Assembly: GCA_020723465.1 (NCBI GenBank)
Contig: DYIW01000009.1
Location: 1 to 43,588, forward strand
Length of the DNA: 43,588 nucleotides
Reading direction: 5' to 3'
Source: Phycisphaera mikurensis
Lineage (GTDB): Bacteria > Planctomycetota > B15-G4 > JADJEK01
Shown here: in pieces, positions 1 through 43,588 of the stretch
How positions within the stretch are numbered: position 1 is the first letter of the stretch
Layout of the letters: every line of letters begins with the position of its first letter
Notes under the pieces: generated by a model
What the model was told of the DNA's origin: nothing
The model's database searches: none
The model's input: only the letters and a program-made list of their open reading frames with translations
Program-made: the position numbers and the translations under genes

Positions 1-2
1 CG

Positions 3-773
3 CGCTGTCATCTGCCGGGCGTGGGGGCGGGGCCGGTGCGGCGCGCCTGTTCCGAGTACAACGTCGTGCGCGAGGAGTTCATCGAGCGCAGCCTGCACTT
101 GGTGGTGGCCGCCGCCGTTCCCTATCGGACGTACGGCGTGCCGCTGCTCGACCTCATCCAGGAGGGGAACGCCGGCCTGATCCGCGCGGTGGAGAAGTTC
201 GACTGGCGCAAGGAGGTGCGCTTCCGCACCTACGCGGCCTTCTGGATCCGCCAGGCGGTGGAGCGGGCCATCTCGGCGGCCAAGGGCATCGTGCGCGTGC
301 CCAACTACGTGCAGCAGAAGATGCGGCGCTTGCGGCGCGGGGGGCGGATTCCGCGGCGCAACGAGGAGACCCAGGTGCGCGACGTGTCCGAGGCCTTCAA
401 GGTGCCGCATCAGGTGGCCGGGCGGCTGCTCGAGACCGAGCGCTCGACGCGCTCGCTCGACGCGGGCTGCGGGGACGACGGCGAGGACCCCCTGGCCGCG
501 TCGCTTGCCTCGGACGCTCGTCCGGAGGTGCTGTTCGACTGGGAGCTGCCGGTGCTGAAGGAGCGGATCGCGGAGGCCCTGCGCGACCTGAGCGAGAGCG
601 AGCGCAAGATCGTCGAGTACCGGTTCGGTCTGGGGAGCACCGACCCGATGACGCTCGAGGAGGTGGGCCGCGTCATGAACGTGTCGCGCGAGCGCGTGCG
701 GCAGCTTCAGGTGCGGGCCATGCGCAAGCTGCAGGCGCCCAAGGTCATGCGCAGCCTGGCGCAGTTCGCCTGA
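3..773 (+). CDS. sigma-70 family RNA polymerase sigma factor, 5' truncated by window edge
   Basis: Primary/heat-shock type sigma factor that directs RNA polymerase to promoters. Region 2 is plain: EEFIERSLHLVV (2.1), DLIQEGNAGLIRAV (2.2), FRTYAAFWIRQAVERAI (2.3-2.4). Region 3 follows (IVRVPNYVQQKMRRL), and region 4.2 is an HTH, TLEEVGRVMNVSRERVRQLQ, near the C-terminus. The frame is open back to the window edge. A GTG at 21 exists, but region 1.2 would lie upstream of it, so the true start is probably outside the window. The C-terminus ends shortly after region 4, as in RpoD, RpoS and RpoH families. Region 3 is short and divergent, so I would not call it the housekeeping RpoD with certainty. 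It converges on the glycosyltransferase with only about 14 bases between. Confidence 0.9.
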   Translation, partial: RCHLPGVGAGPVRRACSEYNVVREEFIERSLHLVVAAAVPYRTYGVPLLDLIQEGNAGLIRAVEKFDWRKEVRFRTYAAFWIRQAVERAISAAKGIVRVPNYVQQKMRRLRRGGRIPRRNEETQVRDVSEAFKVPHQVAGRLLETERSTRSLDAGCGDDGEDPLAASLASDARPEVLFDWELPVLKERIAEALRDLSESERKIVEYRFGLGSTDPMTLEEVGRVMNVSRERVRQLQVRAMRKLQAPKVMRSLAQFA

Positions 774-787
774 GCGGCCGGGCATGC

Positions 788-1744
788 TCAGCGAACCGCG
801 AACCAGTCGATCAGGCGGAACAGGCCGCGCGGCGGGCCCTTGCGCACCGAGCGGGCACCGAGCCACTGGCCGAAGGTCTCGGCCGGCGCCAGCCGGCGCG
901 CCAGACTGAGCAGGCGCGCAGCCTCCCGCGGCGACCCGGCGGCGCGGCGCGCCAGGTCGCGGTAGACGCGCGCCTGCGAGCGTGAGTTCCGCAGGGCGTC
1001 CCTGAGCGTCGGGACGGTGAGCACGCCGAACAGGTCGTAGAGGTTCGCGTGATCCAGGTAGAGGCGCCGGAACTCCGCCAGGGCGCCGTCCTCGTGCGAG
1101 TGGAACACGACCGAGCGCGGTTCGAAGACGAGGGCCAGACCCGCCTCGATGACCTGCCTGGCCCAGGCCACGTCCTCGCCGAAGCGGCGCGCCGGCAGCG
1201 GAAAGCGCTCCCAGAGCGAGCGGCGCATGATCGACGCCACGTTGTCGAAGGCGCACAGGTCGAGCCGCGCCAGCGGCGGGAGATCGGCGAGGGTCTGCCC
1301 CGGGGCGAGGCGCTGCACGCGCCGCTGGCTCCGGCCCGCCGACCAGCTCTCCAGGCGGGCGCGCAGGAAGGGATTGAGCCCGGTGAGGGGCTGCTGGCGG
1401 CTGTAGGCGCCGGCCACGTCCTCGGCTGAAAGCACGGCCTCGACCAGCCGCTCGAGCCACCCTTCGTCCGCGGGCACCGCGTCCTGCACGAGGAAGGCGA
1501 TGAGCTCGCCGTCGGTGGCCGCGGCGGCGCGGTTGCGGGTGGCGCCGTGCGCGAACTCGTGGCCTGCGATGCGCTGCCCGGCCAGGCCGCGCCGGCGCAC
1601 CTCCTCCCACGTGCCATCGCTCGACTCGGTGTCGACGCAGTACAGCTCGTACGGCAGGCGGCAGCGCTGCGCCTGCAGGGCATCGAGCACGGCCCGGAAG
1701 CGCGGCATGCCGTTGCGCGTGGGCAGCACGATCGAAACCTTCAC
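788..1744 (-). CDS. glycosyltransferase family 2 protein
   Basis: 318 aa GT-A fold glycosyltransferase that would transfer a sugar from a nucleotide-sugar donor, probably to a cell-surface glycan or lipid carrier. The N-terminus MKVSIVLPTRNGMPRF is the classic first beta strand. It is followed by VDTESSDGTWEEV (nucleotide binding) and ATRNRAAAATDGELIAFLVQDAVP, where QDA sits at the DXD position. GT2 proteins of this type (rhamnosyltransferase-like) act at the inner face of the membrane. It lies 33 bases downstream of the FAD enzyme on the same strand, so the two probably form a small surface-polysaccharide operon. Acceptor and sugar cannot be told from sequence. Confidence 0.9.
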   Translation of the reverse strand: MKVSIVLPTRNGMPRFRAVLDALQAQRCRLPYELYCVDTESSDGTWEEVRRRGLAGQRIAGHEFAHGATRNRAAAATDGELIAFLVQDAVPADEGWLERLVEAVLSAEDVAGAYSRQQPLTGLNPFLRARLESWSAGRSQRRVQRLAPGQTLADLPPLARLDLCAFDNVASIMRRSLWERFPLPARRFGEDVAWARQVIEAGLALVFEPRSVVFHSHEDGALAEFRRLYLDHANLYDLFGVLTVPTLRDALRNSRSQARVYRDLARRAAGSPREAARLLSLARRLAPAETFGQWLGARSVRKGPPRGLFRLIDWFAVR

Positions 1745-1777
1745 GGGCGCGCCTGATCCTCCTGCAAGGTTGCGCCG

Positions 1778-3085
1778 CTACCCCGCCCCTGCCTCGGCCA
1801 GCAGGCGCTCCACCGCCGCCTTGGCAGCGATCACGCACTGGTCGGAGTTGTGGTAGTCGAAGCGGCCGAAGCGCCCGAGCGGCAGCACGCCGGTCTTCTC
1901 CACGCCCTCGACAGCGAGGCGGCGCTTGCGCGTGAAGTCGCGGTCAAACAGGATGTAGCCCCATTCGTTGCAGTGATGGTGCCTGACGTCGACGCGCTCC
2001 TGCCGCAGCAGCCCCAGCTCGTGGAAACGCTGGCACAGCCCGGCGAGGAAGCCGTTGTCCACGGCCAGCGGGCCGGCGTGCGTCACCTCCGCCTGGATGG
2101 AGCCGCGGCCCGCGGGCGCGTTCTGCGGCGAGTAGTTCGAGAGGTAGGTGACGCGATTGCAGGGGCCTTGCGCGGCGTGCGGCACGTAGAGCCAGGAGAT
2201 GGGGCGAACGCTCTCCGCGTCGATGCCGAACAGCACCGAGGTGACGCTGCGGTGCTGCAGCGCGCGCGCCGCCGCGCGCGCGGCGGAGTCCCAGCCGGTG
2301 AGCACGCCGGCCAGCTCGGGCAGCGGGATGGTCGAGATCACCTTGTCGTAGAGGTTTCCGTCCACGGCGAAGCGCTGGCCGCGGCGTTCGATGTGCCGCA
2401 CCGTCACGCCGGTGTGGATGCGCTCGCGGATCGGCGCGGCGATGCGGTCATAGATGGCCTGGAAGCCGCCGCGGTGCGGATAGCGGAACGCGATCTGGTG
2501 GGTGTACCCCTCGGTGCGCGCTCCCAGGCCGGAGCGGATGACGTCCTCGAGCGGCGCCGCCGGGACCCTGCCCTCGACCCAGTCGACGCCCAGCTCGCGC
2601 AGGTCGACCTTCCAGATCTTCTCGTTGTAGGGCAGCATGAAGGCGCGGCAGATGCCTTCGCCGAAGCGGTAGTGGATCCAGTCGTGGAAGTTGTCCGGTA
2701 CGGGCGCGCCGGCTTCGCGCGCCGCCCAGGCGCGGATGTAGCCGAGCACGCAGGGCAGGCGTTCCTCGGCCGGGAGGTCGGCGAGGCCGTTCTCGAAGGG
2801 ATAGTGCACCAGCCTGCCGTCCAGCAGGATCTTGGTGTTGCGGCGGCTCGTGACCAGCTCGCCTTCCCGGAAGATGCGGTCGATGAAGGCGTTGTACCAC
2901 TGGTCCCGGGAGTAGAGGATGTGCCCGCCGGAGATGTCGAAGGAGTAGCCGTCGACCAGTTCGCTGCGCATCAGGCCGCCCGCGAGCGCCTCCCGCTCGA
3001 ACACGTCCACGGCCACGCCCGCCTCGGCCAGAAAGCGCGCGGCGGCCGCCCCGGAGACTCCGCCGCCGACGATCGCGACTCTCAT
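1778..3085 (-). CDS. FAD-dependent oxidoreductase, UDP-galactopyranose mutase/protoporphyrinogen-oxidase-like
   Basis: 435 aa flavoprotein. Residues 1-35 form a Rossmann dinucleotide-binding motif (VAIVGGGVSGAAAARFL then an acidic VFERE), followed by GGLMRSE. The motif DISGGHILYSRDQ and the segment HYPFENGLADLP resemble the UDP-galactopyranose mutase / amine-oxidase superfamily found in O-antigen and exopolysaccharide loci. A C-terminal FAD-contact segment is seen around LGRFGRFDYHNSDQC. Substrate is unknown; a nucleotide-sugar or lipid-linked sugar is the natural guess given the adjacent GT2. The 140-base gap to the divergent MFS gene must carry both promoters. A true UGM would be shorter (about 370 aa), so a UGM-like relative is the safer call. 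Confidence 0.82.
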   Translation of the reverse strand: MRVAIVGGGVSGAAAARFLAEAGVAVDVFEREALAGGLMRSELVDGYSFDISGGHILYSRDQWYNAFIDRIFREGELVTSRRNTKILLDGRLVHYPFENGLADLPAEERLPCVLGYIRAWAAREAGAPVPDNFHDWIHYRFGEGICRAFMLPYNEKIWKVDLRELGVDWVEGRVPAAPLEDVIRSGLGARTEGYTHQIAFRYPHRGGFQAIYDRIAAPIRERIHTGVTVRHIERRGQRFAVDGNLYDKVISTIPLPELAGVLTGWDSAARAAARALQHRSVTSVLFGIDAESVRPISWLYVPHAAQGPCNRVTYLSNYSPQNAPAGRGSIQAEVTHAGPLAVDNGFLAGLCQRFHELGLLRQERVDVRHHHCNEWGYILFDRDFTRKRRLAVEGVEKTGVLPLGRFGRFDYHNSDQCVIAAKAAVERLLAEAGAG

Positions 3086-3225
3086 GCTTCCTCGGGCTTC
3101 CTGCGTGCTGGCCTGCAGCGGAACATAACCCGCCGCCGGACGCCCGGCGAACCGGATTCCCGCGGCGCGGCGCGGGAGCGGGCATCTCCCGGCGCCGGGA
3201 CGATCCAGGGAGGTTAGCGCGCGCC

Positions 3226-4413
3226 ATGCATCCGGGCAACACGCCGGCTGTGCCGCTCGCCGCCCTGTTCGCCGCGATGTTCGCCGCGGCGGCCGGCACC
3301 CACGCGCTCACGCCGCTCTTTCCCGAGCTGAAGGGCGCGCTCGGGCTGGAGGACGCCAGCGTGCGCTCGCTCGGCGCGGTCTACACCGTGGCGCATGCCT
3401 GCTCCGCCTTGCTGCTGGGCGCGCTCTGCGACCGGCTCGGCCGGCGGCGCGTGCTCGTCGGCTCGCTGCTCTGCTACTCGGCGGCGAGCGCACTCCTGCT
3501 GGCGCCCGCGACCCGGCTGGGCTTCAGCGGCTTCCTGGCGCTCAGGACCGTGGCCGGGTGCGGCAGCGGGGGGATCGCTGCTGCGGCCGTGGCGCTCACG
3601 TCCGACCTCGTCACCTTCGCCCGGCGCGGCCGCGCCATGTCGTTCGTCCTGGCCGGCGCGCCGGCGGCCGTGGTGCTGGGCATCCCGTTGGCCTGCCTCC
3701 TGGCGCGCTGGCGGCTCACCGCGATCTTCGGCTTCCTGGCGCTGGTCGCCGGAGCGGCGTGCATCATGCTGGCGCGCGGCGCGCCGCGCGGCCTGCCGGC
3801 GGCCGCCGGCCCGGCCCGGACGCCGCCGTGGCGCGTCCTCGCCGCCCGCGGTGCGGGCGCCGCCCTGGCCGTCACGTTTCTGGTCGACCTCGGCGCCTTC
3901 GCGGTCCTCACCTCCTTGGCCGATCACTGCGCGGAGCGCTTCGGCACGGGTCTCTCCGCGCGCGGGCTGTTCTTCTTCGGCCTGGGGTTGGCCGCGCTCG
4001 GCGGCGCGCTGCTGGCGGGCTTCGTCTCGGACCGCCTGGGCAAGCGGCGCTCGGTCCTCGCGGCGCTCCTCGGCACCGCCGCGCTGGCTCCGCTGCTGCT
4101 CGTGCCCAGGAGTTTCCCCGGCTTCGTGGCCGCCGCGCTGGCCGTGTCCCTGGTCCAGGCCTTGCGCCCGGGGCCCTTTGTTGCGATCCTGACCGAGCTG
4201 GCGGAGCCGCGGCTGCGCGGCAGCCTGGCCGGTCTGAACAGCATGGCCGCCGGGCTCGGGCTCGCCGCGGGAACCTGGCTGGGCGGGGCCGTGTTCGCGC
4301 AGCACGGCCTGCGCGGAGGAGTGCTGCTGGCCGTCGCGGCCGTGCTGCTCGCGGCGCTGCTTTTTGGTCTGCTGGTTGCTCGGCGGCAGGACGCGCGTGT
4401 GAGATCGGTGTGA
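3226..4413 (+). CDS. MFS transporter
   Basis: 395 aa polytopic membrane protein with about 12 hydrophobic segments. The MFS motif A between TM2 and TM3 is clear (GALCDRLGRRRVLVGS), and a second copy lies in the C-terminal half (GFVSDRLGKRRSVLA). TM5 carries LAGAPAAVVLGIPLACLLA, like motif C of drug/H+ antiporters, so an efflux role is plausible, but no substrate can be assigned. The ATG start is supported by a GGGAGG Shine-Dalgarno about 12 bases upstream. The stop overlaps the GTG start of the next gene (GTGA), so the two are translationally coupled. Confidence 0.9.
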   Translation: MHPGNTPAVPLAALFAAMFAAAAGTHALTPLFPELKGALGLEDASVRSLGAVYTVAHACSALLLGALCDRLGRRRVLVGSLLCYSAASALLLAPATRLGFSGFLALRTVAGCGSGGIAAAAVALTSDLVTFARRGRAMSFVLAGAPAAVVLGIPLACLLARWRLTAIFGFLALVAGAACIMLARGAPRGLPAAAGPARTPPWRVLAARGAGAALAVTFLVDLGAFAVLTSLADHCAERFGTGLSARGLFFFGLGLAALGGALLAGFVSDRLGKRRSVLAALLGTAALAPLLLVPRSFPGFVAAALAVSLVQALRPGPFVAILTELAEPRLRGSLAGLNSMAAGLGLAAGTWLGGAVFAQHGLRGGVLLAVAAVLLAALLFGLLVARRQDARVRSV

Positions 4414-5546
4414 GGGTTCTCCTGCTGGCGCTGATGCTGGCGCAGGGGTCCGGCGAGCCTGGACAGGCGCCGGCCGTGGTCTACTCCAGCCTGAGCGGGG
4501 CGGCGCACGGCGTCCTGGCCGAGGCGGTGCGCGCGCTCGATCCGGCGCTCGCCCTGGTCTTCCGCGAGGTGCATCCGGGCGGCCTGGTAGAGCGGCTGGC
4601 GCAGCCGGCCGGGGCGCGGCCGGTCGCGGTCATCGGCTATCCGATCCCCGTGCTGCAGGAGGCCGCGGAGCTGGACCTGCTCGAGCCGGCCCGCGCGCGC
4701 CTGGCCACGTCCGCGGCGCCCCTCTCCGATTCTGGCGGGCGCTTCGAGACCCTCTGGTTCGATCCCGTGGTGCTCGCCTACGCCGCAGGCGGCCGCGCCG
4801 CGGCCGGGCCGGGCGCGGCTTTGCCTGCGTGGCTGCCGGAGACGCTCGAGGAGCTGTGCTCGGCCGCCTATCAGGGGCGCGTGCGCCTGGCGGCTGCCTG
4901 GCCGTGGAACGCCACGGGCGCGTTCATCGCCAGCATCAGTGCGGCGCAGAAGGACGCCGGCCGGCTCCTGGAGGGCCTGGATGGCAACATCGAGCAGCCG
5001 TACGCGGAGAGCGGTCGCGCCGTGCTGGCGCGCCTGGCCGCTGCCGCTCCGGGAGCCGTGGGCATGGCCACCTTGAGCGAGATCCACGGGGCGCGCGCGG
5101 GAGGCGGGAGCACGCTCGGAGACGCGACGCCGCGCGGCCCGCTGGTCTGCGTGCTGCTCGGGGTCGCGGCGGTCGAGGGAGGCGCGACGCGGGCCGTGCC
5201 CCTGTTCCAGGCCCTGGGCGATCCCGCGCTGGTCGCGCGCCTCTCGGTCCTCGAACAGCTCGTACCGGCCGCGGAGTCCGTTCCCGACCGCGATGTGGAC
5301 GACTGGATGATCCGCCACCGGCTCGCGTTCGCCGGGAGCGTCACCCGCCTCCAGCAGGAGCTGGCCCTGCTGCGCCCGGCCGTGCGCCACTACCGCGACG
5401 AGGTGGCCGGCTCGCTGGCGCGCAAGGAGGCGCTCTTCAGCGAGTACTACGATGCCGCCGGCATCGCCCTCCTGGCCATCTTCATCGTCTGGATCCTGCG
5501 GCGCAGGGAGAAGCCCGCGGCGCAGGACGGGCCGGGAGCGGAGTGA
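4410..5546 (+). CDS. extracellular solute-binding protein-like, C-terminal membrane anchor
   Basis: 378 aa. GTG start at 4410 overlaps the stop of the MFS gene. A short hydrophobic N-terminus (MRVLLLALMLAQGSG) looks like a signal peptide. VVYSSLSGAAHGVLAEAVRAL followed by ALVFREVHPGGLVERL matches the first lobe of Fe3+-type (SBP_bac_6/FutA-like) periplasmic binding proteins. PWNATGAFIASISAAQKDAGRLLEGLDGNI is the hinge/second-lobe region of the same family. Unusual features are a heptad-like helical stretch (about residues 315-345) and a C-terminal transmembrane helix AGIALLAIFIVWILRRR, so it is probably membrane-tethered instead of free. No ABC permease or ATPase is adjacent; coupling to the MFS protein is possible but speculative. 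Confidence 0.75.
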   Translation: MRVLLLALMLAQGSGEPGQAPAVVYSSLSGAAHGVLAEAVRALDPALALVFREVHPGGLVERLAQPAGARPVAVIGYPIPVLQEAAELDLLEPARARLATSAAPLSDSGGRFETLWFDPVVLAYAAGGRAAAGPGAALPAWLPETLEELCSAAYQGRVRLAAAWPWNATGAFIASISAAQKDAGRLLEGLDGNIEQPYAESGRAVLARLAAAAPGAVGMATLSEIHGARAGGGSTLGDATPRGPLVCVLLGVAAVEGGATRAVPLFQALGDPALVARLSVLEQLVPAAESVPDRDVDDWMIRHRLAFAGSVTRLQQELALLRPAVRHYRDEVAGSLARKEALFSEYYDAAGIALLAIFIVWILRRREKPAAQDGPGAE

Positions 5547-5620
5547 CGGCCGGAAAGCACGCAACAGTCGGGCGAGAGCTCCGTACTACTCGCCTTGCCT
5601 CTGGCGATCCTGGAGATGCG

Positions 5621-6034
5621 ATGTCCCGAGCAGAAGAAGAGCCCCGAGTGGAGCGCGAGACGCAGGACGCGGGCGAGGTCACGGACGGGCGCCTGCGGGC
5701 GGACGGGGTGCGGTCCTACGCGCTGCTCGAGAAGGACACCAAGTCCCTCTACATGAGCTTCTACAAGCACACGTACGCCAAGAGCGGCCTGGAGCGGAAG
5801 ACCAAGGAGTTCGTGGCCATCGCCGCTGCCTTGACCTCCGGCTGCAGGAACTGTCTCGAGGGCCACCTGGAGAAGGCGATCGCCTGCGGGGCGACGCGAG
5901 AGGAGATCTCGGAGGTGATCGCGATCACCCTGGGCGTGGGCGCGGCTACGATCGTGGATCGCTCTGACCTCGCGGCGGCTGGACTCGGCCTGGATCCGGA
6001 CCACTGGCCGGCTGCGGCGGGAGGGGAGCGCTGA
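5621..6034 (+). CDS. carboxymuconolactone decarboxylase / AhpD-like protein
   Basis: 137 aa, all-alpha CMD/AhpD family. The redox signature is complete: KEFVAIAAALTSGCRNCLEGHLEKAI gives CxxC plus the downstream His, the arrangement used by AhpD-type peroxidase-linked disulfide reductases. GATREEISEVIAITLGVGAATIV is the second conserved helix pair. Probably a cytoplasmic thiol oxidoreductase. The chosen ATG at 5621 gives a 30-residue charged leader (MSRAEEEPRVERETQDAGE) before the fold; the frame is open further upstream but that stretch is antisense-like shadow. It precedes the Bat operon by 126 bases, and a shared oxidative-stress role would be inference only. Confidence 0.88.
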   Translation: MSRAEEEPRVERETQDAGEVTDGRLRADGVRSYALLEKDTKSLYMSFYKHTYAKSGLERKTKEFVAIAAALTSGCRNCLEGHLEKAIACGATREEISEVIAITLGVGAATIVDRSDLAAAGLGLDPDHWPAAAGGER

Positions 6035-6160
6035 CCGCGGGGATGGCGCGGAGCCCGCTGCAGCGCCGGGACGCGCGGGTGCGTACGGAGCAGCGATCGC
6101 CAGCGGCAGCCGGAAACGGCGGTTGGAGCGCCCCAAGGAACAAGGAGTCGAGCGGACGAC

Positions 6161-7150
<990 letters not shown>

Positions 7151-7165
7151 GGCGCCGCGCGGGCG

Positions 7166-8053
7166 ATGAGCGAACTGACCGTCGCCGAGATCGTGCAGCA
7201 GGTGCGGCGCATCCAGATCGTCGCCAACCGCGTGGTCGACGACCTGTTCGCTGGCGAGTACCACTCCGTGTTCCGCGGGCGCGGCATGGAGTTCGACGAG
7301 GTGCGCGAGTACCTGCCCGGCGACGACGTGCGCAGCATCGACTGGAACGTGACGGCGCGCAGCGGCGCGCCTTTCGTCAAGCGCTACCGCGAGGAGCGCG
7401 AGCTGACCGTGCTGTTCCTGGTGGACGTGTCCGCCTCGGGCGCCTTCGGCTCCGTCCGCCGCGCCAAGCTGGAGCTGGCGGTGGAGGTCGCGGCGCTGCT
7501 CATGTTCTCGGCGCTGAAGAACAACGACCAGGTGGGCCTGCTGCTCTTCTGCGACGAGGTGCTGAAGTACCTGCCGCCGCGCAAGGGCAAGGGCAACGTG
7601 CTGCGCTTCATCCGCGAGCTGGTGGCGGCGCGACCGGTGGCGCGCGAGACGCGCATCGACCGGGCGCTCGGCTTCCTCAGCCGGGTGCAGCGCCGCAAGG
7701 CGGTGGTCTTCCTGATCAGCGACTTCCTCGGCCCGGACTGCGAGAAGGAGCTGCTCATCGCCAACAGCCGCCACGACCTGGTGGCCATCACCGTCGGCGA
7801 TCCGCGCGAGCTGGACCTGCCGGACGTGGGCTTCCTGCGGCTCGAGGACGCGGAGACCGGGGAGGTGCGGGAGCTGGACACGAGACAGCGCCGGGTGCGC
7901 GAGCTGTTTGCGCGCGCGGCGCGCGGCCGCAAGGCGGCGCTGTCCGCCCAGCTTCGCCGCTCGGGCGTGGACGAGCTTCCCATCCGCACGGACGAGAGCT
8001 ACGTCACGAGCATGCACCGCTTCTTCCGCATGCGCGAGAGGCGGATGCGGTGA
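7166..8053 (+). CDS. DUF58 domain-containing protein (MoxR partner)
   Basis: 295 aa. Carries the DUF58 hallmark GRGMEFDEVREYLPGDDVRSIDWNVTAR (about residues 35-62) and a VWA-like core with an intact DxSxS metal site, LVDVSASGAFGS. DUF58 proteins are almost always encoded next to MoxR ATPases and are thought to be cytoplasmic adaptors for the Bat VWA proteins. The last bases overlap the GTG start of the next gene (GTGA), so translation is coupled. Confidence 0.93.
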   Translation: MSELTVAEIVQQVRRIQIVANRVVDDLFAGEYHSVFRGRGMEFDEVREYLPGDDVRSIDWNVTARSGAPFVKRYREERELTVLFLVDVSASGAFGSVRRAKLELAVEVAALLMFSALKNNDQVGLLLFCDEVLKYLPPRKGKGNVLRFIRELVAARPVARETRIDRALGFLSRVQRRKAVVFLISDFLGPDCEKELLIANSRHDLVAITVGDPRELDLPDVGFLRLEDAETGEVRELDTRQRRVRELFARAARGRKAALSAQLRRSGVDELPIRTDESYVTSMHRFFRMRERRMR

Positions 8054-9072
8054 GGCGGAGCGCGCGCGCCCTGCTCCTGGCTCTCTCCGCCGCGGCCGCG
8101 GCGCTGCCGGGCTGCGCGCGGCGCGAGGACGCCGCGGGCGCAGGCGCCGCCGCACCGGCGGGCGCGCTCCGCTCCGAGGTGGAGCGCGGCCCGGTGCGCG
8201 TGGTGGTGGAGTTCGAACCCGCCGCGCCGCGCCTGTCCGACGAGCCCGTGCTCGCGCTCACCATCGACGCCGAGCAGGGGGTCGAGGTGGCGCTGCCGCC
8301 GTTTGGCGAGACGGTCGGCGGCCTGGTGGTGCGCTCCTTCCGCGAGCCGCCGGCGGAGGTCGCGGGCGGCAGGCGCATTCTCAGGCAGCGCTACCAGCTC
8401 GAGCCCGTGCGCACGGGCGAGCACGTGATCCATCCCATCCACGTCACGTTCCGCGACGCGCGGCCGGGAGGGGACGGCGCGGAGCACGCGCTCGAGACCG
8501 AAGAGCTGCAGTTCCAGGTGACCTCGCTGCTCGAGGGCGAGGCGCCGCGCCTGGAGGACCTCCGGCCGCCCGCGGCACCTCTCGCCATCCCGGTGGCGGC
8601 GCGGCCGCCCTGGGCCGCCCTCCTGGCCGGTGGCGTGGCAGCGGTGCTGCTGCTCGCGGCGTTCGTCTTCGTGCGGCGCCGCCGGCGCCGCGCGCGGGAA
8701 CAGCCGCCCACGCCGGCCGAGCTGGCCCTGGCCGAGCTGCGGCGGCTGATCGAGGACGACCCTCTGGCGCGCGGCGAGCTGCAGACGTTCTACGTGGAGC
8801 TGACCGGGATCGTGCGGCGCTACCTCGAACGCAGCACGGGCGTGCGCGCGCCGGAGCAGACCACGGCGGAGTTCCTGCGGGCCATGCGCGCACACCCCGC
8901 CTTCGGCCCGGAGGAGCGCCAGCGCCTGGCCGCGTTCCTGGAGGCGGCCGACCTGGTGAAGTTCGCGGCGCACCGGCCCGGCCGCGCGGACATCGACGAG
9001 GCCTTCCGCCGCGCCCAGGAGTTCGTGGGGCTGGCCGGCGTGCTGGCGCTCGCGCGGGAGAAGGTGGCATGA
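8050..9072 (+). CDS. DUF4381-like membrane protein of the Bat operon, putative lipoprotein
   Basis: 340 aa. GTG start at 8050 overlaps the DUF58 stop. The N-terminus RRSARALLLALSAAAAALPGCARRE ends in an LPGC lipobox-like site, so it may be lipidated. Residues about 30-165 form a BatD-like beta domain (VVVEFEPAAPRLSDEPVLALTIDA, RYQLEPVRTGEHVIHPIHVTFRD). A single TM helix follows (WAALLAGGVAAVLLLAAFVFV), then an Arg-rich stop-transfer and a cytoplasmic helical domain (LRRLIEDDPLARGELQTFYVELTGIVRRYLERS...TTAEFLRAM) resembling DUF4381. It probably bridges periplasmic Bat proteins to cytoplasmic MoxR/DUF58. The lipobox is not perfect, so a cleaved or anchored signal is equally possible. Confidence 0.75.
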   Translation: MRRSARALLLALSAAAAALPGCARREDAAGAGAAAPAGALRSEVERGPVRVVVEFEPAAPRLSDEPVLALTIDAEQGVEVALPPFGETVGGLVVRSFREPPAEVAGGRRILRQRYQLEPVRTGEHVIHPIHVTFRDARPGGDGAEHALETEELQFQVTSLLEGEAPRLEDLRPPAAPLAIPVAARPPWAALLAGGVAAVLLLAAFVFVRRRRRRAREQPPTPAELALAELRRLIEDDPLARGELQTFYVELTGIVRRYLERSTGVRAPEQTTAEFLRAMRAHPAFGPEERQRLAAFLEAADLVKFAAHRPGRADIDEAFRRAQEFVGLAGVLALAREKVA

Positions 9073-10139
9073 GCGGCCTCAGGCTGCACGACCCGCTCTG
9101 GCTGGCCGCCCTGCTGCCGGCCCTCGCCGTCCTCTGGTGGAGCGGCCGGCGCGAGCGCCGCGCCGCGCTCCTCTATTCGAGCCTGGCTCCGTTCCGGGAC
9201 CTGCCGGTGACGTTTCTGCAGCGCTGCAAGCGCGTGCTGCCCGGTGTGCGCCTGCTGGGCGTCCTCTTGATCGCGGGTGCCCTGGCCCGCCCGCAACAGG
9301 GGCGCGAGGAGTTCCGCGTGCACCACGAGGGCATCTGCATCGAGCTGGTGGTCGACCGCTCCGGCTCCATGGAGGCTCTCGACTTCCGCGAGGAGGGCCG
9401 GCCGGTCGACCGCCTGCACGCGGTGAAGAGGGTGATCCGCGATTTCGTGGACGGCGCCGGCGACCTGCCCGGCCGGCCGGATGACCAGATCGGCCTGGTG
9501 GTGTTCGGCGGCTACGCCGAGAGCCGCTGCCCGCTCACCCTCGATCACGAGGCGCTGCTCGGCGTCCTCGAGCGCGTGGAGATCCCGGGCGCCGGCCTGA
9601 GCGATCGAGAGCGCGCCCTGGCCGAGCGCGTCATCGAGGGCGAGGCGGCCACGGCCATCGGCGACGCGCTCGCCCTGGGCGTGAGCCGGCTGCAGGACGC
9701 GAGCGCCAGGAGCCGCGTCATCATCCTGCTCTCCGACGGCGAGAGCAACGCGGGTGCGCTCGAGCCGCTGGCCGCGGCCGAGCTGGCGCGCGCCGAGGGC
9801 GTCAAGGTCCATACCATCGGCATCGGCTCGACCGGGATCGCGCCCTTCCGCCGGTTCGACCACCTCGGCCGCGAGCACCTGGTGCCGGACCAGGTGCGCC
9901 TGGACGAGCGCACCCTGGCGAAGATCGCCGAGTTGACCGAAGGGCGCTACTTCAACGCGCGCGACGCCGAGACGCTGCTCCGCGTCTACGAGGAGATCGA
10001 CCGCCTGGAGAAGAGCGAGACCGAGGGCGTGCTCTACACCGACTACCGCGAGCTGTTCGAGTACCTGCTGCTGCCCGGCGCCGGGCTCCTGCTGCTCGAG
10101 CTGCTCCTGCGGGCGACGCGCTTCCTGACGCTGCCCTGA
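9069..10139 (+). CDS. batA: BatA-like VWA domain membrane protein
   Basis: 356 aa. Two N-terminal membrane helices (LWLAALLPALAVLWW and the segment LPGVRLLGVLLIAGALA) precede a von Willebrand A domain with a complete MIDAS (ELVVDRSGSMEA; conserved Thr in GEAATAIGDALA; Asp in LLSDGESNAG). A C-terminal TM follows (LLLPGAGLLLLELLLRATRF). This order is typical of BatA in aerotolerance operons. ATG at 9069 overlaps the preceding stop (ATGA), and the following gene starts 3 bases after its stop. Confidence 0.92.
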   Translation: MSGLRLHDPLWLAALLPALAVLWWSGRRERRAALLYSSLAPFRDLPVTFLQRCKRVLPGVRLLGVLLIAGALARPQQGREEFRVHHEGICIELVVDRSGSMEALDFREEGRPVDRLHAVKRVIRDFVDGAGDLPGRPDDQIGLVVFGGYAESRCPLTLDHEALLGVLERVEIPGAGLSDRERALAERVIEGEAATAIGDALALGVSRLQDASARSRVIILLSDGESNAGALEPLAAAELARAEGVKVHTIGIGSTGIAPFRRFDHLGREHLVPDQVRLDERTLAKIAELTEGRYFNARDAETLLRVYEEIDRLEKSETEGVLYTDYRELFEYLLLPGAGLLLLELLLRATRFLTLP

Positions 10140-10142
10140 GCC

Positions 10143-12806
10143 ATGGAGATCCTCTTCGGACGCCCCGAGTTTCTGTACGGCCTGTGGGGGCTTCTGCCGT
10201 TGCTCTTGCTCCTGCTGGACGCGCGCCGCCGCCGCCGGCGCGCGGCGCGGCGCCTGCTGGACGCCGCCATGCGGCCGCGCCTCCTGCCCGAGGACGGCGG
10301 CGTGCGCGCCAGCTTCCCTGTGGCGCTCTTCCTGCTCGCCTTCGCCTGCTGGCTCTTCGCCGCGGCGCGGCCGCGCTTCGGCACGTACTACGAGCAGGTG
10401 ACGGCGCGCGGCGCGGACCTCGTGGTCATCCTCGACGTGTCGCGCTCCATGCTCTCCGAGGACGTGCACCCCAACCGCCTGGAGCGCTCCAAGTGGTACA
10501 TCCGCGACCTGCTGGAGCAGGTCAAGGGCGACCGCGTCGGCCTGGTGGTGTTCGCCGGCAAGGCCGTGCCGGTCTGTCCCCTGACCACCGATCACGCCTT
10601 CTTCGAGTCGATCCTGGCCGAGGTCGGCCCGGAGAGCGCGCCGCGCGGCGGCACCGTGATCGGCGACGCGATCCGCGAGGCGGTCGCGTCCCTCGACCAG
10701 GCCGCCGACCGCGACCGCGCCTTCGTTCTCATCACGGACGGGGAGGACCACGACTCCTTCCCGCTGGAGGCGGCGGCGGCGGCCGCCGGCGCGGGCGTGC
10801 GCATCTTCACCGTGGGCATCGGCGACGCCGGCGCGGGCGCGCGCATCCCGGTGCGCGGCGACAGCGGCCGCCTGACCTTCATGACGCACGAGGGGCAGGA
10901 GGTCTGGTCGAAGATGGACGAGGAGCTGCTGCAGGACATCGCCCTGAAGTCGGGCGGGGCCTACGTGCCGGCCGGGACCGGCACCTACGACCTGGGGCAG
11001 GTGTACAGCGACCATCTCGCCGGACTGCGCGCCGGCGCCCTCGACCAGGAGCGGCGGCGGCGCCACCGCGAGCAGTACCAGTTGTTCGCCGGCCTCGGCC
11101 TGCTGTTCTTCCTCGGCGCGCTCGTGGCCCGCCGCGGCCAGCAGGCGCCGCGGGCCGCGCTCGCGGCCGCGCTCTTGTGCGCGCTGCCCCTGCTCGCGCC
11201 GGAGGCGCGCGCGGGCGAGGCCGTGGCCGGGGCCGAGCGGCACAACGCCGCGCTCGAGCGCCTGCGCGGCGGCCAGATCGACGAGGCGCTCGCCCTGTTC
11301 GGCGAGGCGGCGGAGCTCTCGCCGGACGAGCCGCGCGTGGCCCTCGGGCGCGGCGCCGCGCTGCAGCAGAAGGGCGAGCTGGACGGCGCGAGGGAGCAAT
11401 ACCAGCGCGCCTGCGCCGGCGGCGACGCCCAGGCCACGGCGCTCGCGCACTACAACCTCGGCACGCTCGCCGCGGCGCGCGCGCGGGAACTGCTCGGCGC
11501 GGTGCCGGAGGAGGCGCGGGGCGAGACGCGGGCGCGCGCCGTGGCCGAGATCGAGGAGTCGATCGAGCGCTTCCGCGCGACGCTGCGTCTGGCGACGGAC
11601 AACGAGGACGCGCGCCACAACGTCGAGCTCCTGCGCCTGTGGCTCAAGCACATCCAGGACGCCTGGCAGAAGCAGGACCAGGAGCAGCAGGCGCGCGAGA
11701 AGGACCTGGCGGCGCTGGCCGAGGAGTACCTGCGGCGCCAGCACGGCCTCATGGGCCGCCGCGCGGCCGAGGAACCGCAGCCCGCGTCGCCCCGGCGGGA
11801 CGAGGCGCTCGCGGCCCTGGGCGAGCAGCAGCGCACCCTGGCCGAGGACTGTCCGAATCTCAAGCCCAAGATCGACGAGCTGCTGCAGCGCTCGACGCAG
11901 CAGCAGCCCGGAGCGGGCGGGGCAGCGCCGCCGGACGCGGCGCGGATCGAGCAGGCGCGCGCGGAGCTTCATGGCCTGGCCGACGCGGCGCAGGCCGCCA
12001 TGGAGCAGGCGGCCGAGCCGCTGCTCGCCGCGCGCCTGGAGGGCGTCGCGGCCGCGCAACGCGAGGCACACGACCTGCTGGACGCGCTCTGGCGGCTGGC
12101 GGCGCCCTTCGACCGCGTGCTGCGGCGCATGATCGAGCTGGAGGATGGCGTGGTCGAGGCCACGACGCCGCTCGCCGCGCCCGGGGCCGCGCCTCCGCCG
12201 CCGCCGCAAGCCGAGGGCCTGGTCTTCGACCAGCGCCGCGTGGGCGAGCTGGCGCCGCTTCTCCGCGAGCACGCCGCGCGCGGCCTGGAGGAGCTCAAGA
12301 AGGCCGCCGGTGCGGAAGCCGATCCCGCGGCGCAGGCCGACGAGCAGCAGCAGGCCGCGCTCGAACAGGCGCGGCAGCAGAGGGAGAAGCTGAAGCAGGC
12401 GCTCGGGAAGGCGCAGGAGAACGCGCCGGCCATCGAGGAGAAGGCCAGTGCCGCGGCCGGCAGCCTCGAGTTGGGGCGCTGCGCCGAGGCGCTGCCCGCG
12501 GAGGAAGAGGTGCAGAGGCTCCTGCGCGAGATCGCCGACCTCATGCCGCGCGACGAGTCGCAGGAGAGCGATTCCGGCGAGCAGCAGCAGGACCAGGAGA
12601 AGCAGCAACCGGAGCAGCCCCAGGAACAGGAACAGCAGCAGCAGCAGCAACAGGAGGAGAACCAGCAGGAATCACAGCGGCCGGAACAGGAACGCATCGA
12701 GGAGCTGCTGCAGAAGGCAGCGCAGCGCGAGAAGGAGTACAAGGAGAAGCAAAAGGAGCTGCGGCGGCTCCTCGCGGTCCCCGTGCCCGTGGAGAAGGAC
12801 TGGTAG
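10143..12806 (+). CDS. batB: BatB-BatC fusion: VWA membrane protein with TPR and Gln-rich C-terminal extension
   Basis: 887 aa, far longer than BatB alone (about 330 aa). Residues 1-310 are BatB-like: two TM helices, VWA with MIDAS VVILDVSRSMLSEDV and LITDGEDHDS. A third TM near residue 320 is followed by an internal hydrophobic, signal-like stretch ending LAPEARAGEA. Residues about 360-460 are TPRs (ALERLRGGQIDEALALFGEAAELSPDEPRVALGRGAAL), corresponding to BatC. The remainder is helical, charged and Gln/Glu-rich, with a nearly pure Q/E/P tract around residues 815-850. Thus batB and batC are one gene here. Topology predicts VWA and TPR both outside the cytoplasmic membrane, with the long tail as a flexible or coiled arm. 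Confidence 0.88.
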   Translation: MEILFGRPEFLYGLWGLLPLLLLLLDARRRRRRAARRLLDAAMRPRLLPEDGGVRASFPVALFLLAFACWLFAAARPRFGTYYEQVTARGADLVVILDVSRSMLSEDVHPNRLERSKWYIRDLLEQVKGDRVGLVVFAGKAVPVCPLTTDHAFFESILAEVGPESAPRGGTVIGDAIREAVASLDQAADRDRAFVLITDGEDHDSFPLEAAAAAAGAGVRIFTVGIGDAGAGARIPVRGDSGRLTFMTHEGQEVWSKMDEELLQDIALKSGGAYVPAGTGTYDLGQVYSDHLAGLRAGALDQERRRRHREQYQLFAGLGLLFFLGALVARRGQQAPRAALAAALLCALPLLAPEARAGEAVAGAERHNAALERLRGGQIDEALALFGEAAELSPDEPRVALGRGAALQQKGELDGAREQYQRACAGGDAQATALAHYNLGTLAAARARELLGAVPEEARGETRARAVAEIEESIERFRATLRLATDNEDARHNVELLRLWLKHIQDAWQKQDQEQQAREKDLAALAEEYLRRQHGLMGRRAAEEPQPASPRRDEALAALGEQQRTLAEDCPNLKPKIDELLQRSTQQQPGAGGAAPPDAARIEQARAELHGLADAAQAAMEQAAEPLLAARLEGVAAAQREAHDLLDALWRLAAPFDRVLRRMIELEDGVVEATTPLAAPGAAPPPPPQAEGLVFDQRRVGELAPLLREHAARGLEELKKAAGAEADPAAQADEQQQAALEQARQQREKLKQALGKAQENAPAIEEKASAAAGSLELGRCAEALPAEEEVQRLLREIADLMPRDESQESDSGEQQQDQEKQQPEQPQEQEQQQQQQQEENQQESQRPEQERIEELLQKAAQREKEYKEKQKELRRLLAVPVPVEKDW

Positions 12807-12810
12807 TGCG

Positions 12811-14757
12811 ATGGCGGCGCGCGTGATCCGCCTGGCTCTCCTGCTTGCCCTGGCAGCCGCGGCGCCGCGGCCGGCCGCGGCCCAGGACGCGGCGCCCGCG
12901 CTCCGCGCCGAGCTCGGCCGTACACGCATCTACCAGGGCGAGTCCGTGGACTACTACGTGGAGGTGAAGAACGTCGAGGACCCGCCCGCGGAGTTGGAGC
13001 TGCCGCCGGCCGAGGCCTACGCGGCCGAGTTCGACCGCCGCTCCTCAAACAGCTCGAACTTCGCGATGTGGGTCAACGGCCGCAGGGTCAGCCAGTCGAG
13101 CTGGTCCTTCGTCTACCACTGGGTCCTCACCCCCAAGCGGGCGGGCGAGATCGAGATCCCGGCGCCAGAGCTCAGCGCGGGCGGTCTGACGCTGCGCGGG
13201 CAAAGCCTCACGCTCACCGTGGTCGAGCCCGAAGAGCAGGACCTGGTGATCTTCGACACGCGCGTGGAGCGCACAGGCGAGTACCCGCTGCAGCCCCTCA
13301 CCGTCGTCTTGCGGGTCTTCGTCAAGCGCCTGCCCGGGAGCCACCGGGACGAGGATTCCCTCGCCTACGTGAGCGAGGCTCCGCGCCTGACCATCCCCTG
13401 GGTGGACCCTCCGGACGGCCTCGCGGCGCAGAGCTTCGACGACTGGCTCTCTCCCCTGCTGGCCCGGGGAGGCCGGCGCCTGCAGCCCTGCGGCTTCGCC
13501 ATCAACGAGCTCCGGGCGCCGCGCGCCAGCCTGTTCGACTTCGGGGCGCCGCCGCTGGCCCTGTTCGACCTCGGCGGCCGGCCGGCGACCGCGGCCGACG
13601 GCGCGGGAGTGGAGCGCCTCACCGGCCGCGCGGCCGAGTACTTCGTGTACACGCTGCGGCGCGAGTTCACGCCCCTGCGCGCAGGGACGTTCGTGCTCGG
13701 CGGCGCGACGATCAAGGGAGCGATCATCGAGGACGTGAAGGGGCGGGACGCGGTCCTGCGCGACGTGTTCGACGTGGGCAAGGCCACGGTGGTGCGCGTG
13801 GCGGACGCCCCGCGCGAGGGCCGGCCCGCGTCCTTCTGCGGCGCCTTCGGCCAGGACTTCGCTCTCGCTGCCGACCTGCAGCCGCGGCGCGCGCGCGCCG
13901 GCGACCCGCTGACCTACACCCTCACCCTCTCCGGCAAGGGGAACGTGCACCAGGTCGATCCTCCGGACCTCGCGGCCGACGCGGCCTTCGGCGCGCGCTT
14001 CCAGGTGGAGAAGCCGACCGTGGACCGGGAACGCTCGGAGCCGGTGTTCACCTATTCGCTGCGGCCGCTCTTGGCCGGCGTGACCGAGGTGCCGCCGGCG
14101 TCCCTCAGCTTCTTCGACGTGGAAGAAGGGCGCTACGTCACGATCTCGAGCGAAGCGATCCCGATCGAGGTGGAGGAGATCGCCAGCCTGGACGGCGCGG
14201 ACATCGTGCGCGGCGCGGACGGCGCGGGACGCACGCCGCTCAGGCGCGCCGAAGGGCTGCTCGGCAACGTCACCGATCCGCGTGAGGTGCAAGACGACGG
14301 CGCGGACCTGCGCTTCCTCGGCGGCTATTTGGCGGCGCTCGTCGCGGCCTACGGCGCGACGGTAGGCCTGGTCGCGCGCTGGCGGCGCGTGCACGGCGAT
14401 CCCGCGCGCCTCAGGCGGCGTCTGGCCGAAGGCAGGGCGCGGCAGCGGTTCGGCTCGGCGCTCGCTCTCCTCGCCGCCTCTGAGCGCGCGGCCGCGGCCG
14501 CGGAGCTGCGCGCCGCCTTCGTCGACCTCGCCGCGGACTCGAGCGGCGCGCCCGCGGGCGCGCTCACCGTGCCCGAGGCCCTGGCGCGTCTGGCTGACCT
14601 CGGCGTGTCCCAGGCCGTGGCGGCCGCAGTCTCTGACCTGCTCTCCGCCTGCGACGGCCTGTGCTACGGCGGCGCCGAGGCCGCGTTCGGGGAGGAGGCG
14701 CAGGCCGTGCTCGAGGCCCTGCTCGCCGAGCTGCGCGCTCGCGGGAGGTTGCGATGA
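12811..14757 (+). CDS. batD: BatD-like protein
   Basis: 648 aa. A signal peptide (MAARVIRLALLLALAAAAPRPAAAQ) is followed by tandem beta-sandwich domains typical of BatD: LRAELGRTRIYQGESVDYYVEVKN, WVLTPKRAGEIEIPAPELSAGG, RREFTPLRAGTFVLGGATIKG, and a late repeat PRRARAGDPLTYTLTLSGKGNVHQV. A TM helix near the C-terminus (LGGYLAALVAAYGATVGLV) leads to a cytoplasmic helical tail. BatD is the large periplasmic component of the aerotolerance complex. ATG 12811 gives the signal peptide directly at the N-terminus; a longer open frame upstream overlaps batB/C and is not used. The stop overlaps the next start (ATGA). Confidence 0.9.
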   Translation: MAARVIRLALLLALAAAAPRPAAAQDAAPALRAELGRTRIYQGESVDYYVEVKNVEDPPAELELPPAEAYAAEFDRRSSNSSNFAMWVNGRRVSQSSWSFVYHWVLTPKRAGEIEIPAPELSAGGLTLRGQSLTLTVVEPEEQDLVIFDTRVERTGEYPLQPLTVVLRVFVKRLPGSHRDEDSLAYVSEAPRLTIPWVDPPDGLAAQSFDDWLSPLLARGGRRLQPCGFAINELRAPRASLFDFGAPPLALFDLGGRPATAADGAGVERLTGRAAEYFVYTLRREFTPLRAGTFVLGGATIKGAIIEDVKGRDAVLRDVFDVGKATVVRVADAPREGRPASFCGAFGQDFALAADLQPRRARAGDPLTYTLTLSGKGNVHQVDPPDLAADAAFGARFQVEKPTVDRERSEPVFTYSLRPLLAGVTEVPPASLSFFDVEEGRYVTISSEAIPIEVEEIASLDGADIVRGADGAGRTPLRRAEGLLGNVTDPREVQDDGADLRFLGGYLAALVAAYGATVGLVARWRRVHGDPARLRRRLAEGRARQRFGSALALLAASERAAAAAELRAAFVDLAADSSGAPAGALTVPEALARLADLGVSQAVAAAVSDLLSACDGLCYGGAEAAFGEEAQAVLEALLAELRARGRLR

Positions 14758-15512
14758 GCGGCCGCGCGGCCCTCCTCTTGTCCCTCGCTGCCCTGGCCGC
14801 GCTGGCCCCGGGCGTGGGCCCGGCCGAGATGCGCGCGTTCGAGGCGGCCAACCGCCGCTTCACCGAGGCGGCCGCGCCGCAGGACTTCCTGGCCGTGGCC
14901 GCGCTCTACCAGGAGATTCTGGACGGCGGCGTGCACAGCGGAGCCGTGCTCTTCAATCAGGGCAACGCCTACGCGCGCGCGGGCGAGCGCGGGCGGGCCA
15001 TCGCCTGCTACCGCCAGGCGGAGCGCCTGCGCGCGCGCGATCCGCTGCTTGCGGGCAACCTGCAGCACGTGCTGGCGAGCGCCGGCGCGCCGCCCAGGCA
15101 GACCACGCTGCTGGATCACGTGCTCTTCTGGCGGCGTTGGCTCGCGTACCGGGAGAAGGTCCAGCTCGTGGCCCTGCTCGCGGGCGCGGCCTTCCTGTGC
15201 GGGCTCGCGGCGCTGTGGCGCGGCCGCGGCTGGCGGCGCGCGGCCTGGACGTGCCTCGCTCTCTGCCTGCTCGCGGGCGCGCCGCTCCTGCTCGACGCGC
15301 GCGACATCCTCTTCACCGAGCACGGCGTAGTCGTGGTGCCCGAGGCCGTGGCGCGCAAGGGCAACTCCGAGAGCTTCGCTCCGGCCTTCACCGAGCCGCT
15401 GCGCGAGGGGGCGGAGTTCGTGGTGCTGGAGCGGCGGGACGGCTGGGCGCGCATCGCCCTGGAGGGGGCCCTCGACGGCTGGATCCGGGTGGACGATGCG
15501 GTCTTCTACTGA
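14754..15512 (+). CDS. batE: BatE-like TPR and SH3 domain membrane protein
   Basis: 252 aa. Signal peptide (MSGRAALLLSLAALAALAPGVGPAE), then TPR units (FLAVAALYQEILDGGVHSGAVLFNQGNAYARAGERGRAIACYRQAERL). Two TM helices follow (KVQLVALLAGAAFLCGLAALW and RRAAWTCLALCLLAGAPLLL), and a C-terminal bacterial SH3 domain (GVVVVPEAVARKGNSESFAPAFTEPLREGAEFVVLERRDGWARIAL...GWIRVD). This TPR-TM-SH3 order is that of BatE. It is the last gene of the Bat operon. Confidence 0.88.
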   Translation: MSGRAALLLSLAALAALAPGVGPAEMRAFEAANRRFTEAAAPQDFLAVAALYQEILDGGVHSGAVLFNQGNAYARAGERGRAIACYRQAERLRARDPLLAGNLQHVLASAGAPPRQTTLLDHVLFWRRWLAYREKVQLVALLAGAAFLCGLAALWRGRGWRRAAWTCLALCLLAGAPLLLDARDILFTEHGVVVVPEAVARKGNSESFAPAFTEPLREGAEFVVLERRDGWARIALEGALDGWIRVDDAVFY

Positions 15513-15536
15513 CCGGGCCGCGGCGCCGGCCGCGGC

Positions 15537-15542
15537 TACAAT
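15537..15542 (+). promoter_or_regulatory. candidate -10 element (TACAAT)
   Basis: TACAAT lies 34 bases upstream of the S9 peptidase ATG in an otherwise almost pure GC stretch. No convincing -35 hexamer is seen at 16-18 bases, so this is a weak promoter call. Similar hexamers occur upstream of other genes here (TACAGT near 35950, TAGAGT near 23635, TAGAAT near 19798). Confidence 0.3.
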
Positions 15543-15575
15543 CACCCGCTCATCCCTTCCTCCAGCGGAGGAACC

Positions 15576-18128
15576 ATGCTCTGTCGCCCTCTGCTTTCTT
15601 CGTGCGTCCTCAGCCTCGCCGCGCTGCGTGCCGCCGCGCCTTGCCTCGCGGCCGAGAGCGAGCCCGAGCGCGTGCTCCTGGCCGGACCCCTGCCGGCCGC
15701 GGCGCCGCTGTTCGCGGGCGATGCCTCCGCGCTGACGGCCGAGTTCGTGGCCGAGCTGGACGCGCGCTTCCTCTGGCCGGAAGAGGGCGACGCCTTGCCC
15801 TGGTCGCCCGGGGTGGAGGGGCGCTTCGGTCTGGCGGAGCGCGGTGCCAACGGCATCGAGCTGCCGCAATGCGCGACGCGTTCGGTCACGTGGATCGCCT
15901 GCTACGCCCTCATCGAGCGGCGCGCGGCCGTGCGCGTGCTGGTGGAGGGCGCCGGCGACCTGCGCCTCTTCCTGGACGGAGGCGAGTCCGGGTATGCGGG
16001 CGCGCCGGGCGACGAGCGTGCCTCCCTGGAGCAGCGGCCGCGCCTGGAGCGCGGTCTGCACCGCCTGCTCCTGCGCGTGGAGCGCGAGCCGGCCGCTGAG
16101 GGCGCGCTGCGCCTGCGCCTCGAACCGCCCGAGGAGTGCCGCGTGCTGACCGGAACCGACCCGCGCCACGCGCTCGCGGACTACGACGAGCTCGGCGAGG
16201 CCGCGGGCATCTCCGGACTGGAGCTGTCCCCGGACGGCGCGCTCTTGGCGTACAACCTGCGCGAGCGGCGCGGAGCGGACGAGCGCGGCGTGCTGCGCCT
16301 GGAGGTGATCGAGACGCAGAGCGGCCGCGGCGTGGCGCCCTTCCTCGGCGGCGCCGGGGCGCGCGCCGTGGCCTGGCGGCAGGACGGTGGCGCTCTGCTC
16401 TACCGGAACGGGGAGAGCCTCTACCTCTGGGACCGCGCCTCGGGCGGCGTGGAGCCGGTGCTCGACCAGGAGCCGGGCCTGGGCGCGATCTCGTGGTCGG
16501 CCGACGGTGCCTTTCTGGTGTTCTCGTCCACGCGCGGGGCCGCGGCCGAGAAGACGGGGATCGCTCGGCGCGTGGACCTGCGCGAGAAGCTCAGCGACTG
16601 GCCGACGCGGCCGCACCTTCACCTGCTCATGCTGGAGTCGGGCGCGCGCCGCCGCCTCGCTCTGCCCGGCGACTGGGCGCAGGACGCCTTTGCTCTGCTG
16701 CCGGACAGCCGCGGCCTGCTCTACCTGCGCAGCGTGCCGATCCCTGTGCGGCCCTGGTTCGCCACGGAATTCCGCCTGCTGGACCTCATGAGCGGCGCCG
16801 ATCGGCTGCTCGCCACCTTGCGCATGGGCTTCGAGAACCGCCCGGGGCTGTCCGGCCTGGCCGTGGCGCCGGACGGTTCGCAGGCAGCGTTCGTGGCCCC
16901 GCCCGCGGAGCTCTGCGCCGGCGCGGCGCCGGAGCCGAGCGCCTTCGATCCGGATCTCTTCGTCCTGGACCTCGGCGACGGCTCCTGGCGGCGCGTGAGC
17001 GCGGGCCTGGACGCGGCCGTGGACGGGCGCCTGTGCTGGGCGTCCGACGCGCGGAGCATCCGCTTCGCGGCGACCTGCGGCTCGCGGAGCCGGCTGGTGG
17101 AGGCCGTGCTCGATGGCGCGGGGCCGCGCTTCAGCGAGCAGGAGGCCGGCGGCGAGCGCATCCATGACGTCAGCATCACGGCCGCGGGCGACTACGCCTG
17201 CGTGGCGAGCAGCCCGGAGCGCCTGCCGGCCCTGTACGCCCGCATCGGCCAGGACGCCGCGCCGCGCCTGCTGCTCGATCCCAACGAGCGCCTCGCGCGC
17301 CGCCTGCTGCTCGCCACTCCGCGGGACGCCTCCTTCACCGGGCCGGACGGCGGCCGCATCGAGGGCTGGCTCTACTGGCCGGAGGAGCCGTTCGCGCGCG
17401 CGCCGGGCGCGCGCCTGCCGCTCATCGCCTACTACTACGGCGGCGCCACGCCTACGCTCTTCGGCTTCGACGAGCTGCACCAGTTCCTGGTCGGCCGCGG
17501 CTACGCGCTCTTCGTGTGCAACCCGCGCGGCGCCTGCGGCTACGGCGAGGCCTTCGCCGCCAGCCACGTCGCGGAGTGGGGCGAGCGCGCGGGCGCCGAC
17601 GTGCTCGCCGGCGTGGAGAGCGTGCTCGCGGCTCACGCCGACCTCGATCCGGAGCGCGTCGGCTGCTGCGGCGGTTCCTACGGCGGTTTCCTGACCATGT
17701 GGCTCATCGCGCACAGCGAGCGCTTCGCCGCCGCCGTGTCCCTCTACGGCATCAGCAACGTCGCCTCCTACCTGGGGGACGGCACGTGGGGCTACACCTA
17801 CGGCGATCAGGCCATCAACCGCTACCCGTGGAGCGATCCCGAGTGGTTCGTGGCGCATTCCCCGCTGTTCCAGGCCGACCGCGTGACCGCGCCGCTGCTC
17901 CTCCTGCACGGCGGCGCGGACGTGAACGTGCCGCCGGGCGAGTCGGAGCAGATGTTCACCGCGCTCAGGCTATTGAGCAAGACGGCGGAGCTGGTGCTCT
18001 TCCCCGGCGAGGACCACGGCATCGCCGGCTCCTGGAAGAGCCGCGCCGAGCACCGCACCATGCTGGCCGAGTGGTTCGACCGCTTCCTGCGGAACGAGCC
18101 CGCGGCCTGGAACGAACGCTGGGAGTGA
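15576..18128 (+). CDS. S9 family (prolyl oligopeptidase-like) serine peptidase, secreted
   Basis: 850 aa. Signal peptide at residues 1-26. Residues about 30-190 are an extra N-terminal beta region ([19 protein letters not shown]). Residues about 200-560 are PD40/beta-propeller repeats ([50 protein letters not shown]). The C-terminal alpha/beta hydrolase carries the nucleophile elbow GGSYGGF with Ser701, an acid near [16 protein letters not shown], and the His in [10 protein letters not shown]. This is an S9C-like acylaminoacyl/oligopeptidase arrangement acting on short peptides in the periplasm. ATG has GGAGG 5-9 bases upstream. The MBL gene follows after 7 bases, likely cotranscribed. Confidence 0.92.
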
Positions 18129-18135
18129 GCGCGGC

Positions 18136-19005
18136 ATGACGCGGCGCATCTGGTCGGTGCTCGGCAACGGGCAGCGCCTCGACGGGGGCGCCATGTTCGG
18201 CAACGCGCCGCGCGCGCTCTGGTCGCGCTGGTGCGCGCCGGACCAGCAGAACCGCATCCCGCTGGCCTGCCGCGCCCTGCTGGTGCAGGAGGAGAGCGGC
18301 CGGCGCCTGCTGTTCGAGACCGGCATCGGCGCCTTCTTCCCGCCCGAGCTGCGCGAGCGCTACGGCGTGCAGGAAGCGGAACACGTGCTCCTCGCCAACC
18401 TGGAGCGTGCTGGCACGCGCCAGGAGGAGATCGACGTCATCGTCCTCTCGCATCTCCACTTCGACCACGCCGGCGGCCTGCTGGACGCGCACCGGCCGGA
18501 TGCGCCGCGCCGCCTGCTCTTCCCGCGCGCCACGTACGTGGCGAGCGCGCGCGCGCTCGAGCGGGCACGCGCGCCGCACCTGCGCGACCGCGCCTCGTTC
18601 ATCCCCGAGCTCGCGGAGCTGCTCGAGAACAGCGGCAGGCTCGAGGTCGTCGCCGGGGAGTCCTCGGCCACGCTCGGCAAAGACTACCGCCTGCACTTCT
18701 CCGACGGCCACACGCCCGGCATGATGCTGGCCGAGGTGCCGGGGACGAGCGGGCCTCTGCTCTTCGCCGGCGACCTGGTGCCGGGACGGGCCTGGCTGCA
18801 CGCGCCCATCACCATGGGCTACGACCGCTCGGCCGAGCTGGTGGTCGACGAAAAGGAGCGGCTGCTCGGCGACCTCCTGGCGCGCGGCGGGCGCCTGTTC
18901 TTCACGCACGATCCCGAGGTGGCGGCGGCGCGCCTGGCGCGCGACGCCCGCGGCACCTTCGCGGCCGGGGAGTGCTGGACGAGCCTGGACGGCGCGACGG
19001 CGTAG
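18136..19005 (+). CDS. MBL fold metallo-hydrolase
   Basis: 289 aa metallo-beta-lactamase fold. The metal motif is complete: [12 protein letters not shown] (HxHxDH, about residues 110-121), a later His in [11 protein letters not shown], an Asp in [11 protein letters not shown] and a terminal His in FFTHDPE. No signal peptide is seen, so it is probably cytoplasmic. The layout resembles quorum-quenching lactonase/ MBL hydrolases of the YtnP type, but the substrate cannot be named. It starts 7 bases after the S9 peptidase. Confidence 0.9.
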
Positions 19006-19027
19006 CCGCAGCGCGCGGGCGTCTCGG

Positions 19028-19585
19028 TCAGAAGCCGAGGCCGAGCTGGCGGCCGCGCCCGGCGTCGTAGATAAGGGTGCCCGCGTCGACGCGGGCGAGC
19101 GGGGAGAGGTGGTGCTCCTCGATACGGCCGGGGTCGATGGCGTGGCGGACGGTTGCGCCCAGCAGCAAGAGGTAGTCGGCCAGCAGCGAGCGGTGGCAGT
19201 CGCCCGGGAAGCGCTCAGCGCAGAGGACGGCGAGCGGGGCGGCGCACGCCAGCGCCAGGAGGCGGGCCGCGGCGGCGCGAAAGCGCGCGCTTTCCATGTG
19301 ATCGGCGTAGGCACGGAGGCCGCCCGGCTGGAGCGCCGTGTGGCGGCTGTCGGCCGCCTCGGGGCGCAGACCGCCCAGGTCCTCGCCCTCGAAGACGTAG
19401 TGCACGCCGATCTCGGCGAGCGCCTCGGCCAGCGGCTCGCGGCAGAAGTGCGGCAGGCGGGAGGAGCGCGGCCGCGCGCGCACGTCGACCAGGACGCGCA
19501 GGCCCAGCGGGCTGAGGAGGGCAAGGAACGCGGCCAAGTCGCGCCGGCCGTGGCCGACGGTGTGGATGACGGGCCCGTGGGACAT
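19028..19585 (-). CDS. DUF488 domain-containing protein
   Basis: 185 aa. Typical DUF488 features: IHTVGHGRRDLAAFLALLSPLGLRVLVDVRARPRSSRLPHF at the N-terminus, then YVFEGEDLGGLRP, a Cys in LAVLCAERFPGDCHRSLLADYLL, and a C-terminal H/R segment. The biochemical role of DUF488 is not established. It faces the MBL gene convergently with about 20 bases between. Confidence 0.9.
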   Translation of the reverse strand: MSHGPVIHTVGHGRRDLAAFLALLSPLGLRVLVDVRARPRSSRLPHFCREPLAEALAEIGVHYVFEGEDLGGLRPEAADSRHTALQPGGLRAYADHMESARFRAAAARLLALACAAPLAVLCAERFPGDCHRSLLADYLLLLGATVRHAIDPGRIEEHHLSPLARVDAGTLIYDAGRGRQLGLGF

Positions 19586-19619
19586 GCTCGACGCTCCGGC
19601 GTGCCGCCCAGGAGCCTAG

Positions 19620-19775
19620 CAGCCCGTCGACGAAGTCATCCTGCCTGCGGCGGTTCCTCTCGGCCGAGATCAAGGAGCGAGACCGCAGGCGAATCGCCTT
19701 CGCTGAGGATCTCGCGACGCCGAGATCGGCCGAGATGTGCTCGCCTCGGCGACGGAGCACTTCTTCGACGGGCTG
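19620..19775. repeat. short non-coding element bounded by 17-bp inverted repeats (MITE/REP-like)
   Basis: The 17-mer CAGCCCGTCGACGAAGT at 19620-19636 recurs as its reverse complement at 19759-19775 with one mismatch. The 156-base interval is non-coding and contains several cgagatc/ctcggc-type sub-repeats. This resembles a miniature inverted-repeat element or large REP sequence. No target duplication is obvious. It ends 64 bases before the ATG of the next peptidase. Confidence 0.5.
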
Positions 19776-19797
19776 CCAGCCGATCGCCCGGAGCAGG

Positions 19798-19803
19798 TAG
19801 AAT
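19798..19803 (+). promoter_or_regulatory. candidate -10 element (TAGAAT)
   Basis: TAGAAT sits 36 bases before the ATG of the DPP-IV-like gene, just outside the inverted-repeat element. No good -35 partner is visible. Weak evidence by position and AT content only. Confidence 0.25.
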
Positions 19804-19838
19804 GTCGCGCTTCGCCCTTCCTGTCCGCGGAGCGACTC

Positions 19839-22064
19839 ATGAGAAAAGGAAGCAACGTCCTTTTGCTGCTCGTCCTGGCCGCGCTCTGCTTCCGGCCCTT
19901 GACCGCGACGGCGCCGCCAGTGGAGGAGCCGGCTCAACTCACCGTGGACGAGGCCTTGAAGCTGGGCGGGCTGCTGCGCCTGAAGTACGCGCGCTGCCTC
20001 GACTGGCTGGACGGGGGCGCGTACCTCACCGAGGGAGGGCAGGAAGGCAAGGAGGCCAAGGACGGGCTGGTCGTGGTGGACGCACTGAGCGGCGACACGC
20101 GGCCGCTCTTCGCGCGGGAGGCGATGGCGGCGGCGCTCGGCGCCTTGCCCGGAGTGTCCGAGGAGGAGGCGAAGGCCTGGAGCTCCGGCCTGGGCGGCGA
20201 CCTCCTGCCCGACAAGAGCGGGTTCCTGCTGCAGCGCAAAGACGACCTGTTCCTCTACCGTTTCGGCGAGACGATGGTGCGCCGCTTGACCTCGGACCCG
20301 CGCGCGGAGGAGTGCGCGGCCGTGTCTCCGGACGGCGCGCTCGTGGCCTTCGTCAAGGACCACAACCTGCACGTGGTGGGCACGGATGGCAGCGCTGAGC
20401 GCGCCCTCACCGAGGAGGGCGGCGCGGAGCGGCTCTGCGGCCAGCTCGACTGGGTCTACCAGGAGGAGGTCTACGGCCGCGGGCAGTGGCGCGCGCACTG
20501 GTGGTCCCCCGACTCCACGCATCTCGCCTTCCTCGAGCTCGACATCTCCAGCGAGCCCGTGCACACGGTGGCGGATGACCGCGAACTGCGACCCGCCCTC
20601 GAACCGTGGCGCTATCCGCGCGCCGGCGACCCGAACCCGCGCGTGCGCGTGGGGGTGGTGAACGCCGGCGGCGGCGAGGTGCGCTGGGCCGACCTGTCGC
20701 GCTACCAGGCCGAGGAGTTCCTGGTAGTGCGCGTCGGCTGGACGCCGGACTCGAGCCAGGTGATCCTGCAGGTGCAGGATCGGGTGCAGACCTGGCTCGA
20801 CGTCGTGGCCGTGGACCGGCGGAGCGGCGCGGCCAGCGTGCTCTTCCGCGACCGCACCAGCGTCTGGATCGAGCCGAGCGACGCGCCCTTCTGGACCAAG
20901 GAGGGTGCGCAGTTCCTGTGGCTGTCGAGCCGGGACGGCTATCGCCACCTCTATCTGTACGAGCGGGACGGGAAGCTGGCGCGCAGGCTGACCGAAGGCG
21001 CCTTCGACGTGCAGGAAGTGCACGGCAGCGACGCGGCGCGCGGCCTGGTCTTCTTCAGCGCCAACCGGGACGACGCCAGGGGCAGGAAGTTGTTCCAGGT
21101 CGGACTGGACGGGAGCGGCCTGCAGGCGGTGACGGGCGCGGACGGCAGCCATTCCGTGTCGTTCTCGCCCACGTTCGAGTTCTTCATCGATGAGTTCTCC
21201 GCCCTGCGCCTTCCCGGCCGCGCCGTGCTCTGTCGCGGCGACGGCAGTGTGGTGCGCGTCCTGGGCGAAGGGAGCAGCGCGCCACTCGACAAGTACGGCC
21301 TGAACGCGCCCGAGTTCGTCAAGGTGAAGGCGCGCGACGGCTTCGAGATGGAGGCGTTGCTGATCAAGCCCCGCGGCTACGATCCGGCGCGCCGCTACCC
21401 GGTGCTGAGCTACACCTACGCCGGCCCCAGCTCCCCTTCGGTGAGCGACCGCTTCGGCGGCGGCGCGTCCCTGTGGCATCAGGTGCTGGCGCAGCAGGGG
21501 TACCTCATCTGGGTGTGCGACAACCGCTCGGCCAGCGGCAAGGGCCTGCAGGCGGCCGCCTGCGCCTACCGCCGGCTCGGGGCGCAGGAGCTCTCCGACC
21601 TGGAGGACGGCGTCGACTGGCTGGTGGAGCAGGGCTACGCCGACCCGGAGCGCGTGGGCATCTGGGGATGGAGCTACGGCGGCTACATGACCTGCTACGC
21701 GCTGACCCACAGCAAGAAGTTCAAGGCCGGCATCGCCGTCGCGCCGGTCACCGACTGGCGGCTGTATGACTCGATCTACACCGAACGCTACATGGACACG
21801 CCGCAGCGGAACCCGGAGGGGTACGACGCCAGCTCGGCGGTGAAGGCGGCCGGCGAGCTGCACGGGCGGCTGCTGCTCATCCACGGCACCATGGACGAGA
21901 ACGTGCACGTGCAGAACACGCTGCAGCTCGCGCGCGCCCTGCAGGAGGCGGGCAAGCGCTTCGACCTGATGCTCTACCCGGGGAACCGGCACGGCGTGGG
22001 CGAGCCCAGGCAGCGCGCGCACCTCTACGAGACGATGACGCGCTTCGTGCTGGAGAACCTGTAG
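19839..22064 (+). CDS. dipeptidyl peptidase IV-like S9B peptidase, secreted
   Basis: 741 aa. Signal peptide MRKGSNVLLLLVLAALCF... at the N-terminus. The beta-propeller carries the DPP-IV N-terminus-binding motif as DWVYQEEVYGRGQW; the two Glu that bind the substrate amino group are kept, while the first Glu of WVYEEE is Gln. The hydrolase domain has GWSYGGYM with Ser612, the acid in HGTMDENVHVQN and the His in PGNRHGVG. It should remove N-terminal dipeptides with Pro or Ala in second position, in the periplasm. ATG 19839 is chosen because the signal peptide starts there; the frame extends to 19737 into the inverted-repeat element, which is not coding-like. Confidence 0.93.
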   Translation: MRKGSNVLLLLVLAALCFRPLTATAPPVEEPAQLTVDEALKLGGLLRLKYARCLDWLDGGAYLTEGGQEGKEAKDGLVVVDALSGDTRPLFAREAMAAALGALPGVSEEEAKAWSSGLGGDLLPDKSGFLLQRKDDLFLYRFGETMVRRLTSDPRAEECAAVSPDGALVAFVKDHNLHVVGTDGSAERALTEEGGAERLCGQLDWVYQEEVYGRGQWRAHWWSPDSTHLAFLELDISSEPVHTVADDRELRPALEPWRYPRAGDPNPRVRVGVVNAGGGEVRWADLSRYQAEEFLVVRVGWTPDSSQVILQVQDRVQTWLDVVAVDRRSGAASVLFRDRTSVWIEPSDAPFWTKEGAQFLWLSSRDGYRHLYLYERDGKLARRLTEGAFDVQEVHGSDAARGLVFFSANRDDARGRKLFQVGLDGSGLQAVTGADGSHSVSFSPTFEFFIDEFSALRLPGRAVLCRGDGSVVRVLGEGSSAPLDKYGLNAPEFVKVKARDGFEMEALLIKPRGYDPARRYPVLSYTYAGPSSPSVSDRFGGGASLWHQVLAQQGYLIWVCDNRSASGKGLQAAACAYRRLGAQELSDLEDGVDWLVEQGYADPERVGIWGWSYGGYMTCYALTHSKKFKAGIAVAPVTDWRLYDSIYTERYMDTPQRNPEGYDASSAVKAAGELHGRLLLIHGTMDENVHVQNTLQLARALQEAGKRFDLMLYPGNRHGVGEPRQRAHLYETMTRFVLENL

Positions 22065-22090
22065 CGCGCGCCGGCTATGCTGATGGGGCG

Positions 22091-22834
22091 ATGTGCGACG
22101 GGCGATCACGAGTGCCGTGGGCCTTGCGCCGCGCTGCGGCGCGCGCTGGCGTGTTCCTCGCGCTGCTGGCGCTTGCCGCCTGCGGCAAGGAGCGCGACCG
22201 CTACGAGGCGCCGGGAGGCGACTGGCAGCGGCTGCATCACGACCCGGCGATCCGCACCCTGCAGCAGTTCATCCAGGCGCACCCCGACAGCTCCGGGCGC
22301 GCGGGAGGCATCGACCGATCGCGGCCGGACTGGCGCGACCACCTGCCTCCTCCGCCGCATCTCGAGTTCACCCCGGACACGACGTACCGCTGGTGCCTGG
22401 AGACGAACCGCGGGGCGATCCACTTCCATCTCCTGCCCGGCATCGCGCCCCAGCGCGTGGCGAACCTCATGTACTTGACGCTGCTGGGCTTCTACGACGG
22501 ATTGCCGTTCTTCCGCGGCGTCAAGGGGAAGATGATGGTCTGCGGCTGCCCGCGCGGCAATGGCCGGGGCGATCCCGGGTACGATATGAGCGAGGAGATC
22601 ACCAAGAGCTCGACGCACGACTACCGCGGGACGCTGGGCTTCCTCCCCGGCCACCCTGCCCAGTTCTACATCACCTTCAAGCCGTGGCACATGCTCGACG
22701 GCAAGTACACGGTGGTCGGCGAGATGAGCAAGGGCCAGGACGTGCTGACGGCGCTCGAGGATGCGCTCGCCGACCAGGACGGACCGCCGCGAGAGCTGAT
22801 CATGGTCGAGACGGCGTACATCTATGTCCAGTAG
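22091..22834 (+). CDS. cyclophilin-like lipoprotein with degenerate active site
   Basis: 247 aa. The N-terminal hydrophobic segment ends in LAAC (lipobox), giving a lipid-anchored periplasmic protein. The fold follows cyclophilin (TYRWCLETNRGAIHFHLLPGIAPQRVANLMYLTLLGFYDGLPFFRG...PAQFYITF...LDGKYTVVGEM). Most catalytic positions are changed: canonical FHR..GFMxQGG reads FFRGVKGKMMVCGCP, losing the Phe and Gln, and the MANAGPNTNGSQFF-type segment is GTLGFLPGHPAQFYIT. It is therefore probably not an efficient prolyl isomerase. The next gene is a paralogue with the site intact. Confidence 0.85.
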   Translation: MCDGRSRVPWALRRAAARAGVFLALLALAACGKERDRYEAPGGDWQRLHHDPAIRTLQQFIQAHPDSSGRAGGIDRSRPDWRDHLPPPPHLEFTPDTTYRWCLETNRGAIHFHLLPGIAPQRVANLMYLTLLGFYDGLPFFRGVKGKMMVCGCPRGNGRGDPGYDMSEEITKSSTHDYRGTLGFLPGHPAQFYITFKPWHMLDGKYTVVGEMSKGQDVLTALEDALADQDGPPRELIMVETAYIYVQ

Positions 22835-22866
22835 GCGCCGCGCACAGGCGGCGCGGGAGGTGACTG

Positions 22867-23583
22867 ATGATGCGAGAGCGGCTGTCGCGCTGCCTGGCTC
22901 TTCTGCCGGCCGCGCTGCTCTGGGCCTGCGGCGATGCGCCGGGTGAGCCGCCGGCGCCGGAGCGCCACGCGGACCCGGCCATCCGGCAGCTCCAGGAGTT
23001 CATTGCACAGCACGAGGCGCAGGCAGAGCCAGTGGGCCGAATCGACCGCACCCGAGCGAACTGGAAGCATGCCCTGCCGCAGCCGCCGCGCGTCGAGTTC
23101 ACTCCCGGGAAGACCTACTACTGGGAGCTGGAGACGAACAAGGGGCCGATCCGGCTGCGCCTGCTCGCGGATGTCGCGCCCATGCACGTGGCGAACGTGC
23201 TCTACCTGACGCTGCTCGGCTTCTACGACGGCCTGCCCTTCCATCGCGCCATCCAGGGCTTCATGGTGCAGGGCGGCTGCCCATCGGGAAACGGCCGCGG
23301 CAATCCCGGCTACCGGCTCGACCTCGAGGTGAGCCCGCAGGCGCGGCACGACCGCGCGGGCATGCTGGCCGCGGCGAACAGCGGGCCGAACACGGACGGC
23401 AGCCAGTTCTACATCACCTATGCGCCGCAGCCCGGCCTGGACGGCAAATACACGGTCTTCGGCGAGATCAGCGACGGCATGGCCGCGCTGCGCGCGCTCG
23501 AGGAGGAGAGCGCGGCGGGCGGCGGCGACGACCGGCCCCGCGGGACGCTCGTCCTGCAGCAGGCCTCCTTCTCGGTCGAGTAG
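22867..23583 (+). CDS. peptidyl-prolyl cis-trans isomerase (cyclophilin) lipoprotein
   Basis: 238 aa. Signal with LWAC lipobox near residue 22. The cyclophilin core is well preserved: ELETNKGPIRLRLLADVAPMHVAN, FHRAIQGFMVQGGCPSGNGRGNPGY (Arg, Phe, Met and Gln of the active site present), LAAANSGPNTDGSQFYITY and LDGKYTVFGEISDGM. It should catalyse proline isomerisation in the periplasm. It shares with the preceding gene an N-terminal block DPAIRxLQxFI...IDRxRxxW that other cyclophilins lack, so the pair arose by tandem duplication. GGGAGGTGA lies 7-15 bases before the ATG. Confidence 0.92.
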   Translation: MMRERLSRCLALLPAALLWACGDAPGEPPAPERHADPAIRQLQEFIAQHEAQAEPVGRIDRTRANWKHALPQPPRVEFTPGKTYYWELETNKGPIRLRLLADVAPMHVANVLYLTLLGFYDGLPFHRAIQGFMVQGGCPSGNGRGNPGYRLDLEVSPQARHDRAGMLAAANSGPNTDGSQFYITYAPQPGLDGKYTVFGEISDGMAALRALEEESAAGGGDDRPRGTLVLQQASFSVE

Positions 23584-23631
23584 GCCGCTGGCGGCGAGCC
23601 GGGCGATTCCCGGCGGGATGCGCCGGCAGCC

Positions 23632-23640
23632 TGCTAGAGT
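23632..23640 (+). promoter_or_regulatory. candidate extended -10 (TGCTAGAGT)
   Basis: TGCTAGAGT matches an extended -10 (TGnTAnnnT) between the second cyclophilin and the TPR lipoprotein. No -35 is evident. It could drive the TPR gene and the tRNA. Confidence 0.3.
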
Positions 23641-23748
23641 AGGCGGCGCCGGCGGTCGGTCGCGACCGGGGCGCAGTCGATGAGCGAGTTCGGCGGTCCG
23701 GTTCGGCGCGAGGCGCGCGCGGCGGGCGCGCCGGGAAGGGCTTCGATC

Positions 23749-24813
23749 GTGCAGCAGCGCAGCGTCTTTCTCGGGCCGCTTCTGCTCCTGGCGGCGTGCG
23801 CCAGCGAGCCGCCGGCGCCGCCGCCGCAGCCAAGCGCCGCCGAGCGGGCGCGCGCGGCCGAGGGCGCCGCGATCACGGCGCAGCTCGTGGCCGAGGACGA
23901 GATCCAGAAGGCGAACGAGGTGGCGGACACGGTCCTCGAGCTGGACCCGTACGCGGCGAGCAGCCATCTGGCCGCGGCCCAGGCCCGGTCGCGACGCGGC
24001 GTGGAGGACAAGGATCCACGCCGCTACGAGGAGGCGGTGCAGCACGCCACGCTCGCCTGCGAGGCCGATCCCGAGAACCCCGAACCGTTCTACGTGCGCG
24101 CCAAGCTGCAGTTCGACCGCAAGCACTACAGCCGGGCGCTGGTCGATCTGCGGCGCGTGCTGGAGCTCGATCCCGCCCACCGGGAGGCCTGGCAGCTCGC
24201 CGCCTGGTCGCACCACGCTCTGGGCGAGCCCAAGGCGGAACGTGCCGCCTGGGAGGCCCTGCTCGCCGTGGCTCCGAGCGACGCGCGCGCCACCTGCCGG
24301 CTGGCGGAGCTGCTGCTGGAGAGCGCCGAACGGGCGGACCAGGAGCGCGGCAAGGAGCTCCTGGAGCAGGCGGTGGAGCTCGGGCCCGAGGACGACCTGG
24401 CGCTGCAAGGGCTGGCGCGCTTGCGCGCCGCACAGGGAGAGCCGGCGCGGGCCGAGGAGCTCCTGCGCCGCGCGCTCGCCGCCGCGGCCGCGTCGGGCGA
24501 CCCGGTGCGGCACAGCGACGTCATCTTCAGCCTGGGAGCGGTGGTGCAGCAGCAGGGCCGCCTGGAGGAGGCGCGCGACCTGTACGAGCAGTGCCTCGCT
24601 CTCGAATCCGACTTCGACGACCACCGCGCGCTCGGCAACCTCGGCTTCGTGCTGATCGAGCTGGGCGAGAGGGCGGAGGGACGCCGTTACCTCGAACAGG
24701 CGCTGGAGCAGGAGACGAACAAGCGCGTGTGCCGGCGCATCCAGGACGTGCTCGATCAACTGGAGGAGAAGCGCGCCGACGACAAGCAGAGCGGGGAAGG
24801 CAAGGGCCCGTAG
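23749..24813 (+). CDS. TPR repeat lipoprotein
   Basis: 354 aa from the GTG at 23749, which places a short basic n-region and an LLLLAAC lipobox at the N-terminus; an ATG at 23680 would add 23 unlikely residues. At least five TPR units are visible (EAVQHATLACEADPENPEPFYVRAKLQFDRKHYSRALVDLRRVLELDPAHREAW and later LEEARDLYEQCLALESDFDDHRALGNLGFVLIELG). It is a protein-interaction scaffold, outer- or inner-membrane lipidated. The stop codon TAG is formed by bases 8-10 of the downstream tRNA gene, so the last ten bases are shared and the two are probably cotranscribed. Confidence 0.85.
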   Translation: MQQRSVFLGPLLLLAACASEPPAPPPQPSAAERARAAEGAAITAQLVAEDEIQKANEVADTVLELDPYAASSHLAAAQARSRRGVEDKDPRRYEEAVQHATLACEADPENPEPFYVRAKLQFDRKHYSRALVDLRRVLELDPAHREAWQLAAWSHHALGEPKAERAAWEALLAVAPSDARATCRLAELLLESAERADQERGKELLEQAVELGPEDDLALQGLARLRAAQGEPARAEELLRRALAAAAASGDPVRHSDVIFSLGAVVQQQGRLEEARDLYEQCLALESDFDDHRALGNLGFVLIELGERAEGRRYLEQALEQETNKRVCRRIQDVLDQLEEKRADDKQSGEGKGP

Positions 24814-24880
24814 CTCAGCCGGTCAGAGCAGTGGACTCATAATCCATCGGTCGCAGGTTCGAATCCTGCCGGGCCCACCA
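24804..24880 (+). tRNA. tRNA with CAT anticodon, probably tRNA-Ile2 (lysidine-modified) or elongator tRNA-Met
   Basis: Full cloverleaf of 77 bases with encoded CCA. Acceptor GGGCCCG pairs with CGGGCCC, D arm GCTC...GAGC, anticodon stem GTGGA/TCCAT around loop CTCATAA, T arm GCAGG-TTCGAAT-CCTGC. Anticodon is CAT. It is not an initiator (standard first pair, no three G-C anticodon-stem run). C4-G69 and C5-G68 in the acceptor are features TilS uses to recognise tRNA-Ile2, which favours Ile2 over Met, though this is inference. It is the integration site of the adjacent element and is kept intact at the left junction. Confidence 0.95.
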
Positions 24881-26244
24881 TCACCAGAACCGGCAATGAC
24901 CGGCGCCGAGCGGCGTAACGCGTCATTGCACGCGACCTTCGGCACGTCGCCCTTCTCCGCGTCGCTCTCTTCGCTCCGGCGAGGACCGGCGGCGTCCGGC
25001 GCGCTTCGGTCGCCCGCGTGGTGCCGTTTTTGGTGACACCCCCCTGAGGCGTTTTCCGGCTGTCCCGCGTCACCCGTCCCGGTCGCGCGAAGGGCGGCGG
25101 CCGTGCTCGCGAAAGTGGGGGGATCGAGGCGCTCGACGACGCGCGCGAGGTCGTGCCGGCGGACGTGCGCGTACCGGCCGAACGTGAGCGTGGGCGTCGA
25201 GTGCCTCGCGAGCTCCTGCGCCTCCTTCACGGACGCGCCGCTCCGAACGAGCGTCGAAACGTAGGAGTGCCGCAGGCCGTGGAAGTCGAGCACGTCGCCG
25301 CTCGCGTCCCTCGCCTGGATCCCCGCGGCCTCGAAGTCCTCGCGGATCATCCGCCCCGTCGCCTCCGAGAGGCGGGCCACGTCGAACACGTGCAGGCCCG
25401 CGGGCCTCCGCGCGAGCCAGGGGCGGAGGAGCTCCGCGAGCGCGTGCGAGATCGGCTGCTCGTCCTCCCGCCGGCGCTTGCTGTAGGCAGCGGAGACGAC
25501 GACGAGGGGAGGGTCCCCGCCGAGGCGGAAGCTCTCGGGCGTGAGCGAGCCGAGCTCACCCGCGCGGAAGCCGGTTCCCGCGGCCAGCCGGTAGAGCATC
25601 GCCCGGTCCGGGCCCGAGAGGCCGTAGCGCCGCGGGCCTGCCTCGGCCGTCCGGATGAGCGCGTCCAGCTCCTCGGGCGTGAAGTCCCGGCGGCGCCGGC
25701 GAACGTCCGTCGCCGCGTTGAAGCCCTCGAGGGCCGTGAGCGGATCGCTCGGAGCTCGCCCGTCGCGGACGAGCCAGCGCGAGAAGCTCTTCGTCGCGCG
25801 CAGGGCCTTGTTCAGCGTGCGCAGCGAGAGCGGCTCGTCTCCGGCGCGCGCCGGGCGGAGCGCCGCGAGCGCCTCCTGCACCTTCGACGGCGCGAGGTCG
25901 GAGAGGCGCTCCACGCGCGCCAGGCCGAGCACGCGAACCACGTCACGGCGCGTCCCCTCGACGTGCTGCGCCGTGTTCCCTTTCGCGTGGAGGTAGCGGG
26001 CGAAGTCCTCGACGTGCTCCGCGATCGGCCGGCGGTCCTCGGCGGCGAACCGCTCGAGGCGCGGGTCCCGGAGGCCCGCCCGGGCAAGCGCGACGTGGCG
26101 TTCGATCTCGTCGGCGATCTGCTCGGCAACGCGCTTGTCCCGCGTGCGGGAGCTCTGCTGCCGGCGGACGCCGTTCTCGTCGAGCCAGCGGACGAGGTAG
26201 ACGCCTCCTGAGCGTCGCCCGCCGCGCCGGAACACGGTCGCCAC
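24823..26244 (-). CDS. int: tyrosine-type site-specific integrase
   Basis: 473 aa in the integrated state. N-terminal arm-binding beta domain (GGVYLVRWLDENGVRRQQSSRTRDKRVAEQI), a SAM-like core-binding domain (residues about 70-170) and the catalytic domain with Arg227 (GTGFRAGEL), Lys256, His322 and Arg325 (FHGLRHSY), His348 (ARHST) and nucleophile Tyr358 (FGRYAHV). The set is complete, so it should be active. About 115 residues follow the Tyr. The last 18 or so (GRIRTCDRWIMSPLL) are read from the antisense of the tRNA/attL core, and the stop lies in chromosomal tRNA sequence at 24823. In the excised circle the frame would continue for 79 residues beyond SPL. It starts 3 bases after the XRE gene. 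Confidence 0.93.
   Translation of the reverse strand: MATVFRRGGRRSGGVYLVRWLDENGVRRQQSSRTRDKRVAEQIADEIERHVALARAGLRDPRLERFAAEDRRPIAEHVEDFARYLHAKGNTAQHVEGTRRDVVRVLGLARVERLSDLAPSKVQEALAALRPARAGDEPLSLRTLNKALRATKSFSRWLVRDGRAPSDPLTALEGFNAATDVRRRRRDFTPEELDALIRTAEAGPRRYGLSGPDRAMLYRLAAGTGFRAGELGSLTPESFRLGGDPPLVVVSAAYSKRRREDEQPISHALAELLRPWLARRPAGLHVFDVARLSEATGRMIREDFEAAGIQARDASGDVLDFHGLRHSYVSTLVRSGASVKEAQELARHSTPTLTFGRYAHVRRHDLARVVERLDPPTFASTAAALRATGTGDAGQPENASGGCHQKRHHAGDRSAPDAAGPRRSEESDAEKGDVPKVACNDALRRSAPVIAGSGDGGPGRIRTCDRWIMSPLL
24828..24880 (+). repeat. attL core (53-bp direct repeat, copy 1)
   Basis: Last 53 bases of the intact tRNA gene including the anticodon arm, T arm and CCA. It is identical to 30968-31020 over its full length; bases on both sides differ (a versus t before, t versus g after). 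Crossover in such elements normally occurs in the anticodon stem-loop, here GTGGACTCATAATCCAT. Confidence 0.95.
25016..25039 (+). repeat. 24-bp direct repeat, left copy (candidate integrase arm site)
   Basis: Shares 24 identical bases with 30893-30916, including the core gccgtttttggtgacac. In the circle this copy lies 135 bases from the att core, the other 51 bases from it on the opposite side, in the same orientation. That is the layout of arm-type integrase sites. An inverted repeat GCAATGAC/GTCATTGC (24893-24900 and 24922-24929) lies between this copy and attL and may bind an accessory factor. Confidence 0.55.
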
Positions 26245-26247
26245 GGT

Positions 26248-26454
26248 TCACCGTCCCTTCCTGGGCGTCGAGGCCCGCGGCAGCAGCTCCAGCTCGAGGA
26301 GGTCGGCCAGACGGTCGGCCACCTCGAGGCGGAGCCCGCCGCCCTGCATGAACCGGCACAGTGTGCTCTGCGCGATCTTCGCTTCGATGGCGAGCCGGTA
26401 GCGGCTCTTGGGGGACTCGTCGATCGCCAACCGGAGACGTTCGCTGAGGTTCAT
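26248..26454 (-). CDS. XRE-family HTH transcriptional regulator, small
   Basis: 68 aa from ATG 26454 (MNLSERLRLAI...). A TTG at 26490 would add 12 residues and has GGAAG upstream, so the start is uncertain. The helix-turn-helix SRYRLAIEAKIAQSTLCRFMQGG is typical of Cro/CI-like proteins. Its stop is 3 bases before the integrase ATG, so it probably controls, and is cotranscribed with, the integrase. A lower-GC stretch upstream (26460-26510) is a likely promoter region, but no clear hexamers are seen. Confidence 0.8.
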   Translation of the reverse strand: MNLSERLRLAIDESPKSRYRLAIEAKIAQSTLCRFMQGGGLRLEVADRLADLLELELLPRASTPRKGR

Positions 26455-26506
26455 GTGCGATGCCCTACCGTCCTGTTTCGACTCACACAAACACTTTCTT
26501 CCAGAC

Positions 26507-27982
26507 TCACGGCGCCGTTGCCTCGACGGGAAGGCCCTCGGGCAGCTCGGCGGGAGCGGGGTCCGGCCCTGGCCCGCCGGTCTCCTCGCCGCAAAGGTGT
26601 CCAGCCTGAAGAGGATGATCCCCTTCGTGAGAATGACCTTCTTCGACTCCCTCGACCCCCCCAGGAACGGCTTCTATTGGGCGATTTGCGCGAAGGGGAT
26701 CAAGATCCACGAAGGGGATCATGCTTTCCTCTCCCTGGCGTTGATCCCCTTCGGCCGAGCTCTCCTCCGGGAGGCTCCAGAGCCAGGGTCCGTTGAATGC
26801 CGCCTTGCTCTTGTCCACGCCGAGGATCTTGCACGCCCGCTTCAGCGTGATGCCCGCGATCCCGTTCTGCTTCGCGCGCGCGAACATGGCCTGCGCCTCG
26901 ACAGGGCCGGTGCTCAGCTCCTCCCGCACGAACGCCTCAGCTTCGCCCAGCTCGGACGGGGTCCCGCGGTCGAGTCCGTCCGCGCCGAGGGCCTCGTCGG
27001 CGGTCACGTTCACCGTGCCGGCTTCCCACTCGAGGCGCGGCGCCTGGATCGTGCCGGCGCTCGTCTGCACGTCGCGCTCCACGATCCGGAACGCGAGCCC
27101 TGGAGGACGCGCCGCCAGGTTGCCCTTCACGTGTAGAAAGAGCCGGCGTCTCTCGTCCTCGGAGTCGGGCGCCACGGCGAACAGGGCCCGCGCGGCCGCT
27201 GTGAACGCCAGCGAGCCCGCCGTCCGATGCAGTGCTGAGCCGGCCGCCTTCCGCAGGTGGTGAATGATGACGATCGCCACCTTGAAGCGGGCGGCGAGGT
27301 CCGCGAGCGGCGTGAGCAGAGCCCGGATCTCGTTGTTTCGGTGCTCGTCCGTGGCGCTTCCGATCACCGCACCGAGGGGGTCGATTACGACAAGGACGGT
27401 ATCGGGCCGCTCGGCGAGCTTTCGGTCGAGCGCGCCCACGTCCTCGAGGCAGAAGGGCCGCCGCTTGCCCTTCTCACCGCGGACGCCTTCGACGATTTCG
27501 ACCCGGGTGAGATCCGCTCCCGCGGCCTCGAGGCGCGGCCGAATCGTGTCTGCCGGGTCGTCCTCGACGGAGGCCAGGAGCACCCGGCCCGGCGCAATGG
27601 CGCCGCGATCCGGGGACCCTGCGCCGCCCGACACCCTGGCGGCGAGGTCGACGCCGAGCAGCGACTTGCCTACGCCCGGCTCGCCGACGACGAGCGCGAG
27701 CTTCCCCAGGGCGAACCGGCCCGCCCAGAGCCACCGGATCGGCTCCGGCCGGATCTCCGCCGCGGGCCGCGTGAGCAGCTCGGACCGGCACGCGGCGCCA
27801 GTGGCGGCTTCCTTCGAGGCGGCGTGCTGCGCCGCCTCGGCCTCGGCCACGTTCGCCGCCCGGGGCGCGGCGTTCCGCCTCTTCGTGACGCGGCCGAGGA
27901 GGTCGGAACCGAGCACAGCCGCGAGCGTCGGGGTACTCTCCTCTCCGGCGTCCGGTCCGGGGTCCACCTCGCCGCCGCTCAC
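26507..27982 (-). CDS. RepA-like AAA family ATPase (plasmid/phage replication helicase type)
   Basis: 491 aa. A RecA-like ATPase core with Walker A LVVGEPGVGKSLLGVDLAARV (about residues 97-117) and Walker B VLVVIDPLGAVIG, then IVIIHHLRKAAG containing the His of the RepA/RSF1010 hexameric helicase family, and a C-terminal winged-helix-like segment (FARAKQNGIAGITLKRACKILGVDKSKAAF). It likely loads or acts as a helicase to replicate the excised element. The last 60 residues are low-complexity and encoded by DNA that carries four iteron-like repeats. The ATG overlaps the stop of the HTH gene upstream (ATGA). Confidence 0.87.
   Translation of the reverse strand: MSGGEVDPGPDAGEESTPTLAAVLGSDLLGRVTKRRNAAPRAANVAEAEAAQHAASKEAATGAACRSELLTRPAAEIRPEPIRWLWAGRFALGKLALVVGEPGVGKSLLGVDLAARVSGGAGSPDRGAIAPGRVLLASVEDDPADTIRPRLEAAGADLTRVEIVEGVRGEKGKRRPFCLEDVGALDRKLAERPDTVLVVIDPLGAVIGSATDEHRNNEIRALLTPLADLAARFKVAIVIIHHLRKAAGSALHRTAGSLAFTAAARALFAVAPDSEDERRRLFLHVKGNLAARPPGLAFRIVERDVQTSAGTIQAPRLEWEAGTVNVTADEALGADGLDRGTPSELGEAEAFVREELSTGPVEAQAMFARAKQNGIAGITLKRACKILGVDKSKAAFNGPWLWSLPEESSAEGDQRQGEESMIPFVDLDPLRANRPIEAVPGGVEGVEEGHSHEGDHPLQAGHLCGEETGGPGPDPAPAELPEGLPVEATAP
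26615..26753. repeat. four iteron-like repeats (cgaaggggatca) inside the repA-like 3' end
   Basis: Copies: 26615-26629 (reverse), 26691-26702 (forward), 26708-26722 (forward, exact 15-base inverse of the first), 26741-26753 (reverse). The consensus is cgaaggggatca. Such repeats beside a RepA-type gene are typical Rep-binding or origin sequences. No other copies were noticed in the window. Confidence 0.55.
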
Positions 27983-28179
27983 GACGCGGTCCCCCGGCGG
28001 GCGAGCCGTTCAGCGACGAACCGCTCGACGTCGCAGGCGCGGAACCGGACGAGCCGGCCTATCCGCACGGGCCGGAGGTCGCCACGCTGATAGGCATCGC
28101 GCAGGGTCCTCTCGCCGATTGCGAGCAGCTCGCGGACTTGGCGCGAATTCAGAAGTCGGAGCGGGTCGGGCGCGGTCAT
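27979..28179 (-). CDS. AlpA/excisionase-like HTH DNA-binding protein
   Basis: 66 aa. LLNSRQVRELLAIGERTLRDAYQRGDLRPVRIGRLVRFRACDVERFVAERL is a winged MerR-like HTH_17 domain spanning nearly the whole protein, as in excisionases and AlpA activators. It probably bends DNA at the attachment site or activates integrase. It overlaps both neighbours by 4 bases (ATGA), so it forms one operon with the RepA-like gene. Confidence 0.85.
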   Translation of the reverse strand: MTAPDPLRLLNSRQVRELLAIGERTLRDAYQRGDLRPVRIGRLVRFRACDVERFVAERLARRGTAS

Positions 28180-28421
28180 GGCGCAGCCTCCGCCGCGGTC
28201 ACGGGGTAGCTCAGCCCGCTGCGCCGCGCGTCCATCGCGAGGAGCTCGTGGCGCACCATCGCGACGGCGGCGGAGTCGTAGAGCCGCAGTCTGCCAGCGC
28301 GCGCTCGCGGGCGGATGTGGACCCGGGTCGCGAGGATGTGCAGCACGCGGTGGAGCGGGACAGCCAGCTCGCGGGCGATCACTCCCGCGGTGATCAGGGT
28401 GGGTGGGCCGGTCGATCGCAT
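28176..28421 (-). CDS. small MerR-like winged-HTH protein
   Basis: 81 aa. LITAGVIARELAVPLHRVLHILATRVHIRPRARAGRLRLYDSAAVAMVRHEL has the helix-turn-helix plus RLYD wing of MerR/excisionase-type folds. It is the first gene of the e-d-repA translationally coupled run. Its start codon directly follows the 3' arm of an inverted repeat that covers its ribosome-binding region, suggesting translational control. Confidence 0.7.
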   Translation of the reverse strand: MRSTGPPTLITAGVIARELAVPLHRVLHILATRVHIRPRARAGRLRLYDSAAVAMVRHELLAMDARRSGLSYPVTAAEAAP

Positions 28422-28464
28422 GTCACTACCTGGTCGCGGGGCACTATCGCCCCTCAGTAGTGAC
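28422..28464 (-). promoter_or_regulatory. nested inverted repeat covering the RBS of the 81-aa HTH gene
   Basis: On the + strand gtcactac (28422-28429) pairs with gtagtgac (28457-28464), and inside it GGGGC pairs with GCCCC around actatc. Read as minus-strand RNA, the 3' arm GTAGTGAC immediately precedes ATG 28421, so the AGG-type ribosome-binding segment is in or next to the stem. It may be an operator as DNA or an RBS-hiding hairpin as RNA. Confidence 0.5.
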
Positions 28465-28467
28465 CTT

Positions 28468-28559
28468 TGTTCGCGGTCGCGGCCCGGCGAACAGCCGGTT
28501 CAGACTGCTTTACGCTGGCCGTTCGGCATTTCGCTGTTCGCGAACAAGCGCGAACAGCG
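28468..28559. promoter_or_regulatory. operator-like palindromes with TGTTCGC half-sites
   Basis: Two palindromes share the same half-site: TGTTCGC/GCGAACA at 28468-28474 and 28487-28493, and a longer perfect CGCTGTTCGCG/CGCGAACAGCG at 28532-28542 and 28549-28559. They lie in the only sizeable gap between the two gene blocks of the element, where the promoter of the HTH-repA operon must be. They look like binding sites for one of the element's HTH proteins. Confidence 0.5.
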
Positions 28560-28560
28560 G

Positions 28561-29346
28561 TCACGAACGGCGCACTCTTCGCCGCGGGCGGGTCTCCTCT
28601 TCCAGCTCCCGCTCCTGATCCTCCGTCAGTGCCTTGAGCCGCTCGTCCGGCGTCCCGATGTCGTCGATTAGCAAACTCGACGCCTTCGCCTTCACCGATT
28701 GCGGCCGCAGTTCCTTGCGCCGGTCCTCGAATGCCTTCCAGGCCCTCGTCCCCTGGATTGAACTCACCGACGGCCCCGCAGCACGGCCCCTTCGGAGGTC
28801 CTTCGCTACGTCACGGATCCTCACGTTCATCGGATCGCTGGCGCGCGATCGGAGATAGCGAGACACGGCCTGCTCGAGGTCGAGCTTGGGCTCTTTGTCG
28901 GGAACGGGCGGATCATCCGATTCCATCTGCGCCTCGAGCCGCAGGCGCGCCAGCAGGGACAGGGCGCCGTCGATCCACTCCTGCTGCAGCTCGCGACGGG
29001 CGAAAATGAGCGGTTGTGGATCGAGTCTTCGTTCCTTTGCCGCGCCGGCCATGTCCCCGAAGTAGTGCCGCATCATCAGGAGGTTCAGCATCGCGAGCGT
29101 CCCTTCCCTCCGCGCCAGCAGTCGCACGTCGCCCTCCTTCGGCCGGACGAACCCGCGGGATTGCTGATCCGCGGCCAGCTCGTCATAGGCGGCGCAGAGC
29201 GATTCCGGCACGGGCAGTAGATCCGGCGTCCGCAGGTGCTCCGACGCCAGCACCAAAGCATCCTGCAGCAGCGGTGCCACCTCGAGGATACGAGCGTTGC
29301 TGATGCGGTAGCGAGGCGCACTCGAGGGCGGCCTGCTCTCGGCCAT
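28561..29346 (-). CDS. hypothetical protein of the integrative element
   Basis: 261 aa, not recognised. No signal peptide or membrane segments. Residues 1-150 are helical and hydrophobic-patterned (RISNARILEVAPLLQDALVLASEHL, REGTLAMLNLLMMRHYFGDMAG). The C-terminal third is strongly charged (DLEQAVSRYLRSRASDPMNVRIRDVAKDLRRGR, ending EEETRPRRRVRRS), which suggests nucleic-acid or protein binding. The position between the small unknown genes and the HTH operon does not reveal its job. The start ATG has GGAGA 7-11 bases upstream, located in the arm of a perfect inverted repeat. Confidence 0.65.
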   Translation of the reverse strand: MAESRPPSSAPRYRISNARILEVAPLLQDALVLASEHLRTPDLLPVPESLCAAYDELAADQQSRGFVRPKEGDVRLLARREGTLAMLNLLMMRHYFGDMAGAAKERRLDPQPLIFARRELQQEWIDGALSLLARLRLEAQMESDDPPVPDKEPKLDLEQAVSRYLRSRASDPMNVRIRDVAKDLRRGRAAGPSVSSIQGTRAWKAFEDRRKELRPQSVKAKASSLLIDDIGTPDERLKALTEDQERELEEETRPRRRVRRS

Positions 29347-29399
29347 GATCGTTCTCCAATCCCGGGCCGGCCAGGCGAGCAGTGGCGCGGAGAACGATC
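29347..29399 (-). promoter_or_regulatory. perfect 11-bp inverted repeat covering the RBS of the 261-aa gene
   Basis: gatcgttctcc (29347-29357) and ggagaacgatc (29389-29399) are exact inverse complements, separated by 31 bases. In the minus-strand transcript the 3' arm contains the GGAGA ribosome-binding site and abuts ATG 29346. The arrangement parallels that before the HTH gene at 28421, though the sequence differs. Confidence 0.5.
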
Positions 29400-29692
29400 C
29401 AGATACGCCGCCTGTCGCCTGACCGTTCCGCCGGAGCGACCGGCGGCCCGATGCAGCGGAGCATAGCGACGGCCCGCAGCCGGTGAAGGTGCTGCAGGGC
29501 CGACTTCCTGGAATCGGGCGAACAAGTGGGTTCGGACCCCCCCCCGCCCCGGGGCGCCGGCGCCGGTTCTGCGGGAGGGCGGCGCCCCAAGGCCCCCACG
29601 GGGAAGGGCGGGGCGCCAGCCGGGTTGTTGCGATTCTACCGCACTCCCAGGTCCTCCCGGGCGGAGCGCCTGTCCTGGGGCTTCCCTGCGCG
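29400..29692. other. non-coding gap within the element
   Basis: No gene can be supported here. The stretch contains a C9 run at 29537-29545 followed by GC-rich symmetric sequence (gcgccggcgccggttc) and a purine/pyrimidine-skewed segment. Open frames across it are low-quality shadows. It separates two blocks of minus-strand genes, so it may carry a promoter or a packaging/replication signal, but nothing specific is recognised. Confidence 0.5.
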
Positions 29693-29980
29693 TCAGGCGA
29701 GGCCGATGCGCGCGACGATGGCGGCGAGGGCCTCGGCCTGCGTGTCGTAGCCCGGGCCGCGGCGGTCGAGGCAGCGCCCGGGCTCGTGGGGCGGATCGGC
29801 GTACCAGCCTTCCAGCCTGTCGTCCGAGCGCCGCTGTCCGCGCCCGCTCCGGACGGCGCCGCGGTTCAGGGTCCAGCCGAGGGCGCGGGCAGCCCGCAGG
29901 CCGCGGGCCACGTCCGCCCGGGTCCAGTCCTGCCAGGTGCCTTTCAGGGCCAGGGCCTCGAGGGCCGCCGCGGGCTTCAC
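29693..29980 (-). CDS. small hypothetical protein of the integrative element
   Basis: 95 aa, not recognised. GTG start overlaps the stop of the preceding gene (GTGA), giving coupled translation. The sequence holds two helical ends (AALEALALKGTWQDWTRADVARGLRAARALGW and DTQAEALAAIVARIGLA) and a basic central loop (RSGRGQRRSDDRLEGWYADPP). Its use of an overlapping start and a consistent high-GC third position support it as a real gene. Confidence 0.6.
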   Translation of the reverse strand: MKPAAALEALALKGTWQDWTRADVARGLRAARALGWTLNRGAVRSGRGQRRSDDRLEGWYADPPHEPGRCLDRRGPGYDTQAEALAAIVARIGLA

Positions 29981-30273
29981 GGCTTACCCCCGAGGGCGGC
30001 GAGCACCGGAGCCGCAGCGGGATCGTCGCCCCAGTCACGCTCAAGCCGCGACGCTTCGCGCGCCGCCTCGATGGCCTCCTCCCGGCGCCCGGCGGCCGCG
30101 GCCTCTGCCGCCCGGTCGAGCAGCTCGTGGAAGTGGACGGCGTCCTCGAGGTACTGCTCGCGGTCGTGTGCGGCGATATCGCGGCCGTCCGCGTCCCGCG
30201 TGTTGGCGGCCGCCTCGGCCGGCCAGGAGTCCTTCGCGGCGTCAATGGCCGCCCGAAGCCTCTCGTCGTTCAT
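29977..30273 (-). CDS. small hypothetical protein of the integrative element, helical and acidic
   Basis: 98 aa, not recognised. Predicted mostly alpha-helical (LEDAVHFHELLDRAAEAAAAGRREEAIEAAREASRLERDW), with a TPR-like helix pair. AAAGGA lies about 10 bases before the ATG. It is coupled by overlap to the following 95-aa gene. Confidence 0.62.
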   Translation of the reverse strand: MNDERLRAAIDAAKDSWPAEAAANTRDADGRDIAAHDREQYLEDAVHFHELLDRAAEAAAAGRREEAIEAAREASRLERDWGDDPAAAPVLAALGGKP

Positions 30274-30318
30274 GCCTGCGATCCTTTCACGTCGTCAGTG
30301 AGCGGGCAGCACGGCCCG

Positions 30319-30732
30319 CTACGGAGTCCCAGGAAGGGCAGGACGCCCCGTTAGGCGCGGCCTCCCCGGTCGGCGGGAGCGCTGGCGAGCCAGCCGCCGC
30401 TGCCAGGCGGAAGGCAGCAGGCGCTCTTGCGCCTCGGTCAGCACCAGGCCCTTCGGCCAGTCGCCATGACCGGTCCAGCCGGTCTCGATCCAGAGCCGGC
30501 CCGCGTTCTCGGCCTCGGCCTCGGTCGGGTAGTAGCGGAGCTTGTTCTGCCAGCCTTTCGCCCGGGCAAACCCGCGACTTGACGGCTCCCTGGTCTCCAG
30601 GATCCACCCGATGCCGGGACGCCGATCTGGACGGACGGAAGCGGTCTCAGAGAGCCACCGCGTGCGCGCCCGGATGGACTCCGTCTCCTGGACGATCGCG
30701 GCGCGGGCGGCGCCGTCCGGGGGAAGCCTCAT
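30319..30732 (-). CDS. small hypothetical protein of the integrative element
   Basis: 137 aa, not recognised. The start overlaps the preceding stop (ATGA) and AGGAGA lies 8-13 bases upstream, so it is a good gene candidate. The central part (GIGWILETREPSSRGFARAKGWQNKLRYYPTEAEAENAGRLWIETGW) looks like a compact beta-alpha domain of the kind seen in small phage proteins. The C-terminus is Arg/Pro-rich and basic. Confidence 0.65.
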   Translation of the reverse strand: MRLPPDGAARAAIVQETESIRARTRWLSETASVRPDRRPGIGWILETREPSSRGFARAKGWQNKLRYYPTEAEAENAGRLWIETGWTGHGDWPKGLVLTEAQERLLPSAWQRRLARQRSRRPGRPRLTGRPALPGTP

Positions 30733-30980
30733 GCTTCGGTCTCCTGCTTGAGGACCGCTCGGCGTCCTTCGGGGTCCATCGCGAGGAGGTCGCGAACGTG
30801 CTCGAAGACGGCCTCGCGCTCCTCGGAAGGGAGCGCCGCGAGCGCGCCTTCGAGGTCCGCCGGCAAGGTGACGGTGGCATCTTCCCGCAGCGGCGTGGTG
30901 CCGTTTTTGGTGACACTTGCAGGGGCGGCGTCAGAAGTCGCGGCTGCGTCGGACCTTGCGAAACCGTGCAGTGGACTCAT
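30729..30980 (-). CDS. right-end reading frame of the element; becomes the integrase C-terminus in the circle
   Basis: In the integrated state the first in-frame ATG within the element is inside attR (30978-30980), giving 83 aa beginning MSPLHGFARSD; the frame itself runs on into chromosome up to 31151. The body (TVTLPADLEGALAALPSEEREAVFEHVRDLLAMDPEGRRAVLKQETEA) has good coding character and is coupled to the next gene by ATGA. No good RBS is seen for a start in attR. In the circular form the integrase frame enters here without a stop, producing a 551-aa protein. It is therefore probably the displaced 3' end of the integrase gene. Confidence 0.6.
   Translation of the reverse strand: MSPLHGFARSDAAATSDAAPASVTKNGTTPLREDATVTLPADLEGALAALPSEEREAVFEHVRDLLAMDPEGRRAVLKQETEA
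30893..30916 (+). repeat. 24-bp direct repeat, right copy (candidate integrase arm site)
   Basis: Partner of 25016-25039, 51 bases inside attR. The T5 run in gccgtttttggtgacac stands out in this GC-rich background. It lies within the open reading frame at the right end, where it encodes VTKNGTT; the left copy is read in another frame in the integrase tail. The conservation therefore acts on DNA, not on protein. Confidence 0.55.
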
Positions 30981-31020
30981 AATCCATCGGTCGCAGGTTC
31001 GAATCCTGCCGGGCCCACCA
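30968..31020 (+). repeat. attR core (53-bp direct repeat, copy 2; tRNA 3' fragment)
   Basis: Second exact copy of the tRNA 3' part. No 5' half is present, so it is a fragment, not a second tRNA gene. It marks the right end of the element; bases from 31021 onward are chromosome. Confidence 0.95.
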
Positions 31021-31189
31021 GCCTTCGCGCGCCAGAGCAGTCCACTTGGCAGACTCGCGATAGTCGGGGCTCCGCGGGGCGTCAAGCGAAATCGCCGCGC
31101 GCGCGAGCTGGCCGGCCGCGCTTTCGAGCACACGCGCGCGCCGCGCACCACGATTCCGCGCGGTCGTCAGGGCGCGATCATCGCTGCCG

Positions 31190-31198
31190 TGCTACACT
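31190..31198 (+). promoter_or_regulatory. candidate extended -10 (TGCTACACT)
   Basis: TGCTACACT at 31190-31198 matches TGnTAnnnT. A start near 31205 would place the following hairpin at the 5' end of the transcript and give a leader of about 225-235 bases for the HPF-sigma gene. No -35 is evident, as expected for extended -10 promoters. Confidence 0.4.
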
Positions 31199-31202
31199 GC
31201 AT

Positions 31203-31232
31203 GCGGTCTTGATGTTCGTTCCTCAAGATCGC
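31203..31232 (+). promoter_or_regulatory. 5' leader hairpin upstream of the HPF-sigma gene
   Basis: gcggtcttga (31203-31212) pairs with tcaagatcgc (31223-31232), ten base pairs with one G-U, around a 10-base loop tgttcgttcc. It may stabilise the transcript 5' end or serve regulation. It is not followed by a T tract, so not a terminator on this strand. Confidence 0.4.
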
Positions 31233-31428
31233 GGCCCGCTTCCACGAAGACGGGCGCCGGTCGAGGAGCTTCGTCCCGCCCGCGCTCGGCAGTTCTCCCG
31301 CGGGTTGGGGGAGGACCGAACGAGCGGGGCAGGGCGCGGCCGCCAGCGCCCTGGAGAAACGGCTATCAGCTTGCATGTTCACCTGAGGCGCGACTGCGGC
31401 CTCATGCGGGGCGCAGCAAGCGCGGAGA

Positions 31429-32448
31429 ATGGACGAGATCATGCACGTCACCCTGACCGTGAAGCGCGCGCGACGCGACGCCAAACTGGACGAGCTGTTC
31501 CAGCGCGAGCAGGAACGCATCGTGCGGCGCCTGGGGCGCCTGCCCGGCGATCTCGTCACGCTGCAATGCGAGATCGACCTCAACCAGCACCTCAAGGAGG
31601 GGTACGCGTCCCTGACCCTGAGCCTGCCGACCGGCCAGCTCAACGCGCGCGGCGTCGGCGGCAACGTGCTTTCGGCCCTGCGCGACGCGGTCGATGACCT
31701 GCTGGTGGAGCTGGATCGCCACAAGGAGCGCTACCGGCGCGAGCGGCGCCAGCGCAAGTCGCTGCGGCACGAGGTCACCGGCGACCTGTCCGGACTGCTG
31801 GAGCGCATTACCGCCGAGGAGCCCGCGGATCTGGCCAAGGTGATCCACCGGACCCTCGGCGAGCTCTATCCCTTCGTGCGCCGCGAGCTGACCCGGCACT
31901 GCGAGGTGCTGGACCGGCCGGAGTGCGGCAGCATCGACGTGGGTGACGTGGTGGAGGAGACCATCCTGACGGCGCTGTCGCGGCGCGCGGAGAAGCCCGA
32001 GGACGTGCCCTTCGACCGCTGGCTGTTCACCTGCGCCTATGACGTGATCGTGCGCGAGGAGGACGCCCTGGCGGAGCGCAACGGCAGCGTCTCCCTGGAG
32101 GAGGACCTGGCCGAGGCCGTGTCCAGGGAGGGCCCGACCAGCGGCGAGGAGATCTTCCTCGATGGCATCCAGAGCACGCGCTTCTTCGCCGACGTGGTGC
32201 CCTCGAAGCACACTCGTTCCCCCGACGTGGAGGCGGACGCGAGGGACCTGCATGTCGCGCTCATGAAGGCGATCCGCCACCTGCCGGAGCCCATGCGCAA
32301 GGTCCTGTCCCTGGTGGCGCTCCACGGCCAGACGGAGCAGGAGGCGGCGCGGCGCCTGTGCTGTTCCGAGGAGAACGTGCGCAGCGTGATGGCGGAGGCG
32401 CGCACGCGGGTGCGCGCGGAGCTGGTGCAGCGCGGCTTCGAGGCCTGA
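31429..32448 (+). CDS. fusion protein: HPF/RaiA ribosome-hibernation domain with sigma-70 factor domains
   Basis: 339 aa. Residues about 5-105 follow the S30AE/HPF fold: HVTLTVKRARRDAKLDELFQREQERIVRRL, then VTLQCEIDLN, YASLTLSLPTGQLNARGVGGNVLSALRDAVDDLLVELDRHKERYRRER. Residues about 135-210 look like sigma region 2 (IDVGDVVEETILTALSRRAEKPEDVPFDRWLFTCAYDVIVRE). Residues about 273-332 are sigma region 4 with an HTH (HLPEPMRKVLSLVALHGQTEQEAARRLCCSEENVRSVMAEARTRVRAEL). It could bind ribosomes, RNA polymerase, or both, linking translation state to transcription. ATG 31429 is only one base after GGAG; ATG 31441 (MHVTLTV) has a more usual distance and fits HPF N-termini better. Confidence 0.82.
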   Translation: MDEIMHVTLTVKRARRDAKLDELFQREQERIVRRLGRLPGDLVTLQCEIDLNQHLKEGYASLTLSLPTGQLNARGVGGNVLSALRDAVDDLLVELDRHKERYRRERRQRKSLRHEVTGDLSGLLERITAEEPADLAKVIHRTLGELYPFVRRELTRHCEVLDRPECGSIDVGDVVEETILTALSRRAEKPEDVPFDRWLFTCAYDVIVREEDALAERNGSVSLEEDLAEAVSREGPTSGEEIFLDGIQSTRFFADVVPSKHTRSPDVEADARDLHVALMKAIRHLPEPMRKVLSLVALHGQTEQEAARRLCCSEENVRSVMAEARTRVRAELVQRGFEA

Positions 32449-32521
32449 AGGGAGTGCGCGCAGCGCCGCGGCGGCCGGCGAGCCCTTGCCAGCGCGTGGC
32501 GCGCGCGCTTGGATCAGGGCC

Positions 32522-33007
32522 ATGACACGACTGGACGCCGCGGCTGCGCGCCTGCTCGCCCTCCTCCTGCCGGTGCTGGCGGCGGCCTGCTCCAGCTCCG
32601 GAGATCCACAGGACGTGGAGGGCATCGGCCTGGCCGGCGACGAGGTCTTCCGCTGTCTCGACGTGCCGGACGCGGATCCGGGGCGCGTGTACGAAGTGGC
32701 CCGGGCGCTGCTGCGCGTGCACTTCGCAGGCGGGCGCCTGATCGAGGATCCGGCGGGGCGCAAGCTGGAGGTCCTGCCGCGCGCCTTCAGCTCCTCGCCG
32801 CGCCGGCTGCAGGTGTTCCTCGAGGTGCTGCCGGCGGAACAGGGAGCGCGCGTCGAGATCTTCTGCAAGGTGGACGAGCTGCGCGAGGATCTGGCCGAGA
32901 ACCCGGCCGAGCCGTGGCGCTTCGCTGGCCGGGACGCGGCGCTGGAGAACCTGCTGCTGCACGAGATCTGGGACGAGGTGGTGGTCCGGCCCGCGGAGGG
33001 CAGGTAG
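32522..33007 (+). CDS. small hypothetical lipoprotein
   Basis: 161 aa. The N-terminal hydrophobic segment ends in LAAAC followed by SSSGD, a clear lipobox. The mature part has alternating strands (GRKLEVLPRAF, LQVFLEVLPAEQGARVEIFCKVDEL) and a terminal helix. No family is recognised. ATG 32522 puts the signal peptide at the N-terminus; the upstream ATG at 32486 adds 12 basic residues and is less likely. It lies 73 bases after the HPF-sigma gene on the same strand. Confidence 0.72.
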   Translation: MTRLDAAAARLLALLLPVLAAACSSSGDPQDVEGIGLAGDEVFRCLDVPDADPGRVYEVARALLRVHFAGGRLIEDPAGRKLEVLPRAFSSSPRRLQVFLEVLPAEQGARVEIFCKVDELREDLAENPAEPWRFAGRDAALENLLLHEIWDEVVVRPAEGR

Positions 33008-33076
33008 CGCGCCGGCGCGCGCCGGCCGCTCAAGCCGCGCCAGCGAGCCTGCCGATGATCCGCGCCAGGCTCAGCG

Positions 33077-35338
33077 ATGACCGCGGACATCCATCAGATG
33101 GCTCGCGACGGCCGGAAGCCTCGAGCCGGACCGCCACCGCAGCCCGCGGCCGCCGGCCCGCGCCGCGTCCCGGGCCGCCTCCTGGCCGTCGTGCTGCTCT
33201 TGCTCGTCGTGCTCGCCACGCCGCTCTGGGTGGCGCTGCGCTGGCCAACCGCCGCGGAGCTGCTGCTGAACGGCGGGCTCCTGCTGCTGCTCGCCTGTGC
33301 TCCGGCCTCGGCCGGCGCGCGCGGCGCCCGCCCGGGCAGAACCTCCGCCCTCGGCATGATCGCGCTGGCGCTGGGCGCGGCCTTCTGCCTGGCGCGGCTC
33401 GACGGCCTGGGCTTCCGGCCGGTCCTGTTCTCGATCGAGCTGCTGTGCAAGCTCGGCGGGCTGCTGTTCCTGGGCTTTGCGCTGGGCCGCAGCGAGCGCC
33501 GGGCGCGCGTGCGGCCGGTCTCGGCCGGGGCGCTCCTGGGCACGACCTTCGACTCCGTGTGCGAGCCGATCGTGGTCGTCGACTCGGGCTGCCGCGTGCG
33601 CCTGGCGAACAGCTACGCGCACCAGCGCTTCTCCGGCACGCTGCTCGGGCTGCTCGCCTGCGAGACGCCGTACTTCCGGCGCGACGCCTGCCACGGCTGC
33701 CCGGTCGGCGAGTGCTTCGCCAGCGGCGCGCCGCGCTTCTTCACCGTGCGGGACCAGGCGTGCAAGCCGCGCTACGAGGTTTCCGCCATGCTGGTCGAGG
33801 AAGGAGGCGGCGCGGAGACCCTGCAGGTGCAGCGCGTGAGCGAGGTGAGCGCGCGCACGCAGACCGAGGAGCGCCTGCGGTTCCTGGGTGAGGCGGTCGC
33901 CTCGCTGGATGACGCCGTGCTGGGTCTGGATCCGGCCGCCAGGGTGACGGCGCTGAATCCCCGCTGCCGCGAGCTGTTCGGCCTGGACGAGGCGCAGGCC
34001 GTGGGCCGGCGGCTGGTCGACGTGATCCGCTGCGCGGACGAGTCCGGTCGGCGCGAGCTGGAACGGGCGCTGGCGCGCGCGGGCAGTGCGCGCTTCGACG
34101 CCGACCTGCTGGCGGGAGCGGGCCGCCTGCTGCGCACCGTCGTCTCGGTCGCGCCCGTGCTGGACGACGAACGTCAGCCCATCGGCATGTCGGTCATCAT
34201 CCGCGACGTCACCGAAAGCCGGCGCGTGGAAGAGGCCTTGCGCCAGTCCGAGAAGATGTCCTCGCTCGGCGCGTTCGTCGCCGGCCTGGTGCATGAGCTG
34301 AACAACCCGCTCTCGGCCATCCACGGCGCGGCGGAAGCGCTCTGCCGCGCGCGGCTCGGCGGCGCGCCGGCCGCCGCGCGCCTGGAGGACCTCTTCCGTC
34401 ACGCCGAGCGCTGCCGGCGCATCGTCGACGGCCTGCTGCGCTTCTCGCGCAAGAGCTCCGGCGCGCAGCAGGCCACGGACCTGAACCAGGTCGTGGCGGA
34501 TACCGTCGAGCTGTTCGGGCGTTCCCTGGCGCGCGAGGGCATCGCGCTGCGCGTGCGGGCGGAGGCGAGCCTGCCGGCGCTGTGGGCCTGCGCTTCCCAG
34601 TTGCAGCAGGTGCTGGTCAACCTGATCTCCAACGCGCGCGACTCGATTGCCGCGGCCGGCCGCGGCGGGACGATCGCCCTGACCACGGGTCGCGCCCAGG
34701 AGAGCTGCATACTCGAGGTCGAGGACGACGGCGCGGGCATCGCGCCGGAGGCGCTGGACCGCGTGTTCGAGGCCTTCTTCACCACCAAGGAGGAGGGCCG
34801 CGGCGTCGGGCTGGGGCTCGCCATCTCGCGCGCCATCGTGGCGGAGCATGGCGGCGTCCTGGAGGCTGTGCCGCGGCCGCGGCGCGGGGCGCTCTTCCGC
34901 GTGGTGCTGCCGCTCTGCGCCGCGGGCCGCGCGCGGCCGCCGGCCGAGCCAACCGCGCCGCTGGCAGCGGGGCGCAAGCGCGTGCTCGTCGTGGACGACG
35001 AACCGGCTGTCGCCTCCAGCTTGCGGGAGAGACTCGAGGCGCTCGGCCACGAGGTGCGCGCCGTGGGTGGGGGCCGCGCCGCCCTCGACCTGCTCAAGCG
35101 CGACCGCGAGTTCGATCTGGTGCTCTGCGACGTGTGCATGCCCGATCTGAGTGGCGTGGATCTCTACCGCGCCGTGGCGGCCGCGGCGCCCGCGTATCGC
35201 GGCCGCTTCGTCTTCGTCACCGGCGACATGCTGGATGAGGACCTCGCGCTCGCGCACGGCAACCGCGTCCTGTTCAAGCCGTTCAACGGCGACCAGCTCG
35301 AGCTGCTCGTGGCTGACGCGGCCGCCAGCCCGGCCTAG
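33077..35338 (+). CDS. hybrid sensor histidine kinase with two PAS domains and a C-terminal receiver
   Basis: 753 aa. An N-terminal Pro/Arg-rich cytoplasmic stretch, then about four TM helices (residues 30-135). PAS 1 (about 150-255) contains a Cys cluster C195-x9-C-x2-C-x4-C (CETPYFRRDACHGCPVGEC). PAS 2 (about 270-390) follows. The kinase core has H406 in VHELNNPLSAIHG, the N-box VLVNLISNARDSI, G1 EVEDDGAGIAPEAL, F FEAFFTTKEEG and G2 GVGLGLAISRAIV. The receiver carries D685 in LVLCDVCMPDLSG and a Lys in VLFKPF. It is an NtrB-type HK; the Cys cluster suggests redox or metal sensing. No separate response regulator is adjacent, so output may be by phosphorelay elsewhere. Confidence 0.92.
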   Translation: MTADIHQMARDGRKPRAGPPPQPAAAGPRRVPGRLLAVVLLLLVVLATPLWVALRWPTAAELLLNGGLLLLLACAPASAGARGARPGRTSALGMIALALGAAFCLARLDGLGFRPVLFSIELLCKLGGLLFLGFALGRSERRARVRPVSAGALLGTTFDSVCEPIVVVDSGCRVRLANSYAHQRFSGTLLGLLACETPYFRRDACHGCPVGECFASGAPRFFTVRDQACKPRYEVSAMLVEEGGGAETLQVQRVSEVSARTQTEERLRFLGEAVASLDDAVLGLDPAARVTALNPRCRELFGLDEAQAVGRRLVDVIRCADESGRRELERALARAGSARFDADLLAGAGRLLRTVVSVAPVLDDERQPIGMSVIIRDVTESRRVEEALRQSEKMSSLGAFVAGLVHELNNPLSAIHGAAEALCRARLGGAPAAARLEDLFRHAERCRRIVDGLLRFSRKSSGAQQATDLNQVVADTVELFGRSLAREGIALRVRAEASLPALWACASQLQQVLVNLISNARDSIAAAGRGGTIALTTGRAQESCILEVEDDGAGIAPEALDRVFEAFFTTKEEGRGVGLGLAISRAIVAEHGGVLEAVPRPRRGALFRVVLPLCAAGRARPPAEPTAPLAAGRKRVLVVDDEPAVASSLRERLEALGHEVRAVGGGRAALDLLKRDREFDLVLCDVCMPDLSGVDLYRAVAAAAPAYRGRFVFVTGDMLDEDLALAHGNRVLFKPFNGDQLELLVADAAASPA

Positions 35339-35485
35339 GAGCGGGAAGCGGTCAGCGGGAGGCGATCAGCGGGAAGCGGTCAGCAGTGAGCGGGAGGGGA
35401 TCAGCGGGAGGGGATCAGCGGGAGGCAATCAGCGGTCAGCGGGAAGCGGTCAGCGATCAGCAGGAAGCGGAAAGCGGTCAGTGCT
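35338..35485 (+). repeat. degenerate short tandem repeats (ggtcagcgggaagc-type, 7/14-bp period)
   Basis: Roughly ten imperfect units of the pattern (g)atcagcgggagg / ggtcagcgggaagc follow one another directly after the kinase stop. The period is 7 or 14 bases (tcagcgg heptamer based). There is no unique spacer sequence, so it is not a CRISPR array. Similar heptamer runs are known in intergenic DNA of several bacterial phyla; function unknown. Confidence 0.75.
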
Positions 35486-35551
35486 CAGATTGGTCCACGG
35501 CGGCCATCGTCGACAGCGAGGCCGCGGGCAGCGCAGTGCGCGGGACAAGAG

Positions 35552-35582
35552 AAGGGGCGCGGGAACGACTCCCGCGCCCCTT
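35552..35582. terminator. perfect 13-bp hairpin, bidirectional terminator candidate
   Basis: aaggggcgcggga (35552-35564) and tcccgcgcccctt (35570-35582) are exact complements around a 5-base loop. On the + strand it is followed by tcgtgtt, on the minus strand by ctcttgtc. It could end the kinase transcript or, on the minus strand, the transcript of the micro-ORF 50 bases upstream of it. Confidence 0.7.
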
Positions 35583-35632
35583 TCGTGTTGGGAAGGCTGC
35601 GCGACCCCAAGGGGCCCGCCGGCCAGCTTGTT

Positions 35633-35671
35633 TCAGGTAGGCAGCCTCCGATAGTCGTAACAGCCAGACAT
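35633..35671 (-). CDS. 12-codon micro-ORF with ideal Shine-Dalgarno
   Basis: Reads MSGCYDYRRLPT then TGA. AAAGGAGGTG lies 9 bases upstream of the ATG, the best ribosome-binding site in the window, and a perfect hairpin follows 50 bases after the stop. Directly upstream in the same frame is TGA preceded by ATGGCCCTGTTG, so MALL-stop-KEVVLA-MSGCYDYRRLPT is one frame interrupted by one TGA. It could be a leader peptide, a peptide precursor, or part of a structured RNA. The frame crossing it on the minus strand from 35799 to 35485 is an alternative coding possibility. No homologue is recognised. Confidence 0.4.
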   Translation of the reverse strand: MSGCYDYRRLPT

Positions 35672-35689
35672 TGCCAAGACCACCTCCTT

Positions 35690-36021
35690 TCACAACAGGG
35701 CCATGTCAGCTCGCTCGCGGTCCGCTCGACGCGTCCGCTTGCTCGCTGACGTCCTTGGTCCGTCGCGCTGCGTTCGCGCGACCCAACGCGGGCCCTCATC
35801 GGGCCCTGTCACGTCCGGCCGCCGCCGGAGCGGCGCCGGAGAATCCGTCGCGGCCGGCCACCCGGCCCGCCATGCTTCTCCTGTAGGAGATCGGCGCGAG
35901 TCGATCAAGTGTACAGCGAAAATGCGCGGCTGCGCGGCCCGAGCGCGCGCTACAGTCCGAAGGAAGCGTGCGCGCGGGGCCGGCGCGGGCCGCGGGCACG
36001 CCGTTTCGCGCGGGGACGTGC
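35690..36021. other. intergenic region before the sulfatase-fold gene
   Basis: No convincing gene. It contains GC-rich imperfect dyads (gggccctcatcgggccc near 35790), a minus-strand AGGAG near 35880, and a TACAGT hexamer near 35950 that may be the -10 of the downstream gene. The lower-GC patch 35900-35925 (gatcaagtgtacagcgaaaatg) may be promoter DNA for the minus strand. Confidence 0.4.
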
Positions 36022-38667
36022 ATGTCGAGCCGCTCTCGGACGCTGACCTGGCTGCTCGTGCTGGCGCTCGTCGCCGGCCTGGGCTTCGCCCTGCTGCGGC
36101 CGCGTGCCGGCGGCCCCTCAGGGCCCGCGTACCTGCAGCGCGAGAGCCGCATTCCGCTGCTTCTCGGCCTGGAGAGCGCCGTCCAGGGACGCGGCTACCC
36201 GCAGGACACGCGCTACCTCGAGCCCATCCCCGAGCCGCAGCGCAGCGTCGACGACGACGGCATCCCGCTGCCCTTGCCCTTGCGCGGCGAGTTCCTGCTG
36301 CCCGCCGTCCCGGTGCATGAAGGGGCGCGCCTCGCCTTCGGCTACGGCATCGAGCAGGTGGGCGCGGCCGCGGCCGAGGGAGCCGTGGTCTCGTTCAGCG
36401 TGAAGGCGCGCGCCGCGGGCGGCGCGGGAGAGTGGGGCGAGCTCCTGCGCGAATCCCTCGTCTGTGGCGCCCCGGGCTGTGCGCCCCTGTTGCGCTGGGC
36501 GCAGGCCGACCTGCCGGCCGAGCTGGCCGGCGGCAGGGCCGACATCCTGTTCGCCGCCGACTGCGACCGGGAGCTCCGGGAGCTGGCGGCCCTGCCCGTG
36601 GTGCTCTCGCCCGTGCTGCACTCCGCGGGCGTGCGGGCGCGCGCGGACGCGCTGGCGAGCGCGGTGCCGTTGCTGGTGGCCGATCTGCTCGAGCGCTACC
36701 CGCGGGCGGTGGCCGAAGACGACGAGTGGGAACAGATCGTCCATACGACCACGCCGGAGTTCTGCTTCGCGCTGCGGCGCGACGCGGACGGCACCGAGCA
36801 CCCGCCGCTGCCGCTCCTCACCTCGGGCGTGACCGCCGCCTTCGAGAGCGACGCGCGCCACGACTCGCCCCGCGGCGGCGCGCGGCCGGCGCTGTTCTTC
36901 GACTTCGACCACACCATCGCCCGCTACCGCCTGGAGGTGCCGCGCGGCGACGTGCGCCTCGAGTTCGCCATCGGCCTGGACCACCGCTGCGCCGGCGTGG
37001 GCTGCGCCGATTTCATCGTCACGGCCGACGGCGCGACCATCTTCGAGGAGACCCTCGACCCGGGCCTGCGCCCGCTGGAGCGCGGCTGGCAGGAGCGCTC
37101 GGTCGACCTCTCGCCCTTCGCCGGCCGGTCGATCCTGCTCGCCTGCCGCGGCGAGGTCTTCCTGCGCGCGCCGCGCACCATCGAGCTGGTGGAGTCCGTG
37201 CCGCTGCGCGCGCCGGTCTCCTACACGCTCGAGGTGAAGCGGCCGCGCGGCGCCTTCGCCGCGCCGCGCGTGGTGCGCTACGAGGAGGTCGCGCGCCGCC
37301 TGTCCCGCGCCCGCGAGCGGCCGAGCGTGGTGTTTGTGAACGTCGAGACCTTCCGCGCCGACGCCCCGTCGTGCGCGGGTGGAGCCGAGGGGATCACGCC
37401 GGCGCTCGACCGCCTGGCGCGCGAGGGCACGCGCGTGGAGCAGTGCGTGACCGTGGCGCCCTGGACCTCGCCCTCGGTGGCGTCGCTCTTCACCGGGCTC
37501 TACCCGCCGGCGCACGGCGTCTGGTCGTACGCCGAGTCCTACCTGCCGGAGTCGTGCGACACGCTGGCGGAGCGCCTGCGGCGCGCGGGCGTGACCACCG
37601 CCGCCTTCTCCACCAACGAGCTCATCTCGCCGAACCGCAACTTCGCGCAGGGCTTCGAGTCGTTCCTGCTGGCGCCGTACGCCAACGCGCGCCAGGTGGT
37701 GGCCACCTTCGAGGATTGGCTCGAGGACAACAAGGAGCTGCAGTTCTTCGCCTTCCTGCACCTGTTCGAGCCGCACCATCCGCTCAACGCCCCCGGTGCG
37801 GATCGGGAGCGCTACGTGCCCGAGGACCTGCGCGGGCGCGACCCGGACGAGGCGCTGCGGCGCGTGTGCGAGCGTTTGGCCGCCAATCGCGCGGTCACGG
37901 CCGAGGACGAGGACGTGCGGCTGCTCAAGGCGCTCTACCTGGGGGAGGTGCGCTACCTCGACCGGCAGCTCGAGCGGCTGCGGGGCGCGCTCGAGCGCGC
38001 CGGCCTGGCCGAGCGCGTGCTGCTCGTGGTCACCGGCGACCACGGCGAGGAGTTCTGCGAGCACGGCCTGCTCGGGCACGGCTCGCACGTCTTCGGCGAG
38101 AGCGTGCTCGTGCCGCTGGTGCTCTGGGGACCGGGATGCGTGCCCGCGGGGAGGACGCTGCGCGGGCCGGTGGAGAACGCGTCCCTGTTCGCCACGATCC
38201 TCGAGCTCATGGGAGTCGAATACGACGCCGCTCCGGTGCGGCCGGCGCTGCGCCTGGAGGGAACGCCGGCCGGCGGCCTGGCCTATACCGCCACGGCGCA
38301 GGGCATCCGCCGCATCGACCTGGCGGCGGCGTCGCCGATCGAGACCAGGGCGATCTACGCGCTCCGCGGCGCGCGCTCCTCGCTCATCTACTCGCGGCCT
38401 GGCATCGACCGGGAGCGCGACCCGGCGGAGTGCCTGCTCTTCGACCTGGAGCAGGACCCGGCCGAGCGCCAGAACGCGCGCGCCGCCGCTCCCGAGAGGC
38501 TGGAGGAGCTGAAGCAGGCGCTCCTGCGCGCCTACCGGCTGGCGGGCAAGGAGCGCCACGGCATCGCCGCCCAGCAGATCGACGAGGAGACGCGGCGCGT
38601 GCTGGGGCAGCTCGCCTACGTCGGCGGCGTGGCGAACGACGCCGAGGGCGACCTGTTCGACGAGTAG
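36022..38667 (+). CDS. membrane-anchored sulfatase-fold (alkaline phosphatase superfamily) hydrolase
   Basis: 881 aa. An N-terminal signal anchor (LTWLLVLALVAGLGFALL) precedes about 400 residues of unrecognised, beta-rich periplasmic sequence. The sulfatase fold begins near residue 437: VVFVNVETFRADAPSC, GITPALDRLAREGTRVEQCVTVAPWTSPSVASLFTGLYPPAHGVWS, FAFLHLFEPHHPL, VVTGDHGEEFCEHGLLGHGSHVFGESVLVPLVLWGPG. The nucleophile position is Thr482 in WTSPSVAS, not the Cys/Ser-x-Pro-x-Arg of formylglycine sulfatases, so a phosphotransferase or phosphodiesterase role is more likely. The first metal-ligand Asp is Glu442. ATG 36022 is chosen because the signal anchor begins there; 35968 is an alternative. 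Confidence 0.85.
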   Translation: MSSRSRTLTWLLVLALVAGLGFALLRPRAGGPSGPAYLQRESRIPLLLGLESAVQGRGYPQDTRYLEPIPEPQRSVDDDGIPLPLPLRGEFLLPAVPVHEGARLAFGYGIEQVGAAAAEGAVVSFSVKARAAGGAGEWGELLRESLVCGAPGCAPLLRWAQADLPAELAGGRADILFAADCDRELRELAALPVVLSPVLHSAGVRARADALASAVPLLVADLLERYPRAVAEDDEWEQIVHTTTPEFCFALRRDADGTEHPPLPLLTSGVTAAFESDARHDSPRGGARPALFFDFDHTIARYRLEVPRGDVRLEFAIGLDHRCAGVGCADFIVTADGATIFEETLDPGLRPLERGWQERSVDLSPFAGRSILLACRGEVFLRAPRTIELVESVPLRAPVSYTLEVKRPRGAFAAPRVVRYEEVARRLSRARERPSVVFVNVETFRADAPSCAGGAEGITPALDRLAREGTRVEQCVTVAPWTSPSVASLFTGLYPPAHGVWSYAESYLPESCDTLAERLRRAGVTTAAFSTNELISPNRNFAQGFESFLLAPYANARQVVATFEDWLEDNKELQFFAFLHLFEPHHPLNAPGADRERYVPEDLRGRDPDEALRRVCERLAANRAVTAEDEDVRLLKALYLGEVRYLDRQLERLRGALERAGLAERVLLVVTGDHGEEFCEHGLLGHGSHVFGESVLVPLVLWGPGCVPAGRTLRGPVENASLFATILELMGVEYDAAPVRPALRLEGTPAGGLAYTATAQGIRRIDLAAASPIETRAIYALRGARSSLIYSRPGIDRERDPAECLLFDLEQDPAERQNARAAAPERLEELKQALLRAYRLAGKERHGIAAQQIDEETRRVLGQLAYVGGVANDAEGDLFDE

Positions 38668-38694
38668 CTGCGCGGTACGCGCCGGCGCCAGGCG

Positions 38695-40033
<1,339 letters not shown>

Positions 40034-40046
40034 GAACCGGCGCGCG

Positions 40047-40799
40047 ATGCAGCCCGACCTGAAGAGCCTGCCCAGGCACGTGGCCATCATCATGGACGGC
40101 AACGGCCGCTGGGCCGAGGGCCGCGGCCTGCCGCGGGTGCGCGGCCATGAGGCGGGGACCGCGTCCATCCGCGAGATCACCGAGGAGAGCGCGCGCCTGG
40201 GCATCGAGCGCCTCACCCTCTACTCCTTCTCGATCGAGAACTGGCGGCGCCCGCGCGGCGAGGTGCTCTTCCTCATGCGCCTGCTGAAGAACTACCTCAT
40301 CAGCGAGCGCGAGACGCTGCTCAAGAACAACGTGCGTTTGACCAGCATCGGCCGCATCGAAGACCTGCCCGGGCCGGCGCTGCGCGAGCTGCGCCGCTCC
40401 ATCGATCTGTCCGCCGCGAACACCGGGCTGAACCTGTGCCTCGCGCTGTCCTACGGCGGCCGCGCCGAGATCGCCGACGCCTGCCGCGGCATCGCCGCCG
40501 ACGTCGCCGCCGGCAGGCTCGGCCTCGCGGACGTGGACGAGAAGCTGGTCGCCGCGCGGCTCTACCAGCCCGGCCCGGATCCCGACCTGGTGATCCGCAC
40601 CGCGGGGGAGATGAGGGTGTCCAACTTCCTGCTCTGGCAGATCTCCTACTCGGAGATCGTGATCAGCCCGGTCTGCTGGCCCGACTTCCGCGTCCCGCAG
40701 TTCCACGAGACGCTGCGGGAGTACGCCCGCCGGACGCGCAAGTTCGGCGGCCTGATCCGGAAGTCCGAGGACCGCCCCTCGGCGGCGAACGCGCGCTGA
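40047..40799 (+). CDS. uppS: isoprenyl transferase (undecaprenyl diphosphate synthase)
   Basis: 250 aa. It condenses IPP onto FPP to make the C55 lipid carrier for peptidoglycan and glycans. Signatures: HVAIIMDGNGRWAEGRGLPRVRGHEAG (catalytic Asp and P-loop), LTLYSFSIENWRRP, NLCLALSYGGRAEI, DPDLVIRTAGEMRVSNFLLWQISYSEI. The usual RTSGE is RTAGE here. It starts 14 bases after purA and is followed by cdsA after 11 bases. Confidence 0.96.
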   Translation: MQPDLKSLPRHVAIIMDGNGRWAEGRGLPRVRGHEAGTASIREITEESARLGIERLTLYSFSIENWRRPRGEVLFLMRLLKNYLISERETLLKNNVRLTSIGRIEDLPGPALRELRRSIDLSAANTGLNLCLALSYGGRAEIADACRGIAADVAAGRLGLADVDEKLVAARLYQPGPDPDLVIRTAGEMRVSNFLLWQISYSEIVISPVCWPDFRVPQFHETLREYARRTRKFGGLIRKSEDRPSAANAR

Positions 40800-40810
40800 G
40801 CCGCCCGCCG

Positions 40811-41716
40811 ATGGCCGCGCCGCTGGTCGCCTCGACGCCCCCGCCGGCCCCGGCGCCTCCCGCGGCCGGGCACGCGCTGTTGACGCGCTGCCTGAGCGGC
40901 GGGCTCGCCCTGGTGCTGCTGCTCGCGATCTACCTGATCGACGCGGCGTCGCGCGTACCCTGGGTGTCGCTCGCGCTGGTCGTGGCGCTCGGCACGGCGG
41001 GGGCCGCCGAGTACCACCTGCTGATCCGGCGCGGCGGCGGGTTGTGCCGCCCCTGGCTTGGCACCCTCTGCGCCGCGCTCTTGCTGTTCGGCAAGGGCGC
41101 CGCGCTGCTTCGCGGCCTGGACGCGCGCGTGCTGGTGGAGGCGCTGCTCGGTGCCTACCTCATCCTGCTCTGGTGTCTCGAGGTCCTGGCCGGCCGCCCG
41201 GCGGACGGCCTGCGCCGGGTGGGCGCGAACGTCCTGGGGTTCGCGTACGTCTTCCTGTACTCCTTCCTGCTGGACCTGCTCCTGCGGCCGCCGGCGCCGC
41301 TCGGCGTGCGCTTCGCCCTGTTGGTCGTGCTCGTGGCCAAGGCTTCGGATATCGGCGGCTACCTCACCGGCAGCGTCGCCGGCGGACCGAAGCTCGTGCC
41401 CCGGATCAGCCCGGGAAAGACGTGGTCCGGCACGGCGGGCGGTCTCGTTCTGGCGGGGGCCGTGGCCCTGATCGGCGGGCGCATGATCGGCGCGACGGCG
41501 CATCCGGGCTGGTGGCTGCTGTTCGGCGTGCTGGTGGGGCTGAGCGCGCTGTTCGGCGACCTGGCCGAGTCCCTGCTGAAGCGCGCGTGCGGCGCCAAGG
41601 ACTCGTCGGTCCTGGTGCCGACCTTCGGCGGCGTCCTGGACGTGGTGGACAGCCTTGTGCTCGCGGCGCCGGTCGGATACTGGTTTCTGGTGTGGCTCGC
41701 CGGCGTGCCCTGCTGA
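40811..41716 (+). CDS. cdsA: phosphatidate cytidylyltransferase
   Basis: 301 aa polytopic membrane enzyme that makes CDP-diacylglycerol from phosphatidate and CTP. About eight hydrophobic segments. Motifs: AKASDIGGYLTGSVAGGPKLVPRISPGKTWSGTAGG and the C-terminal signature LLKRACGAKDSSVLVPTFGGVLDVVDSLVLAAP. In the signature, the common PGHGG is PTFGG and DRxDS is DVVDS. The KR, KD and terminal D are kept, so it is likely active. uppS-cdsA adjacency is a standard bacterial arrangement. Confidence 0.93.
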   Translation: MAAPLVASTPPPAPAPPAAGHALLTRCLSGGLALVLLLAIYLIDAASRVPWVSLALVVALGTAGAAEYHLLIRRGGGLCRPWLGTLCAALLLFGKGAALLRGLDARVLVEALLGAYLILLWCLEVLAGRPADGLRRVGANVLGFAYVFLYSFLLDLLLRPPAPLGVRFALLVVLVAKASDIGGYLTGSVAGGPKLVPRISPGKTWSGTAGGLVLAGAVALIGGRMIGATAHPGWWLLFGVLVGLSALFGDLAESLLKRACGAKDSSVLVPTFGGVLDVVDSLVLAAPVGYWFLVWLAGVPC

Positions 41717-41746
41717 GCGGGCGGCGCCGAGGAGCTCGCGGAGCCC

Positions 41747-42735
<989 letters not shown>

Positions 42736-42739
<4 letters not shown>

Positions 42740-43299
42740 TCTCCGTCACCGTGCTGGCCCGCCGCCTGCCCTGCGGCCGCCGCAAGCTGGCCGCCGCCGC
42801 GCGCGCCGCGGCCAGGGCGGCGGCGGCGGTCCTCAGGCGCCCGGTGCCGTGCCTGTCGATCGCGCTGGTGGGAGAGCGGCGCATGCGCCGCCTGAACCGC
42901 GACTTTCACGGGGTGGACGCCGCGACCGACGTGCTCGCGTTTCCTTTGACCGAGGTGGGCGGCGAGCAGGAGGGGGAGATCGTCGTGTGCCTGCCCGTGA
43001 CCGAGCAAGACGCGCGCGCCCGCGGCCTGGACCCGCTGGCCGAGGCACTGCTCTGCATCGCGCACGCGACGCTGCATCTTCTGGGCGAGAAGGACCGGAC
43101 GGGGCAGCAGGCCCTGCGCATGCGGCGCCTCGAGCGCGCGGCCCTGCGGCGTATCGGCTGGCGACTGCCGGCCGCGCACCTGCTGGAAGTCGGGGAAGGC
43201 AAGGGCAGCCGTCTGGATCCAGCGCGCGCTGCGCGCCATGAACCGACGTCCCGTCGCAGAAGGACGAGCGCTCGGCCGCCTGGCAAGTCGCGGTGCTGA
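42736..43299 (+). CDS. ybeY: rRNA maturation RNase YbeY, atypical start and metal site
   Basis: 187 aa if initiated at CTG 42736, which overlaps the phoH stop (CTGA) and gives ISVTVLARRLPCGRRKL at the position of the usual first strand. The first GTG is at 42751, which would cut into that strand. Conserved: MRRLNRDFHGVDAATDVLAFPL and LCIAHATLHLLGEKDRTG. The YbeY site HxxxHxxxxxH reads HxxxHxxxxxD, with Asp at the third ligand position. The C-terminal 35 residues are an unusual basic tail (RRRRTSARPPGKSRC). Role: 16S rRNA 3' end processing with PhoH as neighbour. Confidence 0.85.
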
Positions 43300-43346
43300 G
43301 CCGCGGAGCGACCACCTCTCGGGCGTGCAGCATGGCGCGTCGATCC

Positions 43347-43378
43347 GCCGCGGAGCGCCGGTCTTGCGCTCCGGCGGC
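43347..43378 (+). terminator. GC-rich hairpin downstream of ybeY
   Basis: gccgcggagcgc pairs with gcgctccggcggc with one bulged G around a 7-base loop. There is no T run, so it is a weak intrinsic terminator candidate at the end of the purA-ybeY operon. Confidence 0.35.
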
Positions 43379-43420
43379 TGCATCGCCGGAATGCGCCAGA
43401 CCACGCGCATTTAGGCGCGA

Positions 43421-43449
43421 TTGACTGTCACGCGCCGGGAGCGTACACT
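43421..43449 (+). promoter_or_regulatory. sigma-70 promoter
   Basis: TTGACT at 43421-43426, 17-base spacer, TACACT at 43444-43449. It is the closest match to consensus in the window. It would give a leader of about 70 bases, containing a GCTGCCG/CGGCAGC hairpin, to the gene beginning at 43525. Confidence 0.7.
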
Positions 43450-43524
43450 TCGAGTGACATGAGCTGCCGAGCCGCCCCACCCGGCGGCAGCTTGTGATGC
43501 TCTCCGACCATTCTGGAGACGAGC

Positions 43525-43588
43525 ATGATGGGTACCCCCGCAGCCGGCCGATCCCGTTTGCAGATCATCTTCTTGGCGGCGGCCTTGA
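43525..43588 (+). CDS. start of an unidentified gene, cut by the window end
   Basis: ATG ATG at 43525 opens MMGTPAAGRSRLQIIFLAAAL, still open at the window edge. The hydrophobic stretch suggests a membrane or exported protein. GGAG lies 8-11 bases upstream and a good promoter at 43421. Too short to identify. Confidence 0.5.
   Translation, partial: MMGTPAAGRSRLQIIFLAAAL

Follow-up and report, generated by a model that had tools for sequence, protein, structure and literature searches.

What does a protein do that joins, in one reading frame, a ribosome-hibernation domain to the fold of a sigma factor? We took up this question for a gene in a 43,588-nucleotide stretch of DNA (contig DYIW01000009.1; hereafter, the window) from a Planctomycetota genome named Phycisphaera mikurensis. 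The initial annotation, made from the letters of the window, had read the gene as an S30AE-like domain continuous with sigma regions 2 and 4, and had suggested either a factor coupling ribosome occupancy to promoter choice or a sigma domain recruited to regulate hibernation.

A hibernation domain and a sigma-derived half in one frame

A single uninterrupted frame occupies positions 31429-32448 (339 aa). The start is more likely at 31441 (M5) than at 31429, because the sister-species orthologue has an in-frame stop just upstream of the Met equivalent to M5. The gene, its parts, the orthologue and the downstream neighbours are listed here.

31441..32448, + strand: coding sequence of the HPF-sigma fusion protein, 335 aa from M5 (alternative start 31429, giving 339 aa)
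31441..31743, + strand: S30AE / HPF-RaiA domain, residues 5-105, with profile, profile-profile and predicted-structure matches
31849..32073, + strand: sigma-70 region-2-like helical domain, residues 141-215, from TIGR02937, hhalign and clade membership
31945..31959, + strand: acidic motif DVVEE, residues 173-177, replacing the core-binding DxxQE of region 2.2 (Gln to Glu)
31993..31998, + strand: family signature Lys189-Pro190 (K/R-P) in the region 2.2-2.3 loop, with P190 nearly invariant
32020..32076, + strand: region 2.3-2.4 segment from W198, net charge -4, without the Asn and basic residues of ECF sigmas
32254..32421, + strand: sigma-70 region 4 helix-turn-helix, residues 276-331; recognition helix residues 313-327 (SEENVRSVMAEARTR), net charge 0
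32522..33007, + strand: putative lipoprotein gene downstream of the fusion gene; adjacency kept within the same family (G001, G003), context only
33077..35338, + strand: PAS hybrid histidine kinase gene downstream of the fusion gene; adjacency kept in G001 and G003, context only
L003 2519-3526: sister-species orthologue of the fusion gene, the basis for the start placement

The orthologue is 88% identical to the fusion protein, with a dN/dS of 0.22 overall and of 0.11 (S30AE), 0.28 (region 2) and 0.18 (region 4) by domain; these ratios show purifying selection on every domain. The open reading frame is not a chance frame, because dN/dS is 0.11-0.28 across the three domains, and together with the recurrence of the layout in eight Planctomycetota families this also ruled out a frameshift artefact.

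The S30AE half was identified by several routes. Pfam PF02482 matched the fusion protein under its cut-off (E=0.003) and the orthologue at 3.7e-4, and was over the cut-off in members of the same layout (L012, L013, L014 and L019, 2e-11 to 1e-5); two of these (L012, 2.1e-11; L019, 1.7e-10) also carried Sigma70_r4_2 over its cut-off. In hhalign comparisons, the S30AE half matched standalone Planctomycetota HPFs at 97.9% (E 3.5e-13), with cross-controls at about 1% or less (1% for the S30AE half against ECFs), and standalone HPFs were recovered by the family N-terminal profile. The AlphaFold model, built on a two-sequence alignment (fusion protein and orthologue) and of modest confidence (pLDDT 60), has the beta-alpha-beta-beta-beta-alpha topology of HPF. 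Searched with Foldseek, this one model matched both the HPFs of V. cholerae and E. coli (TM 0.73-0.78, normalised to the target) and ECF sigma structures (E 4e-5), the latter being the best hits for the C-terminal half.

That C-terminal half matched NCBIfam TIGR02937 over residues 135-331 (6e-15, over cut-off) and, by hhalign, the ECFs of its own genome at 99.2% (E 1e-19), or at 95.4% with the region-2 part alone. With Pfam, region 4 was recovered (Sigma70_r4_2, 1.2e-8), S30AE passed in relatives and not in the protein itself, and Sigma70_r2 gave no match in the fusion protein. Placement of the C-terminus in another helix-turn-helix family was ruled out, as sigma families score best, and the profile and fold comparisons show that the sigma half shares ancestry with ECF-type sigma folds. 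The continuous frame that the initial annotation had proposed is thus borne out by orthologue, profile-profile and AlphaFold/Foldseek evidence alike, and the fusion of S30AE/HPF, sigma-70 region-2-like and region 4 parts in one protein is confirmed.

The fusion shares with HPF/RaiA, short and long (lHPF), the N-terminal S30AE fold, the profile match and a mostly similar net charge. Its C-terminal extension stands where lHPF has its dimerisation domain, but is sigma-70-derived and not S30AE_C: PF16321 had no Pfam match in the fusion protein, and this half matches sigma families. The fusion also occurs alongside a separate canonical short HPF of the source genome (133 aa, beside a ptsN-like gene), which ruled it out as the housekeeping HPF. 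The S30AE half has a net charge of +4, as does the genome's own HPF, and the C-terminal half of its helix 2 is basic (RHKERYRRERR). In the fusion protein, Asp and Val replace two basic HPF helix-2 residues (DK and RQ positions), and ribosome binding may be weaker from the loss of these basic residues. The HPF-like charge of this half is retained in most family members; the long form in genome G265 has -9.

The window also holds an ordinary sigma-70 gene (69-734) in which regions 2 and 4 are both clear.

Promoter contacts and the family in Planctomycetota

We compared motifs in an ungapped alignment on the DxxQE...W register, with 21 family members against 21 ECFs of the same genome. Fold and register of regions 2 and 4 are common to the family and to ECF sigma-70 proteins (TIGR02937), and the difference lies in the replaced residues. 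The region 2.2 Gln is Asp or Glu in 21/21 family members, as opposed to Gln in 20 and His in one of the ECFs; the first acidic residue of the motif is kept in all members and the last in most. The K/R-P pair in the loop after the motif sets the family apart from own-genome ECFs, and an Asn at W+7 is present in 0/21 family members versus 17/21 ECFs. Mean net charge in region 2.3-2.4 is -1.4 in the family and +3.5 in own-genome ECFs (n=21 each), and in the region 4 recognition helix -1.75 (n=12) versus +2.8, the ECF mean including one mis-registered ECF that lowers it. Because related sequences enter these counts as if they were independent, the p-values are only indicative. As judged from this alignment, the promoter-reading residues of regions 2.3-2.4 and 4 are shown to be lost across the family, leaving neutral or acidic surfaces.

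The acidic motif of sigma-70 region 2.2 (D403, Q406, E407) faces the beta-prime clamp helices of RNA polymerase. As this core-binding Gln is uniformly replaced, the family may also bind RNA polymerase differently or not at all.

The combination of S30AE and sigma-like region 2 was encoded by at least 16 of 392 sampled Planctomycetota genomes, in eight families (f1, f26, f27, f52, f61, f69, f71 and f73), a lower bound given that few candidates were scored per genome. Four of the 16 show the fusion incompletely: in G099 a run of N separates the halves, and part of the N-terminus is missing from the assemblies of G003, G201 and G319. Region 4 is absent in eight Planctomycetota members. Phylogenetically, 20 of 21 region-2 modules formed one clade (98/95) and the remaining long-branch copy was placed ambiguously. 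Conservation of the gene neighbourhood was limited to within families.

The promoter-choice coupling first suggested for this gene is unsupported, because the promoter-reading residues are lost throughout the family and region 4 is absent in eight members; the alternative, in which a sigma domain has come to regulate hibernation, fits better. The same observations bear on a genuine divergent sigma factor, held on idle ribosomes by S30AE and released to transcribe stress genes. The full-length TIGR02937 match would suit such a factor, as would the RefSeq names of several copies (sigma-70, FliA or sigma-28), but with the region 2.3-2.4 and recognition-helix residues lost, the surfaces acidic, the Gln406-equivalent replaced in all members and region 4 absent in many, we consider it very improbable. 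The automatic names 'sigma-70 factor', 'FliA' and 'sigma-28' for family members are probably wrong as to function.

PhyR-type anti-sigma binding uses both sigma halves. A PhyR-like decoy, which would titrate an anti-sigma when off or excluded from the ribosome and so free a true ECF sigma, is therefore at odds with the many Planctomycetota members without region 4. The Pfam PhyR_sigma-like model does match region 4 of some members (L013, 1.5e-7; L118, 1.1e-5), being over its cut-off in L012 and L013 and under it in other members, but in L012 Sigma70_r4_2 outscores it. The roughly 60 sigma-70 family genes of the source genome would be possible targets; on the other side, no anti-sigma gene was recognised beside any fusion-gene copy looked at, which includes the neighbours of the window copy, as the initial annotation had stated. 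No NepR-like gene was recognised next to these copies either. The precedent is PhyR itself, a sigma mimic that binds the anti-sigma NepR and likewise has a sigma fold with degenerate promoter and core contacts (PMC8103513); PhyR is fused to a receiver domain, whereas the fusion protein has S30AE instead and its family has often lost region 4. Weighing these points, we regard a decoy of this kind as improbable.

Genome G265 encodes two paralogues on one contig (L097 and L098), a long form that includes region 4 and a short one that lacks it, the latter about 0.9 kb from an Hsp20 gene. The G003 homologue (L005 171-1400, +) ends after region 2; beyond it comes a convergent frame, rich in Lys, Ala and Pro, with an acidic tail.

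Proteobacterial homologues and orf11 of the heat-resistance islands

The architecture also recurs in Proteobacteria. With two Planctomycetota members as tblastn queries against plasmids, full-length homologues were found at 26-28% identity (E down to 7e-12). The gene order in Shinella is Hsp20-Hsp20-MarR-FtsH-ClpK-like-[fusion]-HdeD-...-rhomboid-ClpP-TrxC-Kef, and in Burkholderia and Paraburkholderia Hsp20 x3 ... [fusion]-GroES-GroEL-DnaK; the [fusion]-HdeD pair is also present in Caulobacter and Sphingobium. Proteobacterial queries retrieved homologues from about 290 plasmid records, mostly of Klebsiella, Enterobacter, Acinetobacter and E. coli, and in three records inspected from those genera the homologue is the 'hypothetical protein' adjoining hdeD-GI, before trx-GI, of tLST/LHR. 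This is the position of orf11, a hypothetical protein of unknown function between hdeD-GI and trx-GI (PMC8290217, PMC8407380).

E. coli orf11 matched the Planctomycetota family profile over its full length (E 6e-17 in a set of 8; hhalign 97.9%). The S30AE assignment in orf11 rests on this full-length homology, because the S30AE part matches weakly when taken alone, and Pfam and NCBIfam miss it. In all eight proteobacterial proteins examined the DNA-contact losses recur, including Gln to Asp, and the N-terminal 115 residues have net charges of +6 to +12. All family sigma modules, from Planctomycetota and Proteobacteria, fall into one clade apart from ECFs (98/93). By homology and phylogeny, tLST/LHR orf11 of E. 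coli and Klebsiella is a diverged member of the fusion family, which is old and mobile. Orf11 is faster evolving and, unlike the window copy, lies in a mobile heat-resistance island; tLST genes (clpK, hdeD, yfdX, trx, kef) were not found beside the window copy or other Planctomycetota copies, the Hsp20 gene near one G265 copy being the exception. An orf11 match was present in 152 of 5,426 complete E. coli genomes, in 144 over most of its length.

In E. coli MG1655 lacZ::LHR, seven deletions reduced heat or chlorine resistance; the single-gene deletion of orf11 is not one of them, and it left membrane-lipid oxidation unchanged (PMC8407380). A direct role in acute killing assays is thereby disfavoured. 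The result would be compatible with a role in dormancy or recovery, which the assays as described do not single out and which chromosomal HPF/RaiA/RMF could mask.

The records themselves are uneven. Orf11 (L121:8001-9146, L122:8001-9146, L123:8001-9146) is 'hypothetical' in most, while at least one E. coli genome (H104) labels it 'RNA polymerase sigma factor'; the annotation is inconsistent and probably misleading. The megaplasmid of Methylorubrum extorquens AM1 (L117), a laboratory model bacterium, carries a copy 87% identical to the Shinella protein, with an AMRFinder yfdX1 call nearby, in a stretch where PLSDB has no gene annotation. In Cupriavidus pMTS3 (L126 6184-6897), the homologue is split into two ORFs, one hypothetical and one with a sigma-like HTH, and this copy is probably decayed.

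A proposed role in hibernation

We propose, with a probability of roughly 0.6, that the fusion protein acts in stress as a ribosome-binding factor of the hibernation type, and that its promoter-blind sigma fold serves as a protein-docking arm. We favour this reading because the ribosome-type charge is kept, promoter reading is lost, the sigma fold and acidic patch are kept, selection is purifying and homologues lie in heat islands. The S30AE domain, given its fold, profile match and retained basic charge, would sit in the 30S decoding region as HPF/RaiA does. The C-terminal fold of sigma-70 region 2, with or without region 4, would no longer read or melt promoters and may instead dock a protein, in place of the long-form HPF dimerisation domain; the likeliest docking face would be the region 2.2 surface that carries the conserved acidic DxxEE motif. 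As partner of the arm, core RNA polymerase is our tentative first choice and self-association a doubtful second; an anti-sigma is unlikely, and some other partner less likely still.

Self-association could also stand as an explanation of its own, in which the sigma-like half replaces the long-HPF C-terminal domain, pairs ribosomes into 100S-like dimers and has no transcription partner. It would agree with the position of the sigma half, the same after S30AE as that of the long-HPF C-terminal domain, with the dispensability of region 4 in eight members and with the short form of the source genome's own HPF. In bacteria, the long-HPF C-terminal domain is inferred to have been lost repeatedly (PMC13324472). 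The conserved acidic region 2.2 motif, however, lies on the sigma partner face and not on any obvious homodimer face; we judge this explanation unlikely.

A more specific form of the docking-arm proposal, which is speculative and rather unlikely, would have S30AE plug the 30S subunit while the sigma arm fills the sigma site of core polymerase; ribosomes and polymerase would in this way be stored and silenced together under stress, and in Proteobacteria the gene would have spread with mobile heat-resistance islands, as their orf11. Should the arm bind RNA polymerase, such a coupling of ribosome and polymerase dormancy would be directly testable. The docking-arm reading itself gives a testable proposal for tLST/LHR orf11, and suggests a tie between translation shutdown and stress survival in one protein.

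HPF-sigma fusions are apparently an undescribed hibernation-factor family with a sigma-derived C-terminal module; no description of HPF fused to a sigma-derived module was found in the literature searched, which was mostly without subscription journals, so that absence is not proof. HibA (HPF-CBS) likewise joins a hibernation domain to a module from another context; unlike the fusion protein it is archaeal, with a CBS module, a C-terminal HPF domain and no sigma part, and the text consulted makes no mention of a sigma fusion (PMC13324472).

No S30AE gene was found in a search beside the sigma-only genes of family f29. Four genomes of this family (L018/L113, L083, L084 and L086) encode a promoter-dead sigma region 2 plus region 4 module without S30AE, nested inside the fused family, which probably reflects loss of the ribosome half; as read from these genes, the sigma-like module can act without ribosome binding.
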